From Lachnospiraceae bacterium (lineage in GTDB: Bacteria; Bacillota; Clostridia; Lachnospirales; Lachnospiraceae): a DNA stretch of 64,000 bases. The notes beneath the pieces were generated by a model. It was not told where the DNA came from and made no database searches. It saw only the letters and a program-made list of their open reading frames with translations. This document shows, piece by piece, positions 1 to 64,000 of this stretch; the first letter of the stretch is position 1, and each line of letters starts with the position of its first letter. The translations under genes were made by a program, and so were the position numbers. The DNA lies in contig JAILQX010000051.1 in assembly GCA_024698705.1 (NCBI GenBank), positions 1 through 64,000 of the forward strand, given 5' to 3'.

Positions 1-372
1 GTAATAAGATCCAATACCGACAATGAAGAAAAGATATTTGCAACAGCCAGAGGATATGGAGAGTTCAAAGGCCGGTGGGAGTTTCCCGGAGGAAAGATAG
101 AAGAAGGAGAAACGCCACAGCAGGCACTTGTTCGTGAAATAAAAGAGGAGCTTACAGCCGACATTGAGGTGGGTGAGCTTATAAAAACCATTGAGTATGA
201 TTATCCTGCATTTCATTTATCAATGGATTGCTTCTGGGCTGAAGTAACAAATGGTGAGCTGATTCTTAAAGAAGCAGAAGCAGCAAAATGGCTCTCGAAG
301 GAAGAACTGGATTCGGTGGATTGGTTACCGGCAGATTTGGAATTGGTGGAGAGAATAAGAGAGACTTGGTAG
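1..372 (+). CDS. Nudix hydrolase (MutT-like), 5'-truncated
   Basis: The reading frame is open from the first base of the window, so the start lies outside; about 123 residues remain. A complete Nudix box is visible at roughly residues 30-52: GG-KIEEGE, seven residues, then REIKEEL, matching GX5EX7REUXEE. This glutamate-rich loop binds the divalent metal for hydrolysis of nucleoside diphosphate-X substrates. The short size and the EFPGGK context resemble MutT-type 8-oxo-dGTP diphosphatases, but CTP pyrophosphohydrolases look alike and the substrate cannot be decided. The C-terminal part (EAAKWLSKEEL...VDWLPAD) is the usual MutT ending, so the 3' end is intact. Confidence 0.85.
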   Translation, partial: VIRSNTDNEEKIFATARGYGEFKGRWEFPGGKIEEGETPQQALVREIKEELTADIEVGELIKTIEYDYPAFHLSMDCFWAEVTNGELILKEAEAAKWLSKEELDSVDWLPADLELVERIRETW

Positions 373-530
373 AAAAAAGAAGAAGTAAATTGAGATTTGT
401 AGAAATGATAGATGATACAAGGAATTATACGAGTGGTTATAAACTAAAAGCTAATTTGATTGATGAAAAGGTAGCTAGTTTTATGGTTGCTCAAAATTCA
501 CTAAATATCGAGGTATAAGTCAACTGTAAT

Positions 531-1136
531 ATGAGCATGGATTCTTCAGAAATTGTAAACATATTTGCCTTCCTGGCCATTTTTCTAATCGTACTCATTT
601 TGTTTTCTTGTTTTTTTAGACTGCGTATTGAGTCACCGGAGAGAAGAGCTGGAAGACTTGGAGAACGTTTTGCGAGCAGGCTTATTAGTGAGACGTTGGA
701 AGAAGACGATGTACTCTTGACAAATGTACCAATATTTGCTGACGGTAAACAGACAGAGCTTGATAATGTCATCATAAACAGTTATGGAGTCTTTATAATT
801 GAGGTTAAGAACTATTATGGTGAGATTTTCGGTGACGAAGATGACCATGAGTGGATAAAGAACAAGATAACACCTGCTGGGAACATATATCAAAAGAGTG
901 TCAAAAACCCTATTAAACAGGTGAAAAGACAAATATACATCTTGTCTAGTCTGCTGAAGGAGAATGGGCTAAATGTCTGGATAGAGGGATACATATTTTT
1001 TGTAGAGAGGAATTGTCCGGTAGACAGTGATTTTGTACTGGAAACGACTGATGATATATATAATGCTATTCATTTGGCTACTCGAAATAGGTTGTCATTA
1101 AAGACACAGAACAAGATTATTTCGTTATTATCATAG
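531..1136 (+). CDS. Membrane-anchored NERD domain protein
   Basis: 201 residues. Residues about 8-30 form one hydrophobic membrane segment, followed by a NERD (nuclease-related) domain: GRLGERFASRL near residue 41, TELDNVIINSYGVFIIEVKNYYG near 77-99. The D...EVK arrangement is the endonuclease-fold core. NERD proteins are thought to act on nucleic acid, but few have a proven role. No good ribosome binding site lies directly ahead of the ATG at 531 and the second ATG at 537 is also possible; translation may be coupled to upstream reading. It precedes the MazG/helicase genes on the same strand, about 85 bases away. A second NERD gene lies at 28639. Confidence 0.75.
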   Translation: MSMDSSEIVNIFAFLAIFLIVLILFSCFFRLRIESPERRAGRLGERFASRLISETLEEDDVLLTNVPIFADGKQTELDNVIINSYGVFIIEVKNYYGEIFGDEDDHEWIKNKITPAGNIYQKSVKNPIKQVKRQIYILSSLLKENGLNVWIEGYIFFVERNCPVDSDFVLETTDDIYNAIHLATRNRLSLKTQNKIISLLS

Positions 1137-1221
1137 AAGTTTATAACAAGCAGTGATCCAACGTAAGGAAGTATATATCTAAATAGATATCTTGAATAGA
1201 GTAATTGGGAAGAGGATTTTT

Positions 1222-1542
1222 ATGAATAACAATACAATAGAAAGAATAAGAAGATTTACGGAGGATAGAGACTGGGATCAGTTTCATTCACCGGCTAATA
1301 TTGCAAAATCCATAGTGATTGAAGCTGCTGAGTTATTGGAATGTTTCCAGTGGAGCGACACTGAATATGATATATCAAAAGTGGAAGAAGAACTTGCTGA
1401 TGTTATGGTTTACTGCAGGAACATGCTGGATAAACTCGGCCTTGATGAGGATGAGATAGTAAACAGAAAGATGGATCAGAATGAAGCCAAGTATCCAGTT
1501 GAAAAAGCAAAAGGAACAAGTGCTAAGTACGATCAGCTGTAG
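1222..1542 (+). CDS. MazG-like nucleotide pyrophosphohydrolase
   Basis: 106 residues from the ATG at 1222, which has a GGGAAGAGG site upstream; an in-frame TTG at 1192 is less likely. All-alpha NTP pyrophosphohydrolase of the MazG/dCTPase (RS21-C6) superfamily. The metal-binding signature is visible as EAAELLE around residues 34-40 and EELADV around 56-61, that is EXXE followed by EXXD. The family hydrolyses (d)NTPs to monophosphates and pyrophosphate. The gene ends 12 bases before the nuclease-helicase start and is surely co-transcribed with it. That pairing suggests nucleotide depletion or sanitation linked to a helicase, plausibly in phage defence, but this is inference. Confidence 0.85.
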   Translation: MNNNTIERIRRFTEDRDWDQFHSPANIAKSIVIEAAELLECFQWSDTEYDISKVEEELADVMVYCRNMLDKLGLDEDEIVNRKMDQNEAKYPVEKAKGTSAKYDQL

Positions 1543-1554
1543 GAGAATCAAGGA

Positions 1555-3411
1555 ATGATAATCTATGAAGATACAATACAACAATTCGCTGATGATGTGA
1601 TATTAAATAGGATTAGCGATAGGCTTTATGACTCATTAAGAGAACATCATCTTAGCGGAGGAAGTGAGAGCGAGATCAATTCATGGAACAACTCGTTGCA
1701 GTTCATGAAAAATGTTCTTGATACTCCCCAAATACCAAAAGACTGCAACGTGGCAATCGAGTATAACATTCCACAGACATCCAAAAGAGTCGATTTCATG
1801 ATTTTGGGCAAGGATGACAATGATATTGATCACGTAGTAATAATAGAACTTAAGCAGTGGGCAAAAGTTGAGAAGGTCAATGATACGTTCAGGCATTCTG
1901 TTATGTCTGATCTGCGTTCTCATGAGCCTGTTGCACATCCTTCTTACCAGGCTTATACATACAAAAGTCTTATAAGAAACTACGGTGGAGCAGAAGATCT
2001 TGATGAGAGTTCTCTCAATCCATGTGCATATCTGCACAACATGTCTGAAGATTACAGATCTGTAATAGAGGATGATATATATTCCGACTGGACAAAGGAA
2101 GCACCGGTCTTCTTAAAGTCTGATGTATTAAAGCTTCGTGAATTCATTCATCAGTATATCACCGCAAAGTCTTCTGATGATCAGCTTCTGTATAAGATAG
2201 ATTACGGAAAGATCAAACCAACAAAGTGTCTTCAGGATTCCATAGATTCCATGCTGTGCGGCAATAAGGAATTTGAGATGATCGATGAACAGGCCGTGGC
2301 ATATGATTTTATCATGAATGCAATAAAGTCAGCTGCCAGTGATCTAAAGAAGCATGTGATAATAATACAGGGAGGACCGGGAACAGGAAAGTCGGTCCTG
2401 GCTGTTAATGTACTTGCAGACAGCATCACAAAACTTGGATACAATGCATCATATATTACAAAGAACAGTGCTCCGAGAAACTGCTATCAGTCTCTGCTTG
2501 CTAAAGGAGACGCTAAAAAGATTGTTGATCTTAAACTAGCATTCCGTTCACCTCATTCACTTCCGTTTGTACCTGACAACGGAATAGATGTGGGAATCTA
2601 TGATGAAGCACACAGAATGCAGAAAAAGCCATATATGTATAAAGGCGAGGATATGCTTAAGGATGCAATAAGAGCATCACGTGTATCGGTATTCTTTGTC
2701 GATGAAGATCAGCGTATCACAGCCAATGACTGTTATAACATAGATACCATTAAGCAGTATGCAATGGATATGGGAGCAGTATTGGAAACCAGAGAGCCGT
2801 TTGTTCTCCAGTCGCAGTTCAGATGCAACGGAAGTGATGGCTATATAGCCTTTCTTGATGATGTCCTCGAACTTAGAGAGACGGCAAACAAGACACTTGA
2901 TCTTAAAGACTTTGATTTCCGTATTTTTGATACACCAGCTCTTATGAAAGAAGCACTTCGTGTTTTCAATGAAGAAAGAAACAAATCAAGGATGTGCGCA
3001 GGATACTGCTATGACTGGAATGTAAAGAACAAACGAGGCGAATGGGATATCATGATCGAGGATTTCCATGCAAAATGGAATCTTGAGAATGATAACATAT
3101 TTGCGATAAATCCCGATTCCTTTGAACAGATAGGCTGCATACATACTGTCCAAGGAATGGAATTTGATTATGTCGGTGTAATTATTGGAAAAGATTTAAG
3201 ATATATAAACGGCCATGTATGTACAGACAAAACCGCTATTTCAAAAGATGATCACACAAGCCGTATCAGACAGTGCAAAGATAATGCACTTGCAGAAAGA
3301 TTGATAAAGAACACATATAAAGTACTTCTTACACGAGGTCAGAAAGGCTGCTTTGTATATTGCGAAGATGAAGCTCTACGAGATTATCTGAAAAAGAGGA
3401 TAGAGGAGTAG
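1555..3411 (+). CDS. Nuclease-SF1 helicase fusion (DUF2075, schlafen group 3-like)
   Basis: 618 residues. The N-terminal third carries a restriction-endonuclease-like core: RVDFMILGK around residue 80 followed by VVIIELKQW near 98, the D...ExK pattern of PD-(D/E)XK nucleases. The C-terminal two thirds are a DUF2075 superfamily-1 helicase: Walker A GGPGTGKS near residue 273, Walker B GIYDEAHR near 345, FFVDEDQRI near 383, QSQFRCNG near 420, VQGMEFDYVGV near 536 and LLTRGQKG near 595. ATP-driven remodelling of nucleic acid joined to cleavage is the expected activity. It follows the MazG gene by 12 bases and is followed after 6 bases by an unknown gene. The DUF2075 call is firm; the nuclease reading depends on motif spacing. 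Confidence 0.85.
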   Translation: MIIYEDTIQQFADDVILNRISDRLYDSLREHHLSGGSESEINSWNNSLQFMKNVLDTPQIPKDCNVAIEYNIPQTSKRVDFMILGKDDNDIDHVVIIELKQWAKVEKVNDTFRHSVMSDLRSHEPVAHPSYQAYTYKSLIRNYGGAEDLDESSLNPCAYLHNMSEDYRSVIEDDIYSDWTKEAPVFLKSDVLKLREFIHQYITAKSSDDQLLYKIDYGKIKPTKCLQDSIDSMLCGNKEFEMIDEQAVAYDFIMNAIKSAASDLKKHVIIIQGGPGTGKSVLAVNVLADSITKLGYNASYITKNSAPRNCYQSLLAKGDAKKIVDLKLAFRSPHSLPFVPDNGIDVGIYDEAHRMQKKPYMYKGEDMLKDAIRASRVSVFFVDEDQRITANDCYNIDTIKQYAMDMGAVLETREPFVLQSQFRCNGSDGYIAFLDDVLELRETANKTLDLKDFDFRIFDTPALMKEALRVFNEERNKSRMCAGYCYDWNVKNKRGEWDIMIEDFHAKWNLENDNIFAINPDSFEQIGCIHTVQGMEFDYVGVIIGKDLRYINGHVCTDKTAISKDDHTSRIRQCKDNALAERLIKNTYKVLLTRGQKGCFVYCEDEALRDYLKKRIEE

Positions 3412-3417
3412 AACGAT

Positions 3418-3840
3418 ATGTATGATATAAGAGAAGAACTAATGTATAAAATGGTAAAGGAACTAAAAGAGGAACAGCCTCATTTCGAAATCATGACAGA
3501 CGAAGAGTATTACTACTCTGATTACGGCATTACTCGCAGAAAGAGAAATCAGACCTGTTCTAACGTTGTATACATGCATTGCCTTGTACCGGGAGTTGCA
3601 AAAAACCTCTTTGGCGCCTATTTTCACAAGAAGGACATAGCTATTGCGGTACCTATGGATTTTGAGACTTTTACGACAGATCTTAATGTCGAACGCAAAG
3701 TTGAGGATGTGTTTAAGAAGCCTTATATATCATTTAAGGTAATTCGCAAGGATTATGATGAAATGTACGAAGATGGAAAGAAGCTGATATCGGATCTGCT
3801 GGCATTTGCCGATAAGAACAACTTTAGAAATAAATGGTAA
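3418..3840 (+). CDS. Unknown protein downstream of nuclease-helicase
   Basis: 140 residues, no family recognised. It starts 6 bases after the helicase stop, with GAGGAGTAGAACG serving as ribosome binding region, so it belongs to the same transcript. The sequence is charged at both ends (IREELMYKMVKELKEEQ at the start), with a central hydrophobic stretch (AKNLFGAYFHKKDIAIAVPMDF) that reads as buried beta strands rather than a membrane segment. No signal peptide, cysteine motif or nucleotide-binding loop. The tight linkage suggests a partner of the MazG/helicase pair. Confidence 0.7.
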   Translation: MYDIREELMYKMVKELKEEQPHFEIMTDEEYYYSDYGITRRKRNQTCSNVVYMHCLVPGVAKNLFGAYFHKKDIAIAVPMDFETFTTDLNVERKVEDVFKKPYISFKVIRKDYDEMYEDGKKLISDLLAFADKNNFRNKW

Positions 3841-3876
3841 TTCGAATACGATAGAGATATCAGATGAAAGGCAAAC

Positions 3877-4788
3877 ATGAACGCTCTTGTGATTGGAGGA
3901 AGTGGCGGACTCAGCAGTGTGCTGGCATCCAAAGCTTTAGATAAATACAAAGTATATACATTAACAAGAGGGGAGCGTATTCTCCCTGAAGGTGTAATAC
4001 CTCTAAAAGCAGACAGAAATAACCTTGATGCTTTCAAGGAAGTTATAAGCTCAGCAAACGTTCATTTTGATGTTGTATTTGACTGCATCTGCATGAATAA
4101 GGAACATGCCAAAGCAGATATCGAAATACTGTCTGAGTATACCGACAGACTTATAGTTGTTTCGACAGATTCTGTATTTGACGGAAAATGCAAGAAGACT
4201 CCAGAAGATGAAAGCGGTGTATGTCTTAAAGCAGACGGTGATACAAAGGATTGCGATTATGCCCAGAATAAAAGACAGATGGAAAAGGTTTTTTTAAATG
4301 AAATGTTATCACGATCATCTGGGCTTAAGATAACCATATTCAGACCGGGACATATATACGGCCCGGGATTTTTGCTGGGTTGTTTCCCTGAACATAGCAG
4401 ACAAGAAGATCTGGTCGATCACATCATTTCTAAAAAGCCCATACGTTTAGTGGGAATGGGAACATATCTGATACATCCTATATTTGTGGATGACCTGGCA
4501 GAGACAATGATAGACTGCGTTCAAAATGACAAGACTTTCAATGAGATATTCTGTATAGGAGGTCCTGAAGCAGTTGAAAACAGGATATATTATGAATATA
4601 TTGCAGATATACTTGGAGTTGATATAAATGTGCAGGAGATACCGCTTACGGGATATCTGGATGCACATCCTGAATATGCAGGTCATCTGTGTCACAGGAT
4701 ATATGATCTATCAAAACTAAGGAATACGGGAGTAAAGATGACGTCAACACATCTTTATGAAGGCATCAGAAAAACTCTTAATAAGTAA
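3877..4788 (+). CDS. Extended SDR / NAD-dependent epimerase-dehydratase family protein
   Basis: 303 residues. N-terminal Rossmann fold with the glycine-rich loop GGSGGLS at residues 7-13, a DCICMN segment near 70, VVSTDSVFDG near 93 and the catalytic-type YAQNK (Tyr-x3-Lys) near 127. FRPGHIYGPG and HPIFVDDLAETM are typical of extended SDRs acting on nucleotide sugars or related substrates. The substrate cannot be told. It lies 36 bases after the unknown gene on the same strand, so it may share its transcript, though its metabolic character fits a neighbouring housekeeping gene as well. Confidence 0.8.
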   Translation: MNALVIGGSGGLSSVLASKALDKYKVYTLTRGERILPEGVIPLKADRNNLDAFKEVISSANVHFDVVFDCICMNKEHAKADIEILSEYTDRLIVVSTDSVFDGKCKKTPEDESGVCLKADGDTKDCDYAQNKRQMEKVFLNEMLSRSSGLKITIFRPGHIYGPGFLLGCFPEHSRQEDLVDHIISKKPIRLVGMGTYLIHPIFVDDLAETMIDCVQNDKTFNEIFCIGGPEAVENRIYYEYIADILGVDINVQEIPLTGYLDAHPEYAGHLCHRIYDLSKLRNTGVKMTSTHLYEGIRKTLNK

Positions 4789-4842
4789 CCAGCAAAGAAA
4801 TATATAACAATACAAAATAATCACAGGAAAGATATAAGAACG

Positions 4843-4938
4843 ATGAGAAAACGTACATTACTTACAAGCCTAGCAACAATCATGACCAAAAGCTGGAAAA
4901 GTTTTCAAATAACAAAAAGAGGTCTCAAACATGCATAA
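4843..4938 (+). pseudogene. Decayed N-terminus of a lipoprotein paralogue
   Basis: The 5' end of the lipoprotein gene at 5154, with about 35 bases of its upstream region, is repeated here imperfectly. Both copies have a CACAGGAAAGATATAAGA-like leader (ATTACAGG in the second) and an ATG reading MRK-TL-TSLA. The copy here diverges after about 15 codons and stops after 31. This is the stump of a second lipoprotein gene, lost by deletion, rather than a functional small gene. Confidence 0.55.
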
Positions 4939-4995
4939 ATACGGTTTTCTGAAAGGTGTAAAAATTTTCAGAAATGGAACCGAAATTTGTTCAAA

Positions 4996-5042
4996 TTCAA
5001 ATATCAAATAATTTGAATATTACATTTTTTCAAATATCAAAT
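4996..5042. repeat. AT-rich direct repeat TTCAAATATCAAAT x2
   Basis: The 14-mer TTCAAATATCAAAT occurs at 4996-5009 and 5029-5042, with an inverted ATTTGAAT between them. It lies in the 215-base stretch ahead of the intact lipoprotein gene. It may be a regulator site or just AT-rich drift. Confidence 0.35.
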
Positions 5043-5153
5043 TAAGATATAGAAATGAGAAATGAGTTAACTCGGTATATCATATAATATGTATATAGAA
5101 ATAATGATAGGCATGCTAATAATACAAATAATTACAGGAAAGATATAAGAAAG

Positions 5154-5894
5154 ATGAGAAAACATACATTAATTACAAGCCTTGCAGCCGTCATGACTAT
5201 TACCGCTTTAACAGGATGCGGAAGTGCCAATGATACTATTCAGAATACTGAAACACAACCCGAGGTAAAAGAAGAAACGGTCATAGAAAGTGAAGAAGCA
5301 AAAGAAGAGCAGCCAACCGTAAATGAAGAAGCTTCCGGTGAAATACCAGACGCTTCAGTTTCATCGGCGGATGATAAGATATACGAGCAGTTTATTAACG
5401 ATGAGTTAAAATTGGATGGAAAAACCTTCTCAGAGATCTTCAGCTTTATGCAGGAGGATTTCAATACGGATCCTACAACATTTTACTATGATGTTGATGA
5501 GGACGGTAAAGATGAACTGCTTGTAACAACACTGTTCTATGGCTATAACATCTATGATGTAAGAGACGGAGAACTTCTGCTGCTTGATTGCGGTGACGGA
5601 ACGGCAGCAGCCTGCGGCGTTTACGAAGTAAACGGTCATGTGTACGTCAGTCACAGTGACTTTTCTCATGCAGGCAGGAAAATGCTTGATCTTACAAGAT
5701 ATGACCAAAACGGAAATGTCACGGAGACTATAACAATAAATGCGGAATACTGGGATTCTGAAGATGATGTTTATGATGAGAACAGTGATTTCACATATAA
5801 CGGTCAAAAGATCACCATGCAGGAATACGAGGATCATATGAATTCACTTGTCTTCATAGATCCGGATTCTGCAAATGCAAGACCGGCACCGTAG
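5154..5894 (+). CDS. Lipoprotein with DxDxDG calcium-type loop
   Basis: 246 residues. A lipoprotein signal peptide is clear: MRK, a hydrophobic run, then lipobox LTGC with the modified Cys near residue 22. An acidic, Glu/Thr-rich linker (about residues 28-65) would hold the domain away from the membrane. The folded part has the loop DVDEDGKDELLV near 113-124, a calcium-binding-type repeat seen in VCBS/FG-GAP-like secreted proteins. No enzyme motif is visible. The AGGAAAGATATAAGAAAG leader supplies the ribosome site. Remnants of relatives lie on both sides (4843 and 5895). Function unknown; surface-exposed. Confidence 0.75.
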   Translation: MRKHTLITSLAAVMTITALTGCGSANDTIQNTETQPEVKEETVIESEEAKEEQPTVNEEASGEIPDASVSSADDKIYEQFINDELKLDGKTFSEIFSFMQEDFNTDPTTFYYDVDEDGKDELLVTTLFYGYNIYDVRDGELLLLDCGDGTAAACGVYEVNGHVYVSHSDFSHAGRKMLDLTRYDQNGNVTETITINAEYWDSEDDVYDENSDFTYNGQKITMQEYEDHMNSLVFIDPDSANARPAP

Positions 5895-6102
5895 TATATA
5901 TCCAATAATACTCACCACAAGCCTTGACCTTTCCGTAGCCGGTGATGATCAGCTTGTATGGGATATAAGCGCCTTTGACAGATACAGCGGTACAGAGTTT
6001 TACGCACCGACAAAGAAAAGTAACACATTTTCCCTGACGGTCAAGAATGAAAAAGGCGACTATGACGGAGCGGTATTTCTGATAAATCATTTTTATTTAT
6101 AA
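5895..6102 (+). pseudogene. Possible C-terminal remnant of a related secreted protein
   Basis: Directly after the lipoprotein stop, another frame is open to the stop at 6100-6102 and reads like protein: SVAGDDQLVWDISAFD, then EFYAPTKKSNTFSLTVKNE and DGAVFLINHF. The nearest start (5875) lies inside the lipoprotein gene and has no ribosome site. This looks like the C-terminus of a beta-rich protein left by deletion or a frameshift, followed at once by a terminator. Chance coding-like sequence cannot be excluded. Confidence 0.35.
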
Positions 6103-6109
6103 AAAAATA

Positions 6110-6138
6110 AAACCGATGCATGATCGCATCGGTTTTTT
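6110..6138 (+). terminator. Intrinsic terminator after lipoprotein locus
   Basis: AAACCGATGC, loop ATGATC, GCATCGGTTT then T-rich sequence: a 10-bp stem followed by a U tract. Confidence 0.85.
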
Positions 6139-6236
6139 CGCACACTTCATTATGTATGATATCACATTTTTAAATACAAGTCTATACCTTTTTTGAGTTC
6201 TCTGCTAAGATGTAGGAACGTAAAAGGAGACACCAA

Positions 6237-9200
6237 ATGAGTGAAAAAATGTTTACCGGAACTTTCTACGGAACAACCCGGGAAGACGAAGAGAAAAAAC
6301 TGAATATGGTAAAAGAGATCGCAGAACAAAAGCTTAACAGCATTAAGCAAGATGCGACGAGACTTCAGGATGAACTGAAGTCATTAAGAGAAGTCTATGA
6401 TGCGGATGACAAGGAAGGACTGGCTCAGTGGTTTAACACGGATGCAAGGTTCAAGGAAGTCAGAAATGACATGAGGAGAGCCGAAAGAGCAGGTAAGAAG
6501 CCGTTTTTCGGGAGGGTCGACATTGAAGATCCGGATAATGAAAGACGCGAGAGCTTCTACATCGGAAAAACAGTCATAGCAAAAGATCCTTCATCGCCGG
6601 AGGTTATAGACTGGCGGGCACCGATCTCTTCCGTGTACTACGATCACAGCCTTGGCTCATGCGAATACAAAGTGCCCAAAGAAGGAATATTCAGGGTAGA
6701 TCTGAAAAGAAAACGAACATACGAAATAGAAGACGGAACCATCAAGGATTATTACGATTCGGATGTTGTTGCTAATGATGATCTGCTGACCAAATACCTT
6801 TCAAAGAGCAAACGAAATGTCCTTAGTGAGATCATTGCAACGATCCAGCAGGAACAGAATGAGATAATCAGAAAGAATCCAAGACATAACGTTCTGGTTC
6901 AGGGTAGTGCCGGATCCGGTAAGACGACGGTGGCCATGCACAGAATTTCATACATACTGTATAACTATGATACGGAATTTAAGCCGGAAGGATTCTATAT
7001 AGTAGGCAGCAATAAGGTGCTGTTAAACTACATCACAGGTGTTCTGCCGGACCTTGATGTATATGGCGTGCGGCAGATGACCATGGAGGAACTGTTTACC
7101 AGACTTCTCTATGAGGACTGGGACAACAGATATACTGTACGCAGATTTGATAAAACCGAAAAGAGCATAGGGATCAAGGGAACCGGAAAATGGTTTGAGC
7201 TTCTTAAGGATCATTGCAGGGAGATCGAAGATGAGATCATTCCGTGTAAGGATATAAGGATCGAAAAGAATGACAGACTGATAATGAGTTCCGAAGATAT
7301 AAAGAAGATCATAAATGATCTTCGTGAACTTCCTGTGATACGCAAGTTCGAGAGACTGAATGATGTGCTCATGACTAAACTGGAAAACGAGATTTACGGC
7401 AAGTACCATTCGTACAGCGAGGAAGAACAGAAAAAACTTATAAGGAAATACAAGAACTATTTTGACCGCTTCTACCTGAAGGATTCGGTATTTGAACTGT
7501 ATGAGAGGTTTGTGACAAGGCAAAAGGAGACCGATCATGACATAATCTATGAAAAGGATTCTCCGGATCTGTATGATCTGGCTTCCCTTGCATACATATA
7601 TAAGCGCATTAAGGAAAGCGAGGTAATTCAGGAAGCAAGCCATGTTGTGATCGACGAGGCACAGGATTTCGGAATGATGGTTTACAAGTCGTTAAAGTAC
7701 TGCATGAGCAAATGTACTTTTACCGTAATGGGGGATGTTTCCCAGAATATCAATTTTGGCAGCGGACTGTCAGACTGGGAAGATCTTAAGAAGGTGATGC
7801 TGCCTGATAAATATGATTATTTCGGACTTCTTAAAAAGAGTTACCGAAATACGGTGGAAATATCACAATTTGCGACAGATATCTTAAGACATGCCACATT
7901 TCCGATCTATCCCGTTGAACCGATCGTACGTCACGGGGATAAGGTTGAATGCAGAGGATATGAGAGTAAAGAAAGCTTAAGTGAAGCTGTTTTAAAACAG
8001 GCACTCAGGATGAAAGATAAGGAATATGAGACCATCGCTGTCATCTGTAAGGATGTTTATGAAGCAAAAGAAGTCTTAGAATATCTGGATGATCACACGG
8101 ATGTCAAATATTTCTCGGGGGAAGATATTGAATTTTCATCCGGAATATATGTTATTCCGATAGAGTATTCCAAGGGCCTTGAGTTTGATGCCGTGATCAT
8201 ATATGATGCCTCAGATGAAGCTTACCCCAAACAGGACGGTTATGCGAAGCTGTTGTATGTTGCCGCAACAAGGGCGCTTCATGAACTCAGCGTGTTCTAT
8301 ATGGGAACACTCACGGGACTGATCGCCGATCCGATACCGGAAGACAGGAAAAATATCACATTTGAAGATGATGATTTTCATATAAAGCCTGTTGAGTTTG
8401 AGGAGGAGTTCAAGACAAAAGAAGAGATCGCGAGAGAACAGGCAAATGAAGGCAACAGTGACAGGGCATTGCGTGAAAAATACGGTCCAAGGACGATCGA
8501 AGTCAAAGTAAAGAAACCACAGGCAAAAGAATCTGTCGTAAAGAATAAGGCTGCCGTTAGTGTAAAAGCCGGGATCATTAAACCTGTGCCGGGCATGATA
8601 AAAGATGAAACGACCAAAAGAGTTAAGGAGTCTGAATTTGGTGCCGCTCCGGAATCCACATCATTGAAACCGATCGGACACGGAAAGATAAATAACGGCA
8701 TCAGATGGATCAACAAGGATGAGACAAAACTCGAAATAGTCACGGGATACGGTATTCTTTCGATCATACCGGTCTCCGATGAAACCGTTCGCATCACTTT
8801 TTCAAAAGAAGATAATATCAAGCTTAAGCCGCTGCCCAAAGAAGTTAAATATGATCCGCAGGTCAAATGGCTGTGTGCCGACATGAGAGACAGTGTTGAG
8901 GTCAGACTTAATAAGCTTACCGTAAAGATCGATAAAAGATCGGGTGCCTTGAGTTTTGTAACCAAAAAGGGAACTGTACTTTTGTCCGAAAACGCAGGTA
9001 CGTCAAGACAGTATCATGAAGTCGGAAAAGTATGGTGGGATTATTTTGACTGGGGCAAGAAAGAAAAACTCAGCGCAAGGTCAAAGGATCCGCAGTCGTG
9101 GATGGATCTTTGCGGGGTTGCCGGATATATTTCCCATGGAAATGATGAAGATCCGGTGCTATTGATGAGCGGGAACGGATATCAGATACTTGTGGTGCCC

Positions 9201-9305
9201 GGCATAAAGGTTATGTCATGTACCGTCATGCCTTACGGAAATTATCTGCGCTTTGAAAACACGCAATATATTGATTACATATTCAGGTCGTTTGGTTCAA
9301 TATAA
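6237..9305 (+). CDS. helD: HelD-type helicase with C-terminal GH31-N-like domain
   Basis: 1022 residues, about 250 longer than classical HelD (near 770). An N-terminal coiled coil (residues 17-60) leads into a UvrD-like ATPase: Walker A GSAGSGKTT near 223, VIDEAQDF near 471, TVMGDVSQNI near 497, SYRNTVEIS near 540, GLEFDAVIIYDASDE near 645 and YVAATRAL near 675. HelD releases stalled RNA polymerase. After a lysine-rich linker (about 740-810), residues about 815-1022 look like the N-terminal beta-sandwich of GH31 alpha-glucosidases: an ETVRITFSKED strand, VRLNKLTVKIDKRSGALSFV, DYFDWGKKEKLSAR, VLLMSGNGYQILV and a final YIDYIF. The GH31 catalytic barrel is absent and the gene ends normally. The helicase call is firm; the C-terminal assignment is by pattern recall. 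Confidence 0.88.
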   Translation: MSEKMFTGTFYGTTREDEEKKLNMVKEIAEQKLNSIKQDATRLQDELKSLREVYDADDKEGLAQWFNTDARFKEVRNDMRRAERAGKKPFFGRVDIEDPDNERRESFYIGKTVIAKDPSSPEVIDWRAPISSVYYDHSLGSCEYKVPKEGIFRVDLKRKRTYEIEDGTIKDYYDSDVVANDDLLTKYLSKSKRNVLSEIIATIQQEQNEIIRKNPRHNVLVQGSAGSGKTTVAMHRISYILYNYDTEFKPEGFYIVGSNKVLLNYITGVLPDLDVYGVRQMTMEELFTRLLYEDWDNRYTVRRFDKTEKSIGIKGTGKWFELLKDHCREIEDEIIPCKDIRIEKNDRLIMSSEDIKKIINDLRELPVIRKFERLNDVLMTKLENEIYGKYHSYSEEEQKKLIRKYKNYFDRFYLKDSVFELYERFVTRQKETDHDIIYEKDSPDLYDLASLAYIYKRIKESEVIQEASHVVIDEAQDFGMMVYKSLKYCMSKCTFTVMGDVSQNINFGSGLSDWEDLKKVMLPDKYDYFGLLKKSYRNTVEISQFATDILRHATFPIYPVEPIVRHGDKVECRGYESKESLSEAVLKQALRMKDKEYETIAVICKDVYEAKEVLEYLDDHTDVKYFSGEDIEFSSGIYVIPIEYSKGLEFDAVIIYDASDEAYPKQDGYAKLLYVAATRALHELSVFYMGTLTGLIADPIPEDRKNITFEDDDFHIKPVEFEEEFKTKEEIAREQANEGNSDRALREKYGPRTIEVKVKKPQAKESVVKNKAAVSVKAGIIKPVPGMIKDETTKRVKESEFGAAPESTSLKPIGHGKINNGIRWINKDETKLEIVTGYGILSIIPVSDETVRITFSKEDNIKLKPLPKEVKYDPQVKWLCADMRDSVEVRLNKLTVKIDKRSGALSFVTKKGTVLLSENAGTSRQYHEVGKVWWDYFDWGKKEKLSARSKDPQSWMDLCGVAGYISHGNDEDPVLLMSGNGYQILVVPGIKVMSCTVMPYGNYLRFENTQYIDYIFRSFGSI

Positions 9306-9460
9306 GACGGATCACGGAAAAGATACTTTTTGATCTTCCGTCACGGTGCAAGAAGGAAAAACACTGATCGGGAACGAGAAAAAAACGCACCCAAAAGTGC
9401 CGTAAAACGTCTGTTTTTTGTGGAAAGGTCCTAAGTTCTGTGGTATAATCCTAAAATTAA

Positions 9461-9489
9461 GGGAGCTGAGTTATCTCGGCTCCCTTTTT
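9461..9489 (+). terminator. Intrinsic terminator between helD and GNAT gene
   Basis: GGGAGCTGAG, loop TTAT, CTCGGCTCCC, then TTTTT: 10-bp stem with one wobble. It probably ends helD transcription, about 155 bases past the stop. A TATAAT at 9444-9449 lies just upstream, but no matching -35 was found. Confidence 0.8.
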
Positions 9490-9546
9490 GGACTATAAAG
9501 AGAAATACATGAAAAAGCATGCACTTACCGGAGAGGTTGGTAATAA

Positions 9547-10026
9547 ATGAATATAAGGCAGTATCGGGAATACGATTTAGATCGGATGATAGAGATATGG
9601 AATGAGGTAGTTGAGGAAGGGATCGCGTTCCCCCAGGAAGATCTCCTGACACCCGAGACGGGAAAAGAGTTCTTCGGATCGCAAACATATTCTGCTGTTG
9701 CAGAAGAGGACGGGCGTATATACGGGCTATACATTCTTCACCCTAACAATGTCGGAAGATGCGGACATATATGCAATGCGAGTTACGCCGTGAGCAGCGA
9801 CAGCAGGGGAAAACATATAGGAGAAAAACTCGTTATGGATTGTCTTGAACAGGCGAGAGCACATGGCTATGGCGTTCTTCAGTTTAATGCCGTTGTTGAG
9901 TCGAATGTTCATGCCAGACATTTATATGAACGGCTGGGCTTCACACAATTGGGAACAATCCCTAAAGGGTTCAGAATGAAAGACGGACATTATGAAAACA
10001 TATGTCCCTATTATCATTCTCTGTAA
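9547..10026 (+). CDS. GNAT family N-acetyltransferase
   Basis: 159 residues with a complete GNAT fold: N-terminal IRQYREYDLDRMIEIWNEVVEEG, a central strand ICNASYAVSSDSRGKHIGEKLV (the R-G-K-H-I-G acetyl-CoA pyrophosphate loop, near residues 86-94) and C-terminal NAVVESNVHARHLYERLGF. It resembles the YncA/phosphinothricin acetyltransferase branch that N-acylates amino acids or small amines; the substrate is unknown. The start has a weak GAGAGG site 9-14 bases upstream. It follows a terminator, so it begins its own unit. Confidence 0.85.
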   Translation: MNIRQYREYDLDRMIEIWNEVVEEGIAFPQEDLLTPETGKEFFGSQTYSAVAEEDGRIYGLYILHPNNVGRCGHICNASYAVSSDSRGKHIGEKLVMDCLEQARAHGYGVLQFNAVVESNVHARHLYERLGFTQLGTIPKGFRMKDGHYENICPYYHSL

Positions 10027-10120
10027 GCATGAAGACGGTTTTTTTGATGTCCGGATCGTAGTGAAGCATTAAAAAAATGATACAGATGTATTCGGTAAAA
10101 CGGTAAGGTCGGTAATGTAA

Positions 10121-10357
10121 ATGAGTAAGTTTAAGATACCTAAGATCAATTCCATTCATCATAGCGCAGATATACCTTTTGACCCTGACAAACAGACAGC
10201 TGTGATCAAATGCAGTATTTGTACCGGAGAGCAGGTAGCCGGTTTTAAGAGTAAAGAAGACGGTCATTTCACTGAGGTAATGCTGATCAGGGATCCCCGG
10301 GATCTGGCTGAGTTTAAGGAAATATATAATATTTCAGAGATAAAAAAGGAATATTAA
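10121..10357 (+). CDS. Small conserved-looking protein
   Basis: 78 residues. The middle reads KCSICTGEQVAGFKSKEDGHFTEVMLIRDPRDLAEF, which resembles short Lachnospiraceae proteins that databases sometimes label aspartate dehydrogenase without domain support; I recall this and cannot verify it. Two cysteines (CSIC) could bind metal. No signal peptide or membrane segment. It lies 5 bases ahead of the GNAT-YczE gene, so the two are co-transcribed. Confidence 0.65.
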   Translation: MSKFKIPKINSIHHSADIPFDPDKQTAVIKCSICTGEQVAGFKSKEDGHFTEVMLIRDPRDLAEFKEIYNISEIKKEY

Positions 10358-10362
10358 AACAC

Positions 10363-11526
10363 ATGGAAACGATTGAAACAGACAGACTGATCCTGAGACG
10401 ATTGTTGCCGGAGGATTATCTTGCAATGGCGGCATGGGACATGGATGAGAGAGTATATAAGTATCTGTTGGGCACGGCATGTAAGTCTCCGGAGGAACCT
10501 CTTTCATGGTTGCCTAAGAAGGATCCCGATTCCAAAACAAATATTTTGATGCTCGTTAAAGAAAAATCGGATGGGCATGCAGTAGGGATCTATGCTTTAA
10601 ATCATGATGTCGACAGAGATGTGTGGATATTGTCCTATGTAAACAGATATGATGATTGGGGCAAAGGATATACTGCAGAGGGTATGAAGGCTCTGATGGA
10701 CCATGCGGTCAAAAAATACGGAGCACATACATTTGAGGGCGAGTGCGCAAAGGAAAATGTGGGCAGTTCCAAAGTCTTGCAGAAATTGGGAATGGTATAT
10801 GATCATGACTCTTCATATACCAAGAATGACGGCAGCGCTACTTTCGAATCAGAAGTTTACCTGCTTACAGTTCATAAAAGCATATTACTTCAGTGGGGCA
10901 GAATAGTTATGGGACTGCTGGTTTTTGCACTGGGTGTGCATCTGACTATATTTGCCAATATCGGCCTGGCACCATGGGACTGCCTGGGCATGGGGATCGC
11001 GGATCACACACCGCTTAATTACGGTCTGTCAATGACATGCATTGCGGTAACTGTTCTTGTGATCGATATTTTGCTGAAAGAGCAGATAGGATACGGAACG
11101 GTGATCGATGCCCTTCTGACCGGGAATTTTATACAGATCTTTAATTATCTGAATCCTTTTGAAAATCATAATATGTGGCTGGGGATAATCTGTATGCTGG
11201 TCGGATTCGTCATTATGGCTGTCGGCATGATGATATATATGAAAGCCGGTCAGTGCTGCGGACCGAGGGATGCCCTTTTGGTCGGCCTTGGAAAAAGGCT
11301 GAACAAGGTGCCTATAGGAATAGTCGAGATCATACTGTGGGCAGTGGTCCTGCTTGCAGGATGGTTTTTGGGAGGACCGGTAGGGATCGGTACACTGATA
11401 AGCGTATTCGGTGCCGGCCTTATGATGCAAATGGTATACTCGGCTTTGCATTTTGAACCAAGAAAGATACACCACAGAAATATCGTTGATGTCACAAAAG
11501 AACTGATAAAAAGCAACAATGCATAA
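10363..11526 (+). CDS. GNAT acetyltransferase-YczE membrane protein fusion
   Basis: 387 residues in two parts. Residues 1-165 are a RimJ/RimL-type GNAT domain: ETDRLILRRLLPEDYLAM at the start, WGKGYTAEGMKALMDHAV as acetyl-CoA loop near 98, and ENVGSSKVLQKLGMVYD near 127. Residues about 175-365 are a YczE/YitT-type integral membrane domain with five or six hydrophobic segments, including IFANIGLAPWDCLGMGIADH, MIYMKAGQCCGPRDALLVGLGKR and LGGPVGIGTLISVFGAG. The frame is continuous with no internal stop or start at the junction. Both halves usually occur as separate proteins. A free-standing YczE-like protein lies at 39804. Confidence 0.85.
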   Translation: METIETDRLILRRLLPEDYLAMAAWDMDERVYKYLLGTACKSPEEPLSWLPKKDPDSKTNILMLVKEKSDGHAVGIYALNHDVDRDVWILSYVNRYDDWGKGYTAEGMKALMDHAVKKYGAHTFEGECAKENVGSSKVLQKLGMVYDHDSSYTKNDGSATFESEVYLLTVHKSILLQWGRIVMGLLVFALGVHLTIFANIGLAPWDCLGMGIADHTPLNYGLSMTCIAVTVLVIDILLKEQIGYGTVIDALLTGNFIQIFNYLNPFENHNMWLGIICMLVGFVIMAVGMMIYMKAGQCCGPRDALLVGLGKRLNKVPIGIVEIILWAVVLLAGWFLGGPVGIGTLISVFGAGLMMQMVYSALHFEPRKIHHRNIVDVTKELIKSNNA

Positions 11527-11550
11527 TGCTCCTTCGGAGCATTACATTTT
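11524..11550 (+). terminator. Weak hairpin after GNAT-YczE gene
   Basis: AATGCTCC-TTCG-GAGCATT: 7- to 8-bp stem closed by a stable UUCG tetraloop, followed by ACATTTT. It overlaps the end of the upstream gene. Termination is probably partial, given the short U run. Confidence 0.5.
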
Positions 11551-11559
11551 AAGGAGATA

Positions 11560-12942
11560 ATGTTTCAGATGGGAAAACAATTCCTGAATAAAAATAAAAA
11601 GGTTGCGGTCATAGCATTCATAATAAGTTTTATTATTCTTATGATTTTATATGCAATGCTGCTGCAGCATGAGATCAAGATGGAAAAGGACCGATACCGT
11701 TATATAGCGGAAAATGAGGCAAATAATATTTCCACAACAATTGACTGTGTAATGGCGAGGACCAATACGCTTAAGGCTTTGCTGCAGGATCATGGCGGAG
11801 ATACGGATTTTTTTAATGAGGTGGCCGAGGATATCTATAATTCCGTGAAGGATGAGACCGGTGTTTCATTGAAGAATTTTGCCGTTGCACCGGACGGTAT
11901 CGTGTCCGAAGTATACCCACTGGAGGGAAATGAGAGCCTGATCGGCTTTGATTTCCTGGATACCGGCAGACCGGGCAACAAGGAAGCAAAGGAAGCCTAC
12001 GAACAGGATGCTACGATCCTGACAAATCCTTTTGAACTGATCCAGGGAGGTATAGGTATGGGCGGCAGATCACCCGTTATCCTTCATAACGGTTCGGAGC
12101 GGATGCTCTGGGGACTTGTGACCGTAACGATTGATTTTGACAATCTGGTCGAAGAACTTCATCTGGAAAACCTGACCGGAATGGGAATTGATTATACACT
12201 TTCATATATTGATGAAAATAAAAATGCAACTGTCATGCTGTCCGGAGGTGAACCCGGACCGGATGCGATAAGGAAGATCTTTAATGTGCGCAATCTGACA
12301 TGGGAGCTTGTGTTGCAGCCCAGCGAAGGATGGATCAACATCTGGTATTGTATCTTCGTAAGTATAGTGATACTTATCGTTTCGATATTTGTCGGAATAT
12401 TTACATACATGATGCTCTGTCTGCAGGAAAGTAATGAGAAACTCATTCGTATTTCCAATACTGACCAGCTGAGCGGGTGCCTGAACCGAAGAGCCTATGT
12501 GACGGATGTTTCCGAACTGGAGAAAGATGATCGGATCAACAATGATCTGGTATATGTTGATATAGATGTTAACGGTTTAAAGCAGGTCAATGACAATAAG
12601 GGGCATCTTGCCGGTGATGAGCTCGTATGCGGTGCGAGTGAGTGCCTTCGTGAATGTCTGAAGCCATACGGAAATGTTTACCGTATCGGCGGAGATGAAT
12701 TTGCCGCTATTCTGTATGCGACCGAAGAGGAGTATGCACGGATACCCGGAGAGGTACAGGCGGCGGTTGATGCATGGAAGGGCGGCAGTGAGAACAAACT
12801 TTCTTTATCGGCAGGATATGCGTCACGAAGGGAGTTTCCCGATAAAGATCTTTATGAACTGGTAATGATAGCTGACCAGCGTATGTATGATGCAAAACGT
12901 GAATATTACGAGAAGAACGGTATTAAAAGGCGAAAAGCGTAG
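11560..12942 (+). CDS. CHASE-like sensor diguanylate cyclase (GGDEF)
   Basis: 460 residues. Membrane segment at about 17-36, extracellular region 37-265 with CHASE-type features (GVSLKNFAVAPDGIVSEVYPLEGNESLIGFDF), second membrane segment about 266-290, then GGDEF domain 305-455. The active loop RIGGDEF is intact near residue 373 and the metal Asp lies in YVDIDVNGLKQVND. The product is c-di-GMP. The position of the inhibitory RxxD site reads KPYG, so product inhibition through it is unlikely. The ATG at 11560 has AAGGAG only 3 bases away; the ATG at 11569 is an alternative. Confidence 0.9.
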   Translation: MFQMGKQFLNKNKKVAVIAFIISFIILMILYAMLLQHEIKMEKDRYRYIAENEANNISTTIDCVMARTNTLKALLQDHGGDTDFFNEVAEDIYNSVKDETGVSLKNFAVAPDGIVSEVYPLEGNESLIGFDFLDTGRPGNKEAKEAYEQDATILTNPFELIQGGIGMGGRSPVILHNGSERMLWGLVTVTIDFDNLVEELHLENLTGMGIDYTLSYIDENKNATVMLSGGEPGPDAIRKIFNVRNLTWELVLQPSEGWINIWYCIFVSIVILIVSIFVGIFTYMMLCLQESNEKLIRISNTDQLSGCLNRRAYVTDVSELEKDDRINNDLVYVDIDVNGLKQVNDNKGHLAGDELVCGASECLRECLKPYGNVYRIGGDEFAAILYATEEEYARIPGEVQAAVDAWKGGSENKLSLSAGYASRREFPDKDLYELVMIADQRMYDAKREYYEKNGIKRRKA

Positions 12943-12958
12943 GATAAAAAGATAAAAT

Positions 12959-13025
12959 AAAAAGAGACCTCTTAATTGATATGTACCTTCCTTACCGGAC
13001 ATATCAAACTTGAGGTCTCTTTTTA
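12959..13025. terminator. Bidirectional terminator between GGDEF gene and hflC
   Basis: AAAAGAGACCTC pairs with GAGGTCTCTTTT; inside it, TTGATATGT pairs with ACATATCAA. The A and T tracts at both ends make it work for the convergent genes on either side. Confidence 0.85.
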
Positions 13026-13052
13026 AATAGTACCGATCATATTTTTCGGATT

Positions 13053-13931
13053 TTATTCCTGACCATATAAGATCCGGGCGTATTCCGAATCCTTATCAAG
13101 GATTATCGTCTTATTAGGTCCGGATAAAGACTTAATGGAATCCAAACCTCTGATGAAATTATAGAATTCAGCCTTGCCTTCTTCATTGTAAGCATCGGAC
13201 AATATCTTCATGTATTCAGCTTCGCCTTCGGCTTCGATCTTAGCCGCTTCCGCCTTGGCATTGGCTGTTGTTATGCTGACCTGCTTATCGGTTTCATTTT
13301 TGATCTTCTGGGCCTCTGAATTACCCTTTGCGGTATATCCCGCAGCAATATTATTTCTTTCCGAGATCATTCTTTCATAGACGGCTTCTTTGTTATCATC
13401 CGGCAGGTCCAATGCCTTGATTTCAGCGATCTCTATGGAAACGCCATACTGGGCGATATCGGAATTGGCTGCTTTTGTGATAAGATCCGTTAAGGTACTT
13501 CCTCTTGCCGCTATGATCTCGTCCTGTGTCATGGATGAGATCGTATTCTTTGTTGCGTTATAAACAGCGGCTTCTATCCTTTCTTCCGCACGTCCTCTTA
13601 CGGCTCCGAGCGTCTGATAATACTTGGCAGCATCTGTTACCGACCAGATAACATAGTCATCGGCGATCATGGATTTTTTATCTGATGTAATGACATCGGA
13701 GGTGGGAATATCATACAGAATATCACCGGTATAAACAAACTGTGTATTCTCTATGAAGGGTACATGGAAATGTAACCCGGGTGTCTGTTCGATATATTTT
13801 ATTCGCCCTAACCTTATGACGATGGCCGCCTGATTTGTCTTAACTGTATATGCTGCGGCGCCAAATACGATCAATCCGGCAAGTAAAAACATGGCAATGA
13901 TAATTGTTCTCTTAAGTGCTTTCATTTTCAT
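13053..13931 (-). CDS. hflC: HflC, SPFH/band 7 protease modulator
   Basis: 292 residues. N-terminal membrane anchor (about 9-28), then the band 7/SPFH domain (TVKTNQAAIVIRLGRIKYIEQTPGLHF to about residue 200), then an Ala/Glu-rich coiled coil (AKAEAAKIEAEGEAEYMKI near 220-240). HflC forms a complex with HflK that surrounds the FtsH membrane protease and limits its access to substrates. Its start codon overlaps the hflK stop by four bases (ATGA), so the two are translationally coupled and made in balance. Confidence 0.92.
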   Translation of the reverse strand: MKMKALKRTIIIAMFLLAGLIVFGAAAYTVKTNQAAIVIRLGRIKYIEQTPGLHFHVPFIENTQFVYTGDILYDIPTSDVITSDKKSMIADDYVIWSVTDAAKYYQTLGAVRGRAEERIEAAVYNATKNTISSMTQDEIIAARGSTLTDLITKAANSDIAQYGVSIEIAEIKALDLPDDNKEAVYERMISERNNIAAGYTAKGNSEAQKIKNETDKQVSITTANAKAEAAKIEAEGEAEYMKILSDAYNEEGKAEFYNFIRGLDSIKSLSGPNKTIILDKDSEYARILYGQE

Positions 13932-14890
13932 TCTCCTTCTGTTTCGTAAGAAATGCCGTTTATGTCAGAGGAAAAACTGTCGAGCGGCAACATGGTCTGT
14001 GTTGTGCCGTCAGTTATGATCACCTTTGTTGTGGGTAACAATCCCTCCATTGTTTCATAAAATATACGACGTTTTGTGATCAGCGGATATTTTTCATACT
14101 CGGCATACATTTGGTTAAATCTTGCCACTTGGCCTTCCGCTTCGGAGATTCGTGCCTGCTTTACCGCCTCGGCATTCTGAATTATGGCATCTGCATTTGC
14201 TTCGGCTTCGGGGATCTTCTGATTCTGATACTGATATGCCTGGTTCATGGCCGTATCGGCACCCTGCTTTGCGGTTTCAACTGATTTAAACGCCGCGATG
14301 ATTGCTTCCGTCGGCGGCGCAGAATCCTGTACCGTTATATTTACAACTGTTAATCCGATATTTCTTTCCTCAAGTTCCTTGATCATGGCTTCTTTAATAT
14401 CTGCCTGGATCTGGCCTTTACCTGTTGTCATCGCTTCATCAACAGTGTAATTGGATACGACAGTCCTTATGTTTGCCAAAGCGATATTCTGCAAAACACC
14501 TTCCGGATCCTCGGAATTGTACAGATAAGCGACAGGATCTGAGGCTCTGTATTCCAGATAAAAATCAATGTTTAACAGATTGAAATCGCTGGTGATCATT
14601 ATACCGTTGTCGCTATCTGTTAAGTTCTGACCGGTTTCGGATACAATGTATCCGATCCCTGTACCGTGTGTGGTCATATCTACTTTTTTTACGGACTGCC
14701 AGGGAGCTTTGAAATACATTCCGGCAGTATTTACCTTGATGATCCTGCCAAACTGTGTTACAACCGCATTGGTCTGCTCGTTTACAGTGTAGAAACTGCG
14801 CATTAAGGTGATAAGAACCACCAGGCCCAGTATACTGAACAGGGCGAATCTGGAAAATTTCTTTACCTTGGTCACATCTTTTTCTTTCAT
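13928..14890 (-). CDS. hflK: HflK, SPFH/band 7 protease modulator
   Basis: 320 residues. Membrane anchor at about 13-30, SPFH domain from YTVNEQTNAVVTQFGRIIKV onward, and a helical tail with the family's VNITVQDSAPPTEAIIAAFKSVETAKQGAD segment near 183-210 and many Ala/Glu/Gln residues after it. It partners HflC around FtsH. AGGAG-type ribosome site 8 bases upstream. A promoter with 17-bp spacing lies about 95 bases upstream. It is unusual only in its upstream flank, a kilobase of repeats. Confidence 0.92.
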   Translation of the reverse strand: MKEKDVTKVKKFSRFALFSILGLVVLITLMRSFYTVNEQTNAVVTQFGRIIKVNTAGMYFKAPWQSVKKVDMTTHGTGIGYIVSETGQNLTDSDNGIMITSDFNLLNIDFYLEYRASDPVAYLYNSEDPEGVLQNIALANIRTVVSNYTVDEAMTTGKGQIQADIKEAMIKELEERNIGLTVVNITVQDSAPPTEAIIAAFKSVETAKQGADTAMNQAYQYQNQKIPEAEANADAIIQNAEAVKQARISEAEGQVARFNQMYAEYEKYPLITKRRIFYETMEGLLPTTKVIITDGTTQTMLPLDSFSSDINGISYETEGE

Positions 14891-14953
14891 AAGATATCTC
14901 CTCTTGATTTATTAAAAGTCTAAAGCCCCACTGAGCAAAATCTCACATCGTGA

Positions 14954-14975
14954 AGGCATGACTTAGGCATGACTT
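14954..14975. repeat. Direct repeat AGGCATGACTT x2 in hflK leader
   Basis: Two adjacent copies of the 11-mer lie just downstream of the predicted hflK transcription start, in the position of a repressor or RNA-binding site. Confidence 0.4.
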
Positions 14976-14984
14976 GCGTAGTCT

Positions 14985-15013
14985 ATAATATCCGACATGC
15001 ATTTGAATAACAA
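14985..15013 (-). promoter_or_regulatory. Likely hflK-hflC promoter
   Basis: On the minus strand TTGTTA, 17 bases, TATTAT. Correct spacing, 4/6 and 5/6 matches to consensus, and the right orientation for hflK. Confidence 0.55.
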
Positions 15014-15014
15014 G

Positions 15015-15145
15015 TAGTGTATCATAAAAAATGCATTTTTGTAACGTGTCATAAAAAAGCAACTTTGCAGCGTGTCATAAAAAAGCAACTATGTAGCGTG
15101 TCATAAAAAAGCAACTATGTAGCGTGTCATAAAATGCATTTCATA
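15015..15145. repeat. 26-bp tandem repeat, five copies
   Basis: Units of 26 bp (the first 27) start at 15015, 15042, 15068, 15094 and 15120. The core reads GCGTGTCATAAAAAAGCAAC. The middle three are nearly identical; the outer two carry ATGCATTT in place of GCAACT. On the minus strand the array continues from a coding-like remnant at 15136-15254. Confidence 0.85.
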
Positions 15146-15254
15146 TTGGTCATTTGTCAGGAGAACACAGTCGATATCATGGGTTTTAAGATATTTGAGC
15201 GCAGCCTTCCTGCTGCTTTTCCCCTGCTTATGTGGCTTGAAGTCGTATTTTTCT
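15136..15254 (-). pseudogene. Short coding-like remnant feeding into tandem repeat
   Basis: On the minus strand one frame reads like protein, with EKYDFKPHKQGKSSRKAA and then LKYLKTHDIDCVLLTNDQ, into MTR where the 26-bp repeats begin. No start codon with a ribosome site is visible. It looks like the 3' fragment of a lost gene whose end was then amplified. Family not recognised. Confidence 0.3.
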
Positions 15255-15262
15255 TGAAATGA

Positions 15263-15636
15263 ACAGATAAAATCAGAGAAACCACAGGATTATCTGTTTT
15301 TTAAAGTGGCTGTTTTGGGAGGGACAGATAAAATCAGAGAAACCACAGGATTATCTGTTTTTAAAGTGGCTGTTTTCCGGACGGACAGATAAAACAGGCT
15401 TAATACGCATATTATCTGTATTTGTGAGCTAAAAGTCCCTTTTTTTGAATGTAAAAACAGATAAAAATCCGTATATGAAAATATTATCTGTTCGGGACAT
15501 CCGCAAAAGGGCAAAAATGTAAGAAAAAACAGATAAGAATCCGTATATAGAAATATTATCTGTTCGGGACACCCGCAAAAGGGCTAAAAGATAAGAAAAA
15601 AACAGATAAAACCACTGAAACAAGGAAATTATCTGT
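15263..15636. repeat. Array of six 35-nt palindromes
   Basis: Six units, each ACAGATAA-N19-TTATCTGT and each exactly 35 nt, at 15263, 15324, 15385, 15457, 15529 and 15602. The 8-nt arms are invariant. The inner 19 nt come in types: AATCAGAGAAACCACAGGA in units 1 and 2, a second type in units 4 and 5 (AATCCGTATAT core), and singletons in units 3 and 6. Units repeat every 61 bp for the first two intervals and every 72-73 bp for the last three. Inter-unit DNA is also repeated (TTAAAGTGGCTGTTTT twice; TCGGGACA-CCGCAAAAGGGC twice). Neither short open frame across it has a convincing start. The function is unknown. Confidence 0.85.
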
Positions 15637-15672
15637 ACGTAGGAAAAAAATAGTGGGACGGGATGACCACAA

Positions 15673-15813
15673 GTAGGACAAGCCGCCCTCAAAATGACAA
15701 GTCTATCCCAAGATAGGACAAACCGCCCTCAAAATGACAAGTCTATCCCAAGATAGGACAAGCCGCCCCAAAAATGACAGGTCTATCCCAAGATATGACA
15801 AGCCGCCCCGATA
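15673..15813. repeat. 40-bp tandem repeat, three and a half copies
   Basis: Units start at 15673, 15713, 15753 and 15793 (partial). Shared core: TAGGACAAGCCGCCC, an A-rich stretch, TGACAAGTCTATCCCAAG. Each unit can fold, since ATAGGAC and GTCTAT are complementary with one bulge. Copies 1 and 2 are nearly identical and 3 and 4 drift. Confidence 0.85.
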
Positions 15814-15902
15814 TCACAACCTGTTTTTTATTGTCTGAAAGAAGCATGTAAACTGTAAGTGACCAAAATGTAAAAAAATTCAATAAATTTAATAAAAACA
15901 GT

Positions 15903-15938
15903 TTAAGAAATGATACCTGTCAGTATATAATGGTATCA
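15903..15938 (+). promoter_or_regulatory. Promoter with operator for the SBP-GGDEF operon
   Basis: TTAAGA, 17 bases, TATAAT at 15926-15931. A perfect 7-bp inverted repeat, TGATACC (15911-15917) and GGTATCA (15932-15938), brackets the -10 element, as expected for a repressor site. Confidence 0.6.
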
Positions 15939-15979
15939 GTGGGAATGAACTTGGATGGGTAACAGGGAGTATATATTAT

Positions 15980-16816
15980 ATGGATTTATCAAAGAAAAGA
16001 CCATGGTTAAGAAAAAAATTGATTTTTACAGCCATGGCTTTAATTTTAGTAATGGCGAACGGATGCGGATCGGATTCTTCTGCAAAGGATACCGATCAAG
16101 ACGAGTCCCTTCAGAAAGTTCTGGATTCGGGACAGCTTGTGATCGGCCTGGATGAGGAATATCCGCCGATGGGTTTCAGGGATGATTCGGGAGAGATAGT
16201 CGGATTTGACATTGATGTGGCAAAAGAGGTGTGCAACAGACTCGGCATACAATTGGTCACGAAGCCTATTGACTGGAGTGAAAAGGAAAATGAGTTAAAC
16301 AGCGGCAACATCGACTGTATCTGGAACGGAATGTCGGTGACACCGGAGCGGGCGCAGGCCATGAATCTGAGCGATCCTTATATGAAAAACGAGCTTATAT
16401 TTGTGGTTTCAGGCAATAGCAATATTGAGAGCATGACAGATCTTAAAGGATGCAGGATCGGAATGCAGGCCGGGTCAACAACGCTGGACGCCCTGGCGGA
16501 GACTTCGCTTGGTACGGAAATAACGATCGTAGAAGGCGACAATAATATTGAACTTTATCAGATGCTTAACAGCGGATCTTTAGATGCGGTACTTGTTGAT
16601 TCCATAGTGTCCTACTGGTATATCTCAAACAGCGATGAAACCTTCTATGTCCTTCCGGAGAGCCTCAGAGAAGAAACTTTTGCGGTTGGTTTTCGGAAAG
16701 AAGACAATGCTCTGCGTGACAGGGTACAGGAATTGATCAGTGAGATGAAAACAGACGGAACACTTCGCGGTATAAGCGAAAAGTGGTTCGGAAGCGATAT
16801 AACGATAGTTAAATAA
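15980..16816 (+). CDS. Amino-acid-type ABC solute-binding lipoprotein
   Basis: 278 residues. Basic N-terminus, hydrophobic stretch and lipobox MANGC (Cys near 29), then a family 3 solute-binding domain: LVIGLDEEYPPMGFRDDSGEIVGFDIDVAKEV, the ligand-binding NGMSVTPERAQAMNLSDPYM near 113-132 and RIGMQAGSTTLDAL near 160. This fold usually delivers polar amino acids to an ABC permease, but no permease or ATPase follows. Instead a sensor diguanylate cyclase begins 27 bases later. The binding protein may therefore report amino acids to that sensor; this is inference from gene order. GGGAG lies about 11 bases ahead of the ATG. Confidence 0.88.
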   Translation: MDLSKKRPWLRKKLIFTAMALILVMANGCGSDSSAKDTDQDESLQKVLDSGQLVIGLDEEYPPMGFRDDSGEIVGFDIDVAKEVCNRLGIQLVTKPIDWSEKENELNSGNIDCIWNGMSVTPERAQAMNLSDPYMKNELIFVVSGNSNIESMTDLKGCRIGMQAGSTTLDALAETSLGTEITIVEGDNNIELYQMLNSGSLDAVLVDSIVSYWYISNSDETFYVLPESLREETFAVGFRKEDNALRDRVQELISEMKTDGTLRGISEKWFGSDITIVK

Positions 16817-16843
16817 TATTATCGGCAAAAGGAGACAAATGTA

Positions 16844-18364
16844 ATGAAGAAAAAAAGAAAGGTCAGTACAGCATCTCTGCAAGGCATAATGCTGACCTTT
16901 GTCGTAATTCTGTTCTTTACGGCTGTTATTCTTATATATTACCGGATGCTTTATTCGGAAACACGCCAGCGTATCATCAGGACCGGTGAAATGAATGCCT
17001 TATCATCCGCAAAACAGATAGACAGTTATCTGTCAACCGGTGTTGATACCCTGAGGCTTGCGTGCTATACACTGGATAAAATGATACGTGACGGACGATC
17101 AAATGAAGAGATCCTGGATTTCCTTAGGAATCAGTCCTACGCGATAGAAAATATAACCGACAGATATTCCACAGGTCTGTATGCGGTCATAGGAGGCACA
17201 TATCTTGACGGAACGGACTGGATCCCGGAAGATGATTATGTTCCGACGGAGCGACCGTGGTACATTGATGCAAGAGCAAATATCGGACAGGTAGCCGTAG
17301 TAGATCCGTATCTTGATCTGGATACCCATACGATCATGATCTCACTTGCCAAGACGCTGTGTGATACAAAAAGCGTTGCGGCAATGGATATGTCCATGGA
17401 GCAGTTGCAGTTTATCGCAGAGGAGACCGCTGCCAAAGGCGATTCCGATATAGAGATCGTCCTGAACAGAAAGTTTCAGGTTATAGCACACTCGGACCGT
17501 TCCGAGGTCGGGAAGGATTATTTCAAGGAGTCGGACAATTTTGCGGCAGCTCTTGTTGATAAATTAAGATCCACGGATGAAAGCTATTTTTCGATGAACT
17601 ATGCAGGACAGGAGTATATAGTTTACACTGTTCCGGTTGCGAGTGACTGGATGTGTCTTTCGGTCGTCAATGCCACGCTGGCATTCGGACAATTACGTAA
17701 GATGCTTATCTTTACTCTGGTAGCGATGCTCTTGGTTATTGCGGCCGTTATAATCATTATGACTTATTCCATGAGGAAACGCCGTCTGGCAATGGAATTG
17801 TCGAACGATCTGTCACGTGCAAAAAGTGATATCGTTGAAAAGGATGTTGAGATCGGTAAGATCTCTCATGTTGCATTTCGTGATGCACTGACCGGAGTGG
17901 GAAGCAAGGCGGCTTACAACAAGCTGAAAGATGAAATCTCGGAAGTATTTGAGAACGGTGAAGAGAAGCTGGCTGTCATGATGATGGATGTTAATGATCT
18001 GAAATATATCAATGATAATTTTGGCCATGATGCGGGTGACAGCTATCTTAAGGGATGCTGCAATCTTGCATGCAATATATTTAAGGGCTCACCTGTATTC
18101 AGACTGGGCGGAGACGAATTTGTGGTTGTCCTGCGCGGCAATGATTATGACGATCGTGAAATACTTGTCGGTCAGCTTGAGGAAGCGCTGGAAAGATCAC
18201 GTGCGCGGAAAGATGTACAGCCATGGGAAAGATATTCGGCAGCGATCGGCATTTCTGAGATCATGAAGGGCGACAGCGGACTGGAGGATGTTTTCAAGCG
18301 CGCGGATAAGGCAATGTATGAAGCAAAAGCGTTATTTAAGGCAAGATACGGAAGTTATCGTTGA
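16844..18364 (+). CDS. Cache-domain diguanylate cyclase (GGDEF)
   Basis: 506 residues. Membrane segment about 13-33, extracellular dCache-type region about 40-285 (with WIPEDDYVPTERPWYIDARANIGQVAVVDPYLD, the family's PWY...A...G...PY signature near 130), second membrane segment about 287-308, coiled linker, GGDEF domain 345-500. The loop RLGGDEF is intact near 425, and the RxxD position reads FKGS, so there is no I-site. Ligand sensing outside the cell would control c-di-GMP synthesis inside. AAAGGAGA lies 9 bases before the ATG. It lies between the solute-binding lipoprotein and a second cyclase. Confidence 0.92.
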   Translation: MKKKRKVSTASLQGIMLTFVVILFFTAVILIYYRMLYSETRQRIIRTGEMNALSSAKQIDSYLSTGVDTLRLACYTLDKMIRDGRSNEEILDFLRNQSYAIENITDRYSTGLYAVIGGTYLDGTDWIPEDDYVPTERPWYIDARANIGQVAVVDPYLDLDTHTIMISLAKTLCDTKSVAAMDMSMEQLQFIAEETAAKGDSDIEIVLNRKFQVIAHSDRSEVGKDYFKESDNFAAALVDKLRSTDESYFSMNYAGQEYIVYTVPVASDWMCLSVVNATLAFGQLRKMLIFTLVAMLLVIAAVIIIMTYSMRKRRLAMELSNDLSRAKSDIVEKDVEIGKISHVAFRDALTGVGSKAAYNKLKDEISEVFENGEEKLAVMMMDVNDLKYINDNFGHDAGDSYLKGCCNLACNIFKGSPVFRLGGDEFVVVLRGNDYDDREILVGQLEEALERSRARKDVQPWERYSAAIGISEIMKGDSGLEDVFKRADKAMYEAKALFKARYGSYR

Positions 18365-18405
18365 CGGGTAAATATAATATTTCGCATACGTAAAAGAGGA
18401 AACGC

Positions 18406-19641
18406 ATGCAGACAGATGAGACGAATGTAAATCACAAGGGAACCGATGCTTACACGGAGGATATATCTGCGGCAAATGAGGATTACGAAAAAACCAACTT
18501 TGCCGAATATAAGCAGTATGAGAAAAAACTGGATCCGCAGAAACGCAGACAGTATGCCAATGACCTGAGATTTATAGAGAGAATAGAAAAACTGATATCC
18601 AAAAAGGTAGAATATTTCGCATATTTTATCGGTTTTTTGGCGTGTTTTGTGGTACACGTATTGTATCTTATACTGTTTAAGACTTACGGAATAAAAGAGA
18701 TGGCCATATTCAATATAGGCAGTGTTATCTTTTATGCCGTATGCATCATCCTGATCTATCGTATAAAGAACAGAGTATATCTGGTATATTTGGGTTTTGC
18801 GGAGATACTGGTACATGCAACACTGGCGACTGTATATGCAGGCTGGAAGCCTGATTTCGGTATGTTTATACTTATGATTGTCGGTGTTGTATTTTTAATG
18901 CCCAATATTAATACCAAGATCCCTTATGTGCTGCTTTTTGTCTCCCTTGTATTGTACAGTTCCCTCAGGATGATCTTCTGGGGACCGGAAAAGCCGGTAT
19001 ATGAACTGTCTGATGAAGTGGGAAATATTTTCTTTTTGATCAACTCGATAGTCGGCATGCTTGTGCTTGTATATATGACGGTAATATACAGCGTAATAAA
19101 CCACTATTCCCAGAGCCGTATAAGAGTTCAGAATGTCCGTCTGAACGTACTTGTCAATATCGATCCGCTTACACAGCTGACAAACAGAAGAGCAATGAAT
19201 GATTCACTGAAGAAGATCGAGGCTTCGATCAGGGGGACCGATAAGACGTATGTCATAGGTATCGGCGATATAGATGATTTCAAAAATGTCAATGACATCT
19301 ACGGTCATGCCTGCGGAGATACGGTCCTTAAAAAGATTGCCGCGATAATATCGGATAATCTGCCTTCGAATGCCGTTGTGGCAAGATGGGGCGGGGAAGA
19401 GTTCCTTTTTGTCATTCCCTCGACCGATCTGAAGGAAGGCGCTGCCTGCGCGGAGAATATAGTAAAGACCGTTGCCGCCAATGTATTTGAAAAAGATGAT
19501 AAGAAATTCAACGTAACCATGACATTCGGTGTGTGCGAAGGCACGGACGGCGCAGACCCTGAAAAGATCATAAATCAGGCCGACAAACGTCTGTATAAGG
19601 GTAAAAACAGCGGCAAAAACCGGACGGAATACGAAGACTGA
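18406..19641 (+). CDS. Multi-pass membrane diguanylate cyclase (GGDEF)
   Basis: 411 residues. A charged cytoplasmic N-terminus of about 70 residues comes first, then about six membrane segments between 74 and 235 (for example FAYFIGFLACFVVHVLYLIL and FILMIVGVVFLMP), a short helix and the GGDEF domain 250-405. The active loop is RWGGEEF near 329; metal Asp in GDIDDFKNVNDIYGH. No I-site at the RxxD position (PSNA). No extracellular sensor domain is apparent, so the membrane bundle itself or a partner senses the signal. AAGAGGAAACGC provides the ribosome site. Third gene of the operon. Confidence 0.92.
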   Translation: MQTDETNVNHKGTDAYTEDISAANEDYEKTNFAEYKQYEKKLDPQKRRQYANDLRFIERIEKLISKKVEYFAYFIGFLACFVVHVLYLILFKTYGIKEMAIFNIGSVIFYAVCIILIYRIKNRVYLVYLGFAEILVHATLATVYAGWKPDFGMFILMIVGVVFLMPNINTKIPYVLLFVSLVLYSSLRMIFWGPEKPVYELSDEVGNIFFLINSIVGMLVLVYMTVIYSVINHYSQSRIRVQNVRLNVLVNIDPLTQLTNRRAMNDSLKKIEASIRGTDKTYVIGIGDIDDFKNVNDIYGHACGDTVLKKIAAIISDNLPSNAVVARWGGEEFLFVIPSTDLKEGAACAENIVKTVAANVFEKDDKKFNVTMTFGVCEGTDGADPEKIINQADKRLYKGKNSGKNRTEYED

Positions 19642-19652
19642 GAGATGCGTAT

Positions 19653-21917
19653 ATGGGAAATGCAAAACATTATGATGTGGTGGCTCTGGGAGAGCTGCTT
19701 ATAGATTTTACACAGAACGGGAAGAGCGGACAGGGAAATGAACTCTTTGAGGCCAATCCCGGCGGAGCTCCGTGCAACGTACTGGCAATGCTGTCGCGTT
19801 TCGGGAAAAAGACGGCCTTTATTGGGAAGGTCGGCAATGACATGTTCGGAAAAATGCTGAAAAAGAGTATAGAAGAAGCGGGTATAGACAGCACGGGACT
19901 TAAGATGGATGAGAAGGTGCCCACAACACTTGCATTTGTGCATACGCAGGAAGACGGGGACAGGGATTTTTCATTTTACAGGAATCCGGGTGCGGACATG
20001 ATGCTTCGCAGCGAAGATCTGGGGATCACGGGAGAAACTGCAGCGGATACTCTTTTCGGTGACTGCAGGATATTTCATATCGGATCCCTGTCTATGACAG
20101 ATGAAGGCTGTGAGAGGGCAACAAGAGAAGCTGTGGAATATGCGAAGGCAAACGGTGCACTCATAAGTTTTGATCCGAATCTGCGTGAGCCGCTATGGGA
20201 CAGCCTTGATAAGGCACATGAGAAGATAGCTTACGGACTGTCGCAATGTGACATACTCAAGATATCGGACAACGAGATAACCTGGTTCACGGGCAGGGAT
20301 GATATTGAGGATGCAGCGGAAGGATTGCTGCGGACATACACACCCAAGCTTATGGTCGTGACGCTGGGCAGGGACGGAAGTATCGCATATTATAAGGGAC
20401 GCAGATACAAAAGCAGGGCATTTTACAACACGGATACGATAGAGACGACCGGAGCCGGTGATACTTTCTGTGCCGGGATACTGAATACGGTACTGGATCG
20501 CGGATTGGATCAGATGCAGGATGCGGATATTGAACGGATGCTGGTGACGGCGGGAGCAGCTGCTTCACTGATCACAGCAAGAAAGGGCGCGCTCCGTGTC
20601 ATGCCGACAGTCGATGATATAGAAGCCTTTCTTGATAAATACAGATACGGAAAAGAGGCAAACAGGCGTTTTCTTAAGGAGCAGGCAGCCGGCCTGCTCA
20701 ATTTTGGCATGAGGTTTCCGTCACCGCAGGGAAGCTCATATTACCTGGGTGATGACGGCACACCAAATACTGAAAGACCCAGAGAAACATGGATCACCGC
20801 GAGAATGGTCCATGTGTACAGTCTCGGTCTGAGGCTCGGACATAAAGGGGCGGCCAAACTTGTGGCAGCAGGGCTTAAGGGACTGACCGGGGAATTGCAT
20901 GACAGAGAAAAAGGCGGATATTTCGCAGGGATCGATGCCGACGGAAATGCGCTCGAAGGTAAGCAATGTTATGCGCATGCATTTGTGATACTGGCGGCCT
21001 GCTCTGCATTGAAGGCGGCAGAAGAAACAGAAGAAACGGAAACAATGGGAGAAGCGGAAGCAACAGCCCGTGCACTTTTAAATGATGCGCTGGAAGTATA
21101 TGACAGATATTTCTGGAATGAAGAGGAAGGCCTGTCCTGTGATACATGGGATACAGGTTTTAAAGTATGTGAACCCTATCGCGGCATCAATGCCAACATG
21201 CACAGTGTCGAAGCGTTCCTGGCTGTTGCCGATGTTACGGGAAGGGAAGAATACAGGGAGAGGGCCGGAAGGATCATCGATCATGTCATAGGCTGGGCAA
21301 AAACCAATGACTGGCGTATACCCGAGCATTTCAGTGCGGATTGGAAGGCCGAACCCGAATATAACAAAGATAAAAAAGATGACAGATTTAAGCCATACGG
21401 TGCGACTCCGGGACATGGTATAGAGTGGGCAAGGCTGATAACGCAGTGGGCTGTGTCGGTATTTAAGACAGAAGCGGACGGCGGACAGACCGATGGCCTG
21501 AGTCGGGCAGACGGCATGGCACGATACATCGAAGCGGCATGTAACCTCTACGACAGGGCTGTAAGTGATGCATGGTCTGACAGAGTTCCGGGCATAGCGT
21601 ATACGACCGATTGGAACGGGGAGCCTGTGATACGCGACAGGATGCATTGGACGCTCGCCGAGGCGATAAACACATCATCGGTTCTGTATCGGGTAACAGG
21701 TAATGAGAAATATGCTGCGGACTACGAGAAATTCATACGGTATCTGGATCGGTATGTTATGGATCATAAGAACGGTTCGTGGTTCCATCAGCTTGACGGG
21801 GACAATAATGTAATTGGAACGGTATGGCCCGGAAAACCGGATCTTTATCACGCCGTTCAGGCAATGCTTATCCCGTATGCGGATATCGACAGATCTGTAA
21901 TCTTTATAAACCGATAG
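19653..21917 (+). CDS. Fructokinase (PfkB)-sugar isomerase (AGE family) fusion
   Basis: 754 residues. Residues 1-325 are a PfkB/ribokinase-type kinase: DVVALGELLIDF at the start, NPGGAPCNV near 33, and the signature DTIETTGAGDTFCAG near 261-275 with the catalytic Asp. Residues about 340-750 are an (alpha/alpha)6-barrel of the N-acylglucosamine 2-epimerase/YihS/mannose isomerase family: TARMVHVYSLG near 381, CYAHAF near 438, NANMHSVEA near 513, PGHGIEWARL near 585, MHWTLAEA near 662 and DLYHAVQA near 730, with the two catalytic-type histidines in PGH and YHA. Such a protein could turn an aldose such as mannose into fructose and then phosphorylate it. It starts 11 bases after the GGDEF gene. 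Confidence 0.88.
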   Translation: MGNAKHYDVVALGELLIDFTQNGKSGQGNELFEANPGGAPCNVLAMLSRFGKKTAFIGKVGNDMFGKMLKKSIEEAGIDSTGLKMDEKVPTTLAFVHTQEDGDRDFSFYRNPGADMMLRSEDLGITGETAADTLFGDCRIFHIGSLSMTDEGCERATREAVEYAKANGALISFDPNLREPLWDSLDKAHEKIAYGLSQCDILKISDNEITWFTGRDDIEDAAEGLLRTYTPKLMVVTLGRDGSIAYYKGRRYKSRAFYNTDTIETTGAGDTFCAGILNTVLDRGLDQMQDADIERMLVTAGAAASLITARKGALRVMPTVDDIEAFLDKYRYGKEANRRFLKEQAAGLLNFGMRFPSPQGSSYYLGDDGTPNTERPRETWITARMVHVYSLGLRLGHKGAAKLVAAGLKGLTGELHDREKGGYFAGIDADGNALEGKQCYAHAFVILAACSALKAAEETEETETMGEAEATARALLNDALEVYDRYFWNEEEGLSCDTWDTGFKVCEPYRGINANMHSVEAFLAVADVTGREEYRERAGRIIDHVIGWAKTNDWRIPEHFSADWKAEPEYNKDKKDDRFKPYGATPGHGIEWARLITQWAVSVFKTEADGGQTDGLSRADGMARYIEAACNLYDRAVSDAWSDRVPGIAYTTDWNGEPVIRDRMHWTLAEAINTSSVLYRVTGNEKYAADYEKFIRYLDRYVMDHKNGSWFHQLDGDNNVIGTVWPGKPDLYHAVQAMLIPYADIDRSVIFINR

Positions 21918-21921
21918 TATA

Positions 21922-21949
21922 TTGAATTATTGATCGTATTTGATATAAT
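21922..21949 (+). promoter_or_regulatory. Promoter for the ABC exporter pair
   Basis: TTGAAT, 16 bases, TATAAT, located 53-80 bases ahead of the first exporter gene. Confidence 0.5.
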
Positions 21950-22001
21950 AACACTTTAATAGTTGCACTCGGATAAGCGTAAAACATAAATAAGGCGGGA
22001 T

Positions 22002-23849
22002 ATGGAAGCGATAAAGCAAAAGAAGGCAGGGAATACGGGTAAGTTTGCAAATATTTTCTACGCGATGAAAACGGTTTACGAATCCGATCACCTGCTTTTA
22101 TGGTTCACACTGATCAAGAATTCCATGGAACAGATATTCTATGTGTTTTTCTTTGTGTATCTGACGAAGTATATCTACGATTGCATTGAGAAAAACATAC
22201 CGTATGAGAAACTGTTCAGATTCCTGGTCATAGCATGTCTTTTACATGTAGTAATCCATTTTATGTGCGGATGGTACGAGACCTACCGCAAGATCAGAAC
22301 TCCTGAGATCTATCGAAATATCTTTCATAAAGTAATGGAATTGTCGGACGAGCTGGAACTTCGTGATTACGAAGATCCGGCCTTTTATGATACCTATGCA
22401 AAGGCTCTGGACAGATCGGTAGATTCGGCAATGGATCTGAGCATCAGGTTCGGAGTATTTTCCGGCAATGTCATTTCATCGGTCATGGCACTTGTGATCG
22501 TGGTGTCCGTCGATCCGGTGCTGTTCGTGTTTATGATCATACCGATAATCGCAAGCTTTTATTTCGGCGGAAAGACCAATGTCAACAACTTCAACATGGA
22601 GAGGGATATCACGCGCGACAAGCGTATGACGGAATATGTCAAACGTGTTTTTTATGAGAAGAAATACGCTGCAGAGCTGCGCCTTTACGATATGCCGGAG
22701 CTTTTGAGCAAAAAGCAGGAAGAAGCCGTTGACAGGCTTGCAGAGACCACGCTTAAATACAAGATGAAAAATGCAAAGTATGCATTCTTCACCTATGGAA
22801 GCTACAGCATTATCAGCGGTATACTTGCATTTCTGTATGTGGCATTTCGCGTAAAGGTCTACGGTGCCGAAAATGTGGGAAGCTATGTTGCCATGGTAAC
22901 CGCGATGGGATTCGCTTCCAATCAGCTAAGGGATGCCGTTACCAACGGAATATTTGTCGGAAATGAATCAAAGCTCTTTAAGAATCTGAAGGATTTTCTG
23001 GAACGGGCGGTGGAAGAGAAGGAGCCGGGTGAGCCCATAAATGAGATAAATGAGATAGAATTCCGACATGTGTCGTTTACCTATCAGGGAGCAGAGGAGC
23101 CGACGATAAGGGATATGAGCTTCACATGGAGACGCGGAGAGAGGATCGCGCTGGTCGGATATAACGGTGCAGGCAAGACGACTCTCGTGAAGCTGCTGAT
23201 GGGCCTGTATCCCGTAACCGAAGGAGAGATACTTGTCAACGGAACAAATATCAATAAGATAGATCTGAAGCAATACAGGGCATTATTCGGGACGGTTTTT
23301 CAGGATCTGCAGGTATTTGCCATGACACTTGCCGAAAATGTTCTTATGAGGACACCTGAAAATGATGCCGATTATGAGAAAGTGGCAAAGGCGCTTTCAA
23401 ACGCCCAGTTCGATATCGAAAACGTTGCATTGCCGAACGGATTGGACAGTATGATAAGCCGTGAGTTTGATGAGAACGGATTCGTGTGCTCCGGCGGACA
23501 GGCACAGAAGATCGCGATAGCAAGGATATTTGCCAACAATCCGCAGATGGTCATCCTGGATGAGCCGAGCAGTGCTCTCGATCCTCTCGCGGAATACAAT
23601 ATGTACAACAATATGATGAGGTTATCGGATGGGAAGGGTGTCATATTTATTTCCCATCGTCTCTCTTCAGCGAGGATGGCACATCATATCTTCATGATGA
23701 AGCAGGGACAGATCATAGAGTCCGGCACACATGAGGAACTGCTCGAGAAGCATGGGGAATATTACGATATGTTCATCCTGCAGGGGCAGAATTATCAGGA
23801 AAGCGTTCCTGAAGAATTGTTAAAGGGGGCGCAGACATTCTATGAATAA
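22002..23849 (+). CDS. ABC exporter half-transporter, subunit 1
   Basis: 615 residues. N-terminal ABC transmembrane domain of about six helices (residues 35-320), then the nucleotide-binding domain: Walker A GYNGAGKTT near 386, Q-loop VFQDLQVFA, signature CSGGQAQK (Cys in place of the usual Leu) near 500, Walker B MVILDEPSSALDP and H-loop FISHRLSS. It probably pairs with the next protein as a heterodimeric exporter; the substrate is unknown. Its end overlaps the next gene by 8 bases, so the two are translationally coupled. Confidence 0.9.
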   Translation: MEAIKQKKAGNTGKFANIFYAMKTVYESDHLLLWFTLIKNSMEQIFYVFFFVYLTKYIYDCIEKNIPYEKLFRFLVIACLLHVVIHFMCGWYETYRKIRTPEIYRNIFHKVMELSDELELRDYEDPAFYDTYAKALDRSVDSAMDLSIRFGVFSGNVISSVMALVIVVSVDPVLFVFMIIPIIASFYFGGKTNVNNFNMERDITRDKRMTEYVKRVFYEKKYAAELRLYDMPELLSKKQEEAVDRLAETTLKYKMKNAKYAFFTYGSYSIISGILAFLYVAFRVKVYGAENVGSYVAMVTAMGFASNQLRDAVTNGIFVGNESKLFKNLKDFLERAVEEKEPGEPINEINEIEFRHVSFTYQGAEEPTIRDMSFTWRRGERIALVGYNGAGKTTLVKLLMGLYPVTEGEILVNGTNINKIDLKQYRALFGTVFQDLQVFAMTLAENVLMRTPENDADYEKVAKALSNAQFDIENVALPNGLDSMISREFDENGFVCSGGQAQKIAIARIFANNPQMVILDEPSSALDPLAEYNMYNNMMRLSDGKGVIFISHRLSSARMAHHIFMMKQGQIIESGTHEELLEKHGEYYDMFILQGQNYQESVPEELLKGAQTFYE

Positions 23850-25665
23850 GATCGATGACAGAAAAGACAGATTAAGTGTTTCGGAAATAGTAAAAAACGC
23901 GTTATTCATGATAAGATATGCCGCCGGATTCGACAGAAAGCTTGTGATGATCATCATAGGACTTTTCTGCATATCCAATATATGCTTTGCACTGTACGAT
24001 ACGCTGATCATAAAGTTTATCATAGAGAAGCTGCAGGACGATTCGCCGTTTAAGGCGTTTCTTCCGATCCTTGCTATCGGGTTTGTATTGACACTTATCG
24101 GTGAATTCGGTGACAGACTCAAGGAGAACTGGGTAGAAGCTAAGCTGGTAACATTGTGCGGCAGTGTTCAGAGAACTCTGGTAGAGAAAAACGGAAAGCT
24201 GGATCTTATATGCTATGACGATCCCAAATTCTATGATCTCTATATCACTACAGCATCGAATGCCGATGATATGGTGAAAAAGTCGGTACTCGTAACAGCT
24301 AAGCTGATAAGCGGGATCATCGCGATGATCACAGCCACAGCAGTCCTGATGACCGTGAGTCCGATCATAGCCATTTTCCCTCTGGCAGGTTTTATAGTTA
24401 ACCTTCTCACACGTTACAAGATAGAAGAGATACACTATCTGTGGGATCTTTCGTACAGAAGAAGCATAAGACAGGCAGATTATGCGAAACGTGTTTTCTA
24501 TCAGCCTGAGTATGCGAAGGAATGCAAGATGACCGATGTGCGGAATCCTTTAAGAAAGCATTTTGATGAGGCTCTGGAGCATGCATCCGATGCGGGACGT
24601 CAGTACGGACCCAAACTGACATGGGTATCACTCATCAACTGGATATGTGTGTTTACGATATTTTCATTTTTCTGCGTACCCGCAACTCTTGGTTATCTGG
24701 CACTTGTCGTTAAGAGTATAGCGCTCGGAGAAGTTGCGGCGACAAATAATGCTGCCAATTATATAAGGAGAAATCTGGACAGGGTGAATTTCTGTCTTGT
24801 CGATCTGCAGCAGATAGGGCAGTATGCGAGCAGATTCCGTAAGATACTTTCTTATGAGACCAATATAGAAAGCAGCACGGGCAGTACAGCCGATCCGGAC
24901 GAGGGAGACTGCACCATCCGTCTTGAGCATGTAAGTTTCAGATATCCTCACAGCGAAAAGGATACATTACAGGATATATCGATGACTATCCGTCCGGGTG
25001 AGAAGATAGCGATCGTAGGAGAAAACGGAGCAGGCAAGACCACATTTGTTAAGTTGCTCATGCGACTTTATGATGTAAGCAGCGGACAGATCATTTACTC
25101 AAAACATGATATAAGGGATTATGCCATCCGCGATTATCGCAGGGAGATCGGTGCGGTATTTCAGGATTATCAGATATATGCGGCAACGCTCGGTGAAAAT
25201 GTAATGATGCACAAGACCGGTCCCGATGACGAGCAGACCATAATCAAGGCCCTGAACAGAGCCGATTTCGGCAAGCGTCTGGCTACACTGGAAAACGGAA
25301 CGGAGACCGAACTCACAAGAGAGTTCAGTGAAGAGGGCGTTAACCTGTCTGGAGGAGAATCCCAGAAGATAGCCATAGCAAGAATATTTGCGGGCGATCA
25401 TAAGAAGATATTCATACTTGATGAGCCAAGCAGCGCATTGGATCCTGTTTCCGAATACAAACTGAACCAGAATCTCATTGCCAATGCAAAGGATGCAACG
25501 GTCATATTTATTTCCCACCGCCTGTCCACCACAAGGATGGCGGATCGTATATTCCTGTTCGATCACGGAAGGATCAAGGAACAGGGATCGCACGAGGAAC
25601 TCATGACGCTCGGCGGAGATTATAAGGAAATGTTTGACAGACAGGCAAGAAGTTATATCAGCTGA
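23842..25665 (+). CDS. ABC exporter half-transporter, subunit 2
   Basis: 607 residues with the same layout as its partner: membrane domain about 25-325, then Walker A GENGAGKTT near 395, VFQDYQIYA, signature LSGGESQK near 505, Walker B FILDEPSSALDP and FISHRLST. The two exporter ATPases have different signature loops (CSGGQ versus LSGGE), consistent with an asymmetric heterodimer. A MerR-type regulator with its own promoter follows immediately, so the exporter may belong to a drug or peptide stress response; this is inference. Confidence 0.9.
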   Translation: MNKIDDRKDRLSVSEIVKNALFMIRYAAGFDRKLVMIIIGLFCISNICFALYDTLIIKFIIEKLQDDSPFKAFLPILAIGFVLTLIGEFGDRLKENWVEAKLVTLCGSVQRTLVEKNGKLDLICYDDPKFYDLYITTASNADDMVKKSVLVTAKLISGIIAMITATAVLMTVSPIIAIFPLAGFIVNLLTRYKIEEIHYLWDLSYRRSIRQADYAKRVFYQPEYAKECKMTDVRNPLRKHFDEALEHASDAGRQYGPKLTWVSLINWICVFTIFSFFCVPATLGYLALVVKSIALGEVAATNNAANYIRRNLDRVNFCLVDLQQIGQYASRFRKILSYETNIESSTGSTADPDEGDCTIRLEHVSFRYPHSEKDTLQDISMTIRPGEKIAIVGENGAGKTTFVKLLMRLYDVSSGQIIYSKHDIRDYAIRDYRREIGAVFQDYQIYAATLGENVMMHKTGPDDEQTIIKALNRADFGKRLATLENGTETELTREFSEEGVNLSGGESQKIAIARIFAGDHKKIFILDEPSSALDPVSEYKLNQNLIANAKDATVIFISHRLSTTRMADRIFLFDHGRIKEQGSHEELMTLGGDYKEMFDRQARSYIS

Positions 25666-25703
25666 AGCAGAAAAAACCGGCAAAAAAATTTTTAAAAAAC
25701 CTG

Positions 25704-25734
25704 TTGACTCTCCCCTTGGGGAATCCTTTAGGGT
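25704..25734 (+). promoter_or_regulatory. MerR-type promoter with stretched spacer
   Basis: TTGACT at 25704-25709, a 19-base spacer, then TAGGGT at 25729-25734. The spacer contains the palindrome TCCCCTTGGGGA (25711-25722). A 19-base spacer with a central palindrome is the hallmark of promoters untwisted by MerR-family regulators. The gene downstream is itself MerR-type, so autoregulation is likely. Confidence 0.75.
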
Positions 25735-25802
25735 TAATGTATGGACAGTCCAAAGAACATACATTACCACTTACGTGTTGACGTAAAAGAAGGGAGTTAA
25801 TC

Positions 25803-26987
25803 ATGGATAAGAAAATGACATCAGGCGAGATCGCCAAAAAAGCGGGAATATCGCAGAAAGCGGTAAGATTATATGATGAGAAGGGACTTTTAAAGCCCTC
25901 TGATTATTCTGAAGGTAATTACAGACTTTACGATCCGGAGGCGCTTCTGGTGCTTGAGAAGATAATAGCACTCAAGCAGATCGGCTTCTCATTGGAAGAG
26001 ATCAAGGATAATCTGGTAAAAGGATCCGACAAGGACATTCTTACCACACTCAATGAGCAGATCGATCTCATGGAAGCAAAGCGTTATGAGTTGGAAAAGG
26101 CCGTTACACGCATCAAGGCGGTTATCGCAAGGAGTAAGGGTGAGCCCGATTGGGATGACGTGGCAGATATCTTAAAGAGCGCTCAGCTCGATCAGGACAA
26201 GGATGCGGGGCATTTCTTCGCACTGGATCACCAGAAGGACGGGATCGACTGGTATGTGAAGATCTTCAGATTTATGAATTTCAGCAAGGGTCAACGTGTT
26301 CTGGATCTCGGTTGCGGCTTTTCAAAACTCTGGAGAAATAACTGGACTGATATTCCCGAGGGTATCAAGATCGACGGCTATGATATCCGCGGCAGCTGGG
26401 CCGATGACTTTGAGAAATATGTTGCCGAAAATAAGGACAGGCTTCCTGAAGGTGTTGATATCGACCTGTATTTTGAGGATCTCGATGAGGATGCTACATG
26501 GGCGCATATTAAAGGGGAAGAGAAGTATGACGTTATAATTTGCCATTATACGGCTGATGCCCTGAAAGATCCGGAGAAGCTTATTGCCGGTTCTGCGCAG
26601 ATGCTTGCGGACGGCGGCTGCATGTCGCTCAACGCATTCGGCAATTACGGAAGGGAGAGACTGGATTTCTGGTATGATGCATTTGAGGCTATGGGACTCA
26701 ATGCTTCCGTTCTCGATCGACAGAAGGATCATTTCGATGAACATCACGCTCAGTGCAAGGACGTATTGCAGAGATATTTCAGTCACATAGACGAGTGTAC
26801 TCTTGACAGTCCGTTCACCTTCGATGACCCCGAGGATATCGTTAAGGATCTTGAGAAGCTGCTTGAGGGCGAAGAGCAGTTCATAGAGAAGAATAAAAAG
26901 ACCATCGTTCAGTATTTTGACGGTGTTCTTAAGAACGGCAACGTTGTGATCCCTCATGACGGGTGGTTCTGGAAAATTGTCAAATAA
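25803..26987 (+). CDS. MerR regulator fused to SAM-dependent methyltransferase
   Basis: 394 residues. N-terminal MerR winged helix (SGEIAKKAGISQKAVRLYDEKGLLKPSDYSEGNYRLYD, residues 7-45) and dimer helix (to about 110), followed by a class I methyltransferase domain: motif I VLDLGCGFSKLW near 166 and DVIICHYTADALKDPEKL near 243, with a helical C-terminus. In usual MerR proteins the C-terminus binds the inducer; here a methyltransferase fold occupies that place and may serve as an SAM or substrate sensor or as an enzyme. GGGAG ribosome site. An autoregulated promoter and an ABC exporter pair lie upstream. Confidence 0.88.
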   Translation: MDKKMTSGEIAKKAGISQKAVRLYDEKGLLKPSDYSEGNYRLYDPEALLVLEKIIALKQIGFSLEEIKDNLVKGSDKDILTTLNEQIDLMEAKRYELEKAVTRIKAVIARSKGEPDWDDVADILKSAQLDQDKDAGHFFALDHQKDGIDWYVKIFRFMNFSKGQRVLDLGCGFSKLWRNNWTDIPEGIKIDGYDIRGSWADDFEKYVAENKDRLPEGVDIDLYFEDLDEDATWAHIKGEEKYDVIICHYTADALKDPEKLIAGSAQMLADGGCMSLNAFGNYGRERLDFWYDAFEAMGLNASVLDRQKDHFDEHHAQCKDVLQRYFSHIDECTLDSPFTFDDPEDIVKDLEKLLEGEEQFIEKNKKTIVQYFDGVLKNGNVVIPHDGWFWKIVK

Positions 26988-27026
26988 CACCGAGAAAAAT
27001 TTTGGTCACCCCGGTGAAGCTTATTG

Positions 27027-27075
27027 CATCCCATGGTACTTGTTTGTGCTATAGACAAATGAGTATCATGGGATG
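27027..27075. other. Long imperfect hairpin
   Basis: CATCCCATGGTACT pairs with AGTATCATGGGATG, and inside TTTGT pairs with ACAAA: almost 20 bp of stem over 49 bases. No U tract follows, so it is a poor terminator. It lies in the 165-base gap between the MerR fusion and the DUF2225 gene and could be an operator, mRNA-stabilising element or short repeat element. Confidence 0.5.
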
Positions 27076-27152
27076 AACTTATCTTGCCCGGATGTGGTAT
27101 TATTAGAGAAGAACCTTCGGCCAACGTAGGCTCTAAAGGAGACAGACAGAAA

Positions 27153-27866
27153 ATGGCTGATAAAGATTATCTTTTATTAAGAACAATGGAGTGTCCGGTA
27201 TGTGGGGAGAAATTCAAATATCCAACGGTTAAGGCTTCCTCTTCAAAACTGATCGGGACCGATAAGGACCTGCGTCCCATTCATGACCGGCTGGATGTTA
27301 ACAAATACGATGCGATAATGTGTCCGATCTGCGGATATTCCGCTATCACAAGATATTTTGAGGGTGTTGCGGATATTCAGAAGAAAAAGATCCGTGAGAA
27401 GATATGTTCCGGGTTTAAAAGCCGAGGTGAACTGCCCGAGGAATACAGCTATGACATTGCATTGGAGCATTACAAGATGGCATTGCTCAATGCGGTCGTC
27501 AAGGAAGCCAAGCACAGTGAGCTTGCTTATATCTGCCTGAAGATATCATGGATATATCGTGGTATAGCAGAGCAGACGGGGCAGTTCAGTTCACATTACC
27601 CGGGTATCAAAGAGACTGAAAAAGAATTTACGGAAAAGGCTTATCAGAATTTCACGGAAGCACTTGGTTCGGAAAACTTTCCGATGTGCGGCATGGATGA
27701 AACAACGGTTGATTTCCTGTTAGCTAACCTGGCTGAGATCACGGGTCGCTATGATGATGCAGGTAAACTCGTATCCAAGATACTGGTTTCGCCTTCGGCT
27801 CCTGCCCGTATAAAGGACAAGGCACGTGATATGAAGGAAGAGTTGCTTGACAGGAAGAAGGAATAG
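27153..27866 (+). CDS. DUF2225 family protein (zinc-ribbon)
   Basis: 237 residues from the ATG at 27153, which has AAAGGAGA about 10 bases upstream; an earlier in-frame start at 27084 lacks one. Two CxxC pairs (CPVCGEKF near 15 and CPICGYSA near 56) form a zinc ribbon interrupted by an insert, the DUF2225 layout. The remainder is helical with TPR-like character (EHYKMALLNAVVKEAKHSELAYICLKISWIYR). Function unknown across the family. A HAD phosphatase gene follows after 16 bases. Confidence 0.8.
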   Translation: MADKDYLLLRTMECPVCGEKFKYPTVKASSSKLIGTDKDLRPIHDRLDVNKYDAIMCPICGYSAITRYFEGVADIQKKKIREKICSGFKSRGELPEEYSYDIALEHYKMALLNAVVKEAKHSELAYICLKISWIYRGIAEQTGQFSSHYPGIKETEKEFTEKAYQNFTEALGSENFPMCGMDETTVDFLLANLAEITGRYDDAGKLVSKILVSPSAPARIKDKARDMKEELLDRKKE

Positions 27867-27882
27867 TTTTCGGGGAGGGTCT

Positions 27883-28554
27883 ATGGGCTGCAAAGCTGTA
27901 ATATTTGACATGTTTGAAACGCTGGTGACACTGTACAGGAAGCCTCTTTATTTCAGCGAACAGATCGCACCCGACTGCGGACTTTCGGTGGCGGAGTTCA
28001 AGGCTCTGTGGAAGAAGAGCGAGCAGGACAGAACATTGGGCAAGGTTGATTTTGAACATGTCATCGAGGATATCCTGAGGACAAAAAATGTCTATTCAAA
28101 AGAGGTCCTTGAAGATGTTGTCCGTAAGCGAAACGAAAGCAAAACCGGTTGTTTCGAGACCATGGATCCCGAGATCACGGTCATGTTTGAAGAACTTCAC
28201 AAAAGAGGGATAAAGATCGGATTGATAACCAATTGCTTCATCGAGGAGCAGAAAGCGATAAGAGCCGGCTCGATCATAGATTATTTTGACGTGGCCTGTC
28301 TTTCATGTGAGATAGGGATGGCAAAACCTGACAGGCGCATATTTGAGTATTGTATGGACAGACTGGGACTCAGTCCCGAAGAATGTGTATACGTGGGAGA
28401 CGGCGGCAGTCACGAACTTGAAACTGCTGCGGAGCTTGGGATGAAAGCCCTTCAGGCCACCTGGTATTTTGCGGACAATACCAGAAACGAGGTTGTCCTG
28501 AAACCCGAATTCACAACTCTTCACACACCTATGGAAGTGCTGGAGTATATTTAG
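27883..28554 (+). CDS. HAD superfamily hydrolase (subfamily IA)
   Basis: 223 residues from the ATG at 27883 with GGGGAGGG just upstream; the in-frame start at 27847 lies in the upstream gene. Motif I is VIFDMFETLV, motif II near LITNCF, motif III EIGMAKPDRRIF with the catalytic Lys, and motif IV CVYVGDGGSHELETAAELGM. The second residue after the nucleophile is Phe (DMF) rather than Asp, as in the haloacid-dehalogenase-like branch, but phosphatase activity on small metabolites is common there. Substrate unknown. Confidence 0.85.
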   Translation: MGCKAVIFDMFETLVTLYRKPLYFSEQIAPDCGLSVAEFKALWKKSEQDRTLGKVDFEHVIEDILRTKNVYSKEVLEDVVRKRNESKTGCFETMDPEITVMFEELHKRGIKIGLITNCFIEEQKAIRAGSIIDYFDVACLSCEIGMAKPDRRIFEYCMDRLGLSPEECVYVGDGGSHELETAAELGMKALQATWYFADNTRNEVVLKPEFTTLHTPMEVLEYI

Positions 28555-28638
28555 ATCATTTAAGCGGAAGTATATTTGATGCACTTCTGCTTTTTATTTG
28601 ATAAAATAATATTAATCGATATTGGCGGGGGCTTTAGG

Positions 28639-29583
28639 ATGGGTTTATTTGATAAAAAAATAGGACCGGTTTTTCTGAAAGAAGACAGCGATGCAGAAAA
28701 GTTTATAGCTGAGATGAGCGAGTTGTCTGAGAAGGCATCAGGAGATCTGAAGACTGAAATAGATAAACAGATCAAGATTGCAAAGGTTGGTTTAGAAGGC
28801 GAGAAGAATATCATATTTGAACTCAAAAACTCAGGGATCGATATGTATATCCTTCATGACATATATCTGGAATATGGTGATAAAGGGGCTCAGATCGATT
28901 TCCTGATATTTACTCGAAAGAGACAGTACGTTGTTGAGTGTAAAAATCTGATCGGTAATATTACCATCAATAATGATGGTTCATTTATAAGAGAATATGA
29001 ATTGTCAGGTAAAAAGATCAAAGAGGGAATTTACTCCCCCATCACACAAAATGAAAGGCACAGGCTGGTAATAAAGGAACTCAGGATCAATGAAAAGAAT
29101 ATTCTGGGCAAGTTCCTTTTAAACAAAAATTTCGATAACGCATATGTGCCCATAGTAGTACTTGCTAATCCGAAGACTGTTCTTCAAAACAGATATGCAC
29201 CGAAGGAAGTTAAAGAAAAAGTAATACGTGCAGATCAATTAATTGAATACATCAAAAAAATGGATCAAAACTGTAATGATGTAGACTATTCAAACAAAGA
29301 TATGGAAGAGATAGCAAGATACTTTCTGAGTAAAAACGAAATGGAAAGATCTGATTACTCTTTAAAATATAAAGAAATGCTGGAGAAGATTAAAGAAGAG
29401 GAAACCGAGAAGCCACAGAATAAAGAAAATGAGGAAGAGAAATGTGAAACATCGGTTGAACGAATCTGTCCAAGGTGTGGCAATAAACTTGTACTCAGAA
29501 CAGCAAAGAAAGGCGAAAAGACAGGCCAAAAGTTCTACGGCTGCTCATCTTTTCCGCATTGTAAATACATAGAAAATATATAA
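28639..29583 (+). CDS. NERD domain protein with topoisomerase-type zinc finger
   Basis: 314 residues from the ATG at 28639 (GGCGGGGGC upstream); an earlier in-frame ATG at 28576 is less well placed. NERD domain at about 50-160: VGLEGEKNIIFELKNSG and GAQIDFLIFTRKRQYVVECKNLIGNI, with the D...ECK core. A lysine/glutamate-rich linker (about 240-275) leads to a C4 zinc finger CPRCGN...FYGCSSFPHCKY like those at the C-terminus of topoisomerase I. Both parts point to a nucleic-acid partner; the exact role is unknown. Soluble, unlike the NERD protein at 531. Confidence 0.85.
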   Translation: MGLFDKKIGPVFLKEDSDAEKFIAEMSELSEKASGDLKTEIDKQIKIAKVGLEGEKNIIFELKNSGIDMYILHDIYLEYGDKGAQIDFLIFTRKRQYVVECKNLIGNITINNDGSFIREYELSGKKIKEGIYSPITQNERHRLVIKELRINEKNILGKFLLNKNFDNAYVPIVVLANPKTVLQNRYAPKEVKEKVIRADQLIEYIKKMDQNCNDVDYSNKDMEEIARYFLSKNEMERSDYSLKYKEMLEKIKEEETEKPQNKENEEEKCETSVERICPRCGNKLVLRTAKKGEKTGQKFYGCSSFPHCKYIENI

Positions 29584-29604
29584 AAAGGATAAGGAGAAAA
29601 TAAG

Positions 29605-30072
29605 ATGAAAACACTGATAACATATTTCAGCGCAGAGCGCCGGACAACAGCAAAGATCGCAAAGGAACTTGCTTCCATGATAGACGCGGACATTTTTGAG
29701 ATCGTTCCGGAAGAACCGTACACAGCGGCAGACATGAGATGGCCGAATCCGCTTGCGCGTTGTAACAGAGAAAAAATCGGCAATAAGGACGTACCGGTGG
29801 CAGGTAAGATCGAGAACTTTGACGAATATGAATTGGTGATCGTTGCCTTTCCGATCTGGTACGGTGCGGCTCCAAATGTTGTAAATACCTTCTGCAAGGG
29901 CTACGATTGGTCAGGCAAGAAGATCGCAGCATTTGCTACTTCGGGCGGAAGCGGAATAGGAAAAACGGCCGAAAAACTCAAACCGTTTGTAACCGGCGGT
30001 GAAGTGTTGGATGCCATACTCGTACATAGTGTTACAGAAGTTAAGGATTGGCTTGACAAACTGATCAAATGA
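29605..30072 (+). CDS. Flavodoxin
   Basis: 155 residues. N-terminal FMN phosphate loop TYFSAERRTTAKIAKELA, YTAADMRWPNPLARCNRE near 45-62, the FPIWYGAAPNVVNTFC isoalloxazine-side loop near 86 and ATSGGSGIGKTAEKLKP near 111. This is the NAD(P)H-oxidoreductase-like flavodoxin type common in Clostridia, an electron carrier or small flavoenzyme. AAGGAG lies ahead of the ATG. Confidence 0.9.
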   Translation: MKTLITYFSAERRTTAKIAKELASMIDADIFEIVPEEPYTAADMRWPNPLARCNREKIGNKDVPVAGKIENFDEYELVIVAFPIWYGAAPNVVNTFCKGYDWSGKKIAAFATSGGSGIGKTAEKLKPFVTGGEVLDAILVHSVTEVKDWLDKLIK

Positions 30073-30109
30073 TCTAAAGAAAAGCCCAGAGATCATAAAG
30101 GTTATTATC

Positions 30110-30358
30110 ATGAACCCTGAAATAAAGATGAGCGTCTCCGCGATGACGCGAACAGATAATAAAAAAGCGGTCTACGTATTATTTACGGATGACAGGAAAA
30201 GTGCTGAGTTTGCAATACCTGAATGTAAGTTGATCAGAAATGACGGCTTTGCCGCGGACGAGATCGATCAGCTCATGCAATACGTAAAAAATGAGCAGGA
30301 CAGTATCCTGGATGTTGCAAAGGGGATTAATCCATTAAAGGCTTTTATGGGTAAATAG
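30110..30358 (+). CDS. Small unknown protein
   Basis: 82 residues, no family recognised. Hydrophilic, no membrane segment, compact alpha/beta look (KKAVYVLFTDDRKSAEFAIPECKLIRNDGF then a helix ADEIDQLMQYVKNEQDSIL). A weak ribosome site (AAAGG) precedes the ATG. It sits 4 bases ahead of the acylphosphatase, so the two are co-transcribed. Confidence 0.65.
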   Translation: MNPEIKMSVSAMTRTDNKKAVYVLFTDDRKSAEFAIPECKLIRNDGFAADEIDQLMQYVKNEQDSILDVAKGINPLKAFMGK

Positions 30359-30362
30359 GCAT

Positions 30363-30632
30363 ATGGTAAGATACAGGATCAGATTTACCGGCAGGGTACA
30401 GCATGTCGGATTCAGGTGGAAAGCCGAAAGACTGGCGGAAGCATTGAGCCTGACCGGCTGGGTGAAAAATATGTGGGATGGCTCAGTTATGGTTGAGATC
30501 CAGGGAGACGAGCAGCAGATAGTCCACATGGTCGATCGCTTAAGAAATGATGATTACATCATGATAGACAATGCGGAATGGGAGGAGATCGACCCGCTTG
30601 AGCGGGAAAGATCGTTTTCCGTGAAATTCTAA
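30363..30632 (+). CDS. acyP: Acylphosphatase
   Basis: 89 residues, the usual family length. The active-site loop is FTGRVQHVGFRWKAERLA, with the phosphate-binding Arg in GFRW, and GWVKNMWDGSVMVEIQGD contains the catalytic Asn. The consensus VQGVGFR reads VQHVGFR here. It hydrolyses acyl phosphates such as acetyl phosphate or carbamoyl phosphate. Confidence 0.92.
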   Translation: MVRYRIRFTGRVQHVGFRWKAERLAEALSLTGWVKNMWDGSVMVEIQGDEQQIVHMVDRLRNDDYIMIDNAEWEEIDPLERERSFSVKF

Positions 30633-30659
30633 AAAAGACACCGAGTGGTGTCTTTTTTG
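30631..30659 (+). terminator. Intrinsic terminator after acylphosphatase
   Basis: AAAAAGACACC, loop GAGT, GGTGTCTTTTTT. Confidence 0.9.
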
Positions 30660-30770
30660 CAGATCAACATCCAATTGATAATGAGTATATCAGATGCAAT
30701 TATTTAAATGCATCATAATACCTGCTCATGATGTATTCGATTCGACAATCTATATTCTAAATATATGATC

Positions 30771-30796
30771 CGGCTGAAGATTTATATCTTCAGCCG
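30771..30796. terminator. Hairpin at the esterase 3' end
   Basis: CGGCTGAAGAT, loop TTAT, ATCTTCAGCCG, followed on the plus strand by TTGTTTTTA. The esterase stop codon lies inside the stem. On the minus strand no good U run follows, so it may act mainly as an mRNA 3'-end stabiliser. Confidence 0.5.
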
Positions 30797-31653
30797 TTGT
30801 TTTTATAACTCTCAAAGAATTCGAGGATCAGCTGATTGGTGTTGAAACCGGCAAACTGTTCCTCGGGCCATGAGTGACGACCTTCATCGATAATGACTGT
30901 CCATACGGCATTTGAGCCTGAGGGAGAGGTAGCTTTGGTAAGGGTTGATCTGTCCGAAAGTGAAACTTCCTCTGTTTCGGTCAGACTATTCGCATCGATC
31001 CAGTATTGCATGACATCTTCTATTGCGGGATTTATGGATGAATCCGCGGTTCCCGTCAGTTTCATCGGAACAACTTCGTCCTTGGTCCCGTATATTTCCA
31101 GAAGGCTGATGTCTGCTGTTTCTTTTTTATTTTCCCATACTGCTTTGGGCATCATACCGGCAACACAAACAACTGCTTTAAATGCATCGGAATCGGATGC
31201 GAGTCGCTGGATCATGAAACCGCCGTTGCTGAAGCCTGCGGCAAATACATTGTCACTGCTGCAGCCGAATTCTTCGCCGGCATATTTTACGATGGCCTCA
31301 AGATAGCCTACATCATCTCTTTCATAATCACCCATACCGCTGTTCCAGCCGGCTTCGGCTGAACCCGCATAGATCACGACATATCCTTTTTCGCATGCAT
31401 CCTTATCCATGTGTGTCTGCGAGCGGAAGGCTTCGGGGCCCGCGGCATATCCATGGAGCATGATTATCAGAGGCATGCCATCCGTTTTGTTTTCGGGAAA
31501 ACATACAAGAAATTTGTGTTTTTCTCCGGCATATGTACACTCGTACATGCCGTTTGACTGTTCGGCAACATCAGCAAGATCATTTTTTCCCGTGCAACCG
31601 GCGATCAGCAGCATTGCCACCAGCATGTATATGATAAGATTTGTGCGTTTCAT
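30790..31653 (-). CDS. Esterase/PHB depolymerase-like lipoprotein
   Basis: 287 residues from the ATG at 31653, preceded by GGGGGAATTCC; the longer frame from 31782 has no ribosome site. Lipoprotein signal with lipobox IAGC (Cys near 20). Alpha/beta hydrolase of the LpqC/feruloyl esterase type: oxyanion segment MLHGYAAGPEAF near 65, nucleophile GFSNGG near 138 (GxSxG), catalytic-type Asp in GTKDEVVP near 202 and His in EGRHSWP near 265. Secreted polysaccharide-side-chain esterases of this type fit a plant-fibre or mucus degrader, but no substrate is proven. Confidence 0.85.
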   Translation of the reverse strand: MKRTNLIIYMLVAMLLIAGCTGKNDLADVAEQSNGMYECTYAGEKHKFLVCFPENKTDGMPLIIMLHGYAAGPEAFRSQTHMDKDACEKGYVVIYAGSAEAGWNSGMGDYERDDVGYLEAIVKYAGEEFGCSSDNVFAAGFSNGGFMIQRLASDSDAFKAVVCVAGMMPKAVWENKKETADISLLEIYGTKDEVVPMKLTGTADSSINPAIEDVMQYWIDANSLTETEEVSLSDRSTLTKATSPSGSNAVWTVIIDEGRHSWPEEQFAGFNTNQLILEFFESYKNNG

Positions 31654-31889
31654 GGAATTCCCCCATATATTATCTGTCGATTTTTCAATGACGGTTTTGC
31701 TTAATATAATCATAATGATTTGTCTGTTTCTGTCAATTGATTTTATCAGGATGTGTTCTGATGCATTTTTGATGAAAGTCAATAATATGATAAAATAGAA
31801 TAAAAGTGTTTCCGATGGGACAGGCGGTTTTAAAGCATTGGATGGGTATACAGATGATCCGTAAATACAGGATCGTGAGAGGGTGACAT

Positions 31890-32810
31890 ATGATAAACGA
31901 ACTTAAAGAGAAGATGCATGAATATTTTGTGGGCAGGGAGGAAATAATAGAGAACCTTCTGATCTGCCTGTTTGCGGGAGGACATGTTCTTTTGGAGGAT
32001 GTTCCGGGAGTAGGCAAGACGACGCTGGCAAGAACACTGGCAAAGTCGCTTGACTGTGACTTCGGAAGGATACAGTTTACTCCGGATACGATGCCCGGTG
32101 ATGTCATTGGAACAGAGATATTCAATATGAAGACCTCAGAGTTTGAATACAGGGCCGGTGGCATCATGCACCAGATCATACTCGCGGATGAGATCAACCG
32201 TACCTCGCCCAAAACGCAGTCGAGCCTGCTCGAAGCCATGGCAGAAGGTCAGGTTACCGTGGGTGGCGTGAAGCGTAAGCTCATGGAGCCTTTTATGGTA
32301 ATAGCAACACAGAATCCGGTTGAATTTGCGGGAACATATCCGCTGCCGGAGGCGCAGATAGACAGATTCATGATGAGGCTCTCCATAGGTTATCCATCTA
32401 AGGAAGAGGAACTGAGACTTGCCAAAAACCGGCTTTCCGGTAAGACGACGGACAGTATAGAAAGTATCATAAGTGCCGAAGATGTCCTGAAGATCAGGGA
32501 AGAAGTTAAGAAAGTCACGATAAAGGACGCGGTGCTTGAATACATGCGTGAGATCATAGATCTTACAAGAAATGAAAGCAGATTTGTACTTGGTGCAAGT
32601 CCCAGAGCCATGCTCAGCATGATGAGCGCTGCTCAGGCGAAAGCCTATATGAAAGGCAGGGATTTTGTGAAACCCGACGATGTGAAGGCAGTGGCTGCAT
32701 ATACACTTGCTCACAGACTTACACTCACATCGGAAGCAAAGATAGGCAGGGAGGATCCCGCCAAGATAATCACAGCATTGATATTAAAGGCTAAGGTTCC
32801 CATGGAATAG
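31890..32810 (+). CDS. MoxR-family AAA ATPase
   Basis: 306 residues. Walker A GVGKTTLARTLAKSL near 45, Walker B LADEINRTSPKTQSSLLEAM near 103, sensor 1 ATQNPVEFAGTYPLPEAQIDRF near 145, then the lid domain with SPRAML near 234. MoxR proteins act as chaperones that assemble or activate partner proteins, usually with DUF58 proteins. The next two genes are contiguous and encode a DUF58 protein and a transglutaminase-like membrane protein, a standard trio. Confidence 0.93.
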   Translation: MINELKEKMHEYFVGREEIIENLLICLFAGGHVLLEDVPGVGKTTLARTLAKSLDCDFGRIQFTPDTMPGDVIGTEIFNMKTSEFEYRAGGIMHQIILADEINRTSPKTQSSLLEAMAEGQVTVGGVKRKLMEPFMVIATQNPVEFAGTYPLPEAQIDRFMMRLSIGYPSKEEELRLAKNRLSGKTTDSIESIISAEDVLKIREEVKKVTIKDAVLEYMREIIDLTRNESRFVLGASPRAMLSMMSAAQAKAYMKGRDFVKPDDVKAVAAYTLAHRLTLTSEAKIGREDPAKIITALILKAKVPME

Positions 32811-33983
32811 GTGACTGATTTGAACAGGAGATTGATCCTCTGGGGAATTTTGTGGATATTGTCGCTGGTTTGTATAAGCTTTTGGGGTGGCCCCGTAAGC
32901 TATGGTTTCTTTGCGGCGATGACTATCATTCCCGTGATCTCATGGCTTTATCTTTTTATGGTATTTTTAATGTTCCGCATATATCAGAAGCTGGTTTCAC
33001 CTGTCATGGTCACACGTGAACCCAGCCCGTTTTATTTTACGCTTGTCAATGAATTTCCGATGATATTTGCAGGCGTCAGGGTCAGGTTCTTTTCTTCCTT
33101 CTCAACAATAAGCGGATTGAACAGCGAGACCGAATACGAGCTGAGACCTCACAGCAGTATCAAAATGGAAACACAGATAGTCTGCCATTACAGAGGCGAA
33201 TATGAGATCGGGATCAAGCGTGTCGAGATTGAGGATTACCTGCGTCTGTTCAGGTTGTCCTATAAAAATCCCGATACACTTCGTGTTGCGGTAAAACCGC
33301 ATATCATATATTTTGATTCTCTCAAAACAGTCAATGTGTCGGAGCTTCTCAGGGATTCGCTCTATCATAAGAATACTCCCGATATCCTTACACGCGAGTA
33401 CATGGCGGGGGATGATGTCCGCATGATCAACTGGGCTCAGACAGCCAGATCAGGCGTACCTATGGTGCGTGAGCAAACAGGTGAAGAGAGGCAGGGAGTA
33501 AGCATTTATCTTGACACTTACCGCCCCGAAGAGGATGAGCGGGATTATCTGCCTGCGGAAAATACCATGCTGGAGATCCTGCTGGCACTTTCGTGGTTCA
33601 TGGTTTCCAAGGGTATTTCCATAAAGGAGTTTCATATTGACAGGGACAAGAGGATATATCCTGTCTCCGATACGGCTCATTTTGATGATTATTATGAGTT
33701 TATCTCGGCTGTATCATTTGCAAAAGAATACTCGCCCGACAGAGCTGTCGGAGTTCTGGACACCGATGTATCGATCCTTTCGAGCAATGCCGTATTTATC
33801 ATAACAAGGCAGTTATCGGATCCCGTCATGAAGATGATCAACACATATACCCATAATGACACGGAGGTTCTGATATATCTTGTCTGTGAGACGGCGGATG
33901 ATGCTGTTGAAGCCCTTAACGGTGTAGCCAGGGTCACTCTGATACCTGTAGAGGTTGATGCAGAGATAGAGGAGGTGCTGTGA
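32811..33983 (+). CDS. DUF58 domain protein
   Basis: 390 residues; GTG start directly after the moxR stop (a TTG at 32820 is possible). Two membrane segments at about 8-50. The DUF58 signature REYMAGDDVRMINWAQTARSGVPMVREQTGEE lies near 195-225, followed by a von Willebrand A-like region with SIYLDTYRPEEDERD. It is the usual MoxR client. Its 3' end overlaps the transglutaminase gene by 1-4 bases, which implies coupled translation. Confidence 0.9.
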   Translation: MTDLNRRLILWGILWILSLVCISFWGGPVSYGFFAAMTIIPVISWLYLFMVFLMFRIYQKLVSPVMVTREPSPFYFTLVNEFPMIFAGVRVRFFSSFSTISGLNSETEYELRPHSSIKMETQIVCHYRGEYEIGIKRVEIEDYLRLFRLSYKNPDTLRVAVKPHIIYFDSLKTVNVSELLRDSLYHKNTPDILTREYMAGDDVRMINWAQTARSGVPMVREQTGEERQGVSIYLDTYRPEEDERDYLPAENTMLEILLALSWFMVSKGISIKEFHIDRDKRIYPVSDTAHFDDYYEFISAVSFAKEYSPDRAVGVLDTDVSILSSNAVFIITRQLSDPVMKMINTYTHNDTEVLIYLVCETADDAVEALNGVARVTLIPVEVDAEIEEVL

Positions 33984-36154
33984 TGACGGTTTTCTTCTAC
34001 GATCTTCTGTATTGTTTCAGCGTCAGTATCCTTTCCGTTTCGCTTTTGTGGGATCATACGGGGGCAAAAGAACATGCGATCGCCGGGGTCATCATCGCGG
34101 TCATCCTTCCCGTATTCTTTACGGCGGTGAAAAATGCGGGCCGGCGTTTCAAACTTCTTATACTCGGTATCCCTTCGGTCATAGCTGTAAGCGTTTTATC
34201 TTTGACCGGTTTAAAAGAAGGGATAGAATATCTGTCATCAAACCTCTGGATACTGTGGCTGGTATTTATCTGCATCGGTGCCTATTTGCTCGCCGTGCTT
34301 ATCAGATCGTATATTTTGGTGAGACGGATCGCAGCCATGGTCATCATAGCCGGTGCCATCCTTCTGACATATTACAATGAGCCGATAAAGAAGGTGAGTG
34401 TGGCGGTTGCAATGCTGTTGCTCCTGATATTTCTGGTCGAAATGATACAGAGAAAATGGAACAAGGTCGGTGATACCGATATGAAGAGGCATGTGGCCTG
34501 CATATCACCGTTCCTGCTTGTTTTTGCATTGCTTGTATTGGCTTCTCCCGCAAGAAAAGAAGCATACGACTGGAAATTTGCGGTAGAGCTGTATTACAAA
34601 GCAGTGGCAGGTTTCGACAGGATCAATTTCAGTTTATTCAAAAAAGCCGATGATTCATTTGCAAATGCCGGATTCACCGAAAACGGGACGTTTGTGTCAT
34701 CGTTTAAAAACAACAACATGCAGATATTTACGGTCAACCCGAGTATTTATTCCGGAAGGGTCGTGTACCTTGGTGGGACGTCAATGGATCATTTCGACGG
34801 CAGGGGATGGAGCGAAAAAAATGTGCCGGACAGGAAAATGATCATGCTTGACACACTGGAAACACGATGCGCCGTGTGGCAGGCGGACAGTGAATACATG
34901 ACCGATCATATCAGGGAAAGCTCTGTGCGTATTGCTTATACAGGTTATTACACGCATTATTTCTTTGCACCGGTCAAAACACTGATGAACACGGGGAAAC
35001 TGGGCGAATTTTCGTATCATACGGAAGGGACCGGTATACTGTCGGATAAAAAACTCGGGCCCGGAGATGCTTATACGATCTATTATTTCCGACTGAACAA
35101 GGACAGTGAACATTTCAGGGATCTAGTGAAAAGCGCGGAAGCTATCGACAGGGATACCTGGGAGACGGTCCGCTACAACTATTTCAAGAGCGGCAGCAGC
35201 GGTCTTGAATATGAGGATTATCTCGCTTACAGGGATGAGGTATATAAAACTTATCTGAGCGACGTGAAGCTGTCACCCGAACTGTCAGAGAAATTGGACG
35301 AGGTAATTAAAGGAGCCGATTCCGACATTGAAAAGATGCAGCGGACAGAAGCGTGGTTAAAGCGATTCAAGTACAGTTCAAGTCCCGGAAAGATCCCGAA
35401 TTCCGTTGATACTCCGGAGGAGTTCCTGGATCATTTCCTGCTTAATACCCAAAGCGGTTATTGTGCGTATTACGCCACTGCGATGGCTATGCTGGCAAGA
35501 TCGCAGGGTCTGCCCGCAAGGTATGTCCAGGGCTATCGTGTGTCATTTAAGGATGCGGGTACCGTGGCAGTGACAAAGAATATGGCGCATGCATGGTGTG
35601 AGATATATTTTGACAATGTGGGATGGATACCGTTTGAAGCGACACCCGGATACAGTATGGGCAAGCCATGGGAGGCTGCAAACAGAAATGAGACCGAGAC
35701 CAATGTAGAATATGGGCAGCAAAGGACCGCGGAAGTTACAGTTGAAGAGAAAGAACCTGTTGAAGAGAAAAATGATATCGATCCGAAACTGGTCCTGTAT
35801 CCGCTGATCGGTCTGGCTGTATTTATCATCCTCTATATCCTGATGAGCAGACTGATATACAGTATCAGGACCGCAAGGATGGATAACGAGAGCAGGGCTA
35901 TGCTGCTTTGCAGAAGGAACTTAAGATTCTTAAGACTTATGGGTTACAAGAAGGACGATGCTGAGACACTGGAGGAGTACGGCATGGGATTGCCGGCTGA
36001 AACAGATAAGGGATTCATTACATGCATGGAAAAGATATTGTACTCAGAGCAGAAGATAAATGATGACATGCTCGCAACCGTGGAAAGATCGGCTAAAGAG
36101 ATCCTTAAGCAGCTAAAGAAGAAAAATATCATTTACAGATTGTTTGTGTGGTAA
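33983..36154 (+). CDS. Transglutaminase-like membrane protein
   Basis: About 723 residues; ATG at 33983 overlaps the DUF58 stop (a GTG at 33980 adds one residue). N-terminal bundle of five to six membrane helices (to about 190), extracellular region, transglutaminase core near 495-560 with Cys in TQSGYCAYYATAMAMLARSQ, His in NMAHAWCEIYFDN and Asp in the same segment, then a membrane helix near 615 and a cytoplasmic C-terminal helical region. Catalytic Cys-His-Asp all seem present. The family is thought to act as cysteine protease or cross-linker outside the cell. Third gene of the moxR trio. Confidence 0.9.
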   Translation: MTVFFYDLLYCFSVSILSVSLLWDHTGAKEHAIAGVIIAVILPVFFTAVKNAGRRFKLLILGIPSVIAVSVLSLTGLKEGIEYLSSNLWILWLVFICIGAYLLAVLIRSYILVRRIAAMVIIAGAILLTYYNEPIKKVSVAVAMLLLLIFLVEMIQRKWNKVGDTDMKRHVACISPFLLVFALLVLASPARKEAYDWKFAVELYYKAVAGFDRINFSLFKKADDSFANAGFTENGTFVSSFKNNNMQIFTVNPSIYSGRVVYLGGTSMDHFDGRGWSEKNVPDRKMIMLDTLETRCAVWQADSEYMTDHIRESSVRIAYTGYYTHYFFAPVKTLMNTGKLGEFSYHTEGTGILSDKKLGPGDAYTIYYFRLNKDSEHFRDLVKSAEAIDRDTWETVRYNYFKSGSSGLEYEDYLAYRDEVYKTYLSDVKLSPELSEKLDEVIKGADSDIEKMQRTEAWLKRFKYSSSPGKIPNSVDTPEEFLDHFLLNTQSGYCAYYATAMAMLARSQGLPARYVQGYRVSFKDAGTVAVTKNMAHAWCEIYFDNVGWIPFEATPGYSMGKPWEAANRNETETNVEYGQQRTAEVTVEEKEPVEEKNDIDPKLVLYPLIGLAVFIILYILMSRLIYSIRTARMDNESRAMLLCRRNLRFLRLMGYKKDDAETLEEYGMGLPAETDKGFITCMEKILYSEQKINDDMLATVERSAKEILKQLKKKNIIYRLFVW

Positions 36155-36211
36155 GACGCAAAAAAATCTGATAAGATTAAAATGACATATACATGACCGG
36201 AGGTGACCGGT

Positions 36212-37864
36212 ATGGAGATTATGGCGTGGCTTGTTATAAATGTATATTGTGCACTTCTTATGGGTATATTGATACCGATTGTTGTTAAAAAGCGCGTGGG
36301 TGACACCATTCAGGGCAAGAGGTATCTTTATTTGCTTGTGGTCTTGATGATCACATTCTTTGTAGACGGACTCGGTCGAATTAATTCTCATGACTATGTG
36401 ACATACATGCTTTGCAGGATAGGAAAGTATTCAACCTATATAATTGACCCTATCCTGTATTATTGCGCCATGCGTTATCTGGCGGGCTGGGTCGATATAG
36501 ATGACGAACGCAAGAAGCCGTGGTTTTACTACATCAAGATATATATGCTCGTCAATATAGTTCTGGTAACGGCTTCAGAACTTTTTGATCTCAGGATATT
36601 CTATTATTTTGATGAGAACTATGTTTATCACAGAGCCGGGTGGCCCTACGCATTAAGAGCGGCAGGACTGTTTCTGGCTTGTGTGATCGTCGAGATCTTT
36701 GTCATCAAATATATCAAAAACATCTATGAGGGCTACAGGATCCAACTTATCATATTCCCTCTTCTTCCCCTGCTTGGTGGCTTGTTGCAGACCTTTGTAT
36801 ACGGATTTGCGTTTGAATATGTCGGTATGAGCCTTTCTGCACTGGCATTGTTCATTTATGTCCAGTACAAGGACCAGACAGAGCTTGAAAGCCAGTCTCT
36901 TAAGCAGGAAAAGGATATCATTCAGCTTAAAACCGTTGCCAATACCGATGACCTGACCGGCCTGTACAATCGTCGTTATATCCTGGATTATTTCAACGAT
37001 GTATTAAAAGAACATGAGAACAGAGGCATATTGCTGATGATCGACATAGACAACTTCAAGCAGGTCAATGATTATCTCGGACATGATGTCGGCGATGCGA
37101 TCCTTGTAGCGACTGCAGAGGTTCTGAGGGAGATATGCAGGGATGAAGATACAGCGGCCAGGATAGGCGGTGATGAATTCGTATTGTATCTTGCCAATGC
37201 GACGGTCGGAGAATGGACGGGACAGAAATGCGAAGAGATCATGGCTAAGGTTAAGGAGCGCTTTGCTCAGATCATGAAGAAAGATCTTCCCATGCCTGTA
37301 ACGGTTTCGATCGGCGGTGCAGTGTATCCCAAGGACGGAGCGGACTTTGATTCCATATATACTTCCGCAGACAAGGCAATGTATCGTATTAAAATGGCCG
37401 GCAAAGCGGGATATGAGATGTATGACAGCTCAAATGTTGACAATATTAAAAGAGGCGAAGATAAGCTGTCAGATCTGGTCACAAGAAATATGCTGATCAT
37501 GGATGAAAGAGGCAAGACAACAGGTGCTTTCAATGTATCCAAGGATGAATTCACATTGCTGTACCAGTACATGAAGAGATATACGGATCGTTACTCATAT
37601 AGTCTTCAGTTGCTTGCGTTTGAACTGGATACAGTGGCCGGGGCAAAATGCATGGATGAAGATGTTATAAGCGGTTTTGTGGAATTTGTCGAGGAGACTA
37701 CAAGGCGCGGCGATGTGACCGCAAAATTCCAGGACGGAGTGGTATTCATGCTGATGCCGGGACTCGATGAAAAGAATGCCAAAAGCGCTGCGGCCAGGAT
37801 CGTGAATGAATGGAAAAAACACAACAGCGAGTATGATCTCATATACGAGATCAGACAGGTATAG
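36212..37864 (+). CDS. Membrane diguanylate cyclase with degenerate second GGDEF-like domain
   Basis: 550 residues from the ATG at 36212 (GGAGGTGACC upstream; a GTG at 36203 is in frame). Seven or so membrane segments in the first 220 residues (7TM sensor-like), then GGDEF domain 245-405 with RIGGDEF near 319. The RxxD inhibitory site is present (RDED). The last 120 residues read like another, inactivated GGDEF fold (GDVTAKFQDGVVFMLMPGLDEKNAKSAAARIVNEW), where the active loop has become FQDGV. That domain may bind nucleotide or serve in dimerisation. Stand-alone gene between the moxR operon and a terminator. Confidence 0.9.
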   Translation: MEIMAWLVINVYCALLMGILIPIVVKKRVGDTIQGKRYLYLLVVLMITFFVDGLGRINSHDYVTYMLCRIGKYSTYIIDPILYYCAMRYLAGWVDIDDERKKPWFYYIKIYMLVNIVLVTASELFDLRIFYYFDENYVYHRAGWPYALRAAGLFLACVIVEIFVIKYIKNIYEGYRIQLIIFPLLPLLGGLLQTFVYGFAFEYVGMSLSALALFIYVQYKDQTELESQSLKQEKDIIQLKTVANTDDLTGLYNRRYILDYFNDVLKEHENRGILLMIDIDNFKQVNDYLGHDVGDAILVATAEVLREICRDEDTAARIGGDEFVLYLANATVGEWTGQKCEEIMAKVKERFAQIMKKDLPMPVTVSIGGAVYPKDGADFDSIYTSADKAMYRIKMAGKAGYEMYDSSNVDNIKRGEDKLSDLVTRNMLIMDERGKTTGAFNVSKDEFTLLYQYMKRYTDRYSYSLQLLAFELDTVAGAKCMDEDVISGFVEFVEETTRRGDVTAKFQDGVVFMLMPGLDEKNAKSAAARIVNEWKKHNSEYDLIYEIRQV

Positions 37865-37926
37865 TTCATCAAAGACTATCGAGGCCTCCTGACCTGAAGG
37901 GCTTGCCGATCGAAGATATATGCACT

Positions 37927-37957
37927 AAAAAAGGACTGCGATTGCAGTCCTTTTTTG
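37927..37957. terminator. Bidirectional terminator between GGDEF gene and chemoreceptor
   Basis: AAAAAAGGACTGC, loop GATT, GCAGTCCTTTTTT: A and T tracts on both sides serve both convergent genes. Confidence 0.9.
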
Positions 37958-37977
37958 GTACGTTTTACGGTACATGT

Positions 37978-39699
37978 CTATACGGTATATGCACCTACGA
38001 TATCGCTGAGATTGTCGGATTCCCTGCTTATGTTCATGCCGGTCTCCTGTAGCTCGTGGATGGATGTGGCAACGTTTGAAGTGGTTGCTGACAGCTCTTG
38101 GGCTGTAGCAGCATTTTCTTCCGAAGAAGATGAAAGGGATTCAACAAGCAGCATTACATTGTCCACGCCGGTGCCAAGCTCTTCATTAACGTTGTTGAGA
38201 GTATCAACACCTGAATTGACGGTGACGATATTCTGTACAATGGATTCAAAATTAGAACGGGTCTCAACAACGGCAGCTTTCTGCTGCTCAACATATTTCT
38301 TAACGCGCTCGCTCTGTTCGTTGGCATTCTCAGCGCTCTTTATAAGTTCATCGAGAAGTTTGTTGATCTTCTGTGCGGATTCACCGCTCTGCTCTGCAAG
38401 CGTTCCGATCTCGGAAGCTACTACAGCAAAGCCTCTGCCCGCTTCACCAGCCCTTGCAGCCTCAATGGAAGCATTGAGTGAAAGCAGGTTTGTCTGTGTG
38501 GCGATGGATGCTATAAGGTCACTGGCCGTACTGATCGCTTTGATCCTTTCATCCATAAGAGTGATCGCCTCAAATATGTTGTTGAAGGCTTCAACGCTTT
38601 GGTCTGTAACTTTGGTAAGACCTTCTACGATATCCATACCCGAATCGGTTATATGTCTTATGTCGTCACATGCATCGGCAAGTTGTGCCGTACTTGATAT
38701 ACTCTTCTCCGTAATCTCCTGGATGTGATACATCTCGCTTGAAACATTCTGAACATCATTTGCCTGCTCTGTGGCTACGTGTGCTAGTTCGCCTGCAGCG
38801 TTATCGATATTGTTCATTGACTGCGCGGATTCCGTGGTGCTTTCAGCCATGAATCTGCTTGATGAAGCAAGCTCTTCACTTGAGTGATCCATGGACTGGA
38901 CCAGGCTTGAGATCTCAAAACGCAATGTTGCGGCAGCTCTTGAAAGCCTTCCGATCTCATCAACGGTCTTAAGGGGAGAAAAATCATCAGTCAGATCCTT
39001 GTTGGAAATGGATTCGATCTTTTTGATGAGCATCGCGATGTTTATTCTGATATATCTGATGATATATACGATAAATGCACCTATTACGGCATATACGAGC
39101 AGCATGAGGATAAATGATATTATCACGGTCCTGCGTATCTGTTTTTCAAGAACTACTTTCTGAAGATCCGAGTATTCCTTTACAAGGACCTGCATGTTGT
39201 CGATATGATCTCTTGCATTTTCAAAATGTCTTTGATGAGCTTCATAATCGCCGCTTCCGTCCTCGTGGTTTATGGAATTCTGCCATGCTTCGTATTCGAC
39301 CGTGAAACTGTCGTAATATCCGCCGAGATTCTTGCCCTTGTATTTATAAGATGCAAGATCGGGATACTGTCTGACCACTTCCATTACATAAGATGTTCTT
39401 TCCGAAAGCTCGTCACAGTTTGAAGTAAGCTGGTCGATATTTGCCTGAAGTGTCTCAGGGTTCATGTTCATGGCACCAAGCTGAAGATTCAGTTCGGCCG
39501 AATATGCCTGGTAAAAATCACGGTCGGCATTTGCCAGGGAATCGTTGATCTTATAGAGCTCGTTGTAGAATACGGTCTCACTGTCATTGAAAGTCTTGAA
39601 AAGCAGTTTACTGTAGATGATCATAAAAATAATACCGACCACAGCCAGCGGGATGACCATCAGGATCAATTTGGTTCTGATACTCTTAATGCGTGACAT
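37978..39699 (-). CDS. Methyl-accepting chemotaxis protein
   Basis: 573 residues from the ATG at 39699, with GAGGAGG 9 bases upstream; longer starts at 39705 or 39732 are possible. Membrane segment about 12-32, extracellular helical domain about 35-200 (four-helix-bundle-like), second membrane segment about 201-225, HAMP-like region, then the signalling domain with the hairpin tip [20 protein letters not shown] near 405-425. It senses an outside ligand and controls CheA; no che genes lie nearby. The tip sequence places it with canonical receptors. No C-terminal CheR-binding pentapeptide is seen. Confidence 0.93.
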
Positions 39700-39803
39700 A
39701 AGCATATACCTCCTCTTTTTTACCCAATACAATTAATTAATTATATCATGAACGGAACACAAAAATCAGTAAAAAGGAAATATTTGCTTAAATTATTTTA
39801 CAA

Positions 39804-40460
39804 TTATTCGGATTCTTTATTTTTTTCTGAGTTAAGGAGAGGTCTTGCGATCTTTTCATTGAAGAATTCGATAAGGGGACCCATGAAGAAAGCAGTGATG
39901 ATCGTGCCTATACCGACAACCGTGGGAACCTCGCGCCATGTTCCGCCGCCGATGAGAAATACGATCGTTCCGAGAACAACACACACAACATCCGTTGCGA
40001 TACGTATATACTGAAACTTACCGAGCTTCCATTTCTCGCTCATGACTATGGCAACAGCATCGTAGGTTGATACTCCGAGATTGGCAGTCATATAGAATGC
40101 AGATCCGAAGCAGATGACAACTATCCCGACTATGAGACAAGCCGCACGGACTATCATGCCGGGATCGACTATGATCGTCTGAAGAAATTCGTATGTGAAC
40201 TGTGTTATATAACCAAGAAGAAACAGGTTGATAAAAGTCGCGATACCGATCTTCGTTCTGTCAGCTATCAGGCTGAAGAGCAAAAGGATGACATTGACGA
40301 TAACATACAATGTTCCGAATGCGATCGGGATGAGTTTATCCAGGCCGCTCATGAGTGACTGGAAGGGATCGACACCGAGTGCCGCTATTTTAAATATACC
40401 GACTGCGATAGCACAGATTATAACGCCGAACAAGGACATAAGGATTCTTCTCTTTAACAT
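39804..40460 (-). CDS. YczE/YitT-type membrane protein
   Basis: 218 residues from the ATG at 40460, which has GAGGTG just ahead; the frame extends to 40535 without a ribosome site. Six hydrophobic segments, including SLFGVIICAIAVGIFKIAALGVDPFQSLMSGL at the start and IRAACLIVGIVVICFGSAFYMTANLGVSTYDAVAIVM-type repeat, the internal duplication seen in this family (GVDPFQS and GVSTYDA). Function unknown. The GNAT fusion at 10363 carries a related domain (GLAPWDC). Confidence 0.8.
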   Translation of the reverse strand: MLKRRILMSLFGVIICAIAVGIFKIAALGVDPFQSLMSGLDKLIPIAFGTLYVIVNVILLLFSLIADRTKIGIATFINLFLLGYITQFTYEFLQTIIVDPGMIVRAACLIVGIVVICFGSAFYMTANLGVSTYDAVAIVMSEKWKLGKFQYIRIATDVVCVVLGTIVFLIGGGTWREVPTVVGIGTIITAFFMGPLIEFFNEKIARPLLNSEKNKESE

Positions 40461-40637
40461 TTCACACCTCATCATATGAATGATATTTGCCTGAATACTG
40501 GGTGTATTGTATAGGTAAACGGTAAAAATGTCCACGATTTTGGTTAAACCTGCAGGTTTTTCAAAAATAACAGGTATATTTCTGAAAACAATATCGCATT
40601 TCTCTGTTATAATGATACCTGATAGGAGTATGAGAAG

Positions 40638-41393
40638 ATGAAAAAATTTATTTCATGGAACGTTAACGGCATCAGGGCCTGCAGGGACAAAGGCTTTCTG
40701 GATTTCTTTGGGGAGATCGATGCGGATGTATTCTGCCTTCAGGAGACCAAACTGCAGGAGGGGCAGATAGAACTGGAATTGCCGGGATATCATCAGTACT
40801 GGAATTATGCCGAAAAGAAAGGCTATTCGGGAACCGCGATATTTACGAAAGAAGAGCCGGTCTCCGTAACATACGGACTGGGGATAGAGGAGCATGATCA
40901 CGAGGGAAGGGTCATAACACTTGAATATCCCGAATATTATCTGATCACAGTCTATGTTCCGAATTCTAAGGAAGATCTGTCAAGACTTGAATATCGTATG
41001 CGCTGGGAGGATGATTTTCTTGCCTACGTGAAGAAACTTGAGAAGAACAAGCCCGTCATCTACTGCGGAGATCTGAACGTGGCTCATAAGGAGATCGATC
41101 TTAAGAATCCGAAGACCAATCATCACAACGCCGGCTTCACCGATGAGGAGAGAGGCAGGTTCGACAACGTGGTCGCGAGCGGACTCATAGACACATTCAG
41201 ATATTTCTATCCGGATATGGAGCAGATCTATTCATGGTGGAGTTACAGGTTTAAGTCCAGAGAAAAGAATGCGGGCTGGAGGATAGATTATTTTGTTGTG
41301 TCGGAAGCTTTGAAGGACAGACTGGTCGACGCAAAGATACATACGGAGGTATTCGGATCGGATCATTGTCCCGTTGAACTTGATATTGAATAA
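40638..41393 (+). CDS. exoA: Exodeoxyribonuclease III
   Basis: 251 residues. Endonuclease/exonuclease/phosphatase fold with NVNGIRA at 9, catalytic Glu in CLQETKL near 35, GYSGTAIF near 62, [17 protein letters not shown] near 147, [20 protein letters not shown] near 199 and the terminal SDHCPVEL His. It is an AP endonuclease and 3' repair exonuclease. Near the family's usual length. TAGGAG ribosome site; TATAAT about 25 bases before it, without a clear -35. Confidence 0.94.
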
Positions 41394-41430
41394 AAAAGAC
41401 CCCTTAAGCGTGTGCTTAAGGGGTTTGTTC
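41392..41430. terminator. Bidirectional terminator between exoA and nitroreductase
   Basis: ACCCCTTAAGC, loop GTGT, GCTTAAGGGGT, with AAAAAAG on the left and TTTG on the right. The minus-strand U tract is the stronger one. Confidence 0.85.
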
Positions 41431-41439
41431 GTTGAAATA

Positions 41440-41973
41440 CTATCCCACGATAGTAACATTCTTCTCTTTATCAAAGGTATGGGGCTCCTTTGAGGCATCC
41501 TTGTGACCTACGGCGATGGCTATCTCATATTCGTAGCCTGCGGGAAATGCAAGCTTCTCTTCATAATACGATCTTTTTTCGCCGCGCAGTACGTCGTATA
41601 TGCACCCGATTATAAGGTTGCCGAGCCCAAGATCTTCTGCGGCCAGGGCCATATTTTCAACAGCTATACCCGCATCGAGAGGGCTCCATTTGTATTCGCT
41701 GTCGGCACTTAAAAATATAACTGTGGGAGCTTCGTAGTAAAAATTGTGCTGTACGTTTTCAAGACCCCTGAGCCTGTTTTTGTCATTTTCCAATTCGGCA
41801 AGGATCGGGTTGTCGCCCTCTAATACCGAAAAATGTATCTCCTGCCTGTTGGCGGCAGTAGGAGCCTTAAGACCGGCTTCTATAATTGTATCAAGTTCCT
41901 TATCGGTCAGTGCTTCGGATGTATAGCCTCTTGTGGAATATCTGGTGGTGATGGCCTCAAGTACGGTACTCAT
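41440..41973 (-). CDS. Nitroreductase family protein
   Basis: 177 residues. The N-terminal ITTRYSTRGYTSEALTDKELDTII with Arg residues for FMN phosphate, followed by LKAPTAANRQEIHFSVLEG, is the family signature, and NMALAAEDLGLGNLIIG lies near 105-121. FMN-dependent NAD(P)H oxidoreductase acting on nitro compounds, quinones or as a flavin reductase; no substrate is evident. Ribosome site AAAGGAG lies just ahead of the ATG on the minus strand. Confidence 0.88.
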   Translation of the reverse strand: MSTVLEAITTRYSTRGYTSEALTDKELDTIIEAGLKAPTAANRQEIHFSVLEGDNPILAELENDKNRLRGLENVQHNFYYEAPTVIFLSADSEYKWSPLDAGIAVENMALAAEDLGLGNLIIGCIYDVLRGEKRSYYEEKLAFPAGYEYEIAIAVGHKDASKEPHTFDKEKNVTIVG

Positions 41974-42122
41974 AGTGATCTCCTTTCGAATATGCTGTTC
42001 TTTGATGGTAATTATACAATAAACGCATATATTTCCGCAAAAATATTTACCCGTTTCATATATAATAGTATAATTATTATTGTTATTACAGTAATGCCTA
42101 CAGACACACGGAGGGTTAAAAG

Positions 42123-42491
42123 ATGGGAAAATTTATTATTAGTGAAGCAAAGAACGGATATAAGTTTAATCTGAAGGCAGGTAACGGCGAGGTTATTGCC
42201 AGCTCGCAGGTCTACAAATCTCTTTCGGGAGTAAAGAACGGCGCTAAGAGCGTAGCAGCGAATGCGCCCAAAGCAGCCATCGAAGATCAGACAGTCAAGG
42301 GCTTTGAGAAGCAGACTAATCCCAAGTTTGAAGTTTATAAGGACAAGAAGGGTGAATTCCGCTTCCGTCTCAAGGCAAGTAACGGACAGATCATTGCAAC
42401 AGGCGAAGGCTATAAGGCTCTCAAGAGCTGCTTAAACGGTGTTGAGAGCATCAAAAAGAATGCACCCGGTGCAGATATAGTAAAGGAGTGA
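42123..42491 (+). CDS. DUF1508 (YegP-like) protein
   Basis: 122 residues made of two copies of the about 50-residue DUF1508 motif: first FIISEAKNGYKFNLKAGNGEVIASSQVYKSL, then FEVYKDKKGEFRFRLKASNGQIIATGEGYKAL. Each repeat forms a small beta-alpha unit. The role is unknown; relatives appear in stress-induced gene sets. GGAGG lies ahead of the ATG. An AT-rich stretch with TATAAT lies about 60 bases upstream. Confidence 0.9.
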   Translation: MGKFIISEAKNGYKFNLKAGNGEVIASSQVYKSLSGVKNGAKSVAANAPKAAIEDQTVKGFEKQTNPKFEVYKDKKGEFRFRLKASNGQIIATGEGYKALKSCLNGVESIKKNAPGADIVKE

Positions 42492-42551
42492 CAGGCAGCA
42501 AAGCAGTATTGGAAGATCGGATATACAAATTCATGATCCGGAGGGTTACAT

Positions 42552-44030
42552 ATGAACAATAACATAAAGGCTGAAAAAGCATATGCAAACAAAGTTGCCT
42601 GCAACTTGTACACGATCGTCACATTTGTACTTGCGTTGGCGTATCTGGTACAGTTCATTCAGGGCTCCAGAACACTTTTGATATTTACGATCCTCATGAT
42701 AGCCGATATCGGCCCGTGGATCGCATGCAAGGTCATATACAGGAATGATCCCGCTTCAGAGATCATCAGACATGTTATGGCTATCGGATATGCAATATTC
42801 TATTTACTGATATGCTTTACGAGTCCCGAACAGCAGGTATATGTATATGCTGTTCCGATGATGCTCGTGATAATGCTGTTCAACGATTTTGCATTCTCAG
42901 TGAAGATATCTGTCGGCGTAGGAGTCATAGCGATCGCTCATGCGATAGTATTTACGGCCAGAAAGGGCTGGACGCACGAGGCACTCGCCGCAATGGAGAT
43001 CGAGGTTGCGCTTATGGTTCTCGTTTCCGTGTTTACCATAATCGTAAGCCGTGTGATAGCTAACCTTAATAAGCAGAAGATTGACAGTATCAATGAGGCG
43101 GGTCAGAAAACGGAGCATATGCTTGACAGCATCAAGCAGATCTCCGGTATATTGATCGATAAGGTTGGCGAGATATCCGACAAAATGACAACACTGACAG
43201 CATCAAGTGAAGAGACTCTTTCAGCGATGCAGGAGATCCAGACCGGAACCGGCGATACGGCCGAATCCGTTCAGAATCAGTTATATAAGACCGAAGAGAT
43301 ACAGAATCAGATAGACAAGGTCACACAGGCAGCCAACAGCATCGGAGATGATGTTGTGATCTCTGCGGATGCGTGTCAGGAAGGCAGCGAGAATATCAAC
43401 AGGCTCATCGAGCAATCAAAGGTTTCCGAAGAAGCCGGCAATAAGGTCATGGCGGAGGTTGATGACCTTAAGAACAGTACGGCCCAGATGCAGTCCATAG
43501 TTGAATTGATCAAAAATGTGGCATCACAGACAAGTTTACTTGCTCTGAATGCTTCGATCGAAGCCGCAAGAGCAGGTGAAGCGGGAAGAGGCTTTGCCGT
43601 TGTTGCAACAGAGATATCAAACCTTGCCGGACAGACACAGACAGCTACCGGCGATATCAGTGATCTGATCGCAGGTATCGGCAAAGAGATGAAGGAAGTT
43701 GTATCTGCGATCGATTCGCTCGTCGAGAGCAACAAGATCCAGAACGAATCGGCGGCGGTAACAAAGGACAGCTTCGAGAGGATAGTAGGAAGCATAGGCG
43801 GTATCCGAACCAATTATCAGGAACTTTCCGATATAGTCAATACACTCGTATCGGCTAATCAGGAGATTGTTGAGAGTATACAGACGATATCTGCCATAAC
43901 CGAGGAGGTTTCCGCACATACCAACAATACATGCGCGTCTACCGAACAGACAGAGCAGATCATCGAGTCGGTTCAGGAAATAGTTGAGCAGATGAACGGT
44001 AATGCCGAAGAATTGAAGAGTCTGACCTGA
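42552..44030 (+). CDS. Methyl-accepting chemotaxis protein without periplasmic domain
   Basis: 492 residues. The first 175 residues hold five or six membrane helices with short loops and no external ligand domain (for example [15 protein letters not shown] and [13 protein letters not shown]), then a long coiled-coil signalling domain with the tip [30 protein letters not shown] near 320-348. It probably senses membrane or intracellular conditions. GGAGG ribosome site. It follows the DUF1508 gene by 60 bases. Confidence 0.92.
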
Positions 44031-44059
44031 CGGCAACTCTTTGAGTGATAAGACTGCAG

Positions 44060-44089
44060 GCTCCTCGGATGAAGGTCCGGGGAGCTTTT
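44060..44089 (+). terminator. Intrinsic terminator after chemoreceptor
   Basis: GCTCCTCGGA, loop TGAAGG, TCCGGGGAGC, then TTTTG: 10-bp stem with one wobble. Confidence 0.75.
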
Positions 44090-44203
44090 GATGTACACAG
44101 GTAATGTAAAGTTTTCTGTGAGAACTTTGCGCTACGAGGCCGCGCCTTCACGAAGTGAACTTTTCATGGCGTGATCCTCAATAAACACAGGAAAATACAA
44201 GAC

Positions 44204-45082
44204 ATGGAAAAGCAGACACAATGGAATGATCAGAAACTGGGAATAATATACATAACCGCATCGGCGTTCTGTTTTGCGCTTATGAATCTCTTCATAAGGC
44301 TGGCAGGTGATGTTCCGACATTGCAGAAATGCTTTTTCAGGAATTTCTTTGCACTTATGATAGCGGTTTTCGCCCTTATCAGGACTAAGACAAGGTTTAA
44401 GATCGGGGAGGGCAATTTCAAATATCTTTTCATACGTTCCTTAAGCGGGGCGCTCGGAATGGTATTGAATTTTTATGCAATAGACCACATGAATATTTCC
44501 GATGCATCCATACTCAACAAGCTGTCGCCTTTTTTTGCCATCGTGTTTTCCATATTTGTGATGAAAGAGGTTGCCGACAGATATGAATGGGCAGCCGTGA
44601 TCGCAGCATTCATAGGTGCATTGTTTGTGGTAAAACCGAGCTTCAATGCGGAGGTCATACCGGCTGTGGCAGGTGTGCTCGGCGGCCTCGGTGCGGGACT
44701 TGCCTATGCTTACGTGAGAAAGCTGGGCAGCAGGGGAGAAAACAGCATGATAATCGTAGCTTTTTTCTCCGGCTTTACAACGTTGTTCCTGCTTCCGAAC
44801 CTTGTTTTGCACTACAGTCCGATGAGCGGGATACAGTGGATGTTTCTGGTACTGACAGGAATGGCTGCGGCAGGCGGACAGATATTTATAACCAATGCCT
44901 ACACGAAAGCGCCCGCCAAAGAGATATCCGTATTTGATTATTCGATAGTCATATTTACGGCTGTCTTCGGTTTTATGTTCCTGGATCAGATACCGGACAT
45001 ATTCAGTTTCATCGGATACGTGATCATAATCGGGACCGCCATCATAAAATGGCATTATGCAAGAAAGATATCAGAGGTCTGA
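44204..45082 (+). CDS. EamA (DMT) family transporter
   Basis: 292 residues from the ATG at 44204; an upstream in-frame GTG at 44171 is possible. About ten membrane helices in two EamA repeats, the first ending near NAEVIPAVAGVLGGLGAGLAYAY. The motif FALMNLFIRLAGDVPTLQKCFFRNFFALMIAVF in helix 1-2 and ASILNKLSPFFAIVFSIFVMKE in helix 4 are typical. Drug/metabolite exporters or importers; substrate not deducible. Confidence 0.88.
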   Translation: MEKQTQWNDQKLGIIYITASAFCFALMNLFIRLAGDVPTLQKCFFRNFFALMIAVFALIRTKTRFKIGEGNFKYLFIRSLSGALGMVLNFYAIDHMNISDASILNKLSPFFAIVFSIFVMKEVADRYEWAAVIAAFIGALFVVKPSFNAEVIPAVAGVLGGLGAGLAYAYVRKLGSRGENSMIIVAFFSGFTTLFLLPNLVLHYSPMSGIQWMFLVLTGMAAAGGQIFITNAYTKAPAKEISVFDYSIVIFTAVFGFMFLDQIPDIFSFIGYVIIIGTAIIKWHYARKISEV

Positions 45083-45103
45083 AAACCGCGTATTTACGCT
45101 ATT

Positions 45104-45185
45104 GCAACCACCGGTTGACAAATTTCAAAGTAAACTTTATGGTTGGCAACCGACACATCTGGTACATTTGCCTTGTTCGAACAAG
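45104..45185 (+). promoter_or_regulatory. Promoter and palindromes ahead of XRE regulator
   Basis: TTGACA at 45115-45120, 17 bases, TATGGT at 45138-45143. CAACC-ACC-GGTTG (45104-45116) overlaps the -35, GGTTG-G-CAACC (45141-45151) overlaps the -10, and the perfect 14-bp palindrome CTTGTTCGAACAAG lies at 45172-45185. All are candidate operators, probably for the regulator downstream. Confidence 0.6.
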
Positions 45186-45262
45186 ACAGCAAACAGATTT
45201 GTTGGAGCCGGACCGATCTTATAAAGAAAGGAAAATATCTTATGGCTCCGGAAAGGAAAAAT

Positions 45263-46255
45263 ATGATACTTGCAGATAAGATTATAAACGAAAGAAAAAA
45301 ATGCGGATGGTCGCAGGAGGAGCTCGCTGAGAAGCTTGGTGTATCACGTCAGTCGGTTTCCAAATGGGAAGGAGCCCAGTCGGTTCCGGATCTTGGTAAG
45401 ATTCTTTTGATGGCCGATCTGTTCGGAGTTACAACGGATTATCTTCTTAAGGATGAGATCGTTCCCACGTCGGATAATAATGAGCTGAGGGCCGATTCCG
45501 ATTCCGTTCCGCCAAAGACAAAGATATCAATGGAAGAAGCCAATGAGTTTCTCTCACTTAAGAGATGGGCAGCTCCGAGAATGGCAATAGGTGCGGCATT
45601 GTGTGTTATCAGCCCGGTTCCGATTATCTTTCTGGCAGCCCTGAGCGAGGTTGCCCGGTATAACATCTCCGAAAATTTTGCCGGGGGCATGGGGACCATC
45701 CTTCTTTTCGTGATCATCACTATAGCGGTACTTTTGATGACCAATACGGAGCACAGGATAAAGAAATATGCAAACCTTTCGGATAAGGATTTTGAAACGG
45801 AATATGGTGTTACAGGAATGGTAAGGGAAAGGCTGGCGTCATTTGATACAACGAATCACAGAAACATCATGATCGGTATCACCTTAAGCATCCTCGGTGT
45901 TATCCCGATACTGGTTTCGGCATTTCTGGAATTTCCGGACTATGTAACGGTGATGATGGTATGCGTGATGTTTCTTATGATCGCCACAGCAACGATATTG
46001 TTTACCTACACGACAATCATCAGCGGATCCATGAAACTGCTTCTCAACGAAGATGATACAAGCTATGAGAACAGAAAGAAAGAGAAGCGCATGGGTAAGA
46101 TAACCGGTGCATACTGGTGTATAGTCGTTGCTATTTTCCTCGGATACAATTTCGTTACGAAGAATTACGACACATCATGGATCATCTGGCCTGTGGCCGG
46201 AGTGTTGTATGCGGCATTCCGCGGCATCGTGAGTATGTTTTTTAAGGAAGACTGA
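45263..46255 (+). CDS. XRE-type regulator with membrane domain
   Basis: 330 residues from the ATG at 45263 (AAAGGA 6 bases upstream); in-frame starts at 45242 and 45143 exist, but relatives begin MILADKI. N-terminal helix-turn-helix (ADKIINERKKCGWSQEELAEKLGVSRQSVSKWEG, residues 4-40, with the rest of the motif to DYLLKDE). After a linker, four or five membrane helices follow, in a domain I do not recognise. A DNA-binding domain tethered to the membrane suggests a sensor that reads the envelope directly. The palindromes upstream support autoregulation. Confidence 0.85.
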   Translation: MILADKIINERKKCGWSQEELAEKLGVSRQSVSKWEGAQSVPDLGKILLMADLFGVTTDYLLKDEIVPTSDNNELRADSDSVPPKTKISMEEANEFLSLKRWAAPRMAIGAALCVISPVPIIFLAALSEVARYNISENFAGGMGTILLFVIITIAVLLMTNTEHRIKKYANLSDKDFETEYGVTGMVRERLASFDTTNHRNIMIGITLSILGVIPILVSAFLEFPDYVTVMMVCVMFLMIATATILFTYTTIISGSMKLLLNEDDTSYENRKKEKRMGKITGAYWCIVVAIFLGYNFVTKNYDTSWIIWPVAGVLYAAFRGIVSMFFKED

Positions 46256-46338
46256 TACGGTTTTATAAAAACGTTTGTTTCCGGGTACGGGAAATAAGTC
46301 ATTTCATACGTCCCGGAGACAGCGTTTGGGTGAGTTTT

Positions 46339-46959
46339 ATGAAAAGATGTGTTATTGTCGGCGGGGCCGATATAAAAGATGTGGAAAATATAAGATCATA
46401 CCTCAGGGATGATGACTTCTTTATATTCTGTGATTCGGGACTTAAACACATGGAAGGGTTAAATGTGAAGCCGGATCTGATAGTCGGGGATTTTGATTCG
46501 CATGAGAATCCCAACCTGAGTGTTGAGACCATAGTACTGCCATGTGAAAAGGATGATACCGACAGTTTCTTCGCGGCAAAACAGGGGTTAAAGAGAGACT
46601 TTGACGAGTTTCTCCTGATTGGTGTGATAGGTCAGAGGATAGACCACACGCTGGCCAATATTTCGATACTGTTAATGCTTGATAAGGAGAATAAAAAGGC
46701 AAAAGCCGTTGATGATTACAGTGAGCTTGAGATAGCGTCGGATGAGACGGTTTACGTGGAAGATAAGTATGCGTATTTTTCGCTTCTCAATATAACGGGA
46801 ACAGCACGGGATATAACTATAAAGGGAGCAAAGTATCCCCTTGATGACGGTGAGATAAATGTCGATTATCAATATGGCGTGAGCAATGAAGTATTGCCCG
46901 GACAGACGGCTGAGATAACAGTCGGGGAGGGAAAACTTCTTCTGGTTAAGGTCTTCTGA
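46339..46959 (+). CDS. thiN: Thiamine pyrophosphokinase
   Basis: 206 residues from the ATG at 46339; the in-frame GTG at 46330 would add three residues. GGADIKDVENI at the start, DSGLKHMEGLNVKPDLIVGDFDSHENP near 35-60, DDTDSFFAAKQGL near 73, GVIGQRIDHTLANI near 95 are thiamine pyrophosphokinase signatures, and the C-terminal half is the beta-rich thiamine-binding domain. It turns thiamine into thiamine diphosphate using ATP. No TPP riboswitch was found upstream. In many Clostridia this gene lies by a ribosome-maturation GTPase gene; here it stands alone. Confidence 0.92.
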   Translation: MKRCVIVGGADIKDVENIRSYLRDDDFFIFCDSGLKHMEGLNVKPDLIVGDFDSHENPNLSVETIVLPCEKDDTDSFFAAKQGLKRDFDEFLLIGVIGQRIDHTLANISILLMLDKENKKAKAVDDYSELEIASDETVYVEDKYAYFSLLNITGTARDITIKGAKYPLDDGEINVDYQYGVSNEVLPGQTAEITVGEGKLLLVKVF

Positions 46960-47013
46960 CAAACAGATCATACGATGCCCTGAGCGATCCGATATCATAC
47001 CGGAGAGGTCATA

Positions 47014-48399
47014 TCAGATATCCTCGTAGTTCATGCATCCACCGCGACCGTTGTGTTTAACATGATAGAGAGCCTTGTCCGCATGGGCAAAAAGCTCATC
47101 CGTGTATCCGTTTTCGGAAAACGCGATCCCCACACTGAGGGAGATATCATATCCGACGCTGTAATCCTGATCGCGTTTAATATGACGATTGATCTCAGCG
47201 ATCTTGTGACTGACCATATGCCGGTCATTTTCATTGGTATCAAGCATGATGATGATAAATTCATCGCCACCGTATCTTATAACATAATCATTTTCACGGA
47301 AGGATTTTTTGAGAGAAGAGGCAACGAGCATCAGAGCCTGATCACCGGATTCATGTCCGTAGTTATCATTTATTTCCTTGAATTTATCTATGTCAATAAG
47401 AATAAGCGTTATCGAGCCGTGATATTTGACCAGCTCGCGCTTAAGACTGTTAAATGCTGCACGGTTCAGCAGTTTGGTAAGGGCATCGTGTTCTGCTTTG
47501 TAAACTAGCTTATTGTGGTTTCGCAGATTGCGGTCGAACATGTTGTTGTATGTCCTGGCAAGATAGCGGAATTCAAACATGCCGGATTCGGGAAGTTTGC
47601 TCTGGCTTTTTATACACAGGATGTACTCCTTAAGCTGTCTGATAACTGAAAAGTACATTATCATAAACGAGAGCGCGATGATCGAGATCAAAATGACAAC
47701 GCCGACTGTCTGCAGGGAAAGTGCCTTGTTGAGATCTTCGGTGCTTTCTTTCTGTTTGTCGGCGGCCAGCTTCTTTATGTGTTCAGAGGTTTCATTGACC
47801 TGAGCGATTATCATTGATTTGGATTCCGAATATTTTGAACCGAAGACCATATCATTTGCAAGATTTACGGCAGCCAGGCTGTTGAGCGCACTGTCGGTAT
47901 CGCTCAGTTCCACACGGTCAAGTTCCGGAATACCCTCGACCTTAAGATTTTTGGAATTTATGATGAGCTTCATCGCATACATTTCCTGCTCGGCCAGGCT
48001 GTTGGATTCATTGAGAGCCTGAAGCAGTGACATGTAAGCATCATCATCGGGAAATATCTCAGACAGTCCTTTGACTGCTTTCTCACGGTGTCCGCTGTGT
48101 AATTCGTCAAAATATGCGTAGATATAAGCGGTATCCTCGGTGATCACAAATTGGCGTACCTGATTGGTAAGATGATCCGAAGCTTTCTGAAGGGATTCGA
48201 TATTATCTCTGGCCATAACGTAGTCGTTCATGGAATCGATCATTGAATTGTATTTGTTCGATACATTATTGATCGTATAGAGAGCAATGCACGACGCTAT
48301 GATGGAAGCGACGAACATATAAACGAGGACAACGCTAAGCTGGATCCCCTTGACCTGTTCTTCACTTTGTGATTCGAATTTAACTATCTTAAGACCCAT
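47014..48399 (-). CDS. Membrane diguanylate cyclase (GGDEF)
   Basis: 461 residues from the ATG at 48399, which has AAAGGA upstream; a longer start at 48423 has no ribosome site. Membrane helix about 21-43, an all-helical extracellular domain about 45-225 (four-helix-like), a second membrane helix about 230-250, HAMP-like linker, then GGDEF 295-455 with RYGGDEF near 380. The I-site is present (REND). The extracellular helices resemble chemoreceptor-type ligand domains. Divergent from the copper-chaperone-like gene at 48579. Confidence 0.92.
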   Translation of the reverse strand: MGLKIVKFESQSEEQVKGIQLSVVLVYMFVASIIASCIALYTINNVSNKYNSMIDSMNDYVMARDNIESLQKASDHLTNQVRQFVITEDTAYIYAYFDELHSGHREKAVKGLSEIFPDDDAYMSLLQALNESNSLAEQEMYAMKLIINSKNLKVEGIPELDRVELSDTDSALNSLAAVNLANDMVFGSKYSESKSMIIAQVNETSEHIKKLAADKQKESTEDLNKALSLQTVGVVILISIIALSFMIMYFSVIRQLKEYILCIKSQSKLPESGMFEFRYLARTYNNMFDRNLRNHNKLVYKAEHDALTKLLNRAAFNSLKRELVKYHGSITLILIDIDKFKEINDNYGHESGDQALMLVASSLKKSFRENDYVIRYGGDEFIIIMLDTNENDRHMVSHKIAEINRHIKRDQDYSVGYDISLSVGIAFSENGYTDELFAHADKALYHVKHNGRGGCMNYEDI

Positions 48400-48487
48400 G
48401 ACATCCTTTCCGGATTTCGACATGTCGTATTACCGAAATTAACAAAAACATTATAAATCCAAGATCCCTTTATTACCAGTAAAAAGT

Positions 48488-48516
48488 TTGATTTTTTACT
48501 GATTTATCAATATAAT
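48488..48516 (+). promoter_or_regulatory. Promoter for the HMA-to-mnmA gene cluster
   Basis: TTGATT, 17 bases, TATAAT, about 60 bases ahead of the first gene. Confidence 0.65.
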
Positions 48517-48578
48517 CATTTTATCGGATAAAGATATATTTTATTTAACGTACAGATCATTCACAAGGAGGGCATGAA

Positions 48579-48797
48579 ATGGAATACAACGTTAAGATAG
48601 AAGGCATGATGTGCGGTATGTGCGAGGCACATGTCAATGATGCCATAAGAAATAATTTCGATGTTAAAAAGGTAAAATCATCTCATAAGAAAGGACTTAC
48701 GACGATCAAGGCTGCAAGCGACATCGATACCGAAAAGCTAAAGGAAGTAATAAAGAACGAAGGTTACACGGTTCTTGAAGTATCGGTTATGGCATAA
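48579..48797 (+). CDS. Heavy-metal-associated domain protein (CopZ-like)
   Basis: 72 residues, a single HMA domain: GMMCGMCEAHVNDAI carries the MxCxxC metal site near residues 10-16. Such proteins carry Cu(I) to ATPases. No copper ATPase or CsoR gene is near. The AAGGAGG of the next gene overlaps its stop codon, so it is co-transcribed with an aldo/keto reductase. It could take part in sulfur or redox handling instead of copper. Confidence 0.88.
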   Translation: MEYNVKIEGMMCGMCEAHVNDAIRNNFDVKKVKSSHKKGLTTIKAASDIDTEKLKEVIKNEGYTVLEVSVMA

Positions 48798-48807
48798 GGA
48801 GGTATAT

Positions 48808-49695
48808 GTGAACGGATTTGATTCATATTACACTCTCAGCGATGGCTCAAAGTTGCCAAAGATCGGCTTTGGTACCTACAATGAGGAATTTGCGGATAAT
48901 GAAAAGGTGATAAGCACTGCGATAGAAGCAGGCTATCGCTTTTTTGACACGGCTTCGCTCTATGAGACCGAGAGATATCTTGGCAATGCAATAAAAAAGA
49001 GCGGTATCCCGAGAGATGAATTCATAGTCGAGACCAAGCTGTGGATCGACGAGATGGGCTATGACGGGGCAAAAAAAGCCGTGGAAAGATCGCTCAAAAG
49101 ATTACAGACCGACTATATAGACATATACATGATGCACTGGCCCAGACAGACAGGAGAGCTCGATGAGGACTGGAAGACACTGGATATGAAAACATGGAAA
49201 GCCATGGAAGAGATGGTCGACGAGGGTATCGTAAAGAGGCTGGGAGTAAGTAATTTTCTCCCGCATCACCTCGATAATCTTCTTGCGCACTGCCGTATCG
49301 CGCCCGTGGTGGATCAGCTTGAGCTGCATCCGGGTTATTCACAGGAGTGTGCGCTGGCATATCTGAGGGAAAAGAACATACTTCCCATGGCATGGAGTCC
49401 CCTGGGAAGAGGCAGGGAAAATGCAACGGCAGGCAACAGCATACTTGTTAAACTGGCTGAACGATATGGCAGGAGTGTTCAGCAGATCAATCTGCGGTTC
49501 TTGCTTCAGAAGGGAATACTGCCCATACCGAAGGCTTCCTCAAAAGAGCACATGATGAGCAATGCCAATGTATTTGACTTTGAACTGAGCGCAGAGGATG
49601 TAAGCATGCTTTCATGCATGCCGCAGACGGCATGGCTTGAAGAACATCCGGATTTTTATATTCCGGACAGAAAGAGTAATCCCGACAATATCTGA
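48808..49695 (+). CDS. Aldo/keto reductase
   Basis: 295 residues from the GTG at 48808, which is placed 4 bases after AAGGAGG; the upstream frame start at 48775 lies in the preceding gene. Catalytic Asp-Tyr in GYRFFDTASLYETERYLG, Lys in VETKLWID, His in MMHWPRQ, and C-terminal NADPH-binding LPIPKASSKEHMMSNANVF. NAD(P)H-dependent reductase of aldehydes or ketones; the physiological substrate is unknown. TIM-barrel length is near complete. Confidence 0.9.
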   Translation: MNGFDSYYTLSDGSKLPKIGFGTYNEEFADNEKVISTAIEAGYRFFDTASLYETERYLGNAIKKSGIPRDEFIVETKLWIDEMGYDGAKKAVERSLKRLQTDYIDIYMMHWPRQTGELDEDWKTLDMKTWKAMEEMVDEGIVKRLGVSNFLPHHLDNLLAHCRIAPVVDQLELHPGYSQECALAYLREKNILPMAWSPLGRGRENATAGNSILVKLAERYGRSVQQINLRFLLQKGILPIPKASSKEHMMSNANVFDFELSAEDVSMLSCMPQTAWLEEHPDFYIPDRKSNPDNI

Positions 49696-49705
49696 GGACA
49701 ATAAA

Positions 49706-50845
49706 TTGATTTATCTGGATCATGCAGCTACGACAAAGCCACGTAAAGAGGTTGTGGAAGCCATGCTTCCTTATCTCGGGGAGAAGTATTACAATCCGTC
49801 GGCATATTATCGGGTCGCGAACAATGTAAAAAACGATATGGAAACCGCAAGAGCGCGGATAGCACTGTGCCTTCAGGTTCAGGCCGGGAGTATTTATTTT
49901 ACCGGAGGCGGTACGGAGTCCGATAACTGGGCGATACGCGCAGCGATTGCCGGTGCAGGGATAAAAGGTTCCGGGGGCAAAAAGGGAAAGCATATCATTT
50001 CCACGCGCATAGAGCATCCTGCGGTAAGCAATACCCTGAGGTATCTTGAAGAGAACGGTTGTGAGGTAACGAGGCTCGGAACCGACAGATACGGAATGAT
50101 CTCAGTGGATGAACTGGCAGATGCGATCAGGGAGAATACGGTACTGATATCTGTCATGCATGCGAACAACGAGATAGGAACGATCGAACCTATCGAAGAG
50201 ATCGGAAGGATCGCACATGAGAGAGGCGTGCTTTTTCATACGGATGCCGTACAGAGTTTCGGTCACATACCGATAGACATGAGCAGCATAGATCTGCTGT
50301 CGGCAAGTTCGCACAAGATATACGGACCCAAAGGTGTCGGGCTGCTTTACATCAATCCGAAGATCAGGCTGGGACGCATGATGTTCGGCGGAAATCAGGA
50401 AATGGGTCGCAGACCCGGAACCGAAAATGTAGCGGGTATCATGGGATTTGCAAAAGCTGCGGAACTGATATTTGATGAAACAGACAATTTGGCAGAACAT
50501 GATAACAGCCTCAGGGAAAGATTGAAAAGAGAACTGAGTGAAGCGATTCCCGGAGTGAGGTTCTCAGGTCATCCGGACAGACATCTGCCGGGGATCTTAA
50601 GCGTGACATTTGAACATATGAGTAATGAGGTGATCCTCATAGGACTCGACAGAGAGGAAATCCTGGCTTCGGCCGGAAGCGCATGTTCAACAGGGGCCAT
50701 GGAGCCTTCAAAGGTACTCAAGGCCTGCGGGGCGAGCGATGAGGAGGCTCACGGTACGATAAGGTTCAGTATCGGAAGAGAGAATACCGAAGAGGATATA
50801 GACGAGACGGTCAGAGTGCTTAAGAAGATCGTAAACAGGAGTTGA
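49706..50845 (+). CDS. Cysteine desulfurase (NifS/IscS family)
   Basis: 379 residues from the TTG at 49706 (GAGGA 7 bases upstream), reading MIYLDHAATTKPRKEV; the frame continues upstream to 49637 but into the reductase gene. PLP-binding Lys in SASSHKIYGPKGVG near 199, catalytic Cys in GSACSTGAMEPS near 322, and HTDAVQSFGH near 177. It takes sulfur from cysteine for transfer as persulfide. The mnmA gene starts only 4 bases after its stop, so it most likely feeds tRNA thiolation. Confidence 0.93.
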   Translation: MIYLDHAATTKPRKEVVEAMLPYLGEKYYNPSAYYRVANNVKNDMETARARIALCLQVQAGSIYFTGGGTESDNWAIRAAIAGAGIKGSGGKKGKHIISTRIEHPAVSNTLRYLEENGCEVTRLGTDRYGMISVDELADAIRENTVLISVMHANNEIGTIEPIEEIGRIAHERGVLFHTDAVQSFGHIPIDMSSIDLLSASSHKIYGPKGVGLLYINPKIRLGRMMFGGNQEMGRRPGTENVAGIMGFAKAAELIFDETDNLAEHDNSLRERLKRELSEAIPGVRFSGHPDRHLPGILSVTFEHMSNEVILIGLDREEILASAGSACSTGAMEPSKVLKACGASDEEAHGTIRFSIGRENTEEDIDETVRVLKKIVNRS

Positions 50846-50848
50846 CAT

Positions 50849-51919
50849 TTGAAAAAAGTAGTTGTGGGCATGTCCGGAGGAGTTGATTCTTCCGTATGTG
50901 CCTATCTTTTGAAAAAACAGGGATATGATGTCATAGGTGTGACCATGCAGATATGGCAGCCTGATGACAGCATCGCAGAACGTGAAGGCAGCTGCTGTGG
51001 TATTTCGGCAGTAACGGATGCAAGGAGAGTTGCGGGACAACTGGATATACCTTACTATGTTATGAATTTCAGGGAGGAATTCAAAAAGTATGTCACGGAT
51101 CCCTTTATAGAAGAATACATGCGCGGAAGAACTCCCAACCCGTGTATAGTATGCAACAGATATCTCAAGTGGGGAGAATTGCTAAAAAGAAGCAGGGAAC
51201 TCGGCGCGGATTATATCGCAACAGGACATTACGCTCAGATCCTGCAGCTTGATAACGGAAGGTATACCATCAAAAAGTCCGAATCCGACACCAAGGATCA
51301 GACCTATGTACTCTATAATCTCACGCAGGATCAGCTTGCACATACACTCATGCCTGTGGGAAGTTATGAGAAGACTGAGATCAGGAGGATAGCGCAAGAG
51401 GCAGGATTGTCCGTTGCACATAAGAAGGACAGCCAAGACATTTGCTTTGTAAATGACGGTAACTATGCCGATTTTATCAGGACCAATACAGGAAGCAGCG
51501 GCACAGAGGGTAATTTTGTAACTGCTGACGGAGAGATCATAAAGAGGCACGAGGGTACGGTCAATTACACGATCGGTCAGAGAAAGGGCCTCGGCATAGC
51601 GCTCGGTCATCCCGTATATGTCAACGATATAAATGTTGAGACAGGCGATGTCTGTGTCGGAGAAGAGGACGTACTCTTTAAGACCACGCTCACGGCGGAC
51701 AGCATAAGCCACATGGGTGCGGAAAGATTTGATGAGAATGAGCGGTACACAGCCAAGATCAGATATTCGCAGAACAGTGTACCCTGTCATGTAAGATACA
51801 CAGATGACGACAGGATAGAGGTGGAGTTTGAGCGACCTGTGAGAGCCGCGACACCGGGTCAGGCCGTTGTCATTTACAAGGACGACTGGATCGCAGGTGG
51901 CGGAACCATATGCAGGTGA
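50849..51919 (+). CDS. mnmA: tRNA-specific 2-thiouridylase MnmA
   Basis: 356 residues, TTG start at 50849 with AGGAG upstream. PP-loop GMSGGVDSSV at residues 7-16, catalytic Cys in NPCIVCNRYLKWG near 93, second Cys in DSQDICFVNDGNYADF near 195, and TIGQRKGLGIA near 236. It thiolates U34 of tRNA-Lys, Glu and Gln using sulfur relayed from a desulfurase. The desulfurase gene directly upstream is its likely donor. Confidence 0.95.
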   Translation: MKKVVVGMSGGVDSSVCAYLLKKQGYDVIGVTMQIWQPDDSIAEREGSCCGISAVTDARRVAGQLDIPYYVMNFREEFKKYVTDPFIEEYMRGRTPNPCIVCNRYLKWGELLKRSRELGADYIATGHYAQILQLDNGRYTIKKSESDTKDQTYVLYNLTQDQLAHTLMPVGSYEKTEIRRIAQEAGLSVAHKKDSQDICFVNDGNYADFIRTNTGSSGTEGNFVTADGEIIKRHEGTVNYTIGQRKGLGIALGHPVYVNDINVETGDVCVGEEDVLFKTTLTADSISHMGAERFDENERYTAKIRYSQNSVPCHVRYTDDDRIEVEFERPVRAATPGQAVVIYKDDWIAGGGTICR

Positions 51920-51975
51920 GATCCCGGGTCCGGATACATAAGTTAAAAATATATACAAAATTTTTTAAAAAATTG

Positions 51976-52004
51976 TTGACAGCGATTTTAAATCGTATTA
52001 TTCT
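51976..52004 (+). promoter_or_regulatory. Promoter of the trp operon
   Basis: TTGACA at 51976-51981, 17 bases, TATTCT at 51999-52004; strong match ahead of the T-box leader. Confidence 0.85.
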
Positions 52005-52015
52005 AACTTCAACTT

Positions 52016-52296
52016 AATAAAATAAACCGTTGACGAAGAGGAGTAACTTAGGATACTTGCTTTCAAGAGAGTACGGGGTGGTGGGATCCGTACAGTAAAG
52101 GCTTAAGCGAATGGACTTCGGAGGGCATGGTGGAAAGCATTCGTGTGAGTATATCATGACGAGAGGCATACGTTAGTTGCCGAGGATATGTTGGTATCTT
52201 GCTAAGCGCATAGAGCGATCTATGAAACAGGGTGGCACCGCGGATTTTGTATATTCGTCCCTGACAGTATTTTTATACTGTCAGGGATTTTTTATT
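52016..52296 (+). promoter_or_regulatory. Tryptophan T-box leader
   Basis: The T-box AGGGTGGCACCGCG is at 52229-52242. In Stem I, CGAAG near 52034 pairs with CTTCG at 52116-52120; AGGAGTAA just after the 5' arm is the loop-E side, and TGG at 52112-52114 followed by A sits where the specifier codon belongs. UGG is the tryptophan codon, matching the operon downstream. The terminator is CCCTGACAGTA-TTTT-TACTGTCAGGG then TTTTTT at about 52259-52292. Uncharged tRNA-Trp would bind and prevent termination. Confidence 0.93.
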
Positions 52297-52352
52297 TCCC
52301 GAGGAGCTTGGCTTACAAATACTGAAAATGGTATATTCCGGGAGGTTACGAA

Positions 52353-53807
52353 ATGACTTACGAAAAATTGCAGGCATTAAAAGAAGAAGGACAATACGAT
52401 ATTGCCCCCATAAGTATTGAAATGCTCTCAGACATGAGAACACCGTTAGGGGTTATGAGAGTACTGAAAAACATCTCAGCGCATTGTTATCTGCTCGAAT
52501 CCGTAGCGGACAATGATAACTGGGGAAGATATACATTCCTGGGATACGATCCCAAGCTCGAGATCACCTGCCTCAACGGAGAGATGAAGATAGGTGATGT
52601 AAGAATAAAAACAAATGATCCGGATCAATATATAAGTCAGGTACTTAATGAGTATAAGAGTCCGAGAGTCAGCTCACTTCCTCCTTTTACGGGCGGCCTC
52701 GTTGGGTATTTTGCATATGATTACATCAAATATGCAGAGCCCACTCTTAAACTCATCGAAACCGATGATGAAGGCTTCAATGATGTTGATCTGATGTTAT
52801 TTGACAAGGTCATCGCATTTGACCACTTAAAGCAGAAAATAATACTCATAGCCAACGTCAAGCTGGCAAATCTTGAAACAGATTACAAGAGAGCAACGCT
52901 TGAACTGGAAAAGATGCGTGAACTGATAGAGAACGGAGAAATGTCCGATGATATCTCCGGACATGCACTCGAGGAATTCAAGCCGGCATTTTCGAAGGAA
53001 CGCTTCTGTGATATGGTCACAAAGGCCAAGAAGCATATCATCGAAGGCGATATTTTTCAGATCGTGCTTTCCAATAAAATGTCAGCAAGATTTGAAGGCT
53101 CATTGTTAAATACATACAGGATATTAAGGACGATCAATCCTTCACCTTATATGTTTTATTTTTGCAGTTCGGATATGGAGGTGGCAGGTGCTTCACCTGA
53201 AACACTCGTAAAACTCGAGGATGGAGTGCTTCATACATTTCCTCTTGCAGGGACAAGAAGAAGAGGCAAAAACGAAGAGGAAGACAAGGCACTGAAAGAA
53301 GAACTGCTGGCGGATCCCAAGGAACTTGCGGAACATAACATGCTGGTGGATCTGGGCAGGAACGATCTCGGAAAGATCTCAAAATTCGGTACCGTGGCTG
53401 TTGAAAGACTCAGGGATGTGCTGATGTTCTCGCATGTAATGCATATCGGATCGACAGTCAGAGGGATCATAAGGGATGACATGGACGCGTTATCGGCGGT
53501 CAATGCGATACTTCCGGCGGGAACGCTTTCGGGAGCACCGAAGATCAAGGCGTGTGAGCTCATCAATGAATTCGAGCAGAACAAAAGAGGCATTTACGGC
53601 GGTGCCATAGGATATATAGATTTCACCGGAAACCTGGATACCTGTATAGCGATCAGGCTTGCCTACAAGAAAAAGGGCAAAGTATTTGTCAGAAGCGGAG
53701 CGGGTATCGTAGCCGATTCGGTTCCGGAAAATGAATTTGAAGAGTGCATCAATAAGGCGTCTGCGGTTGTAAAAGCCATCGAAAGAGCAGGGGAGGTAAA
53801 TATATGA
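52353..53807 (+). CDS. trpE: Anthranilate synthase component I
   Basis: 484 residues. The N-terminal HCYLLESVADNDNWGRYTFLGYDP contains the LLES tryptophan feedback site near 48. Chorismate-binding segments include FQIVLSNKMSARFEG near 228, GASPETLV near 272, TFPLAGTRRRGK near 290, SHVMHIGSTVRG near 355, LPAGTLSGAPKIKA near 388 and GGAIGYIDFTGNLDTCIAIR near 416. It makes anthranilate from chorismate with TrpG, so tryptophan probably inhibits it as well as repressing through the T-box. It overlaps trpG by 4 bases. First gene of trpEGDCFBA. Confidence 0.96.
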   Translation: MTYEKLQALKEEGQYDIAPISIEMLSDMRTPLGVMRVLKNISAHCYLLESVADNDNWGRYTFLGYDPKLEITCLNGEMKIGDVRIKTNDPDQYISQVLNEYKSPRVSSLPPFTGGLVGYFAYDYIKYAEPTLKLIETDDEGFNDVDLMLFDKVIAFDHLKQKIILIANVKLANLETDYKRATLELEKMRELIENGEMSDDISGHALEEFKPAFSKERFCDMVTKAKKHIIEGDIFQIVLSNKMSARFEGSLLNTYRILRTINPSPYMFYFCSSDMEVAGASPETLVKLEDGVLHTFPLAGTRRRGKNEEEDKALKEELLADPKELAEHNMLVDLGRNDLGKISKFGTVAVERLRDVLMFSHVMHIGSTVRGIIRDDMDALSAVNAILPAGTLSGAPKIKACELINEFEQNKRGIYGGAIGYIDFTGNLDTCIAIRLAYKKKGKVFVRSGAGIVADSVPENEFEECINKASAVVKAIERAGEVNI

Positions 53808-54373
53808 TCTTACTTATAGATAATTATGACAGTTTCAGTTACAACCTCTACCAGCTTGTAGGGGAGATCGATCCGGATATCAAGGTCATAAGAAATGATG
53901 AAATGACGATCGAGGAGATCAGGAAACTGGCTCCGAAAGCGATCATCATAAGTCCCGGACCGGGAAGACCAGAAAATTCAGGCATATGCATGGACGTTGT
54001 TAAAGAGTTCAAAGCAGATATACCGATCCTCGGTGTGTGCCTCGGACATCAGGCCATATGTGCAGCATTCGGTGCGACGGTAAGCTACGCAAAGCAGCTG
54101 ATGCACGGCAAGAGTTCGGTTGTGAAGCTTGATACGGACAGCGCATTGTTCAAAGGAATAGGAGAAAAGAGTGAGGTCGCAAGATATCATTCGCTGGCCG
54201 CAGTCAAAGAAACCATACCCGATGAGCTGAAGATCACGGCACTCAGCGACGATGACGAGGTGATGGCCATAGAACACAGGGATCACAGGGTATACGGACT
54301 TCAGTTCCATCCCGAATCTATACTTACGAGCGACGGAAAGACCATAATAAAAAATTTTTTGCAGATAAGATAA
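53804..54373 (+). CDS. trpG: Anthranilate synthase component II (glutamine amidotransferase)
   Basis: 189 residues. Class I amidotransferase: LIDNYDSFSYNLYQ at the start, PGPGRPENSG near 51, nucleophile Cys in GVCLGHQAICAAFGA near 80, and catalytic His/Glu in GLQFHPESILT near 165. It supplies ammonia from glutamine to TrpE. Start overlaps the trpE stop (ATGA). A separate protein rather than fused to trpD as in some other bacteria. Confidence 0.95.
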   Translation: MILLIDNYDSFSYNLYQLVGEIDPDIKVIRNDEMTIEEIRKLAPKAIIISPGPGRPENSGICMDVVKEFKADIPILGVCLGHQAICAAFGATVSYAKQLMHGKSSVVKLDTDSALFKGIGEKSEVARYHSLAAVKETIPDELKITALSDDDEVMAIEHRDHRVYGLQFHPESILTSDGKTIIKNFLQIR

Positions 54374-54427
54374 AACAGGCCGTAAAGGCAGGAAAATCCA
54401 CAAACACAAATCAGGAGGAAAATACCA

Positions 54428-55447
54428 ATGATCAAAGAAGCAATCGTAAAAATCGTAAATAAGCAGGATCTCACATATGATGAAGCATACACTGTCATGA
54501 ACGAGATCATGAACGGAGAAACAAGCCAGACACAGAATGCAGCATTTCTTGCAGCACTTTCCACAAAGTCCGCAAAGGCGGAAACAAAGGATGAGATAGC
54601 AGGCTGTGCCGCAGCCATGAGAGAGCATGCACTTCCGGTAAAATACGACAAGGATACTCTGGAGATAGTCGGTACGGGCGGTGACAATTCACAGAGCTTC
54701 AATATATCAACAACCTCAGCAATGGTCATAGCTGCTGCAGGTATAAAGGTTGCAAAGCACGGTAACAGAGCAGCATCTTCAAAGTCGGGAGCGGCAGATT
54801 GTCTTGAAGCTCTCGGAATCAATATCGATATGTCGCCGGAGAAGTGTGTTTCAATGCTTGACAGTGTCGGTTTCTGCTTCTTCTTTGCACAGAAATATCA
54901 TACATCCATGAAATATGTCGGAGCTATCAGAAGAGAACTCGGTTTCAGGACCGTTTTCAATATCCTCGGTCCCCTTACAAACCCCGTGAAGCCCTCAATG
55001 CAGATACTGGGAGTTTATGATGAATACCTCATCTCACCCCTTGCAAGTGTACTTGCGGAGCTCGGAGTTAAGAAGGGCATGATCGTATACGGTCAGGAAA
55101 AACTTGATGAGATATCAGCATGCGGTCCCACAACTATCTGCGAGATAAATGAAGGATGGTATAAGCAGTATGTTATAAGACCCGAAGACTTCGGACTTAC
55201 CAGCGGTCAGAAGGATGACCTCATGGGCGGTACGGCGGAAGAAAATGCACAGATCACCAGAGATATATTAAGCGGCAAAGAGCAGGGAAGCAAGAGAAAT
55301 GCAGTACTTCTCAATGCAGGTGCGGCAATTTATGTGGGCGGCAAGGCTGCTACATTTGCTGACGGTGTCAAAGAGGCGGCAAGACTTATCGATGAAGGCA
55401 TCGCATATAAGAAACTTGAAGATGTTATAGCTGAATCCAACAGATAA
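54428..55447 (+). CDS. trpD: Anthranilate phosphoribosyltransferase
   Basis: 339 residues. PRPP loop [17 protein letters not shown] near 77-93, [21 protein letters not shown] near 105-125, [26 protein letters not shown] near 160-185. It joins anthranilate to PRPP. AGGAGG lies 7 bases before the ATG and 54 bases separate it from trpG. Confidence 0.95.
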
Positions 55448-55478
55448 GGATCAGACTGAGTATACAAAAGGACATACA

Positions 55479-56282
55479 ATGAACATTCTTGAAGAGATAG
55501 CGGCTTACGCTAAAGAACGGGTTGAATCAAATAAGAAGATCATTTCCGCAGAACAGATGAAGGCAGCGGCTTACCGGGCCATGGAAGGTGAGGGAGGTGT
55601 GCAGAGCGCATCATTTCCTTTTGAAGAGGCATTAAGAAAGGAAGGAATGTCATTTATCTGTGAATGTAAAAAGGCTTCACCTTCAAAAGGGCTTATATCC
55701 GAAGACTTTCCTTATAAGAGGATCGCAATGGAATATGAGGCAGCAGGTGCATCGGCCATCAGTGTCCTCACGGAGCCGAAATGGTTTCTCGGGAAAAACG
55801 AGTATTTAAAGGAGATAACGGAAACCGTAAGAATTCCATGTCTCAGAAAAGATTTCACGATAGATGAATATATGATCTACGAAGCCAAGACACTCGGAGC
55901 AAGCTGTGTGCTGCTCATCTGTGCCCTGCTTCCCAAGGAGACGGTAAGGGATCATATCAGGATCTGCGACGAACTCGGATTATCCGCACTTGTCGAGGCG
56001 CATGATGAGCATGAAGTGGATGATGCCGTGTGGGCCGGAGCAAGGATCATAGGTGTAAACAACCGCAACCTCAAGGATTTTACCGTCGATATAAACAATT
56101 CGGTACGTTTAAGGAACAGAGTTCCGAAAGAAATACTCTTCGTGGCCGAAAGCGGTATCAAAACCTCCGATGACATAAAAGTATTGAAAGAAGGAAAAGT
56201 AAACGGCGTACTTATCGGTGAATCACTCATGAGAGCCGAAGATAAGCGGGCCATGCTGCGGGGACTGGCAGGAAACAACTGA
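55479..56282 (+). CDS. trpC: Indole-3-glycerol-phosphate synthase
   Basis: 267 residues, TIM barrel. FICECKKASPSKGLI with catalytic Glu/Lys near 60, SVLTEPKWFLG near 93, LRKDFTIDEYMIYEA near 117, VEAHDEHEV near 173, GVNNRNLKDFTVD near 190 and AESGI near 222. It closes the indole ring in CdRP. Confidence 0.95.
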   Translation: MNILEEIAAYAKERVESNKKIISAEQMKAAAYRAMEGEGGVQSASFPFEEALRKEGMSFICECKKASPSKGLISEDFPYKRIAMEYEAAGASAISVLTEPKWFLGKNEYLKEITETVRIPCLRKDFTIDEYMIYEAKTLGASCVLLICALLPKETVRDHIRICDELGLSALVEAHDEHEVDDAVWAGARIIGVNNRNLKDFTVDINNSVRLRNRVPKEILFVAESGIKTSDDIKVLKEGKVNGVLIGESLMRAEDKRAMLRGLAGNN

Positions 56283-56307
56283 GCCGGGTTAAATAACGGG
56301 AAATTTT

Positions 56308-56904
56308 ATGTTTATAAAAATATGTGGTCTCAGAAGAGAAAAAGATGTAGAATATGTGAATGAGCTCAGACCCGATTATGTGGGCTTTGTATTCGCAAAA
56401 GGCAGGAAACGTACGGTAACGGACGATGAAGCGGCAGGATTAAAGGCTATGCTTGCGGATGATATTAAGGCTGTCGGAGTGTTTGTGGATGATGATGTTG
56501 AAAGGGTGTCTTCACTTTTGGAAAATGGCATCATAGATGTTGCCCAGCTCCACGGTGACGAAGACGAGACATACATCAGGGAGCTCAGGAAGATGACAAA
56601 CAAGCCCATAATAAAGGCATTTCAGATCGGTGAAAACACAGATATGAACGAGATAAAGGATTCTTCCGCGGATATCGTTCTGCTCGACAGCGGACAGGGA
56701 AGCGGGAGAGAACTGAATCTTAAGCATATAGCGGGGATCGACAGGTCATATATACTTGCAGGAGGACTGAGCCCCGACAATGTGGCTGAGGTTATAAGCA
56801 GGGCACCCGATGGTATTATCGGTGTTGATGTCAGTTCCGGAGTTGAGACGGACGGCTTCAAGGATCACGAAAAGATAAGATTATTTATGGAAAGAGGAAA
56901 ATAG
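56308..56904 (+). CDS. trpF: Phosphoribosylanthranilate isomerase
   Basis: 198 residues. KICGLRREKDVEYVNELRPDYVGFVFAKGRKR at the start with the catalytic Cys, LHGDED near 79, LLDSGQGSGRELN near 125, LAGGLSPDNV near 151 and GVDVSSGVETDGFKDHEKI near 173. It isomerises PRA to CdRP. trpB begins right after its stop. Confidence 0.95.
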   Translation: MFIKICGLRREKDVEYVNELRPDYVGFVFAKGRKRTVTDDEAAGLKAMLADDIKAVGVFVDDDVERVSSLLENGIIDVAQLHGDEDETYIRELRKMTNKPIIKAFQIGENTDMNEIKDSSADIVLLDSGQGSGRELNLKHIAGIDRSYILAGGLSPDNVAEVISRAPDGIIGVDVSSGVETDGFKDHEKIRLFMERGK

Positions 56905-58089
56905 ATGAGCAGAGGAAGATTTGGTATTCACGGTGGTCAGTATATTCCGGAGACACTGATGAATGCGGTTATCGAACTTGAAGAAGCATACAACAGGTTC
57001 AAAGCAGACGAAGGATTCAATGCCGAACTTAAAAAACTTCTCAATGAATACGCCGGAAGACCTTCATTGCTTTATTATGCGGAGAAAATGACAAAGGACC
57101 TTGAAGGTCCGAAGATATACCTCAAGCGTGAAGATCTGAACCACACGGGTTCACACAAGATCAACAATGTTCTCGGTCAGGCTCTTCTTGCAAAGAAGAT
57201 GGGCAAGACCAGACTCATAGCCGAAACAGGCGCAGGCCAGCATGGTGTGGCCACGGCGACAGCTGCAGCCCTCATGGATATGGACTGTGTGATATTTATG
57301 GGAGAAGAGGACACCAAGAGGCAGGCTTTGAATGTTTATCGTATGCGACTTCTCGGCGCAGAGGTGATCCCCGTAAAGAGCGGTACGGCTACACTAAAGG
57401 ATGCGGTAAGCGAGGCCATGAGAGAGTGGACGAACAGGATCGACGATACGCATTATTGCCTCGGTTCGGTCATGGGACCTCATCCGTTCCCCACGATCGT
57501 AAGGGATTTCCAGTCAGTTATTTCCAAGGAAATAAAAGAGCAGATGTACGAAGCCGAAGGTACACTTCCGGACGCGGTCATTGCCTGTGTAGGAGGCGGA
57601 TCCAATGCGATAGGTACATTTTATAATTTTATAGAAGATAAGAGTGTCAGGCTCATCGGCTGCGAGGCAGCGGGAAGAGGAATCGATACATTTGAAACCG
57701 CGGCAACCATCAATACGGGCAAGCTGGGTATATTCCATGGCATGAAGTCTTATTTTTGCCAGGACAAATATGGGCAGATCGCTCCCGTGTATTCCATTTC
57801 AGCCGGTCTCGATTATCCCGGCATAGGTCCGGAGCATGCCGATCTGCATGACACGGGAAGAGCCGAATACGTTGCGATCACGGACGATGAAGCGGTACAG
57901 GCGTTTGAATATCTTTCAAGAGTGGAAGGTATCATACCTGCGATAGAGTCGGCACATGCTGTTGCTTATATCATGAAGCACGCCAAGGATTTCAGTAAAG
58001 ATCAGAAGGTTGTCATCACCATTTCGGGACGAGGCGATAAGGATTGCGCCCAGATAGCCAGATACAGGGGAGAGAACATTTATGAGTAG
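56905..58089 (+). CDS. trpB: Tryptophan synthase beta chain
   Basis: 394 residues of the classic TrpB1 type: [16 protein letters not shown] at the start, PLP Lys in [15 protein letters not shown] near 82, [14 protein letters not shown] near 109, [10 protein letters not shown] near 230. It condenses indole with serine, receiving indole from TrpA. Its last 8 bases overlap trpA. A second, divergent TrpB2-type gene lies at 61402. Confidence 0.96.
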
Positions 58090-58843
58090 AATAAAAGAAG
58101 CTTTTACGGGGAAGAAAGCATTTATCCCCTTTATAACCTGCGGAGACGGAGGACTTGCCAATACGATCGATATAGTCAAAGCTGCGGTTGAGAACGGAGC
58201 GGACCTGGTCGAGCTCGGTATACCGTTCTCGGATCCGACGGCGGAAGGCCCGGTCATCCAGGCTGCAAATATTCGCGCACTTGCAACAGGAGTTACCACA
58301 GATAAGATATTTGACATGGTCGTTGAACTCAGGAAATCCGTTTCGGTACCGCTTGTATTCATGACATATGCCAATGTGGTCTTTTCATACGGTATAGAGA
58401 AATTTGTGGGCAAATGCCACGAAGTGGGCATTGACGGATTGATCCTGCCGGATGTTCCTTTTGAGGAAAAGGAAGAATTTGCAAGTGTCTGCGACAAATA
58501 CGACATTGATCTCATATCGCTGATAGCACCGACCTCTCATGAGCGTATCGCAATGATCGCAAAGGAAGCAAAGGGCTTTATCTACATAGTATCAAGCCTG
58601 GGTGTCACCGGTGTGAGAAATGAGATCAATACGGACATAGCTTCCATGGTGAAGCTGATAAGAGCCAATACAAATACACCGTGTGCAGTCGGATTCGGCA
58701 TCTCGACACCGGAACAGGCAGCGAAGATGCGTGAACTTTCCGACGGTGTTATCGTAGGATCCGCAATAGTACGTCAGGTTGCCGAATACGGCAACGATGC
58801 GGCAGGCCATATCGGAGAATATGTTAAGTCTATGGTAGGATAG
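58082..58843 (+). CDS. trpA: Tryptophan synthase alpha chain
   Basis: 253 residues, TIM barrel. [19 protein letters not shown], catalytic Glu in [22 protein letters not shown] near 43-64, [12 protein letters not shown] near 96 and [12 protein letters not shown] near 119 with the catalytic Asp, [10 protein letters not shown] near 173. The consensus SDPLADGP reads SDPTAEGP here. It cleaves indole-3-glycerol phosphate. Last gene of the operon. Confidence 0.95.
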
Positions 58844-58900
58844 ATTTGAGACCAGTGAAGTAATGGTTTTGAAAAATAAGAAATTGTTATAACTCTAAAG

Positions 58901-58958
58901 AACTGTCATCGGACCGGATGCTTATGCAAGAGCATCTGTCTCATGACAGTTTTTTTTA
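58901..58958 (+). terminator. Terminator of the trp operon
   Basis: AACTGTCAT pairs with ATGACAGTT around an inner GGATGCT/AGCATC stem, followed by TTTTTTT. The rest of the 290-base gap shows only a TAGAAT near 59034 without a clear -35. Confidence 0.88.
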
Positions 58959-59132
58959 ACGGAAAATACGCGGGAAAGCATAATTTTAGAAAACTTTAAT
59001 CAATAATAAAGGGTATATATTCCATCAAGTGTGGTAGAATATGTATCAGGCCGTCGGAGCCGATATTGATCACAGGCCGGATGCAGGACGCAAAAAAGCA
59101 AACAGATATACTTCGGGCTGAAAGGATACAAC

Positions 59133-60008
59133 ATGAAAGAGATAAGACAACAGGAATTCTTCGGGGAGAGACCTCTCTATGCAACAAAGGATGCAAGGAT
59201 AATTGACTGCATGTTCGGAGAGGGAGAATCGCCGTTAAAAGAGAGCGGCAACATAGAAGTCGAAGGATGTACCTTCGGCTGGAAATATCCTTTGTGGTAT
59301 TGCAACAATGTAAAAGTGGACAATTGTACCTGGCTTGAGATGGGCAGATCCGGCGTATGGTATACCCGCAACATCAGTGTTAACAACTCACTTTTACATG
59401 CGCCCAAGAATTTCAGAAGGTGTGACGGAGTCATGCTGACTGACGTGGTCTTTAACGATGCTAAAGAAACATTCTGGAGCTGTAAGAATGTAAAACTCAA
59501 AAATGTGACCGCAAAAGGCGATTATTTTGCGATGAATTCCGAAAACCTCGATATAGACGGACTCGTGCTGGACGGGAATTATTTTCTCGACGGTGCTAAA
59601 AATGCGGTAGTAAGGAATTCGAAACTGATCTCAAAGGATGCATTCTGGAACTGTGAAAACATAACTGTTTATGATTCTTATATTTCAGGTGAATACCTTG
59701 GATGGAATTCAAAGAATGTACAGTTTATCAATTGTACAATAGAGAGCGACCAGGGCATGTGCTACATTGATGATCTGGTGCTTGAAAACTGTAAACTGGT
59801 CAACACGACGCTCGCATTTGAATATTCGAATGTGGATGCGGATGTGACGACATCGATCGACAGTGTATTTAATCCTTATTCAGGCAGGATAAGCGCTCCA
59901 ATGATCGATGAACTCATCGTGGAAAATGATAAAGTTGATCCGGCAAAGACACAGATCGACTGCGGGCAGATACGGAAGGTATCCGAGAGACCCGAGTGGC
60001 TCAGGTAA
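59133..60008 (+). CDS. DUF3737 family protein (right-handed beta-helix)
   Basis: 291 residues, built of short repeats ending in pairs like NCxx/NSxL (VDNCTWLEM, VNNSLLHA, LKNVTAKG, VRNSKLIS, FINCTIES, LENCKLVN), the pattern of a right-handed beta-helix. DUF3737 family by overall likeness. Cytoplasmic with no signal peptide. Function unknown. A PatB-like lyase gene follows after 57 bases on the same strand, a pairing I recall from other Firmicutes but cannot verify. Confidence 0.82.
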   Translation: MKEIRQQEFFGERPLYATKDARIIDCMFGEGESPLKESGNIEVEGCTFGWKYPLWYCNNVKVDNCTWLEMGRSGVWYTRNISVNNSLLHAPKNFRRCDGVMLTDVVFNDAKETFWSCKNVKLKNVTAKGDYFAMNSENLDIDGLVLDGNYFLDGAKNAVVRNSKLISKDAFWNCENITVYDSYISGEYLGWNSKNVQFINCTIESDQGMCYIDDLVLENCKLVNTTLAFEYSNVDADVTTSIDSVFNPYSGRISAPMIDELIVENDKVDPAKTQIDCGQIRKVSERPEWLR

Positions 60009-60065
60009 TATTGGCGGGTAAATATAAGCAAATACGCTTGACTGATGTAATGTGAGGAAAAGTAC

Positions 60066-61244
60066 ATGACATATGATTTTGACAGGATCATAGACAGAAG
60101 AAATACGGATTCCGAGAAATGGGATGTTAAGCCGAATGAGCTTCCGATGTGGGTAGCCGATATGGATTTTGAGGTAGCTCCGGATATCAGAAAAACTATT
60201 CAGGAAAAGCTGGATCACGGGGTGTTTGGTTACTCGCTCGTTTCGGACAGATGGTATGATGCCTATATAAGCTGGTGGAAGAGACGTCACGGCTTTGAGA
60301 TGAAGAAGGAATGGCTGATGTTCTGTACAGGGGTCATACCCGCTATATCGTCGATCGTCAGAAAACTGACCACACCCAATGAAAACGTACTTATCCAGAC
60401 TCCCGTATATAATATATTTTTTAACAGCATTGTAAATAACGGCTGCAGGGCGCTTGAATCACCCTTAAGATATGAAAATGGCTTGTACAGCATGGATCTT
60501 GAGGATCTTGAAGAAAATCTTTCAAAGCCTCAGACCACACTTATGATATTGTGCAATCCGCAGAATCCTATCGGAATGATATGGGAAAAGGATACGCTTG
60601 CCAAAGTCGGCGAGCTTGCAGCAAAATACGGTGTCACAGTCATCGCAGATGAGATCCACTGTGATCTGACTACACCGGGACAAGAATATGTGCCGTTTGC
60701 ATCGGTATCCGATACCTGCAGGGATATCAGCATTACCTGCATAGCTCCCACAAAGACCTTCAATATAGCAGGGCTGAAGACCTCTGCCATCTGTGTACCG
60801 AATGAACAGCTTAGACATAAGGTGAATCGTGCCATTAATACGGATGAAGTGGCGGAGCCGAACGTGTTTGCCGTGAATGCGGCGATCGCAGCATTTGAAA
60901 AAGGTGAGCCGTGGCTGGAAGAACTTAAGGTTTATCTGGCGGAGAACAGAAAGATAGCCGAAGACTTTATCAACAAAAATATTGAAGGAGTACATGCCAT
61001 CCACGGAGATGCGACTTATCTGCTCTGGATCGATCTGAGCGGTCTGCCCGGAGACAAGAGCAGGATGGCCGACTATATAAGGAAGAATAGCGGACTGTAT
61101 CTTTCGGAAGGAAGGATATACGGCAAATGCGGTAGGGATCATCTCAGGATGAACCTGGCGAGTCCGAGGAGCATGTGTCTTGACGGATTGCAGCGCCTCA
61201 AAGAAAGCATAGAAGAATACATAAAAGAAAACAGCACATCATAA
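60066..61244 (+). CDS. PatB/MalY-type C-S lyase or aminotransferase
   Basis: 392 residues, fold-type I PLP enzyme. MWVADMDFEVAPDIRKTIQEK near 28, CTGVIPAISSIVRKLT near 88, NPQNPIGMIW near 165, ADEIHCDLT near 197 and the PLP Lys in TKTFNIAGLKTSA-type motif near 235. Members cleave cystathionine or similar sulfur amino acids, or act as aminotransferases. AGGAAAAG before the ATG. Genes for sulfur relay lie at 49706-51919, but no direct link is seen. Confidence 0.88.
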   Translation: MTYDFDRIIDRRNTDSEKWDVKPNELPMWVADMDFEVAPDIRKTIQEKLDHGVFGYSLVSDRWYDAYISWWKRRHGFEMKKEWLMFCTGVIPAISSIVRKLTTPNENVLIQTPVYNIFFNSIVNNGCRALESPLRYENGLYSMDLEDLEENLSKPQTTLMILCNPQNPIGMIWEKDTLAKVGELAAKYGVTVIADEIHCDLTTPGQEYVPFASVSDTCRDISITCIAPTKTFNIAGLKTSAICVPNEQLRHKVNRAINTDEVAEPNVFAVNAAIAAFEKGEPWLEELKVYLAENRKIAEDFINKNIEGVHAIHGDATYLLWIDLSGLPGDKSRMADYIRKNSGLYLSEGRIYGKCGRDHLRMNLASPRSMCLDGLQRLKESIEEYIKENSTS

Positions 61245-61270
61245 ATACACGGAAATAAAAAAACACAAAA

Positions 61271-61319
61271 ATAAGCCCCGATCCTGATCATTATAAAATG
61301 ATAAGGCCGGGGCTTTTAT
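61271..61319. terminator. Bidirectional terminator between PatB-like gene and trpB2
   Basis: AAGCCCCG and CGGGGCTT pair around an inner ATCATT/AATGAT stem, with A and T tracts on both sides. Confidence 0.8.
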
Positions 61320-61401
61320 ATCCTGCAATATACGCAAAACTCAGAACGTGATGCTTTGGATCAGCCAATCGTCGTATCTGAAAATGCGGTATCGACTTTT
61401 C

Positions 61402-62766
61402 TCAGATCACCGGAAGTGTGCTGAGTGAAGCCTTCAGGTCATCGTCTGTAGGGATGTAGTCATCCATAAGACCGTCATGGAAGCTTTCGTAAGCAACCAT
61501 ATCGAAGTAGCCTGTACCTGTAAGACCGAATACGATGGTCTTCTCTTCGCCGGTTTCCTTGCACTTGAGTGCTTCGTCGATGGCAACCTTGATAGCATGT
61601 GAGCTTTCGGGTGCCGGAAGGATACCTTCAACTCTTGCAAATCTTTCAGCGGCACGGAATACGTCAGTCTGAACTGCCGTAACGGCTTCCATAAGACCGT
61701 CATCGTATAACTGAGAAAGAATAGAACTCATACCATGATATCTCAGGCCGCCTGCGTGGTTGGGTGAAGGAATGAAGTTGCTTCCGAGTGTGTACATCTT
61801 TGCGAGAGGACAAACCATACCTGTATCGCAGAAGTCGTATGCATATTTACCGCGTGTAAGACTCGGACATGATGCGGGCTCCACTGCGATGATCCTTGTA
61901 TCGGCAAGACCTTTGATCTTGTCTCTCATGAAAGGAGCGATAAGTCCGCCGAGGTTTGAACCGCCGCCTGCGCATCCGATAACGATGTCGGGCTTGATGC
62001 CGTATTTTTTGAGCGCGATCTCGGTTTCAAGACCGATGACACTCTGATGAAGAAGAACCTGGTTAAGGACGCTGCCGAGTACATATCTGTAGCCGGGTGT
62101 CGTTGTGGCAACTTCAACAGCCTCTGAAATAGCACAGCCAAGGCTTCCTGTTGTTCCGGGATGAGCCTCAAGTATCCTCTTTCCAACTTCCGTAGAGGTT
62201 GAAGGAGAAGGTGTAACGCTTGCTCCGTAAGTTCTCATAACCTCACGTCTGAAAGGCTTCTGCTGATAAGAAACTTTAACCATGTATACTTTACAGTCAA
62301 GGTCAAAATATGAACAAGCCATAGAGAGAGCAGTACCCCACTGACCTGCACCTGTTTCCGTTGTAACACCCTTAAGACCCTGCTTCTTAGCGTAATAAGC
62401 CTGAGCGATAGCGGAATTCAGTTTATGAGAACCGCTTGTGTTGTTGCCTTCGAACTTGTAGTAGATCTTAGCCGGTGTGCCGAGTGCCTTTTCCAAGAAA
62501 TAAGCACGAACGAGCGGTGACGGACGATACATCTTGTAGAAGTTGTATACTTCCTCCGGGATCGGGAAATAAGCCGTTTCATTGTCCAGTTCCTGCTTTA
62601 CGAGTTCTTCACAGAATACCGGTGCAAGCTCTTCGGCCTTCATGGGTTCATGTGTACCGGGGTTGAGAAGCGGAGCGGGCTTATTGATCATGTCTGCTCT
62701 TAAGTTGTACCATGCTTTGGGCATCTCATCTTCGGTGAGGTAGATCTTGTAAGGTATTTTTTCCAT
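61402..62766 (-). CDS. trpB2: Tryptophan synthase beta chain 2 (TrpB2)
   Basis: 454 residues from the ATG at 62766 with AAGGAAGGA 9 bases upstream; the frame extends to 62814 but through the terminator. TrpB2 features: long N-terminal extension (YKIYLTEDEMPKAWYNLRADM), RPSPLVRAYFLEKALG, PLP Lys in NTSGSHKLNSAIAQAYYA, ETGAGQWGTALSMACSYF and GCAGGGSNLGG. TrpB2 enzymes make tryptophan from free indole and serine without TrpA. It is separate from the operon copy and has its own attenuator. Confidence 0.95.
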   Translation of the reverse strand: MEKIPYKIYLTEDEMPKAWYNLRADMINKPAPLLNPGTHEPMKAEELAPVFCEELVKQELDNETAYFPIPEEVYNFYKMYRPSPLVRAYFLEKALGTPAKIYYKFEGNNTSGSHKLNSAIAQAYYAKKQGLKGVTTETGAGQWGTALSMACSYFDLDCKVYMVKVSYQQKPFRREVMRTYGASVTPSPSTSTEVGKRILEAHPGTTGSLGCAISEAVEVATTTPGYRYVLGSVLNQVLLHQSVIGLETEIALKKYGIKPDIVIGCAGGGSNLGGLIAPFMRDKIKGLADTRIIAVEPASCPSLTRGKYAYDFCDTGMVCPLAKMYTLGSNFIPSPNHAGGLRYHGMSSILSQLYDDGLMEAVTAVQTDVFRAAERFARVEGILPAPESSHAIKVAIDEALKCKETGEEKTIVFGLTGTGYFDMVAYESFHDGLMDDYIPTDDDLKASLSTLPVI

Positions 62767-62811
62767 TTGTCTTGTTCCTTCCTTTGAAAATGTTGTTGAC
62801 GGGTTTCCTGA

Positions 62812-62847
62812 CAAAAAATTAAGCGGTGCAGGTTAACCTGTACCGCT
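62812..62847 (-). terminator. Attenuator terminator of trpB2 leader
   Basis: On the minus strand AGCGGTACAGG, loop TTAA, CCTGCACCGCT, then TAATTTTTT: 10 pairs with one A-C mismatch and a U tract, about 50 bases ahead of the trpB2 start. Confidence 0.88.
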
Positions 62848-62897
62848 TTTAATTCATGAGATATCACAAATCAATGCACTGCAAATTAACCCTACAT

Positions 62898-62951
62898 TCA
62901 TGTAAAGTTAAAGCGCCACCACGAATTTGCATTGTTAAGTGATCTGAACAT
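62898..62951 (-). CDS. Trp leader peptide (trpL-like)
   Basis: 17 codons reading MFRSLNNANSWWRFNFT then TGA. The start ATG at 62951 has GGAG 9 bases upstream. Codons 11 and 12 (62921-62916) are both TGG, tryptophan, a residue used at about 1 percent in proteins. It lies between a promoter and a strong terminator ahead of a tryptophan gene, the E. coli trpL arrangement. Leader bases 62924-62934 (codons 6-9) can pair with 62872-62887, giving the competing structure needed for attenuation. Too short for standard gene finders. Confidence 0.82.
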   Translation of the reverse strand: MFRSLNNANSWWRFNFT

Positions 62952-62985
62952 AAATCTAATCTCCATGTCATTTAAAACTGTTTAG

Positions 62986-63014
62986 ATGATATCATCATAT
63001 CTTCCATAAGTCAA
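62986..63014 (-). promoter_or_regulatory. trpB2 promoter with -10 palindrome
   Basis: On the minus strand TTGACT, 17 bases, TATCAT. The perfect 12-bp palindrome GATGATATCATC (62985-62996) covers the -10 element and may be an operator. Transcription would begin near 62979, about 28 bases before the leader ATG. Confidence 0.7.
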
Positions 63015-63095
63015 CAGGTTACCGCAAATTGACGGCTTTGTTGTGGCTATGGGTGTATTGTGATAGGATAAACATTGATCGGAGGAGTGATAGAA

Positions 63096-63803
63096 ATGAA
63101 CATAAGCGGATATTTGGATTATATAAAAACGCCATGGGGACACTTATTTTACAGATTGGTATGGCACAATCTTGAATTCGAAGGGAAAAAGATATTGGAT
63201 TTCGGAAGCGGTTTTGGTGTTACGGCTAACCACCTGGCGGGATCGAACACTGTAATTGCCGTAGAGCCGGCTGACGAACTTCGTGAAAACAGGATAAGTG
63301 ATAATTCTTATGTGCAGATGGACGGAAGTATCGACAGCCTCAAAGGGATGGATGCCGGAAGCTTCGATGTGATCGTATGCCATAATGTTTTGGAATACGT
63401 GGAGGATCGCGCAGATGTTATTGCCGAATTCCACAGGTTGTTAAAAGACGGTGGAATATTATCGATCGTCAAGCATAATAAAAAAGGCAAGATTATGCAT
63501 AAAGCAGTGTTTGAAAACAACATCGATGAAGCAATGGCACTTCTGAATGGCGGGAAGGCTGTATCACAAAACTTCGGAATGATCGATGAATATGAACTTA
63601 ATGATCTGAAGGAGTGGATCGCAGACCGGTTTGTTTTGGATAAGTTATACGGCATTCGTACTTTCTTCGGAATACAGCCCAATTCTTTTAAAGAGGAAAA
63701 TGACTGGGAAGACAAAATGTTTTTGTTGGAAAGTGCGGTGGAGGACGATCCTGTTTTTTCGAACGTTGCTTTCTTTCAGCATTTGATACTGAAAAAAGAA
63801 TAA
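63096..63803 (+). CDS. Class I SAM-dependent methyltransferase
   Basis: 235 residues from the ATG at 63096 with GGAGGAG upstream (an in-frame TTG at 63075 is earlier). Methyltransferase motif I ILDFGSGFGVTANHLAG near 33, acidic loop AVEPADEL near 55, and FDVIVCHNVLEYVEDRADVIAEFHRLLKDGGILSIVKHN near 93-130. Small-molecule methyltransferase of the type 11 group; substrate unknown. Divergent from trpB2. Confidence 0.88.
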   Translation: MNISGYLDYIKTPWGHLFYRLVWHNLEFEGKKILDFGSGFGVTANHLAGSNTVIAVEPADELRENRISDNSYVQMDGSIDSLKGMDAGSFDVIVCHNVLEYVEDRADVIAEFHRLLKDGGILSIVKHNKKGKIMHKAVFENNIDEAMALLNGGKAVSQNFGMIDEYELNDLKEWIADRFVLDKLYGIRTFFGIQPNSFKEENDWEDKMFLLESAVEDDPVFSNVAFFQHLILKKE

Positions 63804-63814
63804 ATTGAAAAAAA

Positions 63815-63856
63815 TTTTATTTACCCCTTGACATGGTAGGTAAATGGTTGTATAGT
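63815..63856 (+). promoter_or_regulatory. Promoter with operator near window end
   Basis: TTGACA at 63828-63833, 17 bases, TATAGT at 63851-63856. ATTTACC (about 63819-63825) and GGTAAAT (about 63838-63844) form an inverted repeat around the -35, a likely repressor site. Confidence 0.7.
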
Positions 63857-63898
63857 TACAGCATCGAATTTGAGCAAACACTCTGAGAAAGGAGAAGA

Positions 63899-64000
63899 AT
63901 GCAATGTTTGGAACAATTTATAATTACGTTGTTAATACATGCTGTATGTGTCGAATGTTGTTCTCCCGGGCAGTTGATGATGGTCCGGTGCATTCGTCTC
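63899..64000 (+). CDS. Start of a gene cut by the window end
   Basis: Two candidate starts follow GAAAGGAGAAGA: ATG at 63899 (reads MQCLEQFIITLLIHAV) or ATG at 63904 (reads MFGTIYNYVVNTCCMCRMLF); both frames stay open to the end. The promoter just upstream supports a real gene here. The 63904 start has the better 9-base spacing. No family can be assigned from about 33 codons. Confidence 0.45.
   Translation, partial: MQCLEQFIITLLIHAVCVECCSPGQLMMVRCIRL

Follow-up and report, generated by a model that had tools for sequence, protein, structure and literature searches.

The trpB2 gene described here, which encodes a TrpB-like PLP enzyme, is very probably controlled by a ribosome-mediated transcription attenuator that turns the gene on when charged tRNA-Trp is short, as the Trp member of a family of codon-swapped leaders in Clostridia. 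The elements of this leader, which lies on the minus strand of the window (i.e., the whole 64,000-nt stretch of DNA that was analysed), their recurrence in relatives, the match between sensor codons and downstream genes, and the stall-dependent switch in the fold of the window leader were all obtained by computation. A leader-peptide attenuator with Trp codons had been proposed in a first-pass annotation of this DNA, and the proposal is now supported by leaders with two or three tandem Trp codons (WW or WWW) upstream of 10 other trpB2 genes, by conserved pairing, and by sensor codons that track the downstream gene.

Architecture and predicted folding of the trpB2 leader

Every element named in the first-pass annotation (promoter, GGAG site, 17-codon ORF with tandem TGG codons, and terminator ahead of trpB2) is present in the sequence. 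Transcription would start from a TTGACT-17-TATCAT promoter (62986-63014, minus strand, as are all features of the leader), with its -35 box at 63014-63009, its -10 box at 62991-62986 and a 17-nt spacer. A Shine-Dalgarno GGAG motif (62961-62964) precedes the presumably translated leader ORF MFRSLNNANSWWRFNFT (62898-62951, stop codon TGA), homologues of which occur in relatives and whose codons 11 and 12 are the tandem UGG codons of the putative sensor (62916-62921). Absent from the earlier description is a strong hairpin predicted by folding, P1 (TTAACTTTACA / TGTAGGGTTAA), whose 5' arm (TTAACUUUACA, 62901-62911) overlaps the codons for FNFT, whose 3' arm is UGUAGGGUUAA (62886-62896), and whose loop contains the stop codon of the leader ORF. 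The complementarity already noted between leader codons and a downstream segment holds, and corresponds to an outer stem, P0, in which CAAUGCA (62928-62934) pairs with UGCAUUG (62872-62878). A second small hairpin separates P1 from the intrinsic terminator, a stem-loop of -15.6 kcal/mol with one A.C mismatch (62821-62848) followed by the U-tract AAUUUUUU (62813-62820). Between the terminator and the ATG of trpB2 at 62766 lies a ribosome site. The trpB2 gene itself (61402-62766, minus strand) encodes a product matching NF009057 with 682.1 bits (cut-off 366) and TIGR01415 with 580.5 bits (cut-off 518.85).

The predicted antiterminator is an 11-bp duplex of -10.7 kcal/mol between GGGUUAAUUUG (62882-62892) and CAGGUUAACCU (62830-62840), the latter spanning the end of the terminator 5' arm, the loop and the start of the 3' arm. 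The key segment to be freed by stalling had earlier been placed at 62872-62887; the decisive one is instead 62892-62882. The pairing of AGGGTTAA with TTAACCTG, previously put forward as a candidate antiterminator, comes close to the duplex found but is not identical to it.

According to the proposed mechanism, a ribosome supplied with enough Trp would clear both UGG codons, after which P1, along with the outer P0, would re-form, or the ribosome itself would cover 62892-62882; the terminator would then fold and transcription would end before trpB2. With little Trp, the ribosome would stall at UGG-UGG and its footprint would open the 5' side of P1, allowing the freed GGGUUAAUUUG to pair with CAGGUUAACCU of the nascent terminator and the polymerase to read on.

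Partition-function folds were computed on a transcript cut after the terminator loop, with stalling represented by a ribosome that has the first UGG in its A site and masks the 13 nt starting at the first base of this codon. Under this mask, antiterminator pairing in the window leader rises to 0.96, from 0.07 without a ribosome. The antiterminator, whose formation excludes that of the terminator, is hence favoured by a stall at the sensor codons. With 2 nt of the stem still to be transcribed, the stalled state shows 0.91 antiterminator, and the terminator reaches 0.66 without a ribosome and 0.63 with a ribosome at the stop codon. Once the full stem is available, the stalled state is mixed, with 0.34 antiterminator and 0.55 terminator (0.08 and 0.90, respectively, in the orthologous leader of genome G237, see below), so that kinetics would have to decide the outcome, as they do in known attenuators. 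In the stop-codon state, the antiterminator is at 0.51 early on in the window leader and at 0.88 in that of G237, the terminator being ahead 4 nt later.

The folds of several relatives fit the switch model less well than that of the window leader. Compared with the absence of a ribosome, a first-codon stall increases the antiterminator in all 11 Trp leaders, to at least 0.9 in four of them and to 0.20-0.60 in the remaining seven, and in L075, L076, L078, L086, and L088 the stop-codon state lies above the first-codon stall at the transcript length folded. Half of the Tyr/Phe leaders (8/16) prefer the antiterminator (at least 0.84) even without a ribosome; in 15 of these 16 leaders the segment is covered by a ribosome at the stop codon, and the untranslated state may thus matter little there. 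P1 is misplaced in some Tyr/Phe rows of the fold table, which affects its last-codon and P1 columns but not the states quoted here.

Related leaders with other sensor codons

A DNA search of the same genome with the leader gave a 70% match at C35:79376-79461 (E 0.016), corresponding to the 3' part of a paralogous leader, MMKNIGYIANYYYFYFYFTGSDSKVNLRCSSL (MMKNIGYIANYYYFYFYF...), located 16 kb from the window trpB2 leader and upstream of DAHP synthase and prephenate dehydrogenase genes (aroF-tyrA). A pattern of the leader that contains no codons occurs in only three places in 397 genomes of the family, namely the window, the C35 aroF leader, and the orthologous trpB2 leader of G237, MKRLYDIANKFWWRLTKY, and the reversed pattern used as a control had no match in the same genomes. 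A similar codon-free pattern retrieved 18 loci from the genome_contigs collection (described as covering 84,980 species), 15 of which are leaders, 14 with Tyr/Phe runs and one, that of G237, with WW; all are in Clostridia, Lachnospiraceae, or Bacillota/Firmicutes MAG records. No such leader was seen at the other three loci (L074, L085, and L087; Mucilaginibacter twice and Lentisphaeria), which were taken as chance matches, nor at L071 and L072, two matches to the R1 model (E 0.06-0.08), itself devoid of codons, that lie where a coding region ends.

The Tyr/Phe leaders found with the pattern precede either aroF-tyrA, in records titled Lachnospiraceae or Lachnoclostridium, or an operon for a sodium symporter, a phenylacetate-CoA ligase (paaK) and an ACT-domain protein, in nine records titled Clostridiales, Clostridia, Bacillota, or Firmicutes; at some of the latter loci (e.g., L075, L076, or L082) the sequence ends soon after the symporter. 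Eight of these nine loci, which come from other Clostridia/Bacillota records, also hold trpB2 nearby on the other strand, preceded by a separate WW or WWW leader (e.g., MVIIKSMTNGYWWWRSFTTDKL), L079 being without trpB2 in its 8 kb. The eight Trp leaders were found with a W-rich ORF filter that was applied to all eight trpB2-holding loci, none being dropped. Together with the window and two loci of the family (L032 and L037), this brings to 11 the trpB2 genes preceded by a WW or WWW leader.

Further members were sought with R2, a covariance model of 27 leaders that includes their coding part and whose matches for this reason lean towards aromatic codons. Among the 397 family genomes, R2 matched 11 at E up to 0.01 and revealed eight new leaders, upstream of paaK (two), aroF (three), pheA (two), and aroD (one), while six new leaders, all upstream of aroF and from families f5, f13, f32, and f42, were found at E up to 0.001 in 361 genomes of the class. 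That all 14 new loci precede aroF, pheA, paaK, or aroD is independent of the codon lean of R2. In leaders with enough upstream sequence, a Shine-Dalgarno-like four-base motif is present in 26/26 and a promoter matching at least 9 of 12 positions and no more than 140 nt from the leader ATG in 24/26 (27 tried, one being too short); the promoter rule is loose, with spacers of 16-19, and three of the 24 have a doubtful AAAAAT -10 box.

Across the resulting 41 leaders, WW is found in all 11 trpB2 leaders versus none of the 30 leaders of other genes. Sensor runs are of Tyr/Phe codons upstream of aroF-tyrA and of the symporter-paaK operon, and of Phe codons upstream of pheA and paaK: the 16 aroF leaders contain 72 Phe, 66 Tyr, and 4 Trp codons, compared with 24 Phe and 1 Tyr in the four upstream of pheA and paaK. 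Apart from the sensor codons and the FT encoded by P1, the leader peptide differs between lineages. Three aroF leaders, L077, L091, and L099, carry a Trp codon within their Tyr/Phe run (YYWFFF, FFYWYYFYF, and YFYWFFF, respectively), as if control of DAHP synthase read all three aromatic amino acids; a Trp codon is likewise present in the Tyr/Phe run of the symporter-operon leader L089.

This tracking of genes by codons also bears on how the ribosome would sense tryptophan. A leader acting in the manner of TnaC, in which free tryptophan rather than a lack of charged tRNA-Trp arrests the ribosome and sets trpB2 on or off, would equally place a Trp-containing peptide before a Trp-related gene, and stalling by the nascent peptide would be expected to leave the same footprint. 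It is nonetheless very unlikely, as what is kept is two or three tandem codons while the peptide varies outside the sensor codons and the P1-coding FT, and as homologous leaders with Tyr/Phe or Phe runs fitting their own genes indicate codon counting rather than a defined arrest peptide; in addition, induction by Trp of a Trp-making enzyme would be odd.

With regard to structure, P1 is paired in 97.3% of cells in an alignment of 27 leaders (A4), and the antiterminator in 93.0%, versus 17.8-49.8% when slid; the terminator figure of 82.1% is lowered by an alignment shift. At the seventh pair of P1 (72/83), AU occurs in 8 leaders, UA in 7, and CG in 6, with 5 unpaired and 1 gapped. Cell counts and covariation scores are above those of shuffles (0 to 2 of 500). 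The two measures least moved by relatedness, double-change pairs and further pair types, are not above shuffles, either for P1 and the terminator (308/500 and 483/500 shuffles, respectively) or for the antiterminator (135/500 and 103/500), and covariation therefore lends moderate support. Compensatory cases seen by eye are GGUCG/CGACC (L037), GGUUGA/UCAACC (L095), and AGAGUAA/UUACUCU (L096).

The ability of the freed segment to pair with the terminator was also compared between native and permuted combinations in 35 of the 41 leaders, with hand-chosen stretches for eight of them and the class leaders L185-L190 left out. The native duplex has a mean of -11.8 kcal/mol versus -10.6 kcal/mol when permuted, and none of 5000 permutations was as good. 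Individually, the native segment is better than 95% of shuffled segments in 26/35 leaders; the nine outside the best 5% are L086 (0.06), L097 (0.07), L078 (0.09), L098 (0.12), L089 (0.29), L037 (0.30), L100 (0.44), L102 (0.52), and L101 (0.66).

The members of the proposed family share an RNA scaffold and differ in their sensor codons, with Trp for trpB2, Tyr/Phe for aroF-tyrA and the symporter-paaK operon, and Phe for pheA and paaK. It is likely that a single scaffold of Clostridia was re-aimed several times in this way, by sensor-codon exchange alone, including towards an operon of arylacetate type, that it has taken the position held by T-boxes upstream of trpB2 in close homologues, and that one genome reads tRNA-Trp both by a T-box and by a stalled ribosome 10 kb apart. 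One scaffold with swapped sensor codons would constitute a natural experiment on specificity change in codon-reading regulators, and also on the replacement of T-box and leader peptide by one another before one gene, with two kinds of Trp sensor that can be compared side by side in one genome. Such leaders may additionally aid annotation when Phe-only runs precede paaK or Tyr/Phe runs a sodium symporter-paaK-ACT operon, where they would point to salvage of aromatic amino acids from arylacetates.

T-boxes and leader peptides upstream of trpB2

The window contains a T-box at 52021-52265 on the plus strand (RF00230, 115.6 bits), the only match to RF00230 in the window, upstream of trpEGDCFBA, genes named from their best NCBIfam matches that are also on the plus strand, about 10 kb from the trpB2 leader. 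Two kinds of Trp sensor are therefore present 10 kb apart in one locus. T-boxes read tRNA directly, without translation. UGG occupies the specifier position of this one, GAA-UGG-A, according to the GAA...XXXA rule given in the available text of PMC5794164.

The search for TrpB2 covered the genus (20 genomes) and the family (397 genomes, of which 216 were matched at 1e-100), and 121 upstream regions were sorted: the window, 11 loci of the genus, 29 of the family, and 80 further listed matches, two without upstream sequence being skipped. Among the matches listed, 56 regions have a T-box motif, three a Trp leader (the window, counted by hand as the sorting script keeps the longest start, G237, and G173), and 62 neither, meaning that nothing was found by these filters. 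The T-box count relies on a motif regular expression, and 34 of the 56 also show the GA(A)TGGAC motif expected of a UGG specifier. The T-box is hence the commonest recognised control of trpB2 in the sampled family regions, and a Trp leader is, as the first-pass annotation had remarked, unusual in Firmicutes. R2 gave only three weak matches (E 0.17-0.75) in the 80 further upstream regions. A filter for WW and a Shine-Dalgarno motif also flagged ORFs within two of the 121 regions, both T-box regions (L049 and L150), so chance WW ORFs do occur.

Orthologues without the frame, regarded in the first-pass annotation as evidence against an attenuator, are indeed the rule, at 118 of the 121 regions listed and 11/11 in the genus, yet the set bearing the leader is coherent. 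Vertical conservation of the leader within the genus is ruled out, since none of the 11 other trpB2 loci has a WW leader (one has a T-box). In a tree of 46 TrpB2 proteins, from which the partial or cut L013, L014, and L078 were left out, the window protein falls in a set of six (97/94; bootstrap not fully settled) that comprises three Trp leaders, two T-boxes, and one neither. The tree implies three changes (two or three in bootstraps), and fixes neither their direction nor the number of Trp-leader origins.

The frequency of T-boxes (56 of the 121 regions listed) and the existence of a conserved RNA segment could suggest that trpB2 is instead controlled by an RNA that binds a ligand or a tRNA, i.e., a riboswitch or a T-box-like element, and that the ORF is fortuitous. 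This reading is slightly less probable still than arrest by free tryptophan: sensor codons follow the downstream gene across 41 leaders, P1, the antiterminator, and the terminator account for much of the conserved RNA, and no Rfam family comes near its gathering score with the window leader. The best match of 62780-63020 at E up to 5 is a snoRNA family with 20.4 bits (gathering 35), with no T-box, and no known leader class of Rfam, Trp_leader and others included, matched at the gathering score. Rfam searches of L063, L032, L079, and L090 at E up to 1 returned only two sub-gathering matches, and those of L098, L185, L187, L190, and L082 at the gathering score none.

The attenuator reading is further strengthened by chance tests, in which the combination of leader elements goes beyond chance. 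The promoter alone does not, as 10 promoter-like matches were found versus 8.1 expected in 4 kb, and a simple terminator scan (consensus, no mismatches) listed none versus 3.5 expected, the terminator of the leader having presumably escaped it because of its stem mismatch. An ORF of 8-40 codons with WW and a Shine-Dalgarno-preceded ATG appears in only 2/3000 dinucleotide shuffles of the 248-nt region, and in 4/1030 overlapping 248-nt windows of the stretch, two of which contain this ORF and two a single other ORF. The stall-dependent fold switch was obtained in 0/400 shuffles of the middle part. Hence, least probable of all is an ordinary leader with a chance WW ORF and a terminator that lacks regulatory meaning or belongs to another transcript, since, even if most homologues have no leader and chance WW ORFs occur (L049 and L150), shuffling produces the ORF and the switch in only the 2/3000 and 0/400 cases just given and homologous WW leaders are found at 10 other trpB2 genes.

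Relation to known leaders and further observations at these loci

Leader-peptide attenuation is a known kind of control, of which E. coli trpL, the ribosome-mediated trp attenuator of Proteobacteria, is an example. Trp attenuators have also been predicted in Actinobacteria such as Corynebacterium and Streptomyces, including a candidate before C. diphtheriae trpB2A, as the gene is named in the available text of that report (PMC1262725). The trp attenuators of Proteobacteria and Actinobacteria have in common with the window leader a leader ORF carrying two or three UGG codons in tandem, an alternative pairing, and an intrinsic terminator, but sequence and geometry differ, as far as can be judged. 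Unlike in these systems, the antiterminator of the window takes up the terminator loop and both inner arms, and the leader would govern a stand-alone trpB2 gene next to a trp operon under T-box control and is homologous to Tyr/Phe and Phe leaders.

Although unusual in Firmicutes, leader peptides have precedents there, with His leaders (PMC2965389, PMC9413887), the Leu leader of S. aureus ilv-leu, supported by mutant and reporter data (PMC5794164), and a candidate Phe leader of aroF. As far as the available texts of these reports go, the His and Leu cases likewise show leader-peptide attenuation in place of the T-box of relatives, but they concern other amino acids, genes, and lineages, with no codon-swapped sister leaders described. 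The aroF candidate is the uORFC-13-1 motif, with 24 representatives in Acholeplasma and environmental sequences, in which aroF is preceded by a terminator and by a candidate leader ORF containing one or more Phe codons (PMC8632094). In these features its description resembles the aroF leaders found here, and the available text mentions no Trp or trpB2 form. The gene terms sought in PMC2494555 were not found there. T-boxes upstream of trpB2 or trp genes of the same family likewise sense whether tRNA-Trp is charged, but the window leader has no match to the RF00230 model. A Trp leader before trpB2 in Firmicutes and a single scaffold with swapped aromatic codons were found neither in Rfam nor in the literature searched, a search that is poor in subscription journals and returned no paper on either.

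A second small ORF with a Shine-Dalgarno motif was seen by eye between the terminator and trpB2 at 7/11 Trp-leader loci (L037, L075, L076, L078, L086, L088, and L089; e.g., MKLYTKSWRTRAGI and MIGLTKAWRSARRNN), and not in the window, G237, L082, or L084. A GC hairpin (GGCGC...GCGCC) has the one Trp codon of this ORF at its base, and the ORF might provide a second Trp-dependent control step.

The Tyr/Phe leader followed by genes for a sodium:solute symporter, phenylacetate-CoA ligase, and an ACT-domain protein was observed at L075, L076, L078, L079, L082, L084, L086, L088, and L089, trpB2 being divergent from this operon in 8/9 of them. This arrangement looks like a salvage route from arylacetates to aromatic amino acids; the available text of PMC7356843 mentions that Phe is made from phenylacetate in the rumen.

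Lastly, a 25-bp element, TTTACCTACCNTGTCAAGGGGTAAA, occurs at two places in the assembly when up to 3 mismatches are allowed, both of them exact: at 63820-63844 of the window, before a MetN-like ABC ATPase gene (partial, 108.6 bits), and at G000:C35:79189-79213, between the aroF leader and a divergent gene of O-acetylhomoserine sulfhydrylase type. This element could serve as an operator for sulfur amino-acid genes.
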